The notes below the pieces were generated by a model that saw only the letters and a list, made by a program, of their open reading frames with translations, was not told the origin of the DNA and searched no databases. Positions 1 to 45,127 of a stretch of 45,127 nucleotides of DNA are shown here, piece by piece. This stretch comes from a virus, in IMG/VR virus record IMGVR_UViG_3300042876_000243, positions 1-45,127 of that record. One strand, written 5' to 3'. How positions within the stretch are numbered: position 1 is the first letter of the stretch; every line of letters begins with the position of its first letter. Position numbers and translations under genes: made by a program.

Positions 1-383
1 AACTTTTACGCCCTGTTTCAATTCTGAAGCGTCGGTAAGTTCAGGGAATTCAAGTTCATTCCCGTTTACATCGGAAAGCATAAGGGCCTTGATCTTCAGT
101 TTCGCCATGATCATCTTCAGAAACTTTTCAAAGCCGCTGATTTTTTCTACAACTTCTTTATTATCCATTTGAGTATTATTTGATTTAAGTTTTGCAACTG
201 CATTAATGGTAGGTCTTACCAGTGTGGCAAATCCTAACGATTCAACCTGCTCCGGGGTAAGTGGTATGTTCTCACCCATAAAGGCTTTAATCACGTTCAC
301 ATCTGAACCCGTGGCGTTGGCATACCATTTAGCGTAATCGGATTCAACCTGTTGAAGTTCTTTTGAAGCGGCGGCCAGTTCAT
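1..383. repeat. Terminal direct repeat, left copy (pairs with 44745-45127)
   Basis: Bases 1-383 match 44745-45127 in register, with substitutions at 61, 82, 208, 215, 246, 250 and 256. Both copies lie in the protease gene. Five changes are synonymous and two are conservative (Arg/Lys at 215, Val/Ile at 246). Joining the copies gives one intact protease gene and a circle of 44,744 bp. The simplest reading is the overlap of a circular or terminally redundant assembly from a mixed population. Confidence 0.9.
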
Positions 384-735
384 CGGAAGTTCCTTCAACG
401 GCCCCCCACGGGTTATGAATTAAGAACACACCCTTAGCGGGGTCAAATGTTCTGAATCCTTTAGGTGCCAGGGTAAATATCTTACTGGCAGCGCTGGCAA
501 CGTTCCCGGAATTTTTAGAGATTATCTGCTTTTTAGTGGCCTGTAATACCTCAATCATCTTGTCAGCAACGTCAACGAATCCACCGTCGGAGGCAATATC
601 AAGCTCTAATACATCTGCTGTTTGAGCTTTATTGATATGGAGCAAAAGGTCTGAGAATTGGAAATATAACTGCTTGTCGTCTATACTCTCAGGTGATCCT
701 ATCAAACCATGAACCGGAACTGTGTAAACAGGCAT
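1..735 (-). CDS. Prohead protease, ClpP-like (N-terminal 245 residues; cut by window edge)
   Basis: This is the N-terminal part of the head maturation protease, which in tailed phages cleaves scaffold and capsid N-termini inside the procapsid. Translation from the ATG at 733-735 gives a ClpP-type fold. The nucleophile context is SGNVASAAS with Ser81, and the histidine is His107 in FLIHNPWG; this Ser-His spacing of 26 is close to the 25 of ClpP. The frame is open to position 1 and resumes exactly at 44744, so the full protein is about 359 residues with a scaffold-like C-terminal tail. The major capsid gene follows it, as expected. A 22-bp palindrome lies 16 nt before the start codon. The family call is secure; cleavage targets are inferred. 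Confidence 0.85.
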   Translation of the reverse strand, partial: MPVYTVPVHGLIGSPESIDDKQLYFQFSDLLLHINKAQTADVLELDIASDGGFVDVADKMIEVLQATKKQIISKNSGNVASAASKIFTLAPKGFRTFDPAKGVFLIHNPWGAVEGTSDELAAASKELQQVESDYAKWYANATGSDVNVIKAFMGENIPLTPEQVESLGFATLVRPTINAVAKLKSNNTQMDNKEVVEKISGFEKFLKMIMAKLKIKALMLSDVNGNELEFPELTDASELKQGVKV

Positions 736-751
736 CTGTTAATATTATTTC

Positions 752-773
752 TTGCTAAAATAATGTTTGGCAA
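752..773 (-). promoter_or_regulatory. Palindromic operator/promoter element, copy 1
   Basis: Read on the minus strand, the site is TTGCCAAA, CATTAT, TTTAGCAA, an 8+6+8 imperfect palindrome ending 16 nt before the protease ATG. The same design occurs at 2291-2312, 11122-11143, 13502-13523 and 20379-20400. It lies between the divergent protease and ribbon-helix-helix genes, so it could control both. AAAGTAGTA occurs 27 nt upstream of it, and 28 nt upstream of the copy at 11122. Confidence 0.65.
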
Positions 774-827
774 GATTAATTTTTTAATTTAGTGCCTGAT
801 TACTACTTTAATTTACACTTTCATACC

Positions 828-989
828 ATGCCAAACACAAAGGAAAAAAAGGCTGATAAGCCCATCAGTGTGAAGTTTAAGCAGTCCACACTTGATGCGA
901 TTTATAAGGCTTCATGTGTTGAAGATCGTCCGTTCTGGCAGATTGTTGAACGGTCTGTAAGGAGGGATTTGAAATTAGAGGATAAATAA
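828..989 (+). CDS. Small ribbon-helix-helix (CopG/Arc-like) DNA-binding protein
   Basis: A 53-residue basic protein. After a lysine-rich start it has a short strand (PISVKFKQSTLD) and two helices (DAIYKASCVEDRPF and WQIVERSVRRDL), the ribbon-helix-helix layout in which a dimer inserts paired strands into the major groove. The ATG at 828 is preferred to a GTG at 792 because the domain starts after it. It is the only plus-strand gene outside the lysogeny module. It is divergent from the protease gene and shares the intergenic palindrome at 752-773. That makes it a candidate regulator of the palindrome family, which is inference. A terminator follows. Confidence 0.6.
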   Translation: MPNTKEKKADKPISVKFKQSTLDAIYKASCVEDRPFWQIVERSVRRDLKLEDK

Positions 990-991
990 AA

Positions 992-1013
992 AACCCGGCT
1001 GTTATACCGGGTT
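992..1013. terminator. Bidirectional intrinsic terminator
   Basis: A 7-bp stem, AACCCGG/CCGGGTT, with an 8-nt loop lies between two convergent genes. On the minus strand it is followed by a run of T, a strong terminator for the gene at 1026-2174. On the plus strand it is followed by TAGTTTTAG and can end the ribbon-helix-helix transcript. Confidence 0.8.
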
Positions 1014-1025
1014 AGTTTTAGTGAT

Positions 1026-2174
1026 TTAAACCTCCATGAACTTTTTCTTTGATTGGAGGATGTTAACGTCGTCTTGTGATGGAATAATGTTTACTTGTAA
1101 TCCTCTCCAATTAAATTTAGTCTCACCTCTCAGATATTTCTTAACATATACAAGCCGTTCATCCATGTTGTAGGTTTCAACCCTGTGTCGTCTATAGTGC
1201 GACTTCACGTAATGCAATATAGCCTTCTTTCTTTCTGCACCTTCCGGTATGTTTCTTAATTCAAATATATCATTAAATGATTCTGGATGAATTGGTATTT
1301 TTATTCCAATTGAGTTATCGTTTTCCCTTATATAAACGAACCATTCAAAGTAGGCCGTAAATGATACAATTACAGCATAAATAATATTAAAAACGTTATC
1401 AAGGTATGTTCCTATGCTTTCTTTAATATTTTTGTCAATAGCATATTTGTCATAATAAAACCTGTAATCAAGAGGAAAATATACAGGGAATGGATCGTTG
1501 AAAATGTATCCCTGGTTAATAAGATTTTTATGTAATTCATCGTAAGCAGTCTTATCAATTTTGGCTTCGTAATTCTTTATCTCATCTTCACTGACGGCAT
1601 TGATTTCATTCATTTTTATTTCCTCAATAATTCCAACCACTTTATCATATGCTTTTTTTAAGGTAATATAGTCGCCGTGAAATTTATCGAATCTCATTCC
1701 TGCGTTAGTAAGAAACCACTTCTCTGCTTTTGATGAATAAAATCCATACTGTAACTCACACATGAATCGTGATTTTTTTATGAATGGCCTTTTCTCTATA
1801 TCATTCATATATTTTATGTGTCTCACATAAGCTATGTTTGATAGGTTTAATAATTTGACATTGATATTTTTGCAAATTTTTATCATATCGTATAGGGTCT
1901 TTTCATCCCCAAATAAAAATTGCAAATTATCATTGCCAAGTTTTTCAATATCGAATAACCATGCCCCGTCAAAAGACTTAATATTGAAAGGCTTTATAGA
2001 TTCATTATAGCGCATCATTGACGATGGGTTATTCAATAACATCAACCCCCATTCTAATTTGTCAATGAATTTATCTTCAATTTCTGGAAGTTTAATGCTA
2101 TCACAAAAAGACTTAAATGTTTTTCCGCTACTAGATATTAAGTCTTTATTTTTGTAGTCGCCAAATTCATTCAT
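1026..2174 (-). CDS. Cargo (moron-like) protein of unknown function, 382 aa
   Basis: I do not recognise the family. The protein has no signal peptide. It contains one hydrophobic stretch (NIIYAVIVSFTAYFEWFVY) and a basic C-terminal part with HYVKSHYRRHR, then LVYVKKYLRGETKFNWRG. This resembles His/Arg-rich C-terminal motifs seen in many mobile-element proteins of unknown role. The gene is visibly richer in A+T than the tail genes before it and the protease after it. It has its own promoter (2267-2298), a structured leader (2192-2255) and a terminator (992-1013). That is the architecture of a moron, an added gene expressed independently of the late operon, often in the lysogen. A host-benefit or exclusion role is inference only. 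Confidence 0.6.
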   Translation of the reverse strand: MNEFGDYKNKDLISSSGKTFKSFCDSIKLPEIEDKFIDKLEWGLMLLNNPSSMMRYNESIKPFNIKSFDGAWLFDIEKLGNDNLQFLFGDEKTLYDMIKICKNINVKLLNLSNIAYVRHIKYMNDIEKRPFIKKSRFMCELQYGFYSSKAEKWFLTNAGMRFDKFHGDYITLKKAYDKVVGIIEEIKMNEINAVSEDEIKNYEAKIDKTAYDELHKNLINQGYIFNDPFPVYFPLDYRFYYDKYAIDKNIKESIGTYLDNVFNIIYAVIVSFTAYFEWFVYIRENDNSIGIKIPIHPESFNDIFELRNIPEGAERKKAILHYVKSHYRRHRVETYNMDERLVYVKKYLRGETKFNWRGLQVNIIPSQDDVNILQSKKKFMEV

Positions 2175-2191
2175 GATTTATAAAATTTAAA

Positions 2192-2255
2192 ATCCCACAG
2201 GTTTCGGGTGGCGGCCCTACTCCCTATGGGATAAATTTCTTTTTTCTGCCGCCAC
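2192..2255 (-). ncRNA. Structured leader RNA (pseudoknot or attenuator), copy L1
   Basis: On the minus strand, arm A (GTGGCGGC, 2255-2248) comes first. Then arm C (ATCCCATAGG, 2232-2223), arm A' (GCCGCCAC, 2215-2208), and arm C' (CCTGTGGGAT, 2201-2192) followed by TTTTAAATTTT. C and C' form a 10-bp stem with one G-U pair and a U-rich tail, like an intrinsic terminator. Its loop holds A', which pairs with A, so the arms cross (A-C-A'-C'). This means a pseudoknot or a terminator/antiterminator switch. A starts just after the predicted promoter, and the ATG at 2174 follows C' by 17 nt. A second copy with the same order lies at 20248-20348. Confidence 0.55.
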
Positions 2256-2266
2256 AGAAATACATT

Positions 2267-2312
2267 CGAATATAACAGTTTATCTCAAATTTGCCAAATA
2301 AATCTTTAGCAA
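2267..2312 (-). promoter_or_regulatory. Palindromic element copy 2 with Bacteroidota-type promoter
   Basis: The palindrome at 2312-2291 reads TTGCTAAA, GATTTA, TTTGGCAA on the minus strand. Its right arm supplies a TTTG (-33) box at 2298-2295. A -7-like box, TATATTCG (2274-2267), follows after 20 nt, close to the TTTG/TAnnTTTG promoter of Bacteroidota. Transcription would start just before arm A of leader L1. The palindrome plus four more bases is identical (26 bp) to the copy at 20379-20400. It sits right after the tape-measure stop codon. Confidence 0.6.
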
Positions 2313-2314
2313 AA

Positions 2315-4429
2315 TTACAACGTCGACACTTTTTCTTTTACCGTTGCATCCTTTTGCTTTGCCTGAACGTCATCAATGACAAGTACCGTGTTGGTTTGCG
2401 GCACTTCATTACCTCCCGTTACCGTATCCCTGCTTACTATTCCATTACCGATACTTGTCTGAGTGCTTTGCATTCCCTGGCTTGCTCCCATTACAGCGGT
2501 TGCAGCGGACGGTCCGGAACTTCCGGCATCTGCACTCCCACCCCCGGAGCCATCTGTCTTAACGGCAAGGATCTTTTTTACATTGGCGATACCCATGGCC
2601 ACGGAAGCGGCAGCGGCGACAATACCGGCAGCGATACCCACCGGGCCGGGTATGGCAGATACCATACCGCTATAAGCGGCGGTTGCACTTCTGAACGTGT
2701 CTATGGTAGTTGCAGCAATAGCGGCAGCTTTACCGGCGGCGGTTGTTTCCCCGAAGATAATAGCAAGGTTCTCGGCGGCCTGCTGGGCGAGTGATAATTT
2801 AGCATCCCGTTTCGCCTGTTCAATTTTCTTTTCGGCAGCGGCGTATTTCTTTTCAATGAGTACCCGGCTGGCTCCGATCTTTTCGGCTGCCCTTAACTCC
2901 TGCTGTTTTTTCTGTTCAAGGGCCTGAGCTTCTGCATCCAGTTGACCGAACAAAGACTGTTCAAGGATAGCCTGCTGATTCTCCCAATCCATTTTAACGG
3001 CTTCGGCTTCATTGGCCCGGAAGGTTTCGTTTAAGGATGCAATGTCATTATTGAGCGTTTCAGTTACACCCTTCCGCTCTTCTGCCATTTTCAGGAATTC
3101 ATCAAGCTCGGTACGCATAACCTGAACAGCGGCCTCGGCTTCCTTTCTTTGCTGTTCAATCTTCTCTTCTGCAAGGTCATCCTGAAGTTCCTTTATAAAT
3201 CCGGTGTATCTTGAATTGTTCCGCTTGTTCTCTTCATAGAAAGCCGTATCAGCGTTAAGCCAGTTGGCATAAAGCTGTTCAATATCTTTAAATTTAGCCT
3301 CGTTGTTATTGCGAAGTGTCTTTAAACTTTCACTGGCTTTTGCCTGTTCCTCATCGGTCATCTTAATGAATTGTAAAATGTCCTCTTTTCTGAGCCCGTT
3401 CTTTTGTGCCAGGTACATCATTTCATTATTGAGCTTCTCCTGTGCTATTTTTGCATTGTGAGCGGCTTCTTCTTCGCCCAACCTCATAGCTTCCTCCAGT
3501 GCTGCCTTACGTGCCGATGCTGATTTGGTGCGATCCTGTGAGGTGAATTCAAGTTTTGCAATGGCGTTCCGGATCTCAGCGGACCGGGAAATATAATTAT
3601 TCTCTGAATCTTCAATAGCATCCAGTGACATTTGATAGTCGTATGCTGCTTTGGTTGCTTCCTTTAACTGGTCACCGATACCGGAAACCGTTTCTTTAAA
3701 CTTCTCCCCGGCCTCCCGAAAGTTACCTGAGAATAACTCTTTAAACCCGCCGATCAATGCCACGGCTCGTGTTCGTACTACATCAAAGATTGCTTTGATT
3801 TGCTCCATGCGTGCCTGTAACTTTGTGGCCCCTTCATCGGTTGACTTGAAAGCCTTAAACAATCCGGCAAGGGCACCAACGATTAACCCGATAACCAGAA
3901 CAATAGGATTTTTTAACAGGGCTTTGAATGACTTACCAAGCGTATTAACACCTGATGCAGCGTTACCAAGCGGGCCGGGTAACTGGCTGAGTGATTCAGC
4001 ATAGTTACCAACGTTACGCCGGGCGTCACCGGTTGCCATCTCTTCAGCCTTAATGGCGTTGGTAAGGTCAAGTTTTTCCTTTGCCAGCTTTTTACCTACC
4101 TCTGAGTTCTTCCGTTCTTCCTCGGATAATGCAGACCATTGTTTACTGATAACTGCCAGCTTTGCCCGCATCTGATCTATTGACCCGATTGTATCATTAT
4201 CAGCCTGGATAACCTTCTGTAACATATTCTCATGTGAACGGAGCTGAGCGGTTGCGGCCTTATACTCCGCTGACAGTTTCACATATTCAACAGAAGTTTC
4301 GCCGGTGGTTGCTTTTGCCTCGGACATGGCAGCCTTCAATGATCCGATCTGCTTTTTATATTCGATAGCTTCACGGAGTGCCTTTTCCATGTCAATCTGG
4401 ATCTCACCAATTACAATTTTTTCAGCCAT
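2315..4429 (-). CDS. Tail tape-measure protein
   Basis: This 704-residue protein sets tail length and, at infection, is released into the cell envelope. It shows long charged heptad-like helices (residues 10-140 and 400-560, many A/E/K/Q/R), a hydrophobic segment at about 175-192 (NPIVLVIGLIVGALAGL), and a Gly/Ala-rich hydrophobic region near 565-625. At about 1.5 angstrom per residue the tail would be roughly 100 nm (inference). The gene overlaps the stop of the preceding tail gene by one base. It is the last gene of the terminase-tail block. The Gly-rich ORF on the opposite strand is a shadow. Confidence 0.85.
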   Translation of the reverse strand: MAEKIVIGEIQIDMEKALREAIEYKKQIGSLKAAMSEAKATTGETSVEYVKLSAEYKAATAQLRSHENMLQKVIQADNDTIGSIDQMRAKLAVISKQWSALSEEERKNSEVGKKLAKEKLDLTNAIKAEEMATGDARRNVGNYAESLSQLPGPLGNAASGVNTLGKSFKALLKNPIVLVIGLIVGALAGLFKAFKSTDEGATKLQARMEQIKAIFDVVRTRAVALIGGFKELFSGNFREAGEKFKETVSGIGDQLKEATKAAYDYQMSLDAIEDSENNYISRSAEIRNAIAKLEFTSQDRTKSASARKAALEEAMRLGEEEAAHNAKIAQEKLNNEMMYLAQKNGLRKEDILQFIKMTDEEQAKASESLKTLRNNNEAKFKDIEQLYANWLNADTAFYEENKRNNSRYTGFIKELQDDLAEEKIEQQRKEAEAAVQVMRTELDEFLKMAEERKGVTETLNNDIASLNETFRANEAEAVKMDWENQQAILEQSLFGQLDAEAQALEQKKQQELRAAEKIGASRVLIEKKYAAAEKKIEQAKRDAKLSLAQQAAENLAIIFGETTAAGKAAAIAATTIDTFRSATAAYSGMVSAIPGPVGIAAGIVAAAASVAMGIANVKKILAVKTDGSGGGSADAGSSGPSAATAVMGASQGMQSTQTSIGNGIVSRDTVTGGNEVPQTNTVLVIDDVQAKQKDATVKEKVSTL

Positions 4430-5997
4430 TAGTCAGGTATTTTTATTAGTTCTATTTCGGTTGCCTCTGTGCTTTTCTCCGGGTTGTATGACTTAATCTT
4501 ATTCAGGAAGAAATACCCGTTTAACTCCCGGACGTAATACCGGGCGAAGTATGCCAGCCTGTCAACTTCAAGTAAGCTCAACCAGCGTTTTATCTTGTAG
4601 AATACCGGATATTCAACCATATCAGCGAATACATTGTATTCATTATCTATTGAGTAAAGTTGAGCTATAGGCAGGATAGCGAATGCCGACACTTCAACGT
4701 CCTCATCCATGCTTTTGACCGTGGTTGAAGCATTGCCGGAGGATACAAAGAACATGAAGTATCCGAGTGTGTCAGCGGGTGAGATATCCAGTACCGTATC
4801 GCCACCGGCAACAATGCCTGCAGGAAAAAAGGCGTCGATATCAAACAGGCTTTCATCCGGACTGCCAACATCAAGATTCTTGTTTTTACAAACAATCTTC
4901 TTTGCCCCGGTAAGTTGATCACCCCCTTCATATATCCCGGAAAACTTGATATAATTGTTCTGGTTATACCCGTCAATGGTCGGACTGAATACCGGAACAC
5001 CGGATATTTTACCGGATAAATCAATAACGGGAGCGTTCCGGATTTCATCAAACCGTCGGATGATATACTGGACCGTACCGTCAACGAATGGCACCTGATC
5101 AATCAGGCAGTTGAATATCTGAAAGAATGTTTTTGTAAAATCAAACAGGGTTTTATCCTCCTTTTCAATCTTCGTATCTTCCGGAAGGAATGAGCCCACG
5201 TTATCAAATTGAAAATAAAACCCGGCGCCGGTATGTACTATACTTAGATTACGCAAAGGCGTATACATAACGGATGCGACCGGGTCATTAAAAACGTTAT
5301 AAGTCAGTACTGAATCCGTGACTGACAGGTTTATACCGTATTTATCTTCAATGAATTCAAATATTGTTTTGCAGAACACACAGAAATGACCACCCAAACC
5401 ACGTTTAAGGGTGCCTCCCACGGTACTCGAGTGCTTCAGATAGAGTGATCCGAGGTCTTCAACAAAAGCCTCACCCTCTAAAGGGTCATACTTTGCCAGG
5501 TTCGATATCAGGAAGGGTAAAACAACCCCGTCCGTGGCTGCAATATACGGAGCGATGAAGTCGGCAAAGGTTCCGACAAATGGACTTGTTGCTGATGGCA
5601 GCGCCTTTTCAGTCTGTAACCATGTAATGAATTCACTTTGGAAAGCCGGCCAGCTAAAATCCTGCATTTGAGTCCATGCTGAATCCTTTTCAAAGGCAAA
5701 CACTGATATCCGTTCACCGATCTCCGTTACCCTAGCAGAACCTTTGCGGATAAGCGCCTTATTCTGGTTCCAGTATTCACAGGTCATGGCATTATAAACG
5801 GACAATGACAGCGATTGAGGATTACCGGCAAAGCCGATTATCCGCATGTTATTAGCAGTCTTCGGGATGGTGAATTTATTGGAAACAGCAACCTTCCGGG
5901 AGCCTGGTTCTTTAATATCATATCCCTGGAAGTCTATGCCGATAGCTGTCTGCTCGTCGATGTCAACCTGCTGGCCGTTAATCTTCAGAAGTCTCAT
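4429..5997 (-). CDS. Tail protein upstream of tape measure, distal-tail/baseplate candidate
   Basis: A 522-residue protein rich in beta-strand-type sequence and aromatic residues, starting MRLLKINGQQVDIDEQTAIG. It lacks a signal peptide and overlaps the tape-measure gene by one base. The conserved-looking N-terminus (FQGYDIKEPGSRKVAVSNKF) recalls proteins of Bacteroidota phages and mobile elements that start with a strand-rich domain binding the tail end. Its size and place fit a distal-tail or hub component. I cannot name the family; cell-wall or receptor-binding activity is not visible. Confidence 0.5.
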   Translation of the reverse strand: MRLLKINGQQVDIDEQTAIGIDFQGYDIKEPGSRKVAVSNKFTIPKTANNMRIIGFAGNPQSLSLSVYNAMTCEYWNQNKALIRKGSARVTEIGERISVFAFEKDSAWTQMQDFSWPAFQSEFITWLQTEKALPSATSPFVGTFADFIAPYIAATDGVVLPFLISNLAKYDPLEGEAFVEDLGSLYLKHSSTVGGTLKRGLGGHFCVFCKTIFEFIEDKYGINLSVTDSVLTYNVFNDPVASVMYTPLRNLSIVHTGAGFYFQFDNVGSFLPEDTKIEKEDKTLFDFTKTFFQIFNCLIDQVPFVDGTVQYIIRRFDEIRNAPVIDLSGKISGVPVFSPTIDGYNQNNYIKFSGIYEGGDQLTGAKKIVCKNKNLDVGSPDESLFDIDAFFPAGIVAGGDTVLDISPADTLGYFMFFVSSGNASTTVKSMDEDVEVSAFAILPIAQLYSIDNEYNVFADMVEYPVFYKIKRWLSLLEVDRLAYFARYYVRELNGYFFLNKIKSYNPEKSTEATEIELIKIPD

Positions 5998-6175
5998 TCA
6001 AGTTGTTTAAATATGTACTCGCCACACCTTCAGCGATATAGTCGTCAATGTTCAAAAAGAAATCACTTTGGAATTCATCTGAATCAAAATGATCTTTGAA
6101 CGCCTGTTCAGCCTCCAAAGGAATAAGGTTTAACGCCCTTTCCTTGATCTGATTGATGTTAAGTTCGATTGTCAT
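5978..6175 (-). CDS. Small acidic protein, unknown
   Basis: A 65-residue acidic protein (MTIELNINQIKERALNLIPL..., ending NLNETSED). It overlaps the metallophosphatase stop (4 nt) and the start of the next tail gene (20 nt), so translation is probably coupled. No domain is recognised. A small assembly factor is possible but unsupported. Confidence 0.55.
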   Translation of the reverse strand: MTIELNINQIKERALNLIPLEAEQAFKDHFDSDEFQSDFFLNIDDYIAEGVASTYLNNLNETSED

Positions 6176-6972
6176 GACCTGAATACTTTATTGTCAATTA
6201 TCTTGAAATTCGACACTTCAAATATTTCCTTATCGTATTCCACAAAGGCAAAACCGAGATTCCATTTATTATTCCTGGCATATTGCGGATGCTCTTCGCA
6301 CAGGTGACCGGTTGACCAACAGGAAACAATATGACCATCCAACCGTGGATCTGAGTGTTGCGATGTTCTATGAAGGTGTGAACATATTGAACTATGGTTA
6401 GTCTTTAAAAATAATGTCCTGGCAGGGTTTACACTTATTGACTTCATCCCTACCTCATGTCCGTGCAAAACCGGAAGTTTACCGAAGTAAATTATACGCT
6501 GATCCCGAACAAGTTCAATACCCCTGGCAAGTAAATTGAAATTGTTCTCAAACCTGAATACATCAAGATCGAGTAATTCAGGGGCTTTATTCATTAAAAA
6601 GTTTTCATAACGCTCGTCATGATTACCTAACTTGTAAAATATTTTTACTGAAGGGAACGCTCTTTGCAATACATCGAGCATCTGATTACCGGCCTCAATT
6701 TCCTGCTTGAAAGTTCTTTTTCGTGGGTCATGTTGGAATTTACTCAACCCGTGAAAGTCCATGAAGTCACCGTTTATTAAAATTGAATCAATGTTTAACT
6801 TCTGAGCGTATTCAAGCATTAAAAGCACCCCGACGTAGTTATGATAGGGAACATGAATATCTCCTATAACCAACGTTCTTTTATGGACCGTTGGCATAAT
6901 ATAAGGTTCGTATGAAGATTCAAACGATTCTGGTATATTATATTTTTTCGATAACTCTGAAAGGTCGAACAT
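6172..6972 (-). CDS. Calcineurin-like metallophosphoesterase
   Basis: A 266-residue protein with the ordered metal-binding motifs of the calcineurin-like superfamily: GDIH (37-40), NGDF (67-70), GNHDE (116-120), HGHE (170-173) and SHLH (198-201). Such enzymes use two metal ions to hydrolyse phosphodiesters or monoesters; the substrate here is unknown. It sits among tail genes, so either it is a late-expressed accessory enzyme or it acts on nucleic acid during packaging or entry. It overlaps the preceding small gene by 35 nt; an internal ATG at 6897 would avoid the overlap and keep all motifs. Confidence 0.85.
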   Translation of the reverse strand: MFDLSELSKKYNIPESFESSYEPYIMPTVHKRTLVIGDIHVPYHNYVGVLLMLEYAQKLNIDSILINGDFMDFHGLSKFQHDPRKRTFKQEIEAGNQMLDVLQRAFPSVKIFYKLGNHDERYENFLMNKAPELLDLDVFRFENNFNLLARGIELVRDQRIIYFGKLPVLHGHEVGMKSISVNPARTLFLKTNHSSICSHLHRTSQHSDPRLDGHIVSCWSTGHLCEEHPQYARNNKWNLGFAFVEYDKEIFEVSNFKIIDNKVFRS

Positions 6973-7174
6973 AATTTTTATTTGTTAGGTTATTCTTCCT
7001 CTTCTCCCCGCAGGCACCACGGTAATGCCGTATAATACTTCTGGCATCTTCGAGGTTTGTAAACAAGGCTACGTTATCCCTGTAAACCATCCTGGCCAAC
7101 ATCATAGTGCTTGCATTCGGATACTTTTCAAGGTATTCCATAATAACCTGTGCACCCAGTGAAATTGGCCTCAT
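6938..7174 (-). CDS. Small HTH-like phage protein, unknown
   Basis: A 78-residue basic protein. The segment PNASTMMLARMVYRDN followed by LEDARSIIRHYRG looks like a short helical DNA-binding or nuclease-associated module often found before metallophosphatases in Bacteroidota phages (recalled, not searched). It overlaps both neighbours, consistent with coupling to the phosphatase. Confidence 0.5.
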   Translation of the reverse strand: MRPISLGAQVIMEYLEKYPNASTMMLARMVYRDNVALFTNLEDARSIIRHYRGACGEKRKNNLTNKNYVRPFRVIEKI

Positions 7175-7371
7175 AATTCATCAATCTTTATTATCTGAGA
7201 AATATTAACCTTGATATTACTACCTCCGTTAATATGAAATATTGTGTACTTATCTGTTACCTCTTTACACTTGCCGGCTATTTTATTCGGATACATACCT
7301 TTCGTTTTGTAATAAAGCGTTATAGGTTTATTTATCCTTTCAATTATGAATTCTTTGAAATTGATAGCCAT
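7171..7371 (-). CDS. Small basic beta-rich protein, unknown
   Basis: A 66-residue basic protein with alternating hydrophobic residues (TLYYKTKGM..., YTIFHINGGSNIKVNISQII) that suggest a small beta-barrel. It has a 4-nt ATGA-type overlap with the next gene. No family is recognised. Confidence 0.5.
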   Translation of the reverse strand: MAINFKEFIIERINKPITLYYKTKGMYPNKIAGKCKEVTDKYTIFHINGGSNIKVNISQIIKIDEL

Positions 7372-7373
7372 GG

Positions 7374-7907
7374 TTAGTTTTTAGTAATCGCATATATTTC
7401 CGGGAGTGTTACATCAATTGATACTTTACCGAACTTCGCCTTTCTTCGTCTGCTGATGCCATCACCGGATACCTTCACCTGTACCCAATCCTGAAGTCTG
7501 TCATTTGACCCGGTGCCAACATACAGATAAACCAGCGGCGAAGTGTATATGCCAGATAGCTTTTCCAGTTCGTCGTCTGAAACATTCCCGGCTGTCAGGG
7601 TTATAGTCCGGTCGCAGGAATAACCCACCTGTTCGCTGTCGGTCTGTGAATTCAGGATTGATGTTACAAACTTGGTTACCTCACCCTTGCTTTTTACCTT
7701 GTCCTTTTGTTCCCATCGGTCGTTAAACGGGAAAAAGCGGAACCGTCCGGAGCCGTCAATGTATTTCAGTATCCGGAAGTTTGAACAGTACTGCTTTGCG
7801 ATAACCGTAGCAGTGCTGGCAAGTGAACCGTTTGTGTACAGCTTTACAGTCGTTATCCCTTCAGCGGAAGGCACAACCTTAACCCGGTAATATCCTACAT
7901 TACTCAT
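7374..7907 (-). CDS. Tail-region structural protein, unknown
   Basis: A 177-residue protein starting MSNVGYYRVKVVPSAEG. I chose the ATG at 7905-7907 because it overlaps the upstream stop by only 8 nt; the longer open frame runs antisense-like through the upstream gene and looks non-coding. The sequence is beta-rich (RILKYIDGSGRFRFFPF, SPLVYLYVGTGSNDRLQDWV). Its place between a fibre-like gene and the tape-measure block suggests a virion component. No enzyme motif is seen. Confidence 0.55.
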   Translation of the reverse strand: MSNVGYYRVKVVPSAEGITTVKLYTNGSLASTATVIAKQYCSNFRILKYIDGSGRFRFFPFNDRWEQKDKVKSKGEVTKFVTSILNSQTDSEQVGYSCDRTITLTAGNVSDDELEKLSGIYTSPLVYLYVGTGSNDRLQDWVQVKVSGDGISRRRKAKFGKVSIDVTLPEIYAITKN

Positions 7908-8820
7908 CAGCAGTGTATGTAAAGAAATCGTACATTTCAAACTCGAAATCCTGATCATCCAGGCTGTCATTATCCCAGATGTAAATATCAAAGTAGTTAG
8001 CCTGTTTATTGATACAGGCAAAGTGTGCGCTGTGGGTTCCAAGAGCAGATCCGAATACTTTATAAGTTGTATCGCCATAGTTGTGGGCGATCCTGTAAAC
8101 ACCCGTGGACTGCCTTGCTGAAGATATTGAACCCAAACTCAGTACATCAGAATTCAGGAATGATGTTGCACTCCACACTCCGGCTGATGTAACCACCCCG
8201 GCAAGCAATGACCGATGGCCAATGTTCTTGACGTTCCGAAGTGTTGCCGGATGATAGTTTGAAGTCGGGTTAAAAATTGAAGTATTGGCAACACCGAGAA
8301 CAGCACCCGTTCCTGCCTGATACAAAGCTGCCTTTTTAGCCAGTTCCGTATCTACCTGTGATGTGGAATAAACACCCAGGTTAGCACGGGCAGTTACTTT
8401 ATTGTTCACATCGGACAGGTTATTGGTAATCTTCAGGAAACCCAGCTTCGTCATTAACCATGCAAGGAAAGCCGTTAACGTTATGTTGCTGGCAGGAGTG
8501 GCAGATTTACCCAGTGCAAGCCGTAAGGATTCAGCCGGATTCGTGGTTGTGGTTAATTCAAACAACCTGCGTCCTGATGTTGCCTGCCCGGCACCCTCAT
8601 AGTAAAGCATGATCTTATGAGTGCCGGTTATAGCTTCACCACATCGCAATATGATGTTATTGGCATCAATAACCTGAAACAAATCTCCGGTACTGCGTTC
8701 AATGCCATTCTCATCCATCCACCTGCAGAATACATCTTCTGTATTATAGCCGTGCGGCCATTCCAGTTCATAATTGGCGTTCAGGTTATCAACCGTAAAA
8801 AGCCTTTTTGCTATGCTCAT
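7900..8820 (-). CDS. Tail fibre-like / collar protein
   Basis: A 306-residue protein. The N-terminal part (LFQVIDANNIILRCGEA...) looks like a virion-attachment domain. The centre has NNLSDVNNKVTARANLGVYS followed by TSQVDTELAKKA, the linker style typical of phage fibre shafts. The C-terminus is aromatic and acidic (YIWDNDSLDDQDFEFEMYDF), fitting a small binding tip. It has no signal peptide, unlike the fibres at 30-39 kb, so it is likely assembled in the cytoplasm in the normal way. Confidence 0.6.
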   Translation of the reverse strand: MSIAKRLFTVDNLNANYELEWPHGYNTEDVFCRWMDENGIERSTGDLFQVIDANNIILRCGEAITGTHKIMLYYEGAGQATSGRRLFELTTTTNPAESLRLALGKSATPASNITLTAFLAWLMTKLGFLKITNNLSDVNNKVTARANLGVYSTSQVDTELAKKAALYQAGTGAVLGVANTSIFNPTSNYHPATLRNVKNIGHRSLLAGVVTSAGVWSATSFLNSDVLSLGSISSARQSTGVYRIAHNYGDTTYKVFGSALGTHSAHFACINKQANYFDIYIWDNDSLDDQDFEFEMYDFFTYTADE

Positions 8821-9426
8821 TTATAGAGATTTAAAGTATGAATCATCTTGATCAATAAATACAGTATCATCGGAGTCCGTGAGGGCGTATTCATCCGCTG
8901 TAGGACTGTCAATTGTTAGAATGTTTGCTGGATTGTTGTTATAGAAATACACGTAAACCGGCCGGCCGGCACCTGTGTAATAGGTTTCATTTATGTTATT
9001 ATAAATATCTTCCATGGCCGGGCTCTCCCCGTACTGCCTTGCAGCATGGCAAGCAACGAATGAAACAGAATCCTCAACGGCACCGATGTAAAACTTTAAA
9101 CTGAACTGTCTGGTTATGTTCGGGACGAATTCCAAAGTGTTTTCCGGACTCTCGAAGTCATCAAAGCTGGTCATGTACGACCGGAGAATATCGGAGGCAA
9201 GGAAGGCAAACGTACGGGTACTACCTGACGCTGAGTCTGAATAAGGTATAGCCGCAAAGGTCGCTATCAATACGCCGAGTTCGTCAAGCAAGTCCACATA
9301 AAGCGTATCAGGTACCTCAGCCGTGTAATCCACATCAACAAGGAATACGAGCGGGTTATGAATACTCAGTAGGTCAACGTTGCCTGACTTGTTATCCTGA
9401 GTGATATTTATTGCTGTGATTGCCAT
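8821..9426 (-). CDS. Beta-rich structural protein, unknown
   Basis: A 201-residue acidic protein starting MAITAINITQDNKSGNVDLL. Segments such as PLVFLVDVDYTAEVPDTLYV and RQFSLKFYIGAVEDSVSFVA suggest Ig-like or beta-sandwich strands, and the C-terminus is Asp-rich. It directly precedes the fibre-like gene, so a tail-tip or fibre-adaptor role is plausible but inferred. The upstream gap carries half of an inverted repeat (9432-9445). Confidence 0.5.
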   Translation of the reverse strand: MAITAINITQDNKSGNVDLLSIHNPLVFLVDVDYTAEVPDTLYVDLLDELGVLIATFAAIPYSDSASGSTRTFAFLASDILRSYMTSFDDFESPENTLEFVPNITRQFSLKFYIGAVEDSVSFVACHAARQYGESPAMEDIYNNINETYYTGAGRPVYVYFYNNNPANILTIDSPTADEYALTDSDDTVFIDQDDSYFKSL

Positions 9427-9431
9427 TTTTT

Positions 9432-9445
9432 AAGATAGTAGTAGC
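9432..9445. repeat. 14-bp inverted repeat, left arm (right arm 9841-9854)
   Basis: AAGATAGTAGTAGC at 9432-9445 is the exact reverse complement of GCTACTACTATCTT at 9841-9854. The two arms flank the gene at 9453-9800, leaving a 395-bp middle. A similar TACTACT motif repeats at 9827-9838. Either this is a short invertible segment or a promoter/leader motif that happens to occur in both orientations. Confidence 0.5.
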
Positions 9446-9452
9446 ATTCGTT

Positions 9453-9800
9453 TTAACTATATATCCGGTCTATCGTTTGGCCGGCAGAGTTCATTATGAA
9501 TACAGTTACATCGGTAAGGATAAGCTGTATATATCTTTCCAAATCATAATCAAAAAAATATAGGTGGCAGAACTGAAATTCGTCCGTCATTCCTGAGTCC
9601 TTCCTCCTTTGAAAGTATAGATCAATATCTGTCATAACCTGAATTCCTTCATGTGTTTCAATGAAGTGTTCAAGTTCTTTATGATTCATCTTATACCATC
9701 TATATTCAATGCTTTTAGCATCGTACAGGGATACATAATTGTTTTCATTTTCGGGAGTTGTCCCGTCATGAATCTTACTGAGCATTTTAATTGTTTGCAT
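9453..9800 (-). CDS. Unknown protein flanked by inverted repeats
   Basis: A 115-residue soluble protein (MQTIKMLSKIHDGTTPENEN...) rich in Tyr, Phe, Asp and His, with no recognised domain. Exact 14-bp inverted repeats lie 7 nt after its stop and 40 nt before its start. It interrupts a run of tightly overlapping neck/tail genes, and its non-coding flanks are longer than usual here, so it may be a later insertion. Confidence 0.5.
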   Translation of the reverse strand: MQTIKMLSKIHDGTTPENENNYVSLYDAKSIEYRWYKMNHKELEHFIETHEGIQVMTDIDLYFQRRKDSGMTDEFQFCHLYFFDYDLERYIQLILTDVTVFIMNSAGQTIDRIYS

Positions 9801-9840
9801 TTTATTACTGTTTTTTAATTGTTACTACTACTTTTATATT

Positions 9841-9854
9841 GCTACTACTATCTT
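9841..9854. repeat. 14-bp inverted repeat, right arm (left arm 9432-9445)
   Basis: This is the right partner of the arm at 9432-9445. The minus-strand context has two related copies in tandem, AGTAGTAGCAATATAAA then AGTAGTAGTAACAATTAAA, which suggests a duplicated regulatory motif before the gene at 9453-9800. Confidence 0.5.
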
Positions 9855-10193
9855 TCATTTACCAAATACATAAGGATTGTTCTTTCTGCTCTCAATCTCA
9901 GCTAGCGTATCTTCTTTTGACTGCATCACTGTGCTTTTACCATATTTCCGTATCGTATTACAATCATCACACCCCACTTGCCTGTTACTGTGAGGTTCAA
10001 AATCATGCAAGCAATAAGGGCATTTTTTTTGTTTTGTGGCTGGTTTCTTCCCTTTCAGTGTATTCGTATTAGATTTTGCCTGTTTTATTTGCGTTTTAAT
10101 GATCGCAGTTTGCTTGTTGGCACTACCTTCCAATAGAGATTTTAATGTTTCTTCCGATGGATTTTCTATTGTTATGGTTACAATTGTCTTCAT
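9855..10193 (-). CDS. Zinc-ribbon protein, unknown
   Basis: A 112-residue basic protein with a four-cysteine zinc site: CPYC at 58-61 and CDDC at 75-78. A lysine-rich linker precedes the site and a short Ser/Lys tail follows it. Zinc ribbons of this size bind nucleic acid or stabilise small domains. It overlaps the neck gene at 10190 by 4 nt but has no obvious structural role, so a regulatory or nuclease-accessory function is equally possible. Confidence 0.55.
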   Translation of the reverse strand: MKTIVTITIENPSEETLKSLLEGSANKQTAIIKTQIKQAKSNTNTLKGKKPATKQKKCPYCLHDFEPHSNRQVGCDDCNTIRKYGKSTVMQSKEDTLAEIESRKNNPYVFGK

Positions 10194-10642
10194 GCCGCTT
10201 CGAGTATTTGGATTACTTCTGATTTTAAATCACCTGTAAACAGCACGCCAACAGCCCTGAGTAGTTCTTCAATCCACTCATATGTCAGGACTGATGCAAC
10301 TGTAGGCTTTCCCTTGTACCCTTCATTCTTGATCTTCCTGGCAATCAAAAAGGCCAGACTGTTCTGACTGATATCCTCAGCGATGATCCCCTTGTCCTCA
10401 ATCCATTGCTTAATAGCTGATATCGGCGGGAACTTTGCCGAGGCATTACGGCCCCGTTCCATCCAGTATGTGTAATTTGAACCGAGGATCTGAACAGTGT
10501 AGCCTTTTCCCGTTTCCTCAGTTTTATACTCCAAATCCCGTTCAAACTTGCCGGAAGCCCTGCGCTTGTCAGCATCATACTGCTGAATAAGGCGGGAAAG
10601 TGAACTATCACACCACTGGTTTATTTTGTCGAGGGTTGTCAC
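10190..10642 (-). CDS. Neck / tail-completion protein, HK97 gp10-like
   Basis: A 150-residue protein with the pattern of HK97 gp10-type head-tail joining proteins. YTYWMERGRNASAKFPPI is followed by AIKQWIEDKGI and a segment SLAFLIARKIKNEGYKGKP, giving the aromatic-RGR-FPP-WI-ARKI-G order. These proteins form a ring that closes the tail and docks it to the head connector. It overlaps the preceding gene by 4 nt, and neck genes are its neighbours. Confidence 0.65.
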   Translation of the reverse strand: MTTLDKINQWCDSSLSRLIQQYDADKRRASGKFERDLEYKTEETGKGYTVQILGSNYTYWMERGRNASAKFPPISAIKQWIEDKGIIAEDISQNSLAFLIARKIKNEGYKGKPTVASVLTYEWIEELLRAVGVLFTGDLKSEVIQILEAA

Positions 10643-11109
10643 TGTTCAAAGGTTATTTGTGCCGCTGTAAAGTCTGCCGACAGGTCGAACTGGTTCAGGT
10701 CAAACCGCATGTTGCAGCTGATGATATCAAGTTCATTCTCACAGGATAGATCACCGATGATCGTACCTAGCAGGGTTGTTAAGTCCTTTAACCGCCTGTC
10801 ATACTTCTGGATCGGTGTTTCGTCAATGCTGCTTTCTGTATGGGTTGTTACCTGCCCGACGGTTTCCGACTCCCGTTTTCTGCCGAGGGAGAGAACGCCA
10901 CTGTAACGGCAGCGAGTAACCCGGCCACCGTCAAAGGTTGGCGTTGCGTTGAAGTCAGCAATAAGTATCAGGTCGTTATCGACGTAGGTATGCAGGTCCG
11001 CTTCGATGTTAGCAAAGGCATTGGCGCCGTAATGGAAGTGTATTGGAGTTGTACGGTCATCGGAGGCGCAATAAGAACGGATAGCATCAACCAGTCCGAA
11101 GAATTCCAT
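10639..11109 (-). CDS. Neck / tail-terminator candidate
   Basis: A 156-residue protein (MEFFGLVDAIRSYCASDDRT...) with alternating strand-like segments and no enzyme motif. It is translationally coupled (4-nt overlap) to the HK97 gp10-like gene, the place where tail-terminator or joining proteins usually sit. It is the first gene after palindrome copy 3, whose end lies 12 nt before the ATG, so it may begin a transcription unit. Confidence 0.5.
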   Translation of the reverse strand: MEFFGLVDAIRSYCASDDRTTPIHFHYGANAFANIEADLHTYVDNDLILIADFNATPTFDGGRVTRCRYSGVLSLGRKRESETVGQVTTHTESSIDETPIQKYDRRLKDLTTLLGTIIGDLSCENELDIISCNMRFDLNQFDLSADFTAAQITFEQ

Positions 11110-11121
11110 GAGGTTATTTTC

Positions 11122-11143
11122 TTGCTAAAGTAAAGTTTAGCAG
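11122..11143 (-). promoter_or_regulatory. Palindromic operator/promoter element, copy 3
   Basis: The minus strand reads CTGCTAAA, CTTTAC, TTTAGCAA, an 8+6+8 palindrome ending 12 nt before the ATG at 11109. AAAGTAGTA (11180-11172) precedes it by 28 nt, almost as at copy 1 (27 nt). The short distance means any transcript starts within or next to the site. Confidence 0.6.
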
Positions 11144-11173
11144 AACATAACGGGTCAATAGTGAGTTAATTTA

Positions 11174-11728
11174 CTACTTTGTATTACTTTTTTTGCGCTT
11201 TTCCTCGTCGTATTCCTTGATCTGTTTCGAGGTGTACATTTCGGTATAACAAAGATGGTAAGGCAGGGCCCGGACAGCTTCGTACTTTAACACATCCCCG
11301 CCGGTGAGTGATCTGATTTGAAGGTAAACACCAAGCCCCTGAAAGCGTTCTATCCCGGAAGATACTTCACTGTCGCTGGCTTCATAGGCTAACGTCTGCC
11401 GTTCAACGTCAAGGATATTTTCAATCCCTTCCTTCATGTATGCTATAAACCTGCATAGCTTGTCAAGGGGTTCATTTCCGAGTTCCTTCATCCCGGTCAC
11501 TTGTATGATATAATCAAGCGCACCCATTAGATTTATTCCCTGCTCGATGTCATACTGCAGGTCCTTGATAAGCCCGAACGGTAACGCTGTCATGTCCCCG
11601 ATGTTGTATTCATCCTTCGCCTCGGTGAACGGGAAGGAGAACTTCATGGCGAAGTCATATTCCTTACTCTTTCCTTCGTTAACCAGGTCAAAGTACTGGG
11701 AGAGGGTTATCGGGTCAAGGGTGATCAT
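11174..11728 (-). CDS. Unknown protein, virion or tail-assembly candidate
   Basis: A 184-residue mainly helical acidic protein with a basic end (EYDEEKRKKSNTK). Segments include LDPITLSQYFDLVNEGKSKE and GIERFQGLGVYLQIRSLTGG. It lies between the small gene after the large terminase and the neck genes. Its helical, charged-tail profile would fit a tail-assembly chaperone or scaffold, but I recognise no family. Confidence 0.5.
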   Translation of the reverse strand: MITLDPITLSQYFDLVNEGKSKEYDFAMKFSFPFTEAKDEYNIGDMTALPFGLIKDLQYDIEQGINLMGALDYIIQVTGMKELGNEPLDKLCRFIAYMKEGIENILDVERQTLAYEASDSEVSSGIERFQGLGVYLQIRSLTGGDVLKYEAVRALPYHLCYTEMYTSKQIKEYDEEKRKKSNTK

Positions 11729-11961
11729 TTTAATGATAATGACAATGCTTTACTTACTGCTTCATTTAGCGCAACAGCCGCCTGTAACGATTCAATACAT
11801 TTCATAATAATTTCAGCCCTTTCGTTAAGTTTAAGCTGTATTATTTCATTAATGGCATCCTCAACAACGCCAAATGAATCATCTACATAATCTGGATTAT
11901 CACAATGATAGTTTATTTGATGTTTATCAAATACCTGTTTTATCAATTCTCTATTTTCCAT
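11725..11961 (-). CDS. Small acidic helical protein, unknown
   Basis: A 78-residue protein (MENRELIKQVFDKHQINYHC...) predicted to be helical, overlapping the next gene by 4 nt and following the large terminase gene by 24 nt. No domain is recognised. Confidence 0.5.
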   Translation of the reverse strand: MENRELIKQVFDKHQINYHCDNPDYVDDSFGVVEDAINEIIQLKLNERAEIIMKCIESLQAAVALNEAVSKALSLSLK

Positions 11962-11985
11962 AGTGGTTATTTTGGTTAAATATAA

Positions 11986-13200
11986 TCATAATGCTCTTTG
12001 TTTTGGTCGTTTGATAAAGGGTTTGATTATTGTCTTTGCGATATATCTGAGGGCATCAATCAAATGGTTGTTGTCATCCAGTGGCACTTCACTTTTCTTA
12101 TCCAGCCAAACCCAAGTATTAAGTTCCCGGCCCAGGTTAATACTGTCAGGATCGACAATGATCTCATAGTCCTGCAGCATCTTAATGTCATCGTTTATCA
12201 ATCCTTTGGTTACTGGGATAATATTTATGCCCTGCCCTTTCAAGTCCTCAATGGTCCGGGTTGCTGCCGAGTCGGCAACGATCAACTTGTTAAGTGGGTT
12301 CTTTGCCTTAATCAGCACGCCGAGGGCATTTGTTGACAGTCCTTTCTGGTATATCTCCTCCTTAACGTATATCTTTTTCTGGGCCTTATTAACTGCGAAC
12401 TTGACAAGAGCGTCCGGGTCCCGATAGCCGAAGTCCTGCCCGTAGGCGTAAGGCAGTGTATTATCGAACGGGCCATACTTCCAGTTGCTCAATATTACCC
12501 CGTCTGCTTTTTCAACCCACCCGCCGAGCATGATATGATTATACTTAAGCGGGTTTTCAATCTTCATTGTTTCTATCTCGTACAGGTAATCCTGTGGCAC
12601 GTATTCAATCGCATCCAGGTAAGTGGTATGAATGTAGCACACGTTATCTTTTACGCCGTTAAAACCTCCCTGAACGCCTTTACGCTCAAAAAACCGGTTA
12701 TATATCCAATGGTTCTTTGTCGTCGGGTTCAGAATCAATATGACAAAGTTCTGCACATCATTGGCCCGAATGGATAGGTTTATCTTGTCGAAGTTGTCTT
12801 CATCGTTTTCCTCTTCGGCTTCATCCAGTACGAAGATTGAAAAGTCTTTCAGCGATTTAAGTTTAGCAGTCTGATTCCCGTCCGAGGTATGGATACCCTT
12901 AAAAACAATCTTCCGCTTGCCGGCTCCGACTATCCTGTCTGAGAATGAAGCGTAATAATCACTCAGTCCGAGCAGGTCAATCTTTTCCTGAAACTCCGGT
13001 ATGATTGAATCCTTTGCGCTGGTTAAAGTGTAACGGGTGTACAGAGCCCTGTGGTTGTGGTTGTTTATAAGTGTGCAGACGGCTGTCGATACTGAATAGC
13101 TTTTGGATGAGTACCGGCCACCAGTAACAATGAAGTACCTTATACCGGCAGGCGGGTTAAAGAGCGGTTCAAACTTTTCGTTGTATACAAGTTCACTCAT
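11986..13200 (-). CDS. terL: Terminase large subunit
   Basis: A 404-residue DNA-packaging motor: an N-terminal ATPase that pumps DNA through the portal and a C-terminal RNase H-fold nuclease that cuts concatemers. Seen: Walker A-like GGRYSSKS (27-34), Walker B IFVLDEAE (122-129), and nuclease aspartates Asp256 (AYGQDFGYRDP), Asp310 (LIVADSAA) and Asp382 (HLIDALRY). The order and spacing match the PBSX/SPP1-like TerL group. It overlaps the small subunit gene by 8 nt. Unusually, no portal gene follows; the portal lies at 40077-41510. Confidence 0.93.
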   Translation of the reverse strand: MSELVYNEKFEPLFNPPAGIRYFIVTGGRYSSKSYSVSTAVCTLINNHNHRALYTRYTLTSAKDSIIPEFQEKIDLLGLSDYYASFSDRIVGAGKRKIVFKGIHTSDGNQTAKLKSLKDFSIFVLDEAEEENDEDNFDKINLSIRANDVQNFVILILNPTTKNHWIYNRFFERKGVQGGFNGVKDNVCYIHTTYLDAIEYVPQDYLYEIETMKIENPLKYNHIMLGGWVEKADGVILSNWKYGPFDNTLPYAYGQDFGYRDPDALVKFAVNKAQKKIYVKEEIYQKGLSTNALGVLIKAKNPLNKLIVADSAATRTIEDLKGQGINIIPVTKGLINDDIKMLQDYEIIVDPDSINLGRELNTWVWLDKKSEVPLDDNNHLIDALRYIAKTIIKPFIKRPKQRAL

Positions 13201-13477
13201 CCGTCTTTTTGAAAACTATAACAGGGGGCGCAAGTTTTTCACCGTCGGAGGTGACGTCTGTTTTCTTCGGCAGAACATAAGTAAACAGCTTTGAACATGA
13301 ATCCAGATATCGGGCCGGATCCCTGAGCCGTAAATGATTCAATGCTTCATTGATATGGTCAACCTGACCAAGCAAGATATGTTCCAAAAGCTCTTTAGCT
13401 TCCTTTGTCGTTCTGTTCTGGGTACCCCTCGGCTTTCCGTTTGGGTTATTTGTCTTACCCTTACCTGGACCTCTCAT
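13193..13477 (-). CDS. terS: Terminase small subunit
   Basis: A 94-residue basic protein beginning MRGPGKGKTNNPNGKPRGTQ, then NRTTKEAKELLEHI. This lysine/arginine/glycine start and helical body is common in small terminases, which recognise the packaging site and regulate TerL. It overlaps TerL by 8 nt. Palindrome copy 4 ends 24 nt upstream of the ATG, so it probably begins the packaging-tail operon. Confidence 0.75.
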   Translation of the reverse strand: MRGPGKGKTNNPNGKPRGTQNRTTKEAKELLEHILLGQVDHINEALNHLRLRDPARYLDSCSKLFTYVLPKKTDVTSDGEKLAPPVIVFKKTDE

Positions 13478-13501
13478 TTGAATGGATTTGATTTTTTCAA
13501 A

Positions 13502-13523
13502 TTGCTAAACAATACTTTAGCAA
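13502..13523 (-). promoter_or_regulatory. Palindromic operator/promoter element, copy 4
   Basis: The minus strand reads TTGCTAAA, GTATTG, TTTAGCAA, perfectly symmetric in its 8-bp arms, ending 24 nt before the small terminase ATG. A second small palindrome, ATTTGA-N5-TCAAAT, follows between it and the gene. It marks the junction between the early and packaging genes. Confidence 0.65.
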
Positions 13524-13537
13524 ATGTAAGAAATAAT

Positions 13538-13987
13538 TTACAATCCGTATACCAACATAGCCGAATCCCTCTGATCCTGGTTCGTCCTGCCTTTATACCC
13601 GGTCAGCTTTTTAAAGTAGTCCGCATCAACCTTGTGATTACGTGGCCGGCGAAGTTCATAGGACAGTTCAAGGTACTTTAACATTTCTTCAAGTTTTCGC
13701 CCGGTTTCGTGGTTCCGTCCCGTCGAGTTACCCTTTGCGCTGGCAATAAACCGATTGTCATTAGCCCCGACGTGCCAATGTGATTTGTTTAACCAGCCAG
13801 CTTCAAGCACAACATGAATATCACAGCCTGCAGTCTTTAATGATTGAAGCCGTCCGAGCAGGTCAAAGAATGACAAGCTGTTAATGATAAGCTGCTTTGT
13901 TGCCGGGTACCATTCAGTCACTCCTGATTTATTGCAATCCCCGTCAATCCCAATATAAACCTTCATATCTGCGAAGTCTTTATCCAT
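13538..13987 (-). CDS. RuvC-like Holliday junction resolvase
   Basis: A 149-residue RNase H-fold nuclease. Acidic residues appear in order: Asp15 in VYIGIDGDCN, Glu62 in VVLEAGW, and Asp138/Asp141 in QDQRDSAMLVYG; GRKLEEMLKYL lies between them. This is the RuvC-like layout of phage resolvases that cut branched DNA before packaging. Its place just upstream of the terminase genes fits that role. An internal ATG at 13966 (MKVYIGID) is the alternative start; the longer frame overlaps the upstream stop by 8 nt. Confidence 0.75.
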   Translation of the reverse strand: MDKDFADMKVYIGIDGDCNKSGVTEWYPATKQLIINSLSFFDLLGRLQSLKTAGCDIHVVLEAGWLNKSHWHVGANDNRFIASAKGNSTGRNHETGRKLEEMLKYLELSYELRRPRNHKVDADYFKKLTGYKGRTNQDQRDSAMLVYGL

Positions 13988-14396
13988 TTTTCAATCGTTT
14001 AATTATTTCGTCACGCACCCAAATAGGATTGAGTTCACGTATTTTTTTATCAGTTAAATCCTTTTCAATCAGTTCGATTTTTGCGTAGAGGGCGGATTTG
14101 GGTTCACTTATAGCCATAATTGATTCATAATTAGCTCTCATCCTAGCCAATTCCTCTGGGTTTATTTTAGTTCCCTTTCCGCTTATCGTTTCCAGAAATT
14201 CTTTAGATGGGTTTGTAACTATGCCATACTTTTCAAGTTCGGATTGAACGTGCTGGGATAGGGCGGAGTTGAATCTTTTAGCGTGTTGTTCGGCATCTTC
14301 CTCGTCGTCAAGTAAAAATATTTGACCGACTGATTTATGATTGTGCATAATTTTAACAGAAAAGCCTAATTGTGATTCAAATACTTCTGCTTTCAT
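13980..14396 (-). CDS. Unknown helical protein
   Basis: A 138-residue charged helical protein (MKAEVFESQLGFSVKIMHNH...). It overlaps the resolvase gene by 8 nt. The C-terminal part, LIEKDLTDKKIRELNPIWVR, is coiled-coil-like. No family is recognised. Confidence 0.55.
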   Translation of the reverse strand: MKAEVFESQLGFSVKIMHNHKSVGQIFLLDDEEDAEQHAKRFNSALSQHVQSELEKYGIVTNPSKEFLETISGKGTKINPEELARMRANYESIMAISEPKSALYAKIELIEKDLTDKKIRELNPIWVRDEIIKRLKNG

Positions 14397-14414
14397 CGCT
14401 TTAGGGGTTAGGGG

Positions 14415-14636
14415 TTAATTGGAATAAATATCAAATTGATCTCCAATTTTATTGATTGTATTAGCTAATTGCTTAATTAATGACATTAACCATTCATCAG
14501 TTCTGCCTTTCATAAAATTGTCCTGTTCTGTTTCAGTTAAGTCCTCAAAACAAATGTTATCAAACTTGCCTGTTTCTTCATTTTTACTTCTGAAGTAAAT
14601 TCCTGATAGACTTCTTTTAATTTTCATCTCATTCAT
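14415..14636 (-). CDS. Small unknown protein
   Basis: A 73-residue protein (MNEMKIKRSLSGIYFRSKNE...) with an acidic middle and a helical end (LMSLIKQLANTINKIGD). It follows the neighbouring small gene by 14 nt in the early operon. No domain is recognised. Confidence 0.5.
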   Translation of the reverse strand: MNEMKIKRSLSGIYFRSKNEETGKFDNICFEDLTETEQDNFMKGRTDEWLMSLIKQLANTINKIGDQFDIYSN

Positions 14637-14650
14637 GTTAGGTTAATACT

Positions 14651-14959
14651 CTACTTTTCGGGAGGGGTTATTACGCCTGATACTTCGCTTAAAATTTCAT
14701 CAATCGTTTTCTGCTCCTCTCCCCGTTCCGGTTTATCGGGGTGGGTGTGATCGGGTTTCTGTTCCTCTTTCGGATCAGGTACGGGGTGGTGTTGACTAAT
14801 TGACTTATCGTATGATTCAAAGAATCGTTCAAGACAATTTTTCAACCATTCAATTTCGTTTCCTTTATATCCGTTGTAATCTTCGATTGTAAAGATTTGA
14901 TTGCCGTGACCAAACTTAACACGGTCTTTCCTTTTTACTTTTTGAATAAATACTTTCAT
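14651..14959 (-). CDS. Small protein with His/Pro-rich linker, unknown
   Basis: A 102-residue protein: a basic first half (KVKRKDRVKFGHGNQIFTIE), an unstructured linker with several His and Pro residues (HHPVPDPKEEQKPDHTHPDK), and an acidic tail. It overlaps the upstream Cys-rich gene by 4 nt. The linker is low complexity; function unknown. Confidence 0.5.
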   Translation of the reverse strand: MKVFIQKVKRKDRVKFGHGNQIFTIEDYNGYKGNEIEWLKNCLERFFESYDKSISQHHPVPDPKEEQKPDHTHPDKPERGEEQKTIDEILSEVSGVITPPEK

Positions 14960-15327
14960 TTGAATAGAGGTATTTTGGCATATCCGTCTTTTTCATCCAT
15001 TCCGATATGTGGTACATAATCAACATAACAATGACCGGTTGTAAGATTGTGCCACTCGTAGGCTGTAGGCTTATCTTGTTGCCTGAAGTAATCTGGGCAG
15101 CTTTGATTAATTCCCACTTGCGTTTTAATTTTCATGCACCATCCTGATCCGTCGTGAAACGAACACGTATTACAGGTGTTTTCCGGCTCATTGTTGGATT
15201 GTTCAAAGGCGGTGAGGGATTCTTCCAATTCATCAAGATTATCAATGATTGTTTTTAAATCAGGTTCAGGATTAACTACCTTTCTTACGGTGGCTATCAA
15301 TGCTGTCAGCTTGTCGGATTGTTTCAT
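14956..15327 (-). CDS. Cysteine-cluster protein, unknown
   Basis: A 123-residue protein with a helical first half and a four-cysteine cluster at 52, 55, 64 and 77 (TCNTCSFHDGSGWCM ... SCPDYF), suggestive of a zinc or iron-sulfur site. The C-terminus (HNLTTGHCYVDYVPHIG) is a separate small domain. I do not know the family. Confidence 0.5.
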   Translation of the reverse strand: MKQSDKLTALIATVRKVVNPEPDLKTIIDNLDELEESLTAFEQSNNEPENTCNTCSFHDGSGWCMKIKTQVGINQSCPDYFRQQDKPTAYEWHNLTTGHCYVDYVPHIGMDEKDGYAKIPLFK

Positions 15328-15342
15328 GGTTTAGTTTAGTTT

Positions 15343-15798
15343 TTATATCAGATTCAAATTCAATTGGTCACGATTAATAGGTTTATCGTCTTTATGTCTA
15401 CCCTCAAGATTATAATACCAAATGCCCTGCTCTCCGTTTTCTGGTATGGGGTCATCAAATGTTATTACATGATCAAGAAATAATCCATATCTTTTAACGC
15501 TTGAGCAATCTATAAGAGCATTTTTTGAGTCCTGAGGGTCAAGTATGCGAAAGTCCTTAACATAGGCTGACCCTAAAATGTATCCGTTTATCATTTCATC
15601 GGGATTAAATAATATTTGCCCTACTGTTAAATATGGATTTTGCGCAGCTAATTCATCCGTTTTCTTACCGGCATGAATTAAAATAGTCCTGTTGCGCAAA
15701 CAAGAAAACCGATTATGAGTTCTGGTTTCAATTGTCTTCCATTTTCTCATAATCCACGTTGCCCACGGTTGGTAAAGCGTTATTACAGGATAAATCAT
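15343..15798 (-). CDS. ASCH-domain protein
   Basis: A 151-residue protein with the ASCH layout, a PUA-like beta-barrel. The opening VITLYQPWATWIMRKWKTIE is followed by TRTHNRF and TILIHAGKK; WNTIETR-type and IHAGK-type motifs line the ligand pocket. ASCH proteins bind RNA or modified nucleosides, and some hydrolyse N4-acetylcytidine. It lies in a cluster with a PAPS-reductase-like protein and DUF4326, hinting at nucleic-acid or nucleotide modification (inference). Confidence 0.7.
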   Translation of the reverse strand: MIYPVITLYQPWATWIMRKWKTIETRTHNRFSCLRNRTILIHAGKKTDELAAQNPYLTVGQILFNPDEMINGYILGSAYVKDFRILDPQDSKNALIDCSSVKRYGLFLDHVITFDDPIPENGEQGIWYYNLEGRHKDDKPINRDQLNLNLI

Positions 15799-15803
15799 CT
15801 TCG

Positions 15804-15856
15804 TTACTTTTTTAATTTGTCAAAGCTCCCAATGGTTTACTTTTTTAATTTGTCAA
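15804..15856. repeat. 20-bp direct repeat (15804-15823 and 15837-15856)
   Basis: TTACTTTTTTAATTTGTCAA occurs twice, 33 bp apart. The copy at 15837-15856 encodes the last residues and stop of the gene at 15837-16019; the other copy is the same 3' end without a gene. This looks like the scar of a duplication or of a gene lost by recombination between similar 3' ends. Confidence 0.7.
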
Positions 15857-16019
15857 TGAGGTCGGGAAGGGAATCGAATGATTCAATATTAATTCCGTGA
15901 TAAAATATGCCTCTCCCATCTGGGAACAAAGAAATGAATACATCCTGTTGACGGTATCCGTATTTTACAGCATAAGCCTTCATCAAGTCCAGCAGTTCGG
16001 TAAGGGTTGTGTCTTTCAT
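15837..16019 (-). CDS. Small unknown protein
   Basis: A 60-residue protein (MKDTTLTELLDLMKAYAVKY...) with a helix, a Gly/Phe-rich turn and a final helix (LPDLIDKLKK). It has 3 nt spacing from the upstream gene. Its 3' end is duplicated just downstream (see the 20-bp repeat). No family is recognised. Confidence 0.5.
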   Translation of the reverse strand: MKDTTLTELLDLMKAYAVKYGYRQQDVFISLFPDGRGIFYHGINIESFDSLPDLIDKLKK

Positions 16020-16022
16020 GGG

Positions 16023-16223
16023 TTAAAATGGTTTTGCGTTTAAAATCACTTCACAATCGGTAAAAATTAGCTTTATCTTACTTACTGAATTATCATTTGA
16101 AAGCCTATCAATATCCAAAGAAGTTAGACTACATGGAACAGTCCAGCAATTTTCGTCATAATCAATGTATTGGACTTCATGTTTTGCATTTAGCTTTCTG
16201 GCTAATTCAAGTATGTATTTCAT
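16023..16223 (-). CDS. Small unknown protein
   Basis: A 66-residue protein (MKYILELARKLNAKHEVQYI...) with a predicted helix followed by short strands. It sits in the early accessory cluster with 20 nt to the upstream gene. No family is recognised. Confidence 0.5.
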   Translation of the reverse strand: MKYILELARKLNAKHEVQYIDYDENCWTVPCSLTSLDIDRLSNDNSVSKIKLIFTDCEVILNAKPF

Positions 16224-16243
16224 ATATGTTTCGGTTTCGGTTA

Positions 16244-16594
16244 TTATTGTTCAATTTCTGTGTTTTCTAGCATATAGCTTTTATATGGCGTTGTCACCGT
16301 TACTTTGTATTGATTAAAAGCATACATTAATGTTTCGCCAAGTTTTAAGGCTCTTTTCCGTATTTCTTTTCTTGACCTGGGAAATCTCGGATACTGGATA
16401 TATCCAATAACTACGCCTTTTTCATGTCCGTTAACATATCTGTATTCTGTAGCTGATATGGTTACGCAGTCTTTAATTTCATTTACAAACTTGTCACATA
16501 CGGCTCTTACATCTTCAATAGTATGGATCTCCCCGGTGTCCCTTTCTTTTAGCCCGCACCATATTTGAACATTATATGATCTTAATATTTTCAT
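16244..16594 (-). CDS. Unknown conserved-looking phage protein
   Basis: A 116-residue protein starting MKILRSYNVQIWCGLKERDT, then IEDVRAVCDKFV and GVVIGYIQYPRFPRS. The IWCGLKER...VC...YPRFPR pattern resembles small phage proteins I have seen without assigned function. It is encoded 10 nt after the PAPS-reductase-like gene and probably co-expressed with it. Confidence 0.5.
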   Translation of the reverse strand: MKILRSYNVQIWCGLKERDTGEIHTIEDVRAVCDKFVNEIKDCVTISATEYRYVNGHEKGVVIGYIQYPRFPRSRKEIRKRALKLGETLMYAFNQYKVTVTTPYKSYMLENTEIEQ

Positions 16595-16604
16595 TGGCTA
16601 TTTT

Positions 16605-17438
16605 TTATATATCGCAATTATCAGTACAGTTTCCCCAAATGGTTAACTGGTTTTCGCTTAAATCTACCTGATCAAGAGGCTTGCATGAATCGTGCAAGTA
16701 AATAGGCTGAATGATTCCCCGCTTGCTTGAATCCCTGATCACTTTATCAACTTTCACGGCATCGGCAAAATCCTCCGGGTGGCGTTGTTTCAGTCTTAAC
16801 CAGTTTTCATTCGATTGAAACGGGCAAAACTTACAACTTGATTTCTCCGGGATCGGCAGATTGTTTTTGTTATACCAGTTTATAACATCGTTCCGGGTCA
16901 TTTGAAACCCGTCAAACCGTTCACATTTGCCATCGGGATAGGTTTTATAACCACAGAACGGGTAAACATTTACTTTCCATTTCTCTTGCGGTATTGCCAT
17001 CCTGGTCATTTCGTCAAGGGTTATTCCCTGCCATATTTCCATGATCGGGAAGCGGGAACGGCCCGGAAGGTTGTATATTTCCCTGATCTTTTTATTGACC
17101 TGTGCTATTTTGTATTCAGCAGTACATTGCCTTCTGAGCATTCCGGCCTTGCCTTCGCTATCCATTGTAAATGCGGGGATAGATGCAAGCCTGTTTCCGC
17201 TTGAATTATTCTGATTAAGTAAGTCTGCCTGAATGTTTTTATAGTTAGCCTTATGAAGTTCAACCCCTCTGTTGTCTTTCTGCCAGTTCAAAAGGTATTC
17301 CCAGTACAGCAAAGTATCAGTCTTTTCGCCTCCGGTATCTGCGAATATGGCATGATCACAGCGTTCTATTTCACCCATTGAACTCATGTAGTATAATGCT
17401 GTGCTTTGTATTCCAACTCCAAGGGATATTATTTTCAT
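16605..17438 (-). CDS. PAPS-reductase-like PP-loop enzyme
   Basis: A 277-residue adenine-nucleotide alpha-hydrolase. The PP-loop is SLGVGIQSTAL (residues 5-15), followed by FADTGGEKTDTLLYW, the style of phage PAPS reductase / DndC-type proteins. A C-terminal SCKFCPFQSNENW gives a CxxC metal site; another CGYK and a final CTDNCDI add cysteines. Family members activate or reduce sulfur compounds using ATP or PAPS, including DNA phosphorothioation (DndC) and tRNA thiolation. Nothing here shows the substrate. The ASCH and DUF4326 neighbours favour a nucleic-acid modification or counter-defence role (inference). Confidence 0.75.
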   Translation of the reverse strand: MKIISLGVGIQSTALYYMSSMGEIERCDHAIFADTGGEKTDTLLYWEYLLNWQKDNRGVELHKANYKNIQADLLNQNNSSGNRLASIPAFTMDSEGKAGMLRRQCTAEYKIAQVNKKIREIYNLPGRSRFPIMEIWQGITLDEMTRMAIPQEKWKVNVYPFCGYKTYPDGKCERFDGFQMTRNDVINWYNKNNLPIPEKSSCKFCPFQSNENWLRLKQRHPEDFADAVKVDKVIRDSSKRGIIQPIYLHDSCKPLDQVDLSENQLTIWGNCTDNCDI

Positions 17439-17490
17439 ATTCTTAATGTGTCAAGATTCCACGGATCAATTGTGTAGGGCATGGAGGGTG

Positions 17491-17865
17491 TTATTTATTT
17501 GCTAATTCAAGTAATATATCAGCGTGACAAGGTTTATCAAGCGGACAGAAGCAAGCAAGGTTCTTGCCGTTCAATTCTGATAAGTCCAGTTTCTTGATTT
17601 GATCAGCCAAATAATTAAGATCAAAATTCGTGAAAACTGTTCCATCCCATAACTTCTCATACAGGTAAACTACATCTTCGGCATCGCCCAAAGTATGCCA
17701 CACCCACGGATCAAGAATTTTACGTCTATGTGAAGCGTTAATATAAATATTATCACCATTTAACCTTATTGGATTCCCCCATTTAGTCGGCCTTCCAACG
17801 TAAACTGTATTCTCCGGCATCTTCCAGCCTTTTGTCCGCTTTCGCTGTATTCTGATTGGTTTCAT
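17491..17865 (-). CDS. DUF4326 protein
   Basis: A 124-residue protein with the signature of DUF4326: RIQRKRTKGWKMPENTVYVG, then RPTKWGNP, and a C-terminal LACFCPLDKPCHADILLELA. The conserved RP-x-KWGNP and C-x-C-P-x4-CH-x-D motifs suggest a metal-assisted enzyme, but the biochemistry is not established to my knowledge. It is encoded just before the PAPS-reductase-like gene, an association worth testing. Confidence 0.75.
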   Translation of the reverse strand: MKPIRIQRKRTKGWKMPENTVYVGRPTKWGNPIRLNGDNIYINASHRRKILDPWVWHTLGDAEDVVYLYEKLWDGTVFTNFDLNYLADQIKKLDLSELNGKNLACFCPLDKPCHADILLELANK

Positions 17866-17873
17866 GGCGGGTG

Positions 17874-18116
17874 TTAATTTTGGTTTGCCTTTTTCACTTC
17901 TTCAATCACTTCCTTCACGCCTTTTTTATACCCTGCTTTATATCCCGTGTCGTAGGATTGAATATGAAAGCAGACGAAAGCGATTGCCACACACACAAAC
18001 CCGATAGCTTCATACGGCTTGTTTATGGAGATTTTAAAAGGATTGAACTGAACTGATGTTCCGGCTACATAAAAGAAAGCTAAAACGGTTACGATAATTA
18101 AGATTGCTATTTTCAT
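17874..18116 (-). CDS. Small membrane protein
   Basis: An 80-residue protein with two hydrophobic segments (MKIAILIIVTVLAFFYVAGT and AIGFVCVAIAFVCFHI) and a basic cytoplasmic tail (GYKAGYKKGVKEVIEEVKKA). It is of the type many phages use for superinfection control or membrane remodelling; the function is unknown. It is 8 nt upstream of the DUF4326 gene. Confidence 0.55.
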   Translation of the reverse strand: MKIAILIIVTVLAFFYVAGTSVQFNPFKISINKPYEAIGFVCVAIAFVCFHIQSYDTGYKAGYKKGVKEVIEEVKKANQN

Positions 18117-18128
18117 GGTTATTTAATT

Positions 18129-18689
18129 TTAGTTTGTCATATTAACCTCGGTAGGTTCGTTTACTGCGGTGAAGGTGTTGACGGTTATAACCGGCTTGAT
18201 TACTATTGACACGTCCATTCGCTCAATCTCGGTCATATTGAATGCGTAAATAATATCCTCAATCTTAGCACATTCGACGTTTACCTTTTGGTAATTACTC
18301 ATGAAGGTTTTACCCTTGAATGAATACCACCACTTACCGATTTTCTGAGCTTCTTTTAATGTAAGCGTTGCAACAACAATTTTTTCATCTGTCTGAATGC
18401 AGCATCCTAAAACAATATCCCTGAGCTGGGAAAACTCTTCTTTGTAGTTCTTATCCGTATCAAGCATATTATTAACCGTTTTTACAGCATGAAGTACGGT
18501 TGCATGATCCTTACCTCCATTTATCAATCCGATTTTAGCCAGTGAAACTTTCGTTAACTCCTTTGCAAAATACATTGACTGTTGACGGGCCTTAACAATG
18601 TCATGATCCCTGGTCTTGCTTTCAAAAATGTATTCCGGTAAATTGTAAAACCGGCATACTGCGCTTTTAATGATATATAACTGGTTCAT
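18129..18689 (-). CDS. DnaA domain IV-like DNA-binding protein
   Basis: A 186-residue protein whose N-terminal half matches the C-terminal DNA-binding domain of DnaA. It has ARQQSMYFAKELTKVSLAKI (34-53), then GLINGGKDHATVLHAVKTV with the GGKDHATV signature that reads DnaA boxes. There is no AAA+ ATPase domain. Stand-alone domain IV proteins could recruit host DnaA/DnaB to the phage origin, act as the phage origin binder, or block host initiation. The C-terminal half is unassigned. It overlaps the upstream gene by one base, and the iteron-carrying initiator gene lies one gene further upstream. Confidence 0.75.
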   Translation of the reverse strand: MNQLYIIKSAVCRFYNLPEYIFESKTRDHDIVKARQQSMYFAKELTKVSLAKIGLINGGKDHATVLHAVKTVNNMLDTDKNYKEEFSQLRDIVLGCCIQTDEKIVVATLTLKEAQKIGKWWYSFKGKTFMSNYQKVNVECAKIEDIIYAFNMTEIERMDVSIVIKPVITVNTFTAVNEPTEVNMTN

Positions 18690-19168
18690 TATAGTTGATA
18701 TTTATATTTTACTTCATCGTGTTCGCGGTCAATGTTATCTAAGAAAATACCTACCCTTTCCTGTCCGTATTTATAGAAAATATCAAGGATCTTCATACCG
18801 TCAATGCTTTCATAAAACGGCCCGTAAAAACCTGTTTTAATTCGCTTGAAAATAAGAGCAATATCAGAAGTCTTTAAGTAATAGAACTCTTCATATACCA
18901 TTAATGACGTTTCCTCAATCTGTTGCGGGGTCATTTTACGTGATAAATTCAGGAAGTCATTAAGGTTTATCAGCCACACTTTCAATATGGCAATAGGTAA
19001 TTTTTCACCGTGTTCCTTTTTTATAACAGCCAGGCTTTTATGATTACTGGCTATAGCCGCCGGCAATGAACTTATTTCCTTAAAAACGGCTGGTTTAGTA
19101 CATTCAGAAAGTATCTGTTCAGGCGTGTATTTAACAATCCCTGAATTTGATTTAACTATCTCATTCAT
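18689..19168 (-). CDS. Replication-module protein, unknown
   Basis: A 159-residue mostly helical protein. The C-terminal half (FKRIKTGFYGPFYESIDGMK then ILDIFYKYGQERVGIFLDN) resembles proteins that follow DnaD/O-like initiators in Bacteroidota phages and may act as helicase loader or accessory factor. This is recalled context, not a motif proof. It overlaps the initiator by 4 nt and the DnaA-like gene by one base, so all three are co-translated. Confidence 0.55.
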   Translation of the reverse strand: MNEIVKSNSGIVKYTPEQILSECTKPAVFKEISSLPAAIASNHKSLAVIKKEHGEKLPIAILKVWLINLNDFLNLSRKMTPQQIEETSLMVYEEFYYLKTSDIALIFKRIKTGFYGPFYESIDGMKILDIFYKYGQERVGIFLDNIDREHDEVKYKYQL

Positions 19169-19917
19169 CGTATTTCGTCTAATACTTGTTGTTTATATGA
19201 ATCTGGAACCTTTGAATTTTTCGTACTTTTTTGTTCGGGAAACAAACCCTCCCACCCATTCGCAATGCTTTCTTCAACTATCGCAATTGCTTTATTTTCG
19301 TCGCCGCAAGAGATTTTTGCAAGTTTTTTCAGTGCTGCCTGTTCTGATATTTCGGAAGCATAAGAAAATTTATGTTCTTTCTTCTTGTATTCTTTCCACC
19401 TATCCCACCATATTTTGAAATTTTCAGAATCAAATGGATAAACTAAACAAACCTGCGCGTCATCGACGTGTATTTCCCTTTCCTTTTCCCTTCCCTTCCC
19501 TTCCCTTCCACTTAGTAATTTCATTGACGCGTCAAGCACGCGTGAACCACGCGTCATAATATAACATTCATGCGGGTTTGGTAAGTTTGATTTAGTTTCT
19601 CTATTATTTATTATCTGGTGATTATTCCATGTGGGTACAAAGCCGTAAAATTCATCTGTTTCACTTTCCGTCAACGCGTACTTATTAATGTAACCACGCG
19701 TCCACAACGCGTCAAGCACGCGTGAAAAATCACATTCATCATAAGGTAGACAATCTAGTTTTAGCATTTCTGGAACCCATTTAAACCGACCCTCCCTGTC
19801 GCAAGTAGTCCATAAACCAGCGAAAGCAAGTCTTAATGGTAGATTTTCTTCCTTTTCGGCTTGATATAATTTATAGTTCCTGAAGAACTCCGGCTTTATT
19901 GTCCTTATTCTTGCCAT
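19165..19917 (-). CDS. Replication initiator (O/DnaD-like replisome organiser)
   Basis: A 250-residue protein starting MARIRTIKPEFFRNYKLYQA, then LPLRLAFAGLWTTCDREGRF and DCLPYDECDFSRVLDALW. This is the typical N-terminal winged-helix of phage replication initiators. A charged linker, SGREGKGREKERE (136-148), separates it from a DnaD-like C-terminal part (WWDRWKEYKKKEHKF...). The gene contains repeated ACGCGT sites in 11-bp phase (19527-19723) that also encode a repeated RVLDA. This parallels phage lambda, whose origin iterons lie in gene O. It should bind these iterons and recruit the helicase. Confidence 0.8.
   Translation of the reverse strand: MARIRTIKPEFFRNYKLYQAEKEENLPLRLAFAGLWTTCDREGRFKWVPEMLKLDCLPYDECDFSRVLDALWTRGYINKYALTESETDEFYGFVPTWNNHQIINNRETKSNLPNPHECYIMTRGSRVLDASMKLLSGREGKGREKEREIHVDDAQVCLVYPFDSENFKIWWDRWKEYKKKEHKFSYASEISEQAALKKLAKISCGDENKAIAIVEESIANGWEGLFPEQKSTKNSKVPDSYKQQVLDEIR
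19455..19723. repeat. Origin iterons (ACGCGT in 11-bp phase) inside the initiator gene
   Basis: Exact ACGCGT hexamers start at 19527, 19538 and 19549, and at 19674, 19696, 19707 and 19718. Within each cluster the spacing is 11 bp or 22 bp, one or two helical turns. Degenerate partners GCGCGT (19455) and ACGTGT (19466) are also 11 bp apart. A 20-bp unit, ACGCGTCAAGCACGCGTGAA, is shared by both clusters. I saw no other ACGCGT clusters. Phased repeats in the initiator gene are the hallmark of a lambda-like origin. Confidence 0.7.
19473..19509. repeat. Pyrimidine tract with TTCCC repeats next to iterons
   Basis: 37 consecutive T/C bases on the plus strand, mostly repeats of TTCCC or TTTCC, lie between the degenerate and exact iterons. 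They encode the Gly/Arg/Lys/Glu linker of the initiator. A homopurine-homopyrimidine tract can melt or form a triplex, so it may be the unwinding element; this is inference. Confidence 0.5.
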
Positions 19918-20212
19918 GTAATTCCTTTAAATATTGGCTTATTATATACCCTATTCTATATTTTTTTACTTGTTTGCGCTCAACTAAAGCGCGATGTATC
20001 TTTGAATGACATTCCTTACATACAACCATTAGTTTATCCCTGTCATATTCCCATGCCAATTTACCCCTCGTATATTCAATGTGATGAACTACAAATCTTG
20101 TCCTTACTGGCGATTGATAACCACAACACTCACAAGTGCAATGGTTTATTTTAATCAGTCTATCTGAAAATTCTCTCCACCTTTTATCTAATAATTGTTG
20201 TCGGTAAGTCAT
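19871..20212 (-). CDS. HNH endonuclease
   Basis: A 113-residue nuclease from the ATG at 20210-20212 (MTYRQQLLDKRWREF). It has CECC (27-30), VVHHIEYTRG (41-50) and VVCKECHSKIH (63-73), the zinc-stabilised HNH ββα-metal fold that cuts DNA with one metal ion. It overlaps the initiator gene by 47 nt. The gene is the first complete one after leader L2. It is one gene downstream of the helicase-methyltransferase fusion, so it could be a restriction partner, a homing-type nuclease or a packaging helper; the last is less likely because the terminase is far away. Confidence 0.8.
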   Translation of the reverse strand: MTYRQQLLDKRWREFSDRLIKINHCTCECCGYQSPVRTRFVVHHIEYTRGKLAWEYDRDKLMVVCKECHSKIHRALVERKQVKKYRIGYIISQYLKELHGKNKDNKAGVLQEL

Positions 20213-20334
20213 TCGTGTAAAATAGTTAAGCCGGCCACCAATGAAAAATCCCAAGCCGTAACACTGCGAATGCTCGCCTGGGATAGTTTCACCGGAGAAC
20301 CGGCTATTTTGTTATTGATTAAATTCGTGTACAT
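20209..20334 (-). CDS. Possible 41-aa ORF within leader L2
   Basis: An open frame from the ATG at 20332-20334 (MYTNLINNKIAGSPVKLSQA...) ends in an ATGA overlap with the HNH start, the coupling style common in this genome. However, it lies inside the structured leader, and leader L1 has no such ORF. It may be a leader peptide whose translation resolves the RNA fold, or it may be spurious. Confidence 0.3.
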   Translation of the reverse strand: MYTNLINNKIAGSPVKLSQASIRSVTAWDFSLVAGLTILHE

Positions 20335-20348
20335 TTCCGCAGTGTTAC
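20248..20348 (-). ncRNA. Structured leader RNA (pseudoknot or attenuator), copy L2
   Basis: On the minus strand the order is arm A GTAACACTGCG (20348-20338), a small hairpin (CCGG-TTCT-CCGG), arm C ATCCCA (20284-20279), arm A' CGCAGTGTTAC (20268-20258), arm C' TGGGAT (20253-20248), then a run of T. A and A' are perfectly complementary over 11 bp, and G-U plus G-C pairs extend the helix. C/C' and the U-run match leader L1, as does the crossing order A-C-A'-C'. It lies 30 nt after palindrome copy 5, against 35 nt in L1. The HNH ATG follows C' by 35 nt. This suggests it gates the replication operon. Confidence 0.55.
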
Positions 20349-20353
20349 AGGTG

Positions 20354-20400
20354 TAAATATATATACAATTTGTAAAATTTGCCAAATAAATCTTTAGCAA
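20354..20400 (-). promoter_or_regulatory. Palindromic element copy 5 with Bacteroidota-type promoter
   Basis: The palindrome (20400-20379) and the next four bases are identical over 26 bp to copy 2. TTTG at 20386-20383 in the right arm and TATATTTA at 20361-20354 are 21 nt apart, a plausible -33/-7 pair. Transcription would start a few bases before arm A of leader L2 and run into the HNH and replication genes. Placement of the operator over the -33 box suggests repression or activation at this site. Confidence 0.6.
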
Positions 20401-20448
20401 TTATTAGAAAATTATTAACAGTCCGGGTGTTTATATTGTGTTGGGTTT

Positions 20449-22974
20449 TCATATTATTTCAATCATTGAAAATAAAGTCGGACTTAAAATATCTGTTTCA
20501 GCTTCTTTTAAGTATCTGAGGCCGTCCCGGAATGATTCCGGATTAAGTTCAGTTCCTAATCCAATACGTCCCATTTTTACGGCACGGACCGGTACAGTAA
20601 AGAGCCCGGCAAACGGATCGAATACTATCTCGTTTTTATTGGAGAATCGATTTATGCAACGATCAACGATATCAAACTGTAAGGGGCAGATGTGCATGTT
20701 TAATTTTCTCTGTGACTGTGAACCGTTAAGGGTCAACATCCTGTTTACGTCATCCCAAACAAAAAAAGATCTTGAGGGAATGTTTAACGTTTGAAAGGTT
20801 GCCGGTAACTTTCCGACATGATCGAGTTCGTGAGCTGTGTCGCAGTGTTCTTTATAGTCATAAACCTTCCATGCTGCATAGTCTGAATAAAACCGATTTA
20901 CTTTATCAATCGGAAGCATCCTAATTTCTTCAGGTGTTAAAAATCTTTCTCCAGAGCTGTTCCATTTTGCCCTGGCGTCAATCTGCCATTGGCCTCTCGG
21001 ATATTCGTCTTTTGTTTTCTGAACTGGGATATCAGCGTAAGCACGTGAGGTATCGGAAGGTAATTTTCTGAAAAGCAAAACATATTCCGGACAACCTATA
21101 CCCATTTTGGAACCGTCTTTACATTGCTCAGTCCATCCGAGCCGGTAAGTTTGATTGTTTTCCCTGACAACATCGGTTTCAACGGTAATTCTACCCATAT
21201 ACTGAAACCCATGTTTGATAAAGTGTAAAACGGTAAAATCAGAGAACGGGTCAAGAGTTGGCATTCCGGTACCGGTTGCATTACCAAACAAAATTCTGTC
21301 TTTCACATGAACACAAAAAACCCGGCCAGGCATTAATATTCTTAGAAGTTCAGGTGTGAGAAAGTCCATCTGCTCAAAGAAGTGCTGATTATCTGAAGTG
21401 TGCCCGAAGTCGTTATAAGTCGGGGTATATTCGTAGTGATTTGAAAATGGAATAGAAGTAACTCCCAGGTGAATTGAGTTGTCAGGCATATCCATAATCG
21501 GTGGTATGCAATCGGAAAGAATCGCAGTGTATAATTTGCCTTTCTCTACTTTGATGTCGTTTATAATGCTTCTTTTTAGTTTTTCCATGGTATGAATATT
21601 TGATAGTCCGTTGTCTTTTATGATTTTTGTCATCTGATCAACCAAATGATTGTGTTGTTTCCATTTGTGATTAAGGGCTTTGAGAATCTCTCCTTCGCTT
21701 TCAGCATAGATCACGTGAATATTAACTTCACGATCCTGAAGAAACCTGTAAATTCTATGAATAGCCTGTATGAATGAATTGAACTCATAATTTATTCCTG
21801 CGAAAATCATAACATGACATTGCTGCAGGTTCACTCCGGATCCGTACATTTCCGGTTTACTCAAAAAGACTCGAGTTATTTTATCTTTCCATTTCTGAAG
21901 TTCTATTTCCCGGGTATCTATATCGGTATTTCCGTAAAGAGAAGTAAATGAAACATCGATACTTTTAAGCATCCGTTCGATCTCTTGTTGCTCATTGTTT
22001 AGGTCACACCAAAGGACAATCTGATCATCCGGATAGGAAAGAATAATTCTTTTCATTTCTTCAATTCTCTCTGACATACTCTCTCTCTTTTCACGGGCAG
22101 CGTCTTTTAATCCTAAAGCAGCATCCCGGAAAAGTTTAACCTGTCCATCCTGATCAGTGCCTGCAGTCTTGTGATCTACTTTGACTTTGTGATACAAAAC
22201 ATTCATTTTCGGCAGGTCATATCCTGCGTCATCGTAACCAAGATCTGAAGGTTTTGTAATGAAAAGTGCCCAGCTGGATAACCACAGCCAAAACTCTTTT
22301 TGTTTGCTTTCGTGTAAAGTAAGATTGTTAGCTTTCGTGCTGTCCCTTTTAAAAAATCTTGTCAATGCCTGACCTGTGTCCATAATTTCCAGGTACCCGG
22401 CATAGTGAATCAGTTCTTTGTATTTATTCGGTGAGGGTGTGGCCGTGCAAACATATTTATACTTAACACCTTTAAACTTATCGAGAAAGGTTTGATATGT
22501 TTTCGATCCGTAAGACCGTAAAACAGAGGCTTCGTCCAAACTTGTTACAGTAAAGTATTGCGGATTTATATCCCCGTCCCTTACTCTTTCGTAGTTTGTG
22601 ATTAAAACATTACTTTTTGACTTTTCAACTTCATTCTGAGTTTTGACGTATTCGACATCAATGAATAGTTTCTTCTGAGCGTCATTATAAAACTCCCCTT
22701 TCACTCCGAGCGGACAAACAATAAGAGCTTTCCCTCCAACTTCGTTTGTGATGTAATTACAAATGATCAGCTGTTGAATTGTCTTACCAAGTCCGAAGGA
22801 TTCAAATAAAGCCCTTCGGCCTCCTTTTATGGCCCAATTGATTGCATCCCTTTGGTGTGGTTTTAGGGTACCATCTTTGAACTTTATCAAAGGTATCTGA
22901 ACATCTAAACCGCTTTCAGGTGCAATACAAACCTTTGAAAGTAAAAATTCGTTGTATCTTTCAAGTTTTTTCAT
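20449..22974 (-). CDS. SNF2-type helicase fused to a beta-class DNA methyltransferase
   Basis: An 841-residue two-part protein. The helicase half has GLGKT (61-65), DEAS (147-150), TATPSPN (177-183), SGVNLQQ (379-385) and QAIHRIYRF (403-411), the ordered motifs of an SF2/SNF2 translocase. The methyltransferase half has TSIPF (506-510) in the position of the catalytic S/DPPY motif, and DPFAG (786-790) as the AdoMet site. This order (IV before I) marks a beta-class amino-methyltransferase. The first Pro of PPY is replaced by Ile and Tyr by Phe, so activity is not assured. It may methylate the phage genome against host restriction, aided by translocation; a long target-recognition segment (about 600-770) is present. 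Confidence 0.8.
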   Translation of the reverse strand: MKKLERYNEFLLSKVCIAPESGLDVQIPLIKFKDGTLKPHQRDAINWAIKGGRRALFESFGLGKTIQQLIICNYITNEVGGKALIVCPLGVKGEFYNDAQKKLFIDVEYVKTQNEVEKSKSNVLITNYERVRDGDINPQYFTVTSLDEASVLRSYGSKTYQTFLDKFKGVKYKYVCTATPSPNKYKELIHYAGYLEIMDTGQALTRFFKRDSTKANNLTLHESKQKEFWLWLSSWALFITKPSDLGYDDAGYDLPKMNVLYHKVKVDHKTAGTDQDGQVKLFRDAALGLKDAAREKRESMSERIEEMKRIILSYPDDQIVLWCDLNNEQQEIERMLKSIDVSFTSLYGNTDIDTREIELQKWKDKITRVFLSKPEMYGSGVNLQQCHVMIFAGINYEFNSFIQAIHRIYRFLQDREVNIHVIYAESEGEILKALNHKWKQHNHLVDQMTKIIKDNGLSNIHTMEKLKRSIINDIKVEKGKLYTAILSDCIPPIMDMPDNSIHLGVTSIPFSNHYEYTPTYNDFGHTSDNQHFFEQMDFLTPELLRILMPGRVFCVHVKDRILFGNATGTGMPTLDPFSDFTVLHFIKHGFQYMGRITVETDVVRENNQTYRLGWTEQCKDGSKMGIGCPEYVLLFRKLPSDTSRAYADIPVQKTKDEYPRGQWQIDARAKWNSSGERFLTPEEIRMLPIDKVNRFYSDYAAWKVYDYKEHCDTAHELDHVGKLPATFQTLNIPSRSFFVWDDVNRMLTLNGSQSQRKLNMHICPLQFDIVDRCINRFSNKNEIVFDPFAGLFTVPVRAVKMGRIGLGTELNPESFRDGLRYLKEAETDILSPTLFSMIEII

Positions 22975-23034
22975 AAAAATTCTACATAAATGAAATTAAG
23001 TTCTGTTCAACTTCCGGCCCGGTGAGTTTGGTTT

Positions 23035-23439
23035 TCATACCCAGCCCCTATCTTTGTATTCATCATAAAGTTCATTCAACCGTTTATCCTCCGGGTCCGG
23101 CACTGAGAATCCTTCACTCCTGAAATAAATCGTAAACTGGTCTATGAAGTGTGAAGTTTGTTCCTTGGTCATCTTTGACAGTCCGACATCAATCAGGGTT
23201 ATCTTATCACCTATGACGATTTCCTTATGTACCGGAAAGTTCTTAAGGCAAAATTGATATACTTCGTCTTTGGTGTTTCCGGTTTCCTGTGCGATGTGAG
23301 CGAACACTAACCAGGCATACGCATTTTGGCTAAGCGTGCGGGACTTAGTCACCGTTTCCACCTTTACAGACTTACCCCGTTCAAATTGCTTTGTCAGATA
23401 GGTTGTGGCTCGTTCTATTTCGAAAGAATGAAAAATCAT
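23035..23439 (-). CDS. ninB: NinB-like recombination protein
   Basis: A 134-residue protein from the ATG at 23437-23439 (MIFHSFEIERATTYL); a GTG at 23469 is the alternative. The segment TVTKSRTLSQNAYAWLVFAH then IAQETGNTKDEVYQFCL matches the NinB/Orf family, a recombination mediator that binds ssDNA and SSB. The neighbouring SSB-like gene upstream supports this. The helicase-methyltransferase gene follows after 60 nt. Confidence 0.7.
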   Translation of the reverse strand: MIFHSFEIERATTYLTKQFERGKSVKVETVTKSRTLSQNAYAWLVFAHIAQETGNTKDEVYQFCLKNFPVHKEIVIGDKITLIDVGLSKMTKEQTSHFIDQFTIYFRSEGFSVPDPEDKRLNELYDEYKDRGWV

Positions 23440-23491
23440 ACTGTAATTTTTTTTAATGGGCGGGTTCACTACGCCCGCCCGAACTAAAAAC

Positions 23492-23968
23492 CTACTTCAG
23501 CGTTACTGACAGCTTCGTCGTTGACGTTTTCGGAGCCGGGTTAATCGTTTCCAGTTCCCCGGTTTCCTCGTTAACCACCGTTATCGGTGCAGTGAGCGTC
23601 TGTAAAAACTTCTCCCGGCGTTTCCGGTTTTCGGCAGCGTCACTCTCGTAACTTTTATACCGTTCCCATTCAGTGTCTTTACAGGCTGTATAATCGTACT
23701 TTGTGCCGGTTTCCTTGACGGTAAACGTTGCGCCGAATATTTCAATCGTTTTCTGCCCGTGTTTGGCGTGTTCCTTTTGTGCTACTTCCTCGATTTCGGG
23801 ATCTGAGTTAAGAATGTCAAGGGCTTTTTGTGCCATGCGGAGTTGTTTGAGAACTTCCAGGGCGTTGTTTTGCCCTGAAAGTATCTCTACCTTCACCCTC
23901 TCAACAAATAATGCAACCTGATTAAGATTAGAGGGTAATTCGTTGATTACGGAAAGTGCGTTGTGCAT
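23492..23968 (-). CDS. Recombination-module protein, unknown
   Basis: A 158-residue protein. A helical first half precedes IEIFGATFTVKETGTKYDYT, a conserved-looking motif I associate with Bacteroidota phage proteins encoded beside SSB and NinB. The C-terminus is basic and Thr-rich (PAPKTSTTKLSVTLK). It is 2 nt from the SSB-like gene, so it is likely co-expressed; the role is unproven. Confidence 0.55.
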   Translation of the reverse strand: MHNALSVINELPSNLNQVALFVERVKVEILSGQNNALEVLKQLRMAQKALDILNSDPEIEEVAQKEHAKHGQKTIEIFGATFTVKETGTKYDYTACKDTEWERYKSYESDAAENRKRREKFLQTLTAPITVVNEETGELETINPAPKTSTTKLSVTLK

Positions 23969-23970
23969 GG

Positions 23971-24600
23971 TTAGAACGGAAGCCCGTCATTATTTTGTTC
24001 ATCAATTACAACCGGCTCGTAAACTTCCGTCTCCTCCGGGTTCATCCGTTTCTTGTATTCCAGTGACGTTTTCATCTTGTCCTTGATGAAGTCAGGGAAC
24101 GAATCAAGGACGGTTGCGTCAAACTTATCCTCGTAGTTAAACTCGAAGTTCTTGTTAACCTGAGCAGGGCATTCCAAACCCTTTGGCATTGCGGCAATAC
24201 TTGAAATGGTTTCAAACTCGTTGCCTTTTTTGGTCTGCTTGTGAATGATTGACAGCATACACGGCACACCGAGCAATTTTGTAATATCAAAAGACTTTGC
24301 CTGATCTTCAGTGAATCCCTTACCCCTCCAGCTTTCAAGGAACTTGCGAAGGTTTGCCTTTTCGTTCATGGACAGGGTAAACTCCTGACTGATTACCATT
24401 GGCTGCTCGCCGTTTTCTTCTTTGAATACACGTAACTCCGTAGGCAGTTCCCATGTAATACGGACTTTGTTCATCCGTTTGGTTTCACCGAGTATTACTT
24501 CGTCAATAGTTCCAATGTGAACCATTGAGTAACATCTGGCTACATAGTTTCCGGCGGGTATAAGTTCCCGCTTAACTCCATTGTTTGTTGCGTTGATCAT
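23971..24600 (-). CDS. SSB-like protein with GLPF tail
   Basis: A 209-residue protein with strand-rich segments fitting an OB fold (AGNYVARCYSMVHIGT, MNKVRITWELPTELRVF, FDITKLLGVPCMLSIIHKQ). It ends in an acidic stretch and DGLPF, closely resembling the DDxPF tail by which SSBs recruit partners. This suggests an ssDNA-binding protein that interacts with NinB or the replication proteins. It begins the recombination cluster. The fold call is by pattern, not alignment. Confidence 0.6.
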   Translation of the reverse strand: MINATNNGVKRELIPAGNYVARCYSMVHIGTIDEVILGETKRMNKVRITWELPTELRVFKEENGEQPMVISQEFTLSMNEKANLRKFLESWRGKGFTEDQAKSFDITKLLGVPCMLSIIHKQTKKGNEFETISSIAAMPKGLECPAQVNKNFEFNYEDKFDATVLDSFPDFIKDKMKTSLEYKKRMNPEETEVYEPVVIDEQNNDGLPF

Positions 24601-24630
24601 AATAGATTGATTATTGGTTAAATAAATTGT

Positions 24631-24924
24631 TTACTCTGTGGCTTTTTTGATGGCTTCTTTTGATAACATGGTATATTCATTTGAGAAACCAAGCGGCAAT
24701 GTGATCATTAAACCGATTAGTGCCTCAAATAAATCCGGCGCGGCGGCTATGAGTTTGGCGTTGGCTGCCCTGTCGGTTGTATATCCACCAACGATAGGAA
24801 TTTTATGCCAAGCAAGCGTGCATATCGTTTCGCCTTTGTCATCATAAACCTCAGTACTATACATCCCGTTACGTTTTTTTCTATGTGATTGGGACCATTC
24901 TCCTTTAGTGAATTTTGTTTCCAT
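24631..24924 (-). CDS. Small phage protein of the AANAKLIAAAPDL type
   Basis: A 97-residue protein starting METKFTKGEWSQSHRKKRNG with TTDRAANAKLIAAAPDLFEA. This pattern is widespread in phages and prophages, with no established function. The motif resembles a small helix that could bind a partner. It lies at the start of the recombination gene set. Confidence 0.6.
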   Translation of the reverse strand: METKFTKGEWSQSHRKKRNGMYSTEVYDDKGETICTLAWHKIPIVGGYTTDRAANAKLIAAAPDLFEALIGLMITLPLGFSNEYTMLSKEAIKKATE

Positions 24925-24928
24925 GATT

Positions 24929-25333
24929 TTATCTTATAAATTGTTCCGTTATTTCATCCATTTCGAGCAGTGTTCCTTCAAGGTCACCGAGTAACTTTTC
25001 ATGTTCATGTCCGAAGTGGTCACTCTTTAATTCTAAAAACCTGTGATCGTCAAATAACTTACTGATGATATGGTCACATTCCCTGATATTGTCCGATATT
25101 CGGATTGATTCAGTTCTTGAATCCATCCAGTCAAGTGTTGACCCGATCACATTTGAATAGTCGTAATCCTTGATATTCGCTTCTCTCAGGCTATTAACGT
25201 GCCTGTCAAGTTCAAAGCATAAAGCGGTTAATGAATCCTTTGCGGATTGTTCAGTCTTGTTTGAACGCTTACGGGTTGCATAAGCAACGGCGAGGTTGAA
25301 AGAGGGCCGTGTTCCGGCTGTGAGTGTTTGCAT
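24929..25333 (-). CDS. Unknown helical protein
   Basis: A 134-residue, mostly helical acidic protein (MQTLTAGTRPSFNLAVAYAT...) with several Asp/His residues, such as DDHRFLELKSDHFGHEHEKL. No metal-enzyme signature is clear. It follows two membrane microproteins in the early operon. Function unknown. Confidence 0.5.
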   Translation of the reverse strand: MQTLTAGTRPSFNLAVAYATRKRSNKTEQSAKDSLTALCFELDRHVNSLREANIKDYDYSNVIGSTLDWMDSRTESIRISDNIRECDHIISKLFDDHRFLELKSDHFGHEHEKLLGDLEGTLLEMDEITEQFIR

Positions 25334-25335
25334 GG

Positions 25336-25479
25336 TTACTTGGTTTTAAAAGTTCTGTCTTTGGTGAATCCATAGGTCCTGTCCCGTCTGTTGATAATAC
25401 AGTATGCGATTATCACTACAAAGGCTATTACGGGAAGTATAATTAGCCAGTGGATATGGGTAATATTAATCGGTTTCAT
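25336..25479 (-). CDS. Membrane microprotein, 47 aa
   Basis: An open frame from the ATG at 25477-25479 gives 47 residues with one hydrophobic segment (HWLIILPVIAFVVIIAYCII) followed by a basic tail (RRDRTYGFTKDRTFK). It overlaps the previous microprotein gene by 14 nt. Single-span phage peptides of this kind can act in exclusion or early membrane takeover; nothing specific is shown. Confidence 0.5.
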   Translation of the reverse strand: MKPINITHIHWLIILPVIAFVVIIAYCIINRRDRTYGFTKDRTFKTK

Positions 25480-25636
25480 GGTCGTAATCTGAGTTAACAA
25501 AGTACCATAAAGCCAATCCTGATAAGATTGTGAACATCAATGCCACTGTGTTGGCAAATCCCGGATATTCTTTGTACGCCCATGCAAGGACGAATATCAC
25601 GAGAATGACTGCGATAAGTGTTAGAAGTGATTTCAT
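25466..25636 (-). CDS. Membrane microprotein, 56 aa
   Basis: From the ATG at 25634-25636, 56 residues with two hydrophobic stretches (LLTLIAVILVIFVLAWAY and TVALMFTILSGLALWYF) and an acidic C-terminus (NSDYDHETD). It overlaps the following microprotein gene by 14 nt, and the two may form a pair. No family is recognised. Confidence 0.5.
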   Translation of the reverse strand: MKSLLTLIAVILVIFVLAWAYKEYPGFANTVALMFTILSGLALWYFVNSDYDHETD

Positions 25637-25641
25637 GGTTT

Positions 25642-25845
25642 TTAGTATTTGGTTTTCTTTGATTTACTTAAGCCGACGAAGGTTTGTCCCACCAATTGAC
25701 CATTTATCATTTTGCGGCTATTGAACAGTAATGATTCTCTATTTTTTTCAAACCTTTTTTGGGCTGTTTTTTCATTACCTGTATGTTTGATTCTTGCAGG
25801 CTGAAAAAATCTTAAATGAAGCTGCTGTAGTTCTTGTTTTTTCAT
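25642..25845 (-). CDS. Small basic protein, unknown
   Basis: A 67-residue highly basic protein (MKKQELQQLHLRFFQPARIK..., ending KSKKTKY). It could bind nucleic acid non-specifically. It is 4 nt from the upstream coiled-coil gene in the early operon. Confidence 0.45.
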   Translation of the reverse strand: MKKQELQQLHLRFFQPARIKHTGNEKTAQKRFEKNRESLLFNSRKMINGQLVGQTFVGLSKSKKTKY

Positions 25846-25849
25846 GTGA

Positions 25850-26041
25850 TTATTGGTTTAAATATTTCTGAAGTTTGATCTGAGTAAGTTCGTCCATTGT
25901 AACATTCTTGCGGGCTGGCTTCTTGTCCGTCGGGCTTATCCGCTCGACTTCCTGAATGAGTTCGTCAATCCGTTTAGCTGAGAACTTAATTGACTTACTC
26001 AGGCTCCGCATTTCCTTTTTTATTGATTCAAGGCGGGTCAT
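25850..26041 (-). CDS. Small coiled-coil protein
   Basis: A 63-residue charged helix from the ATG at 26039-26041 (MTRLESIKKEMRSLSKSIKF...), chosen because it begins right after the upstream stop; the longer frame would start 24 nt earlier inside that gene. The heptad pattern suggests an oligomeric adaptor. Function unknown. Confidence 0.45.
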   Translation of the reverse strand: MTRLESIKKEMRSLSKSIKFSAKRIDELIQEVERISPTDKKPARKNVTMDELTQIKLQKYLNQ

Positions 26042-26042
26042 G

Positions 26043-26393
26043 TTATTCAATTTCAAATCCATCAAGGTAAATTTCCCTACGCCTTACGCTTGTTACCCTT
26101 GTCCGTGTCGTCCGGGTACGGGTGATCGGGGATTCAAAGAATAGGTTGGTACAGATTATGGCAAGGAAAAGGACGGGGAGAAGGCGGTAACGAGTTATCC
26201 AGTACCAGCTAATTAGTTCAGCCACGTTGCGTGTTTCCGACTTTTCACGGATCATTTTAACCTGAGTTTCAACGGTACGGGGTGAACGGTATCTGATAGC
26301 CGCTATTTCCTTCGTACCTAAACCTTCGGCAAGCATGATCGTTGTTTCCTGCTCGACTAGGCTTAATTCATCGAACGTGCATGAGGTGTTCAT
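26043..26393 (-). CDS. LuxR-type HTH regulator with membrane anchor
   Basis: A 116-residue protein. Residues 10-60 form a LuxR/GerE helix-turn-helix (LSLVEQETTIMLAEGLGTKE then IAAIRYRSPRTVETQVKMIR). A hydrophobic segment, RLLPVLFLAIICTNLFF (70-86), follows, then a Thr/Arg-rich tail (TRTRTTRTRVTS). The protein should be a membrane-tethered transcription factor, without a receiver or ligand domain. It overlaps the upstream HTH gene by 4 nt. The basic tail may face the periplasm or, if the segment is a re-entrant helix, the DNA; topology is unclear. Confidence 0.7.
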   Translation of the reverse strand: MNTSCTFDELSLVEQETTIMLAEGLGTKEIAAIRYRSPRTVETQVKMIREKSETRNVAELISWYWITRYRLLPVLFLAIICTNLFFESPITRTRTTRTRVTSVRRREIYLDGFEIE

Positions 26394-26611
26394 TGTATGA
26401 GATTGTTGATTTGCTTTTCTCTTTTAGATTCGCTCTGCTTTCTTGTTTTGGCAATCTGTATAGCTTTGTCAAGTATCTTTTCATTCTGTCTGGTTCCGTT
26501 CAAGACTTTATTGACGTAGCTTACTGATAGATTCAGTTCTTTTGCGATTGAACCCTGATCGCCTTTAGTGAGTTTCTTCCTTAGTTCAGTTAATTGCTTG
26601 TTGGTTATCAT
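26390..26611 (-). CDS. Small XRE-type HTH protein
   Basis: A 73-residue protein with a five-helix HTH pattern (TELRKKLTKGDQGSIAKELN then LSVSYVNKVLNGTR) and a basic C-terminal helix. It could be a Cro-like early repressor acting at the divergent region near 27 kb. It is the second gene of the leftward early transcript, after a terminator-like region, so its expression may depend on read-through. Confidence 0.65.
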   Translation of the reverse strand: MITNKQLTELRKKLTKGDQGSIAKELNLSVSYVNKVLNGTRQNEKILDKAIQIAKTRKQSESKREKQINNLIQ

Positions 26612-26640
26612 AGTTTAGATTACTTTTTCTGCCACCAAAA

Positions 26641-26666
26641 CCCCTGATCCTTTCGGAAGCAGGGGT
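26641..26666 (-). terminator. Intrinsic terminator in the early leftward transcript
   Basis: The minus strand has ACCCCTG and CAGGGGT arms with an inner TCC/GGA pairing, followed by TTTT. It lies between the first early gene and the HTH gene, so it is positioned to limit read-through into the early operon. Confidence 0.65.
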
Positions 26667-26670
26667 AAAG

Positions 26671-26702
26671 TCCCGCCGGAAACTTACGACGGGAACCGGC
26701 GG
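26671..26702 (-). other. Two alternative hairpins sharing one arm
   Basis: CCGCCGG (26673-26679) pairs with CCGGCGG (26696-26702), while TCCCG (26671-26675) can pair instead with CGGGA (26690-26694). The two cannot form together. This competing pair lies just upstream (in the transcript) of the terminator at 26641-26666, which suggests attenuation, but there is no long U-run after it. Confidence 0.4.
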
Positions 26703-26703
26703 A

Positions 26704-26946
26704 CTATTTTAATTTTGGATAAAGCCAGTTTTTTATAAAGTACCTCACTCCTGAATCATTACCCATATCTAATATTTCCATTTGGCTTTTAGGGACCCAA
26801 ACCCCTCTATGTTGTGTAGACAGATGTGAATTATCAGCATCAAAACAAATAGCCTTTTCAGTTTCATTTAATACTGACATCTGACATTCAAAGTATCCGC
26901 TGTCCTGGCGGCTTAATTCGGAATATTGATCACGTACTGTTTTCAT
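26704..26946 (-). CDS. First leftward early protein, unknown
   Basis: An 80-residue protein (MKTVRDQYSELSRQDSGYFE...) with aromatic C-terminus (VRYFIKNWLYPKLK). As the first gene leaving the divergent operator region, it is expected to be made immediately after infection or induction. Such genes are often anti-repressors, host-takeover or anti-defence proteins; no motif supports a choice. It is followed by two hairpins. Confidence 0.5.
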   Translation of the reverse strand: MKTVRDQYSELSRQDSGYFECQMSVLNETEKAICFDADNSHLSTQHRGVWVPKSQMEILDMGNDSGVRYFIKNWLYPKLK

Positions 26947-26974
26947 TGTCGTAAGTTTTTAAGTAAATTTTGGT

Positions 26975-27007
26975 ATTGCCTAGCGTGTAATAATTGTGTT
27001 ATATTTG
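26975..27007 (+). promoter_or_regulatory. Rightward promoter for the repressor
   Basis: TATATTTG (27000-27007) matches the Bacteroidota -7 consensus TAnnTTTG exactly; ATTG (26975-26978) is a weak -33 box 21 nt upstream. The repressor GTG start is at 27099, leaving a roughly 85-nt untranslated leader that contains operator-like repeats. Confidence 0.55.
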
Positions 27008-27039
27008 TCATTAAATTGTACGGCTAATATACACTTTAA

Positions 27040-27066
27040 TACGATACGTTGTACGATTTGATACGA
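27040..27066. promoter_or_regulatory. Operator-like TACGAT repeats
   Basis: TACGAT occurs at 27040 and 27052 (12 bp apart) and TACGA again at 27062. Two more TACGATA copies lie inside the repressor gene at 27258 and 27268 (10 bp apart). Repeats spaced near one helical turn between divergent early and lysogeny genes fit repressor operators. Confidence 0.5.
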
Positions 27067-27098
27067 AAAAATACAATTATTTTTTAAAATATTTTTTT

Positions 27099-27497
27099 GT
27101 GACTGATTCTGAAAGAATTATAGCGTTATGTGAATACTTAAAAATTGAGATTGCGCCGTTTGCCAGATCAATTGGACGTACTCCTGGTACGATATATCAT
27201 ATAAAGGATGGCCTGAATAAAATATCTATCAAGCTGGCAAAGGATATAGCAGAAAAGTACGATACAATACGATATGAATGGTTACTTGACGGGAGGGGAG
27301 AGATGTTAAATAATGCGGTGAATGATCAACAAGTTGTGTATAACCGTAAAGATTCCGACAGTAAGGAACTTGAACGGCAGTTAATAGAGTGTCAAAACTT
27401 ATTAAAGGCTGTAACTCAGGAGCGTGATTGGCTTAGGGAGTTTCTGAAAGACATATCAAAAAACGGGTCTGGTCGGATGAGTGGAGTAGGATCGTAA
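27099..27497 (+). CDS. Phage repressor-like HTH protein
   Basis: A 132-residue protein with an unusual GTG start at 27099. The N-terminal HTH (LKIEIAPFARSIGRTPGTIY then HIKDGLNKISIKLAKDIAEK) and the WLLDGRGEML ending are typical of Bacteroidota phage repressors. The C-terminal part is a coiled coil (LERQLIECQNLLKAVTQERD) for dimerisation. There is no S24 peptidase domain, so induction is not by LexA-type self-cleavage and must use an anti-repressor or another signal. It is divergent from the early region and preceded by operator-like repeats. Confidence 0.7.
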   Translation: MTDSERIIALCEYLKIEIAPFARSIGRTPGTIYHIKDGLNKISIKLAKDIAEKYDTIRYEWLLDGRGEMLNNAVNDQQVVYNRKDSDSKELERQLIECQNLLKAVTQERDWLREFLKDISKNGSGRMSGVGS

Positions 27498-27498
27498 A

Positions 27499-27523
27499 AA
27501 AATGCACAAAGTACCGGCATTTT
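27499..27523 (+). terminator. Weak terminator after the repressor gene
   Basis: AAAATGC and GCATTTT arms with an 11-nt loop follow the repressor stop. The stem is AT-rich and the 3' arm itself supplies the T-run. It may partly separate the repressor from the downstream lipoprotein gene. Confidence 0.4.
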
Positions 27524-27561
27524 AGGATTATTAAAAATAATAAAACTTAACTATTCTCAAA

Positions 27562-27966
27562 ATGAAAAAACGTAATTTAACTTATCCGCTCTTGGTTGTT
27601 ATCATTGGATTCATTGTCGTCTTGTTAGTTACCTCCTGTGAAAAAGAAGATTCTTCCATGACCGGCCCCGACTTTCTTACCTCCCACGAATTCAGCCTAT
27701 ACCAGTACACCGTCAATGATACCGTTCATACCATTACCCCGGCGCTTTTACTTAGGTTTAATAAATCAACAGGTACCATTGACGGTCATGCTTTCGACTG
27801 GAGTTTTACCGACGGTCTGAACTTATCCCTTGACTTTTTCGTTAGTTTACCAACCGGATATCAAGGAACTAACCAAATAACTATCGAGTATGATTTTGCC
27901 TCATCCTGTCAATTCGTTTACTCAGACAATACTAAAACTATCGTCTACTTTGCCGATGTCAGATAG
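27562..27966 (+). CDS. Lysogeny-module lipoprotein
   Basis: A 134-residue predicted lipoprotein: basic start, hydrophobic core (LLVVIIGFIVVLLVTSC) and lipobox LVTSC with Cys26, followed by Glu/Asp residues, a common outer-membrane export signal in Bacteroidota. The mature part is strand-rich (FSLYQYTVNDTVHTITPALL). It lies next to the repressor on the plus strand and is therefore probably made in the lysogen. Phage lipoproteins in this place often block superinfection by masking receptors or DNA entry; this is an inference here. Confidence 0.7.
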   Translation: MKKRNLTYPLLVVIIGFIVVLLVTSCEKEDSSMTGPDFLTSHEFSLYQYTVNDTVHTITPALLLRFNKSTGTIDGHAFDWSFTDGLNLSLDFFVSLPTGYQGTNQITIEYDFASSCQFVYSDNTKTIVYFADVR

Positions 27967-28312
27967 TATAACTTTAAGGGTATTGGAAGCGTACAAATAC
28001 CTCTACGATAACCATATTGTCAAAAATCAGGCTGACTTCTGCAGGGCCATTGATCTAAATTACTTTTCCTTTTCCCAGGTCAAAAGAGGTACCCGTAATT
28101 TTCCGGAGGGACATTTAAAAAAGCTGACAGATATTTACTACATTAACCGTGTGTTTTTAACGCAGGGTAAGTTACCAATGTTTATAAATCAGCCGATAAA
28201 TATCAAGCGGATTAAAGTAAGCAGCTTTGAAGTGTCGCATGGTAGAAACAAGGTGACTGTTACCTATATTATTAACGGCGTGAAGCAAAGTACAGAGTTT
28301 ATCAAGAAATGA
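27956..28312 (+). CDS. Small HTH protein, first of a tandem paralogous pair
   Basis: A 118-residue protein from the ATG at 27956 (MSDSITLRVLEAYKYLYDNH), overlapping the lipoprotein stop by 11 nt; an earlier ATG lies deep in the lipoprotein gene. Residues 20-70 (NQADFCRAIDLNYFSFSQVK ... KLTDIYYINRVFLTQGKLPM) resemble an XRE-type HTH and align with the next gene. The pair may act as regulators of lysogeny, as co-repressors or as integrase controllers. Confidence 0.6.
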   Translation: MSDSITLRVLEAYKYLYDNHIVKNQADFCRAIDLNYFSFSQVKRGTRNFPEGHLKKLTDIYYINRVFLTQGKLPMFINQPINIKRIKVSSFEVSHGRNKVTVTYIINGVKQSTEFIKK

Positions 28313-28647
28313 CCAGCCTGACAAAGAACGTCCTTTCAGTTTTTGATTACCTGGTAGATAACAACCTGATCCGGGATGCAAGGGAGTTTTGCCGCAAGAT
28401 TGATATTCCTTTCAGTTCCTTCTCCCGGATCAGATCAGGTGAAATTGAATTCCCGGAGGACCGTGTTTTTAAGGTCATGCGTGCCTATCATGTAAATTCT
28501 TTTTACCTATACCATGGCACAGGTAAAATGTTTTGGATTACTTATACTTCAATGGTTGCCACGAAGGAAAAGAAAAAGCTCATTATTCAGAATAAATTTA
28601 CATCACTGGAAAATATTGTCGGAGATATAACACTATCACTGAATTAA
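28309..28647 (+). CDS. Small HTH protein, second of a tandem paralogous pair
   Basis: A 112-residue protein overlapping the first paralogue by 4 nt (ATGA). Residues line up with the neighbour: LSVFDYLVDNNLIRDAREFC against LEAYKYLYDNHIVKNQADFC, then FYLYHGTGKMF against VFLTQGKLPMF. This indicates an old duplication followed by divergence. The C-terminal parts differ. A regulatory role is inferred from the HTH-like region and the position just before attP and the integrase. Confidence 0.6.
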   Translation: MTSLTKNVLSVFDYLVDNNLIRDAREFCRKIDIPFSSFSRIRSGEIEFPEDRVFKVMRAYHVNSFYLYHGTGKMFWITYTSMVATKEKKKLIIQNKFTSLENIVGDITLSLN

Positions 28648-28660
28648 TTAAGTCCATTTG

Positions 28661-28868
28661 AAACGGAACAAAAAACGGAACAAAACAGGGTGAAAAGTGG
28701 CATTTTCTCGAAACTCATACAAAGTATCAACCTTGATTATTAATTAGTTACATTTCTGTAAACACCATGCGTCCAGTAACATTCATGATACTGAATTTTA
28801 AGTTATGCTTATTTAACGCAGATTTCATAAGGTTTAAAAACCAAAACGGAACAGAAAATGGAACATAT
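28661..28868. other. Candidate attP with paired arm-type repeats
   Basis: The motif AACGGAACA occurs at 28662 and 28674 (12 bp apart). It recurs at 28845, with a variant AATGGAACA at 28857, again 12 bp apart. The two tandem pairs flank about 160 bp of AT-rich non-coding DNA directly before the integrase gene. This is the usual layout of integrase arm sites around a core. A small palindrome, TTACA-N4-TGTAA (28748-28761), lies between them. The core is not identified. Confidence 0.5.
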
Positions 28869-29988
28869 TAAGAAAACCGCATATACTCAACCTAAAATCG
28901 TTCATTACGATTATGACCTTTCCCGTGTTTGGTTCGTTTACTTCAGGTATCATGGTAAAGTTTACAAGCATTGGGCCGGTATTAATACGCACAAGAGTAA
29001 AGCCGGGAGGTTAAAGGAAGCGATAACAACCCGGAATGCTTTGATCATTGCCCTTGAAAAAGGATGGTCACCACTGAAGGACGAACCTAAAACCAAAGTG
29101 GAAACAATTACAAAGGCAGTAAAAGGGGTGTTGGAGGTTAAACGTTCCTTCCTGAGAAGAAAATCAGTCATAACCCATACACATATTATCAATATGTTCA
29201 CCGGCTGGCTGAAGGATAATAACTACGATCTACTTTTTCCTGAAAACTTTACGCCGGTACTTGCCAGGTCGTACCTTGACTACTTGATCAAAGATAAGAA
29301 GTACGCCGGTAAAACTCATAACGGGCAGCTAGGGATCTTAAAAACGATTTTCAATGCCATGGTTGACCGTGAAGTTATTGTTAAGAATCCTTTCAAGGGT
29401 ATTAAGGAAGTAAAGGAGGAACAGGGCAAGAATGTAGCTTATACGGACGAAGAAAGACTGAGGATAAGGGATTACCTAAAAGAGCATAATATAAGGGTGT
29501 ATTACGCCGTGCAGTTCGTTTACTATTGTTTTATCAGGCGGTCTGAACTGATCCAGTTAAAAGTAGGCGATATTGATTTCGAGAACATGACAATCAGGAT
29601 AAGTTCATCAATCAGTAAAAACCGGAAGCAGGAAAGTGTAACCATACCGAAGTCGTTTGAACCGATACTGTACGAAATGGGGTTGGATAAGGCCCCGAAG
29701 CATTATTATATTTTCGGCCATCGGTTTATGACCTGTGAACGGAGAACGGTAAGAGCGGATAACCTGACTGAATCACATAGGAAGGCTCTGAAGGCACTTG
29801 GTATTACCGGAAAGAGTTTCTATTCGTTTAAGCACACTGGGTGCGTTAATTTGTACAATTCCACAAAAGACATATATCTTGTATCACGGCAATGCAGACA
29901 TTACGATATTAGCATGACCATGCGTTATATGCGAAGTTTAGGCGTGATAGTGGATGAGAAGTTGAGAGCGGCTGATTTCACTTTCTAA
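28858..29988 (+). CDS. int: Tyrosine integrase
   Basis: A 376-residue site-specific recombinase. An N-terminal arm/SAM-like region (about 1-190) precedes the catalytic domain. Seen: Arg227 in FIRRSEL, Lys near SKNRK (253-257), His326 in SFKHTGCVNLY, His348 in RQCRHYD and the nucleophile Tyr357 in RYMRSLG. The usual second Arg of the HxxR box is Cys329 (HTGC); many Bacteroidota integrases have a KHTG box, so the enzyme is probably active. The ATG overlaps the last arm-type repeat, so integrase could bind its own start region. A terminator follows. Confidence 0.9.
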   Translation: MEHIKKTAYTQPKIVHYDYDLSRVWFVYFRYHGKVYKHWAGINTHKSKAGRLKEAITTRNALIIALEKGWSPLKDEPKTKVETITKAVKGVLEVKRSFLRRKSVITHTHIINMFTGWLKDNNYDLLFPENFTPVLARSYLDYLIKDKKYAGKTHNGQLGILKTIFNAMVDREVIVKNPFKGIKEVKEEQGKNVAYTDEERLRIRDYLKEHNIRVYYAVQFVYYCFIRRSELIQLKVGDIDFENMTIRISSSISKNRKQESVTIPKSFEPILYEMGLDKAPKHYYIFGHRFMTCERRTVRADNLTESHRKALKALGITGKSFYSFKHTGCVNLYNSTKDIYLVSRQCRHYDISMTMRYMRSLGVIVDEKLRAADFTF

Positions 29989-29994
29989 ACAAAA

Positions 29995-30019
29995 CCCCGG
30001 CGCTAACCAGACGCCGGGG
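29995..30019. terminator. Bidirectional terminator between integrase and late operon
   Basis: An 8-bp GC-rich stem, CCCCGGCG/CGCCGGGG, with a 9-nt loop lies between the convergent integrase gene and the last late gene. AAAA precedes it on the plus strand, giving TTTTG after it on the minus strand. Confidence 0.75.
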
Positions 30020-30048
30020 AACCCTAACCAACCTAAACAAACTAAACA

Positions 30049-33000
30049 TTATTGTATAGTCAATACTGGATCTACTATCTTTAATGTTTTATCCGCTGCG
30101 ATGATAACCTCAATATGTAATCCGCATATTTTATTATCTAGTCCCTTCATATAGTTTTGATATACTAACTCTTGCGGTGTTGTTTGTGCTGAATATGTAA
30201 CCATTGAAGCGTTTTCAATCGTTCCGCTACTGGTTTCCGTGTCCCAATTAGGATTATTAACGGTTATTGTTATCCAATCCTCATATCCAGAACCAGAAGC
30301 ATCAGAATAAACATCATTATTTCTGATTTTCTTAACCTTTATAATCCCTTCGCCTTTTGCCATTATTGAAAGAGTAACACTGCCCGGTTTAATAGCATAT
30401 TGTCTTGTAAAGAAAGTCCCAGAACTAAAGGTCAATGTATCACCAGAAACCGTACCCCCATTCCATCCGTCGGGATAAGTTGGAATAGAATTGTGAGTGA
30501 ATACGGTTGATGTTAAGTTTGCGAAAGCGGGATTTGGAAAATAATTACTTAGCGTTAATGGATTTCTATATGCAATATCGTAAGCATCCTCATGCCCTAT
30601 TACATGAATATTAGCCCTTTTACAATACTGGAACAAAGCCTCCATTGACAAAGCTAAAGATGATTTTGGCGCGTCTGGAGAAGTATAAGGACGTGAATCC
30701 GCAGCATGTTCTGATATAATTCCCCATGCTGAGTTTCTTGAAATTTTCTCTATAACTGTTTTAAATGAAGTAGTTCCATTGTCACCTAAATATCTATTAC
30801 AAGTATCGTTATAATTGTAAAGCGCAAGAACTACATCTGATTTTGAAAGAATTGTATCTTGATCTTTTGATGGAATATCCAACTCTAAATATCTTGTATT
30901 GTATGAATAACCATTTCCAATATCATCAGGTTTTGTTAACTGTGAATTTAATTTATACATTCTCTGCCTTTCAAGCCTGTTAATATCATCATACCCCCCC
31001 AACGAATATCCGTCACCCTGCGTGTAAGCACCTGTTTTATATCCCGCAGCCCTAAAAGCATCAATTAATGATCTTGTTTGGTTTGTTATCGAACTTATGT
31101 ATGTAGCGGCCCCGTTAAATAATTTAGTATATGAAGTATCGTGATAATGCAATCCGTTTTCTGGATTTACAGGCTTATACCCATAATCATAAAGAACACC
31201 GCCTGGCGTTTTAAAATGTATAGTTTTCTTTGATTTACCCTCAAACTCGTTCTTGTATTTATCAAAAATATAAAACACCCTTTCCCATAGTTCATGATTT
31301 TGTGTCGTGGAAGCACCTTGAAATATACCCCCTAAAATTCTATTTGTATCTGATGGCTCGCTCCCATCAATTGTGTTAGGTAATCTGGTTGCATAATCAT
31401 CTTGATAAACCGATGTGCCTGTTGTGCCACAGTATCTCGCAGACAATACGTCCAAAGACTCAAGAACCTTCTGTGAGCTTTGAGCATCATAAGGCATTCC
31501 GAATAAACCAAATGCTTCTCTATATAACTGGCATTGATCATCTGTGAGATTTTTCCATGCCGTTGTTCCAAACGCTAATCTTAACCAGCCGGTAACGTTA
31601 GATGCTACAAATGCCGAATTTAAAGTTGAATCAATATCAAAACCGAGTGCATTAGTCCCGTCTGCTCTAGCGACTCGAAGTTCATCATTTGTAGGTCTTG
31701 TTCTTCCGTCAAATAAAGGACATGATGTTAACATTGATATATGCATGAAGCCATGTGATGCATCCCACGAGCCTTGATATTCTATCTTCTTTACTTTATT
31801 AATATCATATTTATAATTGCGATAATAGTTATTATCAGAAGGTACTACCTGCCTATCAAACGTGCTTGTAAATCCATATTTAACGAGTAGTGGCGCAATA
31901 ATAAACTGATCTTCTGGATTAAAATAATCATCCCAACACATTGCGAAATATCTTCCAGTTGGTGTTTTAGGCGGGACCATATCAATAGGAGATACAAAAG
32001 CGTTTTCATAATTAACCGTTCCGGCCTTAACGGCAACCACGTCAGAATAAATCTCCGCAGTTGTTCCGGTTGTTGACCCTATTGCTTTATCTACAACATA
32101 TAAAGGGTTGTATGACTCTGAATATCTCATATAGCTTCTTAACAGCGCATCTTCAGTAGATGTTAATTGAACATCATGCCTGATCAAAATGTATTCGCTA
32201 TTATTTACATATTGCCTTCCTGATTGATGTTTTATACTATCCCATTTCACATATTGAGAGGTATCGTTAACAAACCAATCGTTAACAGAAATGAGTTGCG
32301 TTCCTGAATAAATTTCGCCTTCATCCGGCATTTTTATTGAATCACCCTCAATTATTGAGTTGTATTTTGCTTTATCAGCAAAAATTAAAACATTCCCTAA
32401 CAGATCATGATCCGGTATAGATTTGTCAATTTTAGGCGGAATCGGATAGCCGAAGTATTTGTTTATTTTAAAATTATCAATAACACACGCTGTACCGCCT
32501 GTAGTTCCATATATTCTGACGTTAGGATGATTCACTATGGCCTTAACATATAAGGTGTGCGATCCAGTTGCGTACGATGCATATGTTAATATCATATCAA
32601 CGCTTGAATAAAAAGCAATTTTCGCCGTGCCTGAGACAACTGTAAATTCAATTTTTAATATATCACCTGCCGCAATAGATGTTATTCGCTTATTTACTAG
32701 GGTTGCAAATGCTGTACCATCAAATGAGGCTACTCCGTCTGCGATACCCCAATGAGCGCCAATTGTCCATTCAGAAGCGTTATCAAATACGCCATCATCT
32801 AATATAAGATCATTATAAATAGTGTCGGAATACCCATATTTATTGTATAACGATGGCCATAACCCTGTAATGTAAGATTCCGCATCCCTCGCCATATTCG
32901 TCATATGATTATTATTACCTGAAACATCTACGGAATATGCATAATTATCATCCTCTAAAGGCCACCATCCACAAGCACCTGAAACATATTGCTGATTATA

Positions 33001-33795
33001 TAATTTGTCAATATCTGAGGTTGAAGTAATGGCTGACGGGAACAGTCTAACATCCCTCATTGCTAAAACACTTCCGTTTAACGGGTAGTTAATTGCAAAA
33101 TTACTTGTATTGTTCGCAAATGTTATCCCTACTATACTTAATGTTCCGATTAGTGAATTATCAACATATAGTTTTAAGTAATTATCTTTATAGATAATAC
33201 CTACTACATGATGCCATTTATCATCACAATAATCTACCCCGCTTGAAGTAACGGTTTTAACTCCCGCACTTCCAGTCGCTTGTAATACGAGATTTTTAGT
33301 GAGATAATTCAAACTCACACCATACGTCCCATCTGTCGACCCTGTGCTGTAATAAATTAAAGGTCTTTCTCCATTTATGCCTGTCGTTGCGGCTTTAAAC
33401 CAGAATGACATGGTTAATGAATTTGTGACTAACTTATAATTTGCCGGAACCGATGCTGATGGGATGTAAGAATATTGAGTTTTTGATTGCGTGTATGTTC
33501 TTGCCTTTCCCTTCCATAGATTACCTGCGGAATCGTTTTGGGTAAATTGTTCCCTAGATTGAACCCCTATTTTATTAATAAGCATTCCACCGGATGTATC
33601 TGAACGATCATACCAAGCGAGTATTTTATCACCTAAATAATTCATTATGTACGTTTCGGTCGGCACATACACACTCCCCTGACGGAATACATCCATACCG
33701 GGAAACACATTAGCCCCGTCACTGACAAACGGCTGCATCTGCCCGGTTGCGATCATGCAGACGGGCAGGAATAAAAGGAACAATAACCGCTTCAT
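30049..33795 (-). CDS. Secreted glycan-active fibre protein: LamG + deacetylase-like, 1248 aa
   Basis: The largest protein. It begins with a Sec signal peptide (MKRLLFLLFLPVCMIATGQ). Residues 95-265 look like a LamG/concanavalin-type domain (SFWFKAATTG ... KWHHVVGIIYKDNYLKLYVD). About 345-445 is a second jelly-roll-like binding domain. Residues 615-690 resemble a NodB polysaccharide deacetylase, with YFAMCWDDYFNPED (the DD metal motif at 622-623) and HGFMH (H681/H685). The C-terminus (about 1115-1248) is another carbohydrate-binding-type module. It would bind and modify capsule or surface glycan. It overlaps the upstream signal-peptide protein by 4 nt. A signal peptide on a virion fibre is unusual. 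Confidence 0.65.
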   Translation of the reverse strand: MKRLLFLLFLPVCMIATGQMQPFVSDGANVFPGMDVFRQGSVYVPTETYIMNYLGDKILAWYDRSDTSGGMLINKIGVQSREQFTQNDSAGNLWKGKARTYTQSKTQYSYIPSASVPANYKLVTNSLTMSFWFKAATTGINGERPLIYYSTGSTDGTYGVSLNYLTKNLVLQATGSAGVKTVTSSGVDYCDDKWHHVVGIIYKDNYLKLYVDNSLIGTLSIVGITFANNTSNFAINYPLNGSVLAMRDVRLFPSAITSTSDIDKLYNQQYVSGACGWWPLEDDNYAYSVDVSGNNNHMTNMARDAESYITGLWPSLYNKYGYSDTIYNDLILDDGVFDNASEWTIGAHWGIADGVASFDGTAFATLVNKRITSIAAGDILKIEFTVVSGTAKIAFYSSVDMILTYASYATGSHTLYVKAIVNHPNVRIYGTTGGTACVIDNFKINKYFGYPIPPKIDKSIPDHDLLGNVLIFADKAKYNSIIEGDSIKMPDEGEIYSGTQLISVNDWFVNDTSQYVKWDSIKHQSGRQYVNNSEYILIRHDVQLTSTEDALLRSYMRYSESYNPLYVVDKAIGSTTGTTAEIYSDVVAVKAGTVNYENAFVSPIDMVPPKTPTGRYFAMCWDDYFNPEDQFIIAPLLVKYGFTSTFDRQVVPSDNNYYRNYKYDINKVKKIEYQGSWDASHGFMHISMLTSCPLFDGRTRPTNDELRVARADGTNALGFDIDSTLNSAFVASNVTGWLRLAFGTTAWKNLTDDQCQLYREAFGLFGMPYDAQSSQKVLESLDVLSARYCGTTGTSVYQDDYATRLPNTIDGSEPSDTNRILGGIFQGASTTQNHELWERVFYIFDKYKNEFEGKSKKTIHFKTPGGVLYDYGYKPVNPENGLHYHDTSYTKLFNGAATYISSITNQTRSLIDAFRAAGYKTGAYTQGDGYSLGGYDDINRLERQRMYKLNSQLTKPDDIGNGYSYNTRYLELDIPSKDQDTILSKSDVVLALYNYNDTCNRYLGDNGTTSFKTVIEKISRNSAWGIISEHAADSRPYTSPDAPKSSLALSMEALFQYCKRANIHVIGHEDAYDIAYRNPLTLSNYFPNPAFANLTSTVFTHNSIPTYPDGWNGGTVSGDTLTFSSGTFFTRQYAIKPGSVTLSIMAKGEGIIKVKKIRNNDVYSDASGSGYEDWITITVNNPNWDTETSSGTIENASMVTYSAQTTPQELVYQNYMKGLDNKICGLHIEVIIAADKTLKIVDPVLTIQ

Positions 33796-34151
33796 CGTTT
33801 TACCCTTGTAATCCAGTATTGTGCTTTGCCGTCATTGATTATCGTTACACTGTCAAGCCTTACGTCCCACAGGAACCCGAAGCCCTTTGATTCGCCTGGA
33901 TTGATCTTTACGAAATCCGAAGCAATGCCACCTGATTTCAGGGAAGTAACTGGCCCCTTTATCCTTACCGTGTCGATTGCATCAATGGTGAACCCTGCGA
34001 TCATATCAGCCTTCGTGAACACATTCGTATCTGCCACGGTCAGATAATATGTTTCAGGCGTATAGGTAGATGTTTGAAACTTGAATAATTGTGCCTTACC
34101 TATCACGGACACAGCCAATAAAGCGAAGCAAATAAAAAATAGCTTTTTCAT
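33792..34151 (-). CDS. Small secreted protein, fibre-associated candidate
   Basis: A 119-residue protein with a clear signal peptide (MKKLFFICFALLAVSVIGKA, cut before or after GKAQ). The mature 98 residues are strand-rich (FKFQTSTYTPETYYLTVADT, AQYWITRVKR). The 4-nt overlap couples it to the large fibre gene, so it may be its chaperone, adaptor or N-terminal attachment subunit (inference). Confidence 0.6.
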   Translation of the reverse strand: MKKLFFICFALLAVSVIGKAQLFKFQTSTYTPETYYLTVADTNVFTKADMIAGFTIDAIDTVRIKGPVTSLKSGGIASDFVKINPGESKGFGFLWDVRLDSVTIINDGKAQYWITRVKR

Positions 34152-34176
34152 TTTCTGATATTAAATTAAATTCTGA

Positions 34177-34250
34177 TGGGATGGCAGGATTTGAACCTGC
34201 GATCTCTGGGTTATGAGCCCAGCGAGAACGACCATCTTCTCTACATCCCA
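34177..34250 (-). tRNA. tRNA-Met-like (anticodon CAU)
   Basis: A complete cloverleaf on the minus strand. The acceptor TGGGATG pairs with CATCCCA, the D arm GAGA pairs with TCTC around GG, and the anticodon stem CTGGG/CCCAG has loop CTCATAA (anticodon CAT at 34215-34213). The T arm GCAGG/CCTGC has loop TTCAAAT. CCA is not encoded. The first pair is T1-A72 and the discriminator is T, both uncommon, so tRNA-Ile2 (lysidine) is an alternative. It lies between lysis and fibre genes. Confidence 0.85.
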
Positions 34251-34282
34251 AACCTACCCCAAGCGACAGAAAACCGGATGAA

Positions 34283-34642
34283 CTAAGTCGTTGATACTTT
34301 TTGACCCTGTGCAACAGTCTTGGTAAAATACCCTACTACAGCGCCGATGACATTCATCCACATAACCTTGAATGAGAATTCAACTTCAGGGAGAATGATT
34401 GCAGCGGCATAGGTTGACAGTGCCATGCTGACAGCGAGAATGACGCCTGAAACAATATCTTTCCATACTACAGATCCTTCATTGCTGTCCGAAGGAAACC
34501 AGAGATTTTTCAGGGCGTAAGTCAGTGCGAATGATACAGTGACAAGGGCCACGTAAGCCAGGTCGAATACTTCAATCGTTGACAGTGTGGTAACCACAAA
34601 GCCGATGACGGCCATTACAAAGATTTTTAATTTTGCGTTCAT
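34283..34642 (-). CDS. Holin-like membrane protein
   Basis: A 119-residue protein with three or four hydrophobic segments (LKIFVMAVIGFVVTTLSTI, LAYVALVTVSFALTYAL, IVSGVILAVSMALSTYAAAI, MNVIGAVVGYFTK). Its position two genes after the endolysin suggests the holin that opens the inner membrane and times lysis. The 74-residue membrane protein at 35488-35712 is the other candidate. Confidence 0.6.
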   Translation of the reverse strand: MNAKLKIFVMAVIGFVVTTLSTIEVFDLAYVALVTVSFALTYALKNLWFPSDSNEGSVVWKDIVSGVILAVSMALSTYAAAIILPEVEFSFKVMWMNVIGAVVGYFTKTVAQGQKVSTT

Positions 34643-34929
34643 GATTTTAAATTTGATTTATTGAGTTCGTTTTTACTTTCCTTTCTTGCTTCCCGCTCTT
34701 CCCGCCTTTCTGCCCTGTGTTCCTGCCTGATTTCTTTAGCGGTTCGTCCCTGTTCGGCCTGGTTCATTTCAAGCTCTAAGTCCTGAATATTTCCTGTGCC
34801 TTCCTTCTGCTTATTCTTACCGATCTGAACGGTTTTTTTGTCGCCAATGGATGAGCGAACCATGTACCATTCGAGTATCATACCTATAATGATACCGGCT
34901 AAAAGGAGGACAATGTATAAGTAGTTCAT
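34639..34929 (-). CDS. Spanin-like inner-membrane protein
   Basis: A 96-residue protein with one N-terminal membrane segment (NYLYIVLLLAGIIIGMILEW) and a long charged coiled-coil periplasmic part (QAEQGRTAKEIRQEHRAERR...). This is the shape of an i-spanin (Rz-like), which joins inner and outer membranes in the last step of lysis. It overlaps both neighbours by 4 nt. No overlapping o-spanin gene was seen; the short neighbour at 35408-35491 lacks a lipobox. Confidence 0.55.
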   Translation of the reverse strand: MNYLYIVLLLAGIIIGMILEWYMVRSSIGDKKTVQIGKNKQKEGTGNIQDLELEMNQAEQGRTAKEIRQEHRAERREEREARKESKNELNKSNLKS

Positions 34930-35411
34930 GCGTAAAGTTTTGTATGTTCAACCCGGTTAAGCCACCCCTGAAGGAATTTGCTTTGCGCAGGTTTTATCTT
35001 TGCCAGGTATTGATAGAATTCTTTCCGTGCGTATATGTACCGGGCAAGGAAACAGGGACCCATGTTGTTAATGGCATTGATCGTGTTCGGACCTATCTTA
35101 CCATCCACATAAGTTCCAGATAACCTCTGCGCTGTTTTCACCGCCCGGCTCAATCCTGCGTTAACAGCAAAATCAAATATCTGAAGGGCTGCGTTGGCAT
35201 CGGTAAGGGTATCGATGTTTAAAGGTTTCCAATACTTTTCAAAGTAGATATCCTTTGCCTCTTCAATCGTCAAGCCTTGAATATCCACATCAGGAAAAGC
35301 ACGCTTGCTGATTCCGTACTTGGTTTCACCTCCCGGATCATCATGATCGTTGACGTAACCGCCCTCATTTCTGAGAACCACATCAATACACCGGGTAAAT
35401 AAGTCTGTCAT
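34926..35411 (-). CDS. Endolysin, GH108-type N-acetylmuramidase
   Basis: A 161-residue peptidoglycan hydrolase. Glu16 lies in RNEGGYVNDHDDPGGETKYG, the EGGYV...DPGG-T-YGI signature of glycoside hydrolase family 108. A C-terminal peptidoglycan-binding part follows (VDGKIGPNTINAINNM). It cuts the glycan strand between MurNAc and GlcNAc at lysis. It has no signal peptide, so it depends on a holin. It is coupled (ATGA) to the membrane microprotein before it. Confidence 0.88.
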   Translation of the reverse strand: MTDLFTRCIDVVLRNEGGYVNDHDDPGGETKYGISKRAFPDVDIQGLTIEEAKDIYFEKYWKPLNIDTLTDANAALQIFDFAVNAGLSRAVKTAQRLSGTYVDGKIGPNTINAINNMGPCFLARYIYARKEFYQYLAKIKPAQSKFLQGWLNRVEHTKLYA

Positions 35412-35491
35412 CGCTTTTCTGCTTTGTAGCTTGCAATAACTTTATCGATTATTATAAGCAAGCCGATTGCGTAAATGAGAATGAGTATCAT
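35408..35491 (-). CDS. 27-residue membrane microprotein in the lysis cassette
   Basis: A frame of 27 codons from the ATG at 35489-35491 encodes one hydrophobic helix (MILILIYAIGLLIIID) and a basic tail (KVIASYKAEKR). Both ends have ATGA overlaps: its start overlaps the stop of the upstream gene and its stop overlaps the endolysin ATG. This double coupling argues that it is real. It may modulate the holin or act as an extra lysis factor. Confidence 0.55.
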   Translation of the reverse strand: MILILIYAIGLLIIIDKVIASYKAEKR

Positions 35492-35712
35492 GATTTTATA
35501 ATTGCATATACTGAAACTACTACCGCCAGGATGGCTATTATCGTTGTCACATTGAACTGTCCACGCTGATCCATTCTATCAAGCCGTTTAATTAAACCGT
35601 TGACGCTTTCCGTGAGAGCAGGCACAGTCTGCCTTAATCCAGGCTGCCCGTTTCCGTTCAATGCTTTTACAACTTCACTTATGATCTCTTCCTTATGACA
35701 TTTATGGTCCAT
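35488..35712 (-). CDS. Small lysis-cassette membrane protein
   Basis: A 74-residue protein with a hydrophilic helical N-terminus (HKCHKEEIISEVVKALNGNG) and a C-terminal membrane segment (NVTTIIAILAVVVSVYAII). This layout resembles XhlA-type holin partners that bring the endolysin to the membrane. It starts the lysis cassette. Confidence 0.5.
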   Translation of the reverse strand: MDHKCHKEEIISEVVKALNGNGQPGLRQTVPALTESVNGLIKRLDRMDQRGQFNVTTIIAILAVVVSVYAIIKS

Positions 35713-35724
35713 TGGGATTTATAA

Positions 35725-38325
35725 TTAAGGTAAAACATCAAGCCAATTACTTTTAATTACTGCCTGCCCTGTAGCATTCGGGTGTATATGATCTCCTGAA
35801 TCATACTGAGCATCCATAACCATATCGCTATTACCATCCAGCCCGGTTGTATTTGTTTCCATGACAATATCAATACCTTCGACTGCATTAGCGCCCTGTC
35901 CCCGGATCGCCCGGTTAATGGCAAGCCACTTGTCATCATCCACACTTGAGCCCTTTGCCGGTGTCAAGGTAGCTGCGATAATCTTGCAGGTTGCTTTCTT
36001 ATCCGTGTTGATCTGGTTTACAAGGTTCTGATAAGCTGTTGCTGTTGTGGTTGAATCGTTTGCAACGCAATCATTAAGTCCGATCTGAAGCAATACATAG
36101 TCATAACTTTGCTTCTGAGCGGTCGTTAAAGCGTTCCATGCAGCAAGCTGTTGACTGATATAATGCCCGGAAACAGCAATGTTATTGTTGATATACGGTG
36201 CATTTTCAGACACAAACAGGTTATAAATCGGCACCATTGTTGAGTTGCCGACAAACAGCAATGAAGGCTTACTGTCATATTTAATAGCAACTCCACGGGT
36301 TATTCCTCCGTTGCATCCGGGGTACATTTCAAAGGTTGCCCGATTACTGCTTATGGTATAAGTTCCGGAGGGATTTGTATATCCCGGATCACGGCCATTG
36401 TTTACACCTGTACGTCCGAAAGTACTTAAAGCTGTTCCTTTGTTTGCCCCGGTATCGGCGTAAACCTTTACATACATTTCGCAGGGAATTCCATAATCCG
36501 GATATCCGAATTCTTCAGTGACAAAACTGTAAGTTATTGTGGTGCCGGCGGGCCTTACTACCTTTTTATAAATCGGTGTTTTCCCGTATGGAGGCCAATA
36601 GATATTCGATTTATCATTCCCTACGTCATAAATAGTATCAGACGGGTTTATGTATGTTTCATTCTTTAACAGGTGCTCAGGTGTTACCGATGCAGTAAGC
36701 GCCGGAACCTCCGGACATGATGCACCGATATTTTTAACTGAAGCATTGTAATTATTGGCGCCCGGTTTGAACCTGTAAACGGCAATATTATCCATTTGAA
36801 TATACTGGGTACGGGGTGAGGCGTAAACAGAAGTATGTTCACCTCCGAAAAAGAATGAGAATATTGCCCGTTCAAATTGACCATAATCAGCACCCTGGTC
36901 CGTTGATCTTGTCCGGGTCCCGGTCATCTTTGCCTTTAACTCACCATCCTGATAAGCCTCAACATATCCATTAGTATAGCCTAAAGTGTTATTTTTAACA
37001 TGAACGTAAACCGTTGACCAGTAACCTTTCGGAGGTGTAAGCGAACCGCCTTCACCGTAACCGAGATAGTTATAAATCTGATCCCTGCGATACAGGAACG
37101 GATTGCCGGCGGAACCCCACACTAAATGAAACCACCCTCCCCGGCCTCCGAGTGTCGTTGTATCCATCGGGTCGGCGTGTGCATTCTCATCGCCTGAATA
37201 AAAGCCTGGGAACATCTTACCGGAATACCCCCCGCCCTGTCCGATATGATTAAAGTTAGGATCGACATAATAATCAGCCCTTATCCAAAGGTCATCATAG
37301 GTATTACTCAGGTTTACATAGGTTTCAAGGCTCATCCATTCGCCAATATTCACCCATGAGCGCCAAACATTTCCATGGTCGCCCCCGGCATTTACAATCT
37401 CCTGATTATCCCAATCGTTATTAGCTTCCGATACGTCCCATTTTGACATCAGGCCGTCTAACGTTCTGACATTTGTATTAGTCCAGCTTGTGAAAGTTTC
37501 ATTGAGGATATATTCAACAGTGTCGCCACTAACCGGGGCGGGAGGTATAATTACATTATGAGAAGCAATAACTGTATTGTCTACATAATTAAGAACCCCT
37601 AACCCTCCAATGAAGTTGGTATAATTAGCAGCGGGTGCAGTATATAATACGCCGTCGGCATTGTATAATTCTGTTATTTGCCCGGAGCTTAAAATAGTTC
37701 CTTTCCATATTGCCAGTTCATCCAGAGAGCCGTAAAAAGCATTTTGACCGATATGAAGAGATCCTATAATATTTGAACTGGCACCGGCGCCAAAGTCTAC
37801 ATTCATTGTAGTGGTTACGCCATTGTTATTGACATAAATCACAACATTGTTAACCGTTGCAGATGAATTGAATGTTATTACAACCAGGTTCCATTGATTC
37901 ACCGTTAAGGCTCTGGTTGTTTGACTTGTTCCTGCAGCTTCGTTTTTTGTTGCTTGAACATATCCTGAACTTCCATAGGTGCCAGCAGCAAAGCAATCCA
38001 TTTCCCCTCCTAAAACTACATTCCAACTTACCCCGTATTGACTTGGTTTAACCCAGTATGCAACCGTAAATGATTGATCATACATTTGAAGGGCTGCAAC
38101 GTCAGGGAGTTGGATATTGTCATTTACATTATCAAAGAGAATACACTTCCCTGACTTCCCTGTCTGGTTTAAAGTTGCCCCGGTAACCGTTCCACTCATG
38201 GAAGTTATCTGATCCGTTACAGTTGCGCCACCTGTTTCATCGAACTTAAAGTAAACTGTCGGCTCCGGTATTACCCCGAAAGCTGAAGCACTTACAAACA
38301 ATAATATGAAAGTCAGTAACCTCAT
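35725..38325 (-). CDS. Secreted depolymerase-like fibre: LamG + lyase-like + SGNH hydrolase, 866 aa
   Basis: A signal peptide (MRLLTFILLFVSASAFG) leads three modules. Residues 20-230 are LamG-like (YFKFDETGG ... SFTVAYWVKPSQY). Residues 270-525 recall a PL14-type lyase jelly roll (GGGYSGKMFPGFYSGDEN, YWSTVYVHVKNN). Residues 686-866 are an SGNH hydrolase: GNS (S695), GLND (749-752) and GDHIHP (D845, H848), the complete catalytic triad. It would bind, cleave and deacetylate surface polysaccharide. It overlaps the next-upstream lipoprotein fibre by 4 nt. No autochaperone domain was seen. Confidence 0.7.
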   Translation of the reverse strand: MRLLTFILLFVSASAFGVIPEPTVYFKFDETGGATVTDQITSMSGTVTGATLNQTGKSGKCILFDNVNDNIQLPDVAALQMYDQSFTVAYWVKPSQYGVSWNVVLGGEMDCFAAGTYGSSGYVQATKNEAAGTSQTTRALTVNQWNLVVITFNSSATVNNVVIYVNNNGVTTTMNVDFGAGASSNIIGSLHIGQNAFYGSLDELAIWKGTILSSGQITELYNADGVLYTAPAANYTNFIGGLGVLNYVDNTVIASHNVIIPPAPVSGDTVEYILNETFTSWTNTNVRTLDGLMSKWDVSEANNDWDNQEIVNAGGDHGNVWRSWVNIGEWMSLETYVNLSNTYDDLWIRADYYVDPNFNHIGQGGGYSGKMFPGFYSGDENAHADPMDTTTLGGRGGWFHLVWGSAGNPFLYRRDQIYNYLGYGEGGSLTPPKGYWSTVYVHVKNNTLGYTNGYVEAYQDGELKAKMTGTRTRSTDQGADYGQFERAIFSFFFGGEHTSVYASPRTQYIQMDNIAVYRFKPGANNYNASVKNIGASCPEVPALTASVTPEHLLKNETYINPSDTIYDVGNDKSNIYWPPYGKTPIYKKVVRPAGTTITYSFVTEEFGYPDYGIPCEMYVKVYADTGANKGTALSTFGRTGVNNGRDPGYTNPSGTYTISSNRATFEMYPGCNGGITRGVAIKYDSKPSLLFVGNSTMVPIYNLFVSENAPYINNNIAVSGHYISQQLAAWNALTTAQKQSYDYVLLQIGLNDCVANDSTTTATAYQNLVNQINTDKKATCKIIAATLTPAKGSSVDDDKWLAINRAIRGQGANAVEGIDIVMETNTTGLDGNSDMVMDAQYDSGDHIHPNATGQAVIKSNWLDVLP

Positions 38326-39590
38326 TTCTTTAAGATTTGAAGGACCAAAAGCAAAGCCATGAACACAAGGAATCCGAGCATGAATTTTGCCGTGAACGGT
38401 ATGGATTCTTTTCCTTTTTCAAGATCAGCCATGGCCGTTACAAGCGTTTCAATCATTGCATTCTGAGCGTTCAGAATTTGAACAGGCGTTAAAGTATCCA
38501 GCCGATAGGTTGTTTTTCCTTCAGCATAAGTCCATTCCAATTCATTATCTTTTATTTCGGATAGTAGTTGAGTTGCTGATTTCTTTATTTTAAGTCCGAA
38601 AGAAGCGCCCAAAGTTGAACTATCCGCATGAACCTCCTTATCATCCTGATCAATATACAGGTAACCGTAAGTCGTTGGAGTTGTAAGATAATCGAGGTAA
38701 AGTTTATCGCCTATCTTTAATATAGTGTCCTCACTTGATGTTACGTAAGTTGCTACCAAACTAAAATCGCCCGTGTAGGCCATAGATCGAATAGTAGATT
38801 GATTAGGTGTTCCTTCTCCGCTTTCTACAATTAACCCACAGTTTTTAGAGGTTGCACCTACATAAGTTGCATACGACATACCGCCCAAAGTGCTACCTGT
38901 TACAAGTCCTCCGCTAACAAGGATATTAGGAACGGTTAACCTGTCACCTGCATAGGTAAAAGATGACATACCACCCACCGTGTTATCAGCAGTACCGTAA
39001 GCAACCTGGTAATTATCCGTTGCTACAGTTCCCGATCCGGTACCGCCTCCTCCCGTTGAAATATCACTCCAGGTAGTTCCTCTCCCGAATTGTAAACTTG
39101 AATCTGACTCACTTACCCGGAGCATCCCTAAATTACTTCCAGCAAGAACAGGTAATAAATCAGAGGGGCTCAGACTGATAATTCCAGTTGTTAACAGGTT
39201 GAAGTAATTGCCGGGAGAATTATAATCCCCGGTATTGAATGTTAAAGCTGAATTCGGCATATTAAAAGTGTACCCTACAGCATTCGGAACCAATGTATTA
39301 TTATAGTTACCGTTTTCATAAAACCGGATGACCTGGTTTATATTCATTGTGTCGAGTGTGGTAACTATGGCAGCATCGCCAACGGCCACACCGTTCACAT
39401 ATAAAGGCTTATTGAAGTCAAAATAATTCAGGTTTGTTTTAATCTTTACAGAATCAGCACCCAGGGTTGTGGTAACATAGTCACCTTTATACGCCTGTCG
39501 GATTGTTTTATAATTTAACTTCCCGGTTGTCTGAGCCGTGCAAGCAGTTATAATTCCGAGAAATACAAATGCTAAAAATATCTTTTTCAT
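38322..39590 (-). CDS. Fibre-like lipoprotein with C-terminal membrane segment
   Basis: A 422-residue protein with lipobox IITAC (Cys17) after a signal peptide (MKKIFLAFVFLG). The body is fibre-like: TGGGGTGSGTVATDNYQVAY, then VGGMSSFTYAGDRLTVPN, and a coiled coil (ILNAQNAMIETLVTAMADLE). The end is a membrane segment, KFMLGFLVFMALLLVLQILK. Two membrane anchors are strange for a tail fibre. It could be a membrane-displayed decoy, a superinfection factor or an assembly platform for the secreted fibres. It overlaps both neighbours by 4 nt. Confidence 0.6.
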   Translation of the reverse strand: MKKIFLAFVFLGIITACTAQTTGKLNYKTIRQAYKGDYVTTTLGADSVKIKTNLNYFDFNKPLYVNGVAVGDAAIVTTLDTMNINQVIRFYENGNYNNTLVPNAVGYTFNMPNSALTFNTGDYNSPGNYFNLLTTGIISLSPSDLLPVLAGSNLGMLRVSESDSSLQFGRGTTWSDISTGGGGTGSGTVATDNYQVAYGTADNTVGGMSSFTYAGDRLTVPNILVSGGLVTGSTLGGMSYATYVGATSKNCGLIVESGEGTPNQSTIRSMAYTGDFSLVATYVTSSEDTILKIGDKLYLDYLTTPTTYGYLYIDQDDKEVHADSSTLGASFGLKIKKSATQLLSEIKDNELEWTYAEGKTTYRLDTLTPVQILNAQNAMIETLVTAMADLEKGKESIPFTAKFMLGFLVFMALLLVLQILKK

Positions 39591-40102
39591 GATAATGTTT
39601 TTTTCACTGAATAAAAGTTAGGCTTCTGGACCTTCTTGTCTGAATCTATATTCCAGAGCGTATAAGTTGTAGTATTGAGTGATAGGTATTCCCTGATCAG
39701 GTTAAAGGCATTGAAAGCAATTTCCCTATATTCCTGCTGAAGCCTTTTTATTTCGCCCGTGCTTGCGTGTTCACTGTCAGGAGTTGTTTTCTGCCTTAAT
39801 CCTGTAGCTGTGGCCGTGACATGGCTTTCACCGATGTACTTTGCATAGTTCAGATAGGCAATGACGTATTTCAGTCCCTTATGCTTGATCTTTGAACCGT
39901 CGGCCCGGGTAAATTCTGTTTCAGCGAGTAAGGAGGTATAATTGGCAGGAGTTGCAGAAACAGCCTGATAGAATGCTGATCCTAACAGCTTATCAACTTC
40001 AAGGCTTTCAACTTCGGAAGCGATCTGAGCATAATTATTTTCACTGTTCAGGCTGAATTTCCTGAATGATTGTTGTTCAACCCATGAGAGTAGGAGTGCC
40101 AT
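39587..40102 (-). CDS. Head-tail connector candidate
   Basis: A 171-residue helical protein (MALLLSWVEQQSFRKFSLNS...). LKYVIAYLNYAKYIGESHVT, then ATATGLRQKT and EIKRLQQEYREIAFNAFNLI, is a pattern I associate with connector proteins of Bacteroidota phages (DUF6712-like, from memory). It overlaps the portal gene by 26 nt, the expected neighbour. Confidence 0.55.
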   Translation of the reverse strand: MALLLSWVEQQSFRKFSLNSENNYAQIASEVESLEVDKLLGSAFYQAVSATPANYTSLLAETEFTRADGSKIKHKGLKYVIAYLNYAKYIGESHVTATATGLRQKTTPDSEHASTGEIKRLQQEYREIAFNAFNLIREYLSLNTTTYTLWNIDSDKKVQKPNFYSVKKTLS

Positions 40103-41510
40103 TACTTGTCTGTTTAGGGGTTCCGATCATTTTGACGGCTGCGTCATGATTAATACCGTAGATTTCCTCAACTATGGCAATTGCAGCATTGATATCCGTG
40201 GTTCCGGCTGATACGGATTGCTGAAGCTGAATGAGTGCAGTTACACCGCCGACCGATCCACGGAGCACAGCCTGTGATTTTCGTTTTTCTGTCAGTATAG
40301 ACTCATCGCTGTTCTCGTCAACCTTCAGCGAATCCTTAAGACTGAACGGTTTAATTCTCCAGTCTGCATTATTCTTTAATGTTTCATCGGCACTGTGAGA
40401 ATAGATATCTTTAAAGAGTTCGGAAAATGCTTCCCGGTCACTTTGAGTAAGGGCATTATAATAATTCACAGCCTCGACAAGCATTTCACCTGAAGCCTGG
40501 GAGAGTTTGCCCTGTTCGTAATCAATCAGGACAGCCGGAAGGGCCTTGATAGCTTTACGGATATTGTTTGCTAATGACTTTTCCCAGTTCTCGAACAGCT
40601 TATCATTGATCGTTGTCGGGATTTTTTCAACCTTGAACGTGCTGTTTGCTGCAAGCTGTCCGGTCTCTTTGTCGAATGTTGCTTCAAGAATGACAACACG
40701 GCCACCATCCGGGCCCATCATCTTTTGAATCTTCTCTACAGTTTCCTCACGCTCTTTGTCATCATCCGGAGGATCAATCAGAATTATCGCTTTATCAGAA
40801 AAACCGTCCCGGATTTCCCTGTTTTTATAAAGCTGGATCTGGTATTCAGTATCCATATCCAGATACACAGAATCAAAAGGAGAAAGCGGGTACAGGTATG
40901 AATCATCAATGCTGAAAAAGTATATCTGACCTTTGAAACCTGCAAAATTACCTTCTTTATCAATCCCGCCCGAATCCTTTACATTTTCAGATATTGCACT
41001 GATATTAAAATTATGGAACCAGGCAATATCCTTTTTATCGAACTTCTGGAATTCAGTATCTTTCGCCCAGTTCGGATGAACAGCTATTTTGCCTGAATAT
41101 CCTAAAGCATCAGGATTGGAAAAGCGGCAGTTCTTAAAGGGAACAACCTTTGTTTTTCCTATCTGTCCCTCCAGGTTTTCATCACAGTGAATGAATACGC
41201 CGTTATGGGCAGCGATGCTCATTGCAGCATCCCTTCTGATTTTATCCAGTGTTACAGATTTCCCGTACTTATCCACCCCTATAATTACTTTTCCGATCTC
41301 GGGATTTTCAAAAGATGATCCTCCAATAAACTTTGCATATATCGAACGGCAAGCCTTTGCGGTCTGGCTTCCGAGAATGAGTTTTTCAACGATCTGAGGG
41401 TAATCATTATTCTTACCGAAGGACATAATACCGCTTATGCCATCGGTACGGATAGAACGATTAAGGGATATCGTTACTCTTTTTTCAACTTCTGAGTTAA
41501 GCAGTCGCAT
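40077..41510 (-). CDS. Portal protein
   Basis: A 477-residue protein that should form the dodecameric channel for DNA. The N-terminal SGIMSFGKNNDYPQIVEKLI matches the 'FGxxNxYP' start of Bacteroidota phage portals. The C-terminal RGSVGGVTALIQLQQSVSAG then TTDINAAIAIVEEIYGI matches their end. A Glu/Gln-rich helical middle is also present. Its place downstream of the capsid gene and away from the terminase is unusual. A short connector-like gene follows. Confidence 0.75.
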   Translation of the reverse strand: MRLLNSEVEKRVTISLNRSIRTDGISGIMSFGKNNDYPQIVEKLILGSQTAKACRSIYAKFIGGSSFENPEIGKVIIGVDKYGKSVTLDKIRRDAAMSIAAHNGVFIHCDENLEGQIGKTKVVPFKNCRFSNPDALGYSGKIAVHPNWAKDTEFQKFDKKDIAWFHNFNISAISENVKDSGGIDKEGNFAGFKGQIYFFSIDDSYLYPLSPFDSVYLDMDTEYQIQLYKNREIRDGFSDKAIILIDPPDDDKEREETVEKIQKMMGPDGGRVVILEATFDKETGQLAANSTFKVEKIPTTINDKLFENWEKSLANNIRKAIKALPAVLIDYEQGKLSQASGEMLVEAVNYYNALTQSDREAFSELFKDIYSHSADETLKNNADWRIKPFSLKDSLKVDENSDESILTEKRKSQAVLRGSVGGVTALIQLQQSVSAGTTDINAAIAIVEEIYGINHDAAVKMIGTPKQTSNGTPTLMG

Positions 41511-41522
41511 AGAAGTAACGAT

Positions 41523-42083
41523 TTAGATTGTTTCAGCCTCGTTCTTCTTTTTTGCTTCTGATATGAGCTTGTTAAGCAGTGGCCGGGTGAGTTTCTTTTC
41601 GCCGATCTTCTTTACATCCTTGTAAAGCTCCGGGAATTCCTCTTCTTTGGTTCCAGCCTTCAGGAGTTCTGAGAATTCGTTTACACAGTCCTGTTCTTCA
41701 GGAGTGAGTTTTGAGGCCTGTGGTTTCTGAGGTAATACAGTGAAGTCGGTTTCAGTTAGGAAACCTTTTTTAAGAAGCATTTCAGCCTCTTCATCAGTTA
41801 TAAGAAGACTGTTCCAGTGGCGAGCTGTGCCAGGAATATACTTCAGTCCGTTCCATGCAGGTTTGCATGTTCTAACTTGTGCTTTATCGTATTTTTCAGC
41901 CATTTCGATTCCGGTTTTAATAAGTTCTTGGTAATAGGTTCTTTGTGAATTCGTACAGGTCCGAGGTTGCCCCCCGCATAGGTAGAGCTTTGAATAGCAA
42001 TTTAGTAATTGAAGAGAAAGAGGCGAAGCAACCACCTTTTCAAATGGTACACTGATCACCTCTTTCACGGTATCTGTAAGCAT
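41523..42083 (-). CDS. Unknown protein near portal
   Basis: A 186-residue protein with several cysteines (LLNCYSKLYLCGGQPRTCTN) and an acidic/basic helical end (LTRPLLNKLISEAKKKNEAE). It is 12 nt upstream of the portal gene. The first half might bind metal, and the second half looks like a helical SAP-type fold. A virion or assembly role is suggested only by position. Confidence 0.5.
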   Translation of the reverse strand: MLTDTVKEVISVPFEKVVASPLSLQLLNCYSKLYLCGGQPRTCTNSQRTYYQELIKTGIEMAEKYDKAQVRTCKPAWNGLKYIPGTARHWNSLLITDEEAEMLLKKGFLTETDFTVLPQKPQASKLTPEEQDCVNEFSELLKAGTKEEEFPELYKDVKKIGEKKLTRPLLNKLISEAKKKNEAETI

Positions 42084-42087
42084 AATC

Positions 42088-42651
42088 TTAAGTCAATAAG
42101 GCTTCAAGAGTGCTTTTTGTAGTAGCATAATCCGTCACAAGGACGTTATACTGAGAGTAAGGCTCTTCTTCCTGCTCCCTGGTTGCCAGTTCGAGCGAAC
42201 GAATTCCGTTATTCTCATTTGCCCGGCGTGAATCAGTGGTAACATAGAGTCCGGATTTGAACCCGTACCCTACGAATACACCGTCGCCACTTGTAGTTTT
42301 GTTCTTGTATTCGACAATAGCGCATACATCGCCGAGGCCGTCAAAGTTCAAAATTGAAGGAGCATCAAACTCGAAGCCTTTCATTGAAAGGAAGTGAGTG
42401 AAAGCATCAGCCAGGTCATCAGATACCTTGCGGTCATGGCCTGCATTGATATTCTTTTTAACGCCCGTGAGCTTGTAAGCCAGAGCAGCGCCGACGGCAA
42501 CAATACCCGTTACCTTGTTCGGACTGGTCCCGTCATAGGTCAATGTCATATCTCCCCTGTTGAAGAGATAGGCCACTACCTCTAAACCCCCTACCGGCTG
42601 CGTTGTGCAGTTGGAGGTTATCGCTTTGGTTATCTTTGAAGTGCAGGACAT
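42088..42651 (-). CDS. Virion protein, tail-tube candidate
   Basis: A 187-residue protein (MSCTSKITKAITSNCTTQPV...) with strand-rich segments (VGGLEVVAYLFNRGDMTLTY, FVGYGFKSGLYVTTDS, PYSQYNVLVTDY). The pattern recalls tail-tube proteins of Bacteroidota siphophages, but a head-decoration protein is also possible given its place between capsid and portal. It overlaps the signal-peptide gene by one base. Confidence 0.45.
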   Translation of the reverse strand: MSCTSKITKAITSNCTTQPVGGLEVVAYLFNRGDMTLTYDGTSPNKVTGIVAVGAALAYKLTGVKKNINAGHDRKVSDDLADAFTHFLSMKGFEFDAPSILNFDGLGDVCAIVEYKNKTTSGDGVFVGYGFKSGLYVTTDSRRANENNGIRSLELATREQEEEPYSQYNVLVTDYATTKSTLEALLT

Positions 42652-43262
42652 TAGTTATAGAATTTAATCTCAATCCGTTTAACCTGAATACCAGTTCCAA
42701 CACTGTCATTACCCTGTAATATCAGCCTGAATTTTAGATATCCAGGATAAAGCAGGGTATTAACGACTTTTGTAATCGTTCTTGCTGCTACAATTGTGGT
42801 ATCGGTATTTGTGGTTATCTCATCGTTAAAATAATCTGTTGCAGCCGCCACGGTTTCTGTAACTTCACTGGTAACACCAAGTGATGTTTTTACAACCTTT
42901 GTTTCAGCGGTTATGGCAGCGGTTAAAGCCGATGCGATCAGATCCGAATAGGTTTCCCCGGCAAACTTCTTTTGCTGAACGGTAATCGCTACAGTAGTAT
43001 CGGCACCGGAAACAGGTGAAAGAGTTACCAAGGCGTAAAAATGCAGCGGGCCAGCGGTCTGATTTTTCAACTGCAACACATAATCGATAGTGTCACGAGT
43101 TGTAGGGATAAGCCGGTCAGCGGTTATACCATTGTAAGCATACCATTGAGTTACTTTGAGATCAAGAGGTAACCCGGCATTGAGATTTACAGTCCGCTCC
43201 TGAGCGAATGTTACTGCGTAAAAGGCAAGAGCCAGTATAAAAAGAGAAATAAACTTTTTCAT
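42651..43262 (-). CDS. Secreted beta-rich protein beside the capsid gene
   Basis: A 203-residue protein with a signal peptide (MKKFISLFILALAFYAVTFA, followed by Q) and a strand-rich mature part (TVNLNAGLPLDLKVTQWYAY, VKRIEIKFYN). It lies directly after the major capsid gene, where a decoration protein would be expected, but a signal peptide would send it to the periplasm. It is one of five such proteins in this operon. Confidence 0.6.
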   Translation of the reverse strand: MKKFISLFILALAFYAVTFAQERTVNLNAGLPLDLKVTQWYAYNGITADRLIPTTRDTIDYVLQLKNQTAGPLHFYALVTLSPVSGADTTVAITVQQKKFAGETYSDLIASALTAAITAETKVVKTSLGVTSEVTETVAAATDYFNDEITTNTDTTIVAARTITKVVNTLLYPGYLKFRLILQGNDSVGTGIQVKRIEIKFYN

Positions 43263-43320
43263 TTTGGTATTGAAGTTTTAAGAGTTTGCCGGGTTGTTGG
43301 CCCGGCATTCTCGGTTGTAT

Positions 43321-44394
43321 TTAAAAAGCAACTGCCATAAGAGCTTCCTGCAGGTTCTTCTGATCGATCTTGTAAGCAAAATCGATATAATGCAGCTTTG
43401 TGACTTTGTCATAGAAGCTATCAAGAGAAGTCAGGCTTTCGCTGTCCGATGTTCCAACAGGAATATTGTTGATATCGGTCAGGATAGCACGATGAGGCAG
43501 ATAATATGCAGTTCCTGTTGAAAAATAAGCACGTATCATCCTGTCCCAATCAGCACGGACAACGATAGGAATACCACGATACTGCCACTGGCTTGCGCCT
43601 TTTTCAGTACGGTCAAGGGTGAAAACCATTGACTTGTTTTCCATGAATGTCTGCCAGTTGTCGAACAGAGATTTTGTAACCTGGAATACCGGGTTATTGC
43701 CTTCAAAAATCCTGCTGTCCGCATTCTCATACAGGCTGCGGAATACTTTCAATGCTGAATCTTCAGCAAGGGTCAACTGAGCTTCTGAAGTAGCCTCGGC
43801 ATTCTCAGGAATGGTATAATACTTCGATTTTGCAGCGGCACCGAGAGCCTGATCAGTTGCGATCTGTTTCCACATACCATCCAGCATATTGAAATAAGTC
43901 TTGGTTGTGCCAGCGGTCAGATGTCCACCTGAAGCAATAACTTCAGCGGCGGTGTCACCAAATTCCGATATACGGAGAATGGATTCAAGAAGAACATCCT
44001 GAACACGGTCAGTGATGAAAGCCATCATTTCATTGTCGACTTCTTCCCATGTTTTTGCTGCGATGCGTGACATTTTCCAGAACTTCAACAGCTTGTCAAT
44101 GTCAGCCTGGCAATGGGTGATCCTGCCTGATATCAGTTTCGGAGTCCATGTTTTTTCCGATGTCGGGATGGTTCCTGCTTCTGCATTTACACCACATGAA
44201 CCCGGATCGATCTTACCTACCATAGTGTATTTACCAAGGATAGGTATGAACTTGTCCATTTCAACGCCCGTCTGTACACCATGTACACGGGTAAGTTCAG
44301 GTTTGGAATATACCTGCTCCTGAATAACCTCAGCAAGCGATTGAGCTTCCGCTGTATTCAGAGTTAATGTTGAAAAATCAATTGTGCTTGCCAT
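43321..44394 (-). CDS. Major capsid protein
   Basis: A 357-residue protein directly after the prohead protease. The C-terminal part, YRGIPIVVRADWDRMIRAYF, then LPHRAILTDINNIPVGT, is typical of HK97-fold major capsid proteins. A helical spine (MAFITDRVQDVLLESILRIS) lies earlier. The N-terminus (MASTIDFSTLTLNTAEAQSL) has no long delta domain; the scaffold function is probably in the protease tail. Its size fits a T=7 capsid for about 45 kb of DNA (inference). Confidence 0.8.
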   Translation of the reverse strand: MASTIDFSTLTLNTAEAQSLAEVIQEQVYSKPELTRVHGVQTGVEMDKFIPILGKYTMVGKIDPGSCGVNAEAGTIPTSEKTWTPKLISGRITHCQADIDKLLKFWKMSRIAAKTWEEVDNEMMAFITDRVQDVLLESILRISEFGDTAAEVIASGGHLTAGTTKTYFNMLDGMWKQIATDQALGAAAKSKYYTIPENAEATSEAQLTLAEDSALKVFRSLYENADSRIFEGNNPVFQVTKSLFDNWQTFMENKSMVFTLDRTEKGASQWQYRGIPIVVRADWDRMIRAYFSTGTAYYLPHRAILTDINNIPVGTSDSESLTSLDSFYDKVTKLHYIDFAYKIDQKNLQEALMAVAF

Positions 44395-44399
44395 TTTTA

Positions 44400-45127
44400 T
44401 TATTTATTTTTAAAAGGTTTCCGAACAATGTTTTTATCAGGATCACCGGCGGGCGGGTTGCCATCGGCAGGATCGCCAGCGGAGAACTGTGCTTTAAACT
44501 TGGTAAATTCAGCTTTCACCTCATTTACTGCCTTTTCGGCTTCTGCTTTTACCGTTTCGGCTTCGGCTTTTGCAGCCTTCAGGCTTTCGTTTTCAGCTTC
44601 GAGAGCAGCGATTTTATCCTTCAGGGCCTGGTTGTCATCGGCAGGTGCCGGAGCTTTGATTTCGTTTACAACGCCAGCCTCACATACAAGGATAGTACCG
44701 TCCGGCATCTGGAATTCACCCTGAGCAGGTGCACCGGCAGCCGTAACTTTTACGCCCTGTTTCAATTCTGAAGCGTCGGTAAGTTCAGGGAATTCAAGTT
44801 CATTGCCGTTTACATCGGAAAGCATGAGGGCCTTGATCTTCAGTTTCGCCATGATCATCTTCAGAAACTTTTCAAAGCCGCTGATTTTTTCTACAACTTC
44901 TTTATTATCCATTTGAGTATTATTTGATTTAAGTTTTGCAACTGCATTAATAGTAGGTTTTACCAGTGTGGCAAATCCTAACGATTCAATCTGTTCCGGT
45001 GTAAGTGGTATGTTCTCACCCATAAAGGCTTTAATCACGTTCACATCTGAACCCGTGGCGTTGGCATACCATTTAGCGTAATCGGATTCAACCTGTTGAA
45101 GTTCTTTTGAAGCGGCGGCCAGTTCAT
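44400..45127 (-). CDS. Prohead protease, C-terminal part with scaffold-like tail (cut by window edge)
   Basis: This is the 3' part of the same protease gene that starts at 735, entering from the window edge. After the protease domain the last 200 residues form a hinge and a coiled-coil tail (DKIAALEAENESLKAAKAEA..., AEKAVNEVKAEFTKFKAQF), then a Gly/Pro/Asp-rich end (GDPADGNPPAGDPDKN). A protease fused to a scaffold-like coiled coil lets one gene supply both functions, and the capsid gene starts 6 nt after the stop. The sequence from 44745 on duplicates 1-383. Confidence 0.85.
   Translation of the reverse strand, partial: ELAAASKELQQVESDYAKWYANATGSDVNVIKAFMGENIPLTPEQIESLGFATLVKPTINAVAKLKSNNTQMDNKEVVEKISGFEKFLKMIMAKLKIKALMLSDVNGNELEFPELTDASELKQGVKVTAAGAPAQGEFQMPDGTILVCEAGVVNEIKAPAPADDNQALKDKIAALEAENESLKAAKAEAETVKAEAEKAVNEVKAEFTKFKAQFSAGDPADGNPPAGDPDKNIVRKPFKNK
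44745..45127. repeat. Terminal direct repeat, right copy (pairs with 1-383)
   Basis: The right copy of the 383-bp terminal overlap described at 1-383. It differs at 7 positions, all in the protease gene. It is best removed when the genome is closed at 44,744 bp. Confidence 0.9.

Follow-up and report, generated by a model that had tools for sequence, protein, structure and literature searches.

In attenuators of the pT181 type, an upstream RNA segment base-pairs with one transcribed later while the terminator is still unfinished; the shared segment lies within the terminator stem, and the antisense RNA is encoded on the opposite strand. The C4 antisense RNA of P1/P7-like phages is a phage leader RNA whose loops are complementary to its own operon. 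The CI RNA of P4 pairs with complementary segments of its own leader, that of the P4 replication operon, and thereby brings transcription of the operon to an end; the system includes two complements (seqA and seqC) and a processed RNA (PMC4825925). The P4-like phage phiR73 has its own immunity specificity determinants, according to Sabbattini (1996) as cited in PMC7567579. In Gifsy-1, the short, intrinsically terminated IsrK RNA and a read-through mRNA arise from the same promoter, with RNA–RNA pairing between them (PMC4825925). Phage HK022 carries two putRNAs downstream of its two early promoters; each put consists of two stem-loops, the copies are related in sequence, and put promotes read-through of terminators (PMC9378689). 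Here we describe a pair of phage leaders that resembles known RNA immunity devices and fits no described family.

The window, by which we mean the whole stretch of DNA analysed, comprises 45,127 nt of the virus record IMGVR_UViG_3300042876_000243. Judged from its promoter type and the similarities of its phage genes, it probably represents a temperate phage of Bacteroidota. Positions 1-735 and 44400-45127 match successive parts of phrog_33547 (head maturation protease region), and the record is therefore probably a circularly closed map cut within one gene. Two leaders, designated W1 (2312-2192, minus strand) and W2 (20400-20248, minus strand), show the same order of parts: palindrome and promoter, arm A, arm C, arm A', arm C', U-run and the ATG of an ORF. 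Their features are listed below; L003 is a related viral contig.

2287..2312, minus strand: W1 operator-like palindrome, overlapping the -33 box, identical to 20375-20400
2267..2298, minus strand: W1 predicted promoter (TTTG 2298-2295, N20, TATATTCG 2274-2267), from the consensus scan with one mismatch
2248..2255, minus strand: W1 arm A, GTGGCGGC, predicted RNA 5' end, pairing with 2208-2215 (shuffle P 0.0012)
2223..2232, minus strand: W1 terminator 5' arm (C), AUCCCAUAGG
2208..2215, minus strand: W1 arm A', in the 21-nt apical loop of the terminator
2189..2201, minus strand: W1 terminator 3' arm C' (2201-2192) and U-run
20375..20400, minus strand: W2 operator-like palindrome, identical in L003 at 6511-6536
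20354..20386, minus strand: W2 predicted promoter (TTTG 20386-20383, N21, TATATTTA 20361-20354), from the consensus scan
20338..20348, minus strand: W2 arm A, GTAACACTGCG; the high identity of the promoter module with L003 stops at 20350, just before this arm
20298..20305, minus strand: W2 helix B 5' strand, AGCCGGTT, from the minimum free energy (MFE) fold, with an equivalent helix in L003
20276..20284, minus strand: W2 terminator 5' arm (C), AUCCCAGGC
20258..20268, minus strand: W2 arm A', CGCAGTGTTAC, in the 19-nt apical loop
20244..20256, minus strand: W2 terminator 3' arm C' (20256-20248) and U-run (20248-20244)
20229..20236, minus strand: W2 helix B 3' strand, GGCCGGCT, from the MFE fold; 3' of the U-run and so part of the read-through RNA only

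The first-pass annotation of this DNA had proposed a structured leader behind an operator-like promoter, with an identical 26-bp palindrome at both sites and a -7-like box 20-21 nt after a TTTG, and each of these points proved to be real. The 26-bp sequence TTGCTAAAGATTTATTTGGCAAATTT was identical at 2312-2287 and 20400-20375 by blastn, and a search of the whole window for the palindrome TTGCTAAAGATTTATTTGGCAAAT returned two minus-strand copies (2312-2289 and 20400-20377) and no others, with none in 100 shuffles. The first 24 bases of TTGCTAAAGATTTATTTGGCAAATTT were found nowhere else in the window, even allowing three mismatches. In a scan with the Bacteroidota-type promoter consensus TTTG-N20/21-TAnnTTTG, the right half of the 26-bp palindrome was seen to hold the promoter TTTG, and the sites read TTTG-N20/21-TATATTyr (N20 in W1, N21 in W2), each with a single mismatch to the consensus. 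The W1 promoter is also the best sigma70-like site (TTGGCA-17-TATATT), and that of W2 is likewise readable as sigma70-like. A degenerate search for the palindrome in genomes was discarded, as its matches sit in unrelated contexts. Two HTH proteins are candidate palindrome binders, given that the two palindrome-sharing phages encode identical versions of each:

26390..26611, minus strand: HTH repressor-like protein, 100% identical to its L003 counterpart (phrog_1468)
26043..26393, minus strand: LuxR-type HTH protein, 100% identical to its L003 counterpart

A 35-codon ORF at 20345-20452 (MKTQHNINTRTVNNFLIIAKDLFGKFYK...) overlaps the W2 promoter and palindrome. Its start overlaps the stop of the upstream gene, its stop codon lies inside arm A, and a shorter version is present in L003; the conservation of this ORF may be only at the DNA level.

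Arm A begins 11 nt (W1) or 5 nt (W2) past the -7 box, which puts it right at, or very close to, the predicted start of the transcript. The pairing of A with A' involves 8 bp in W1 (GTGGCGGC/GCCGCCAC) and 11 bp in W2 (GTAACACTGCG/CGCAGTGTTAC), the latter extending to 14-15 if G-U pairs are allowed. The earlier coordinates, the order of the arms through to the U-run and ATG, and the C-A' spacing of 10-11 nt were all correct (11 nt in W1, 10 nt in W2). The C arm, which had been taken as the 6 bp ATCCCA/TGGGAT, needed revision: it pairs over 10 bp in W1 (AUCCCAUAGG/CCUGUGGGAU, apical loop of 21 nt) and 9 bp in W2 (AUCCCAGGC/GCUUGGGAU, apical loop of 19 nt), and it is this greater length of C that puts A' within the terminator loop. 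With A' in the apical loop and A at the predicted transcript start, the leader pair is, as read from the DNA, a terminator whose loop is complementary to the first bases of its own transcript. In W2 an outer helix B (AGCCGGTT/GGCCGGCT) encloses the terminator and U-run, giving a 26-bp irregular stem in the read-through RNA; W1 has no helix B. The A/A' arms, the loops and B are unrelated in sequence between W1 and W2, and no leader pairs well with any loop but its own.

The strands of an HDV-like fold follow the order P1, P2, P1', P2', which the order A, C, A', C' parallels, and the leaders could on that ground be read as a double-pseudoknot nucleolytic ribozyme with A as P1 and C as P2. We regard this as extremely improbable. 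A fold of the HDV type also has a P3 hairpin between P2 and P1', a P1.1 and a catalytic C in J4/2. The 10-11 nt between C and A' hold no P3 hairpin, P4 and a conserved J4/2 are absent, no Rfam ribozyme matched, and A would need a flanking cleavage site at the very start of the transcript.

The C hairpin and U-run form an intrinsic terminator, with stems of 9-12 bp followed directly by U4-U7, and match the usual form of such terminators in Bacteroidota, AAA..ATCCC..GGGATTTTT. A covariance model built on the C terminator (R1) was run over 396 Bacteroidota genomes, and eight matches were inspected. Five of these (L175, L177, L180, L181 and L182) have the structure of a plain terminator, AAAA-ATCCC-(short loop)-GGGAT-TTTT, L178 is similar, and none of the eight shows a crossing pairing like that of W2. 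The idea that arm C is a distinctive, specially conserved element was therefore abandoned: R1 finds mostly plain Bacteroidota terminators, and the conserved ATCCC/GGGAT arm says little by itself. The unusual part is the match of the loop to the 5' end of the transcript.

One other viral contig, L003, carries the exact palindrome. It is a close relative with mosaic modules, in which L003 1-2581 corresponds to window 27153-24597 at 96% identity, and the two DNA-binding regulators named above are 100% identical. The W2 promoter region (window 20452-20350) corresponds to L003 6459-6561 at 95% identity, and this high identity stops at 20350, two bases ahead of arm A. Past that point the L003 leader is still recognizable in the alignment as a homologue of W2, strongly diverged, and the HNH proteins encoded downstream are 34% identical over 71 residues. 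As the break falls at the predicted transcript start, the leader seems to form a unit with the module that follows it. In L003, A (AAAGCAGCCAC) pairs with GTGGCTGCTTT over 11 bp (11/11), C (AUCCCUGGGU/ACCUGGGGAU) forms 10 bp around a 19-nt loop, helix B (ATCCGGCAAC/GTTGCCGGAT) has 10-12 bp, and U5 is followed by the ATG of the HNH gene and then by the replication gene. The A/A' arms, B and the inner C arms thus differ from those of the window and are all still paired, behind the same promoter. The first-pass annotation had noted that A and A' differ in sequence between the copies and yet pair, and had held that a homologous phage lacking the complementarity would speak against its proposal; L003 keeps the complementarity and extends the observation to a third copy. 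In an alignment of the three sequences (A1), restricted to B and C with A/A' excluded, five of 20 nested pairs change on both sides, against 2.5 in shuffles; this count on its own is weak support, coming from three sequences only. An 841-aa SNF2-helicase/DNA-methylase gene at 20449-22974 of the window looks like a clean insertion relative to L003, in which the counterparts of the flanks 23035-22984 and 20452-20350 are nearly adjacent.

Two background scans bear on how often such complementarity arises by accident. The first, over 1.5 Mb of loci that were mostly viral, yielded 479 long-loop terminators (loop 15-45 nt), among which an upstream pairing score of at least 28 was reached only by W2, L003, L188 (an integrative element described below) and one repeat array, L096, which was discounted as such; one downstream control scored 28.5. 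The second scan covered 328 kb of Bacteroidota DNA, made up of 14 stretches chosen regardless of content and four regions around rep homologues. The scores of W2 (31), L003 (28) and W1 (23) compare with a maximum of 23.5 among its 136 long-loop terminators, and none of the 136 pairs as well as W2, L003 or L188. Of 651 background terminators, 3.4% had loops able to form 8 or more Watson-Crick pairs with the 70 nt upstream, and 0.3% reached 11 or more. W1 alone is therefore modest evidence. W2 and L003, with 11 pairs each, are strong, and the three jointly are far beyond chance.

These numbers also bear on the view that the leaders are ordinary terminators, in which promoter and terminator are functional and the A/A' complementarity is incidental. 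The C hairpin has a common terminator form, and with 3.4% of long-loop terminators reaching at least 8 upstream pairs, W1 could be accidental. Against this, W2 and L003 are homologous with both A and A' changed and all 11 pairs retained, at least 11 pairs being found in 0.3% of the background, and L188 repeats an 11-bp pairing at the same place relative to its rep operon. An incidental origin is thus quite unlikely in our estimation, and chance as the source of the whole set was rejected on the third copy and the background scans.

L188 was reached by a homologue search with the replication protein of the window and is a small integrative element in a Bacteroidota genome, comprising an integrase, the leader and a lambda-O-like rep operon. 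At 2906-2801 (minus strand), A (AAACGAGGCAG) forms 11 bp with CTGCCTCGTTT, which lies in the 29-nt loop of a 12-bp terminator followed by U7 and an ATG, and the leader precedes the first gene of the replication operon. It has no sequence similarity to the leaders of the window. L188 is probably a sequence-unrelated copy of the layout; we say probably because about 46 terminators were inspected in that 16-kb stretch. The arrangement of integrase, leader and rep is P4-satellite-like. A further copy may be present in L135, a 105-kb phage contig rich in homing endonucleases, where 12115-12175 (minus strand) shows a 10-bp A/A' pairing and a terminator with a 36-nt loop directly before a GIY-YIG endonuclease gene. 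We do not rely on it, as it came from about 160 pattern hits, among which a chance 10-bp match is not unlikely. The HNH gene after W2 and the L003 leader, and the GIY-YIG gene in L135, had suggested an RNA of homing-endonuclease cassettes; this idea was dropped, since L188 has no endonuclease after its leader and L135 is possibly due to chance.

The layout is not general: it was looked for in three further Bacteroidota phage genomes and was missing from all of them. Nor was one seen by eye at those HNH homologues that were read in the 396 Bacteroidota genomes, or at L210, a rep homologue of the L188 family, and searches with HNH and Rep in viral contigs gave nothing useful.

The genes downstream of the two leaders in the window are as follows.

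1026..2174, minus strand: W1 cargo ORF, 382 aa, with no recognizable relative
992..1013, minus strand: intrinsic terminator after the W1 cargo ORF
19871..20212, minus strand: HNH endonuclease ORF, the first gene past the W2 leader (PF01844, E 2.8e-6; phrog_144)
19165..19917, minus strand: replication initiation protein, overlapping the end of the HNH ORF (phrog_16167, E 9e-36)

The leaders of W2, L003 and L188 precede HNH-Rep or rep operons, and that of W1 does not. The proposal that the leaders gate a cargo gene and the replication operon therefore stands for the replication operon, in W2 (HNH-Rep) and L003; the gene after W1 is an orphan ORF. The product of this ORF had no match in Pfam, PHROGs, NCBIfam, PADLOC, PDB, phages or plasmids, and its single-sequence AlphaFold model reached a pLDDT of 37. 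With its own promoter and terminator, the ORF resembles a cargo cassette set between the tape-measure gene and the head genes. A relationship of the W2 leader and HNH gene to IscB/omegaRNA was rejected, the 113-aa HNH protein giving a domain-level IscB match only, of 19 bits against a cut-off of 175 bits. The replication operon also encodes a 186-aa protein (18129-18689) with a DnaA C-terminal HTH domain (PF08299, E 8e-21), too short for a full DnaA.

Folding was modelled with a nested energy model, which excludes pseudoknots. When the transcripts were cut at the end of A', the probability of A:A' exceeded 0.95 in all five cases (W1, W2, L003, L188 and L135). In full transcripts to the U-run, A:A' was ahead in W2 and L003 and the terminator was ahead by 3-8 kcal/mol in W1, L188 and L135, the two structures lying within about 8 kcal/mol of each other. 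The comparison of cut and full transcripts suggests that A:A' can be the earlier structure, with the terminator then either competing with it or forming alongside it.

We consider it somewhat better than an even bet that the leaders are transcription attenuators, and the earlier suggestion of a terminator/antiterminator-type device is supported as to type. RNA polymerase would start just ahead of arm A, from a promoter controlled through the palindrome by a repressor or activator. A' would be made about 65-70 nt after A in W2 and L003 (about 30 nt in W1) and would fold back on A. C' would be made next, and the C:C' hairpin with its U-run would stop transcription unless A:A' delayed or blocked the hairpin. 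Were A occupied otherwise, most simply by the A' loop of a terminated copy of the same RNA, the terminator would be free to form and the operon would be off. It is the simplest mechanism in which every part has a use: a controlled promoter, an early A:A' pairing and then a terminator. The retained A/A', B and C pairings of L003, the high pairing scores, L188, the restriction of good pairing to each leader's own loop, the ordinary Bacteroidota terminator form of C and the early A:A' in the folding model all argue for it. W1, with only 8 pairs, no helix B, a clear terminator preference in the model and an orphan gene downstream, argues against it, as do the position of A' in the terminator loop and the three Bacteroidota phages that lack the leader.

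With A' in the loop and not in the stem, A:A' does not strictly preclude the terminator, and the two may be present at once, forming a pseudoknot. A static version of this would have A:A' and C:C' form together in cis, the folded 5' end modifying RNA polymerase, as put does in HK022, or protecting the 5' end of the mRNA. The predicted pseudoknot loops of W1, W2, L003 and L188 (L2 6-10 nt, L3 1-8 nt) do not clearly forbid coexistence, and the elements are promoter-proximal with one copy per operon, as in HK022 (PMC9378689), the two phages being alike in having two such RNA elements in one temperate genome. The put copies are, however, sequence-related pairs of stem-loops (PMC9378689), whereas the A/A' arms, loops and B of W1 and W2 have nothing in common and a U-run is present; moreover, the W1 operon consists of one gene and then a terminator, which an antiterminator would overrun. 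On balance we find a static pseudoknot unlikely.

A leader that senses a protein or ligand, as a riboswitch or autoregulation site with a translational outcome, would fit the position of the ATG 15-35 nt past the U-run and the folding of helix B after read-through in W2 and L003. No loop or junction is conserved that could serve a common ligand: the loops are unrelated among the copies, and it is mainly the terminator bases that are conserved. No Rfam riboswitch matched, and we think a sensing leader highly unlikely. With Rfam covariance models at the gathering threshold, the window gave a tRNA as its only match and the W1, W2 and L003 leaders gave nothing convincing, in agreement with the first-pass view that no described class matches.

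Compared with C4, the leaders W1, W2 and L003 gave no cmscan match. The arrangement differs from that of pT181-type attenuators in that A' lies in the loop, overlapping C' by at most 1-2 nt in W2. For an antisense RNA of the pT181 kind there is only a weak plus-strand candidate upstream of the W1 leader, a promoter-like site at 2122-2154 (TTTC-N21-TATTTTTG) of a kind expected 0.66 times by chance; it could be the source of an antisense RNA across the W1 leader. No plus-strand promoter candidate crosses the W2 leader. By analogy, the nearest known logic is that of the P4 CI RNA and Gifsy IsrK, neither of which is matched in full. Like P4 CI, we find a leader on a replication operon (W2, L003 and L188), internal complementary segments (all copies) and a predicted premature termination; unlike P4 CI, there is a single complement and an intrinsic terminator with A' in its loop. 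The separate immunity determinants of phiR73 are comparable to the difference in A/A' between W2 and L003. A second, seqC-like complement was sought in the window, and on the minus strand the W2 A sequence occurs only at A itself, allowing one mismatch. The pairing of a terminated short RNA with a read-through RNA, proposed here from sequence, resembles IsrK. IsrK, however, activates orf45-anrP translation in trans, and the present leaders have no antirepressor operon and carry their pairing segments elsewhere.

What the analysis shows is the layout, the pairing kept in three copies despite changed sequences, the terminator form and the folding order in the model. Three steps beyond this are inferred: opposition of A:A' to the terminator, production of a terminated short RNA, and possible action of this RNA in trans. 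Taking the last step further, the terminated leader of a resident phage might act on the leader being transcribed from an incoming relative that bears the same code, so that the replication operon of the newcomer stays off, making A/A' a self-recognition code. This is a speculative extension that we hold to be rather unlikely. If it were true, phages with the same repressor and operator but different A/A' codes would be heteroimmune, and the W1 copy would put its cargo gene under the same type of control with a code of its own.

The leader probably serves as an RNA switch that controls phage replication and one cargo gene. Very few systems of RNA-based control of phage replication are described, mostly enterobacterial, and this leader would extend such control to Bacteroidota. 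It would be a compact attenuator, conserved mainly in that its terminator loop matches its own 5' end, and present in an apparent Bacteroidota phage as well as a small integrative element of that phylum. This would give a simple search rule, namely a terminator loop complementary to the start of the transcript, and would allow a direct test of whether related phages tell self from non-self by such pairs.
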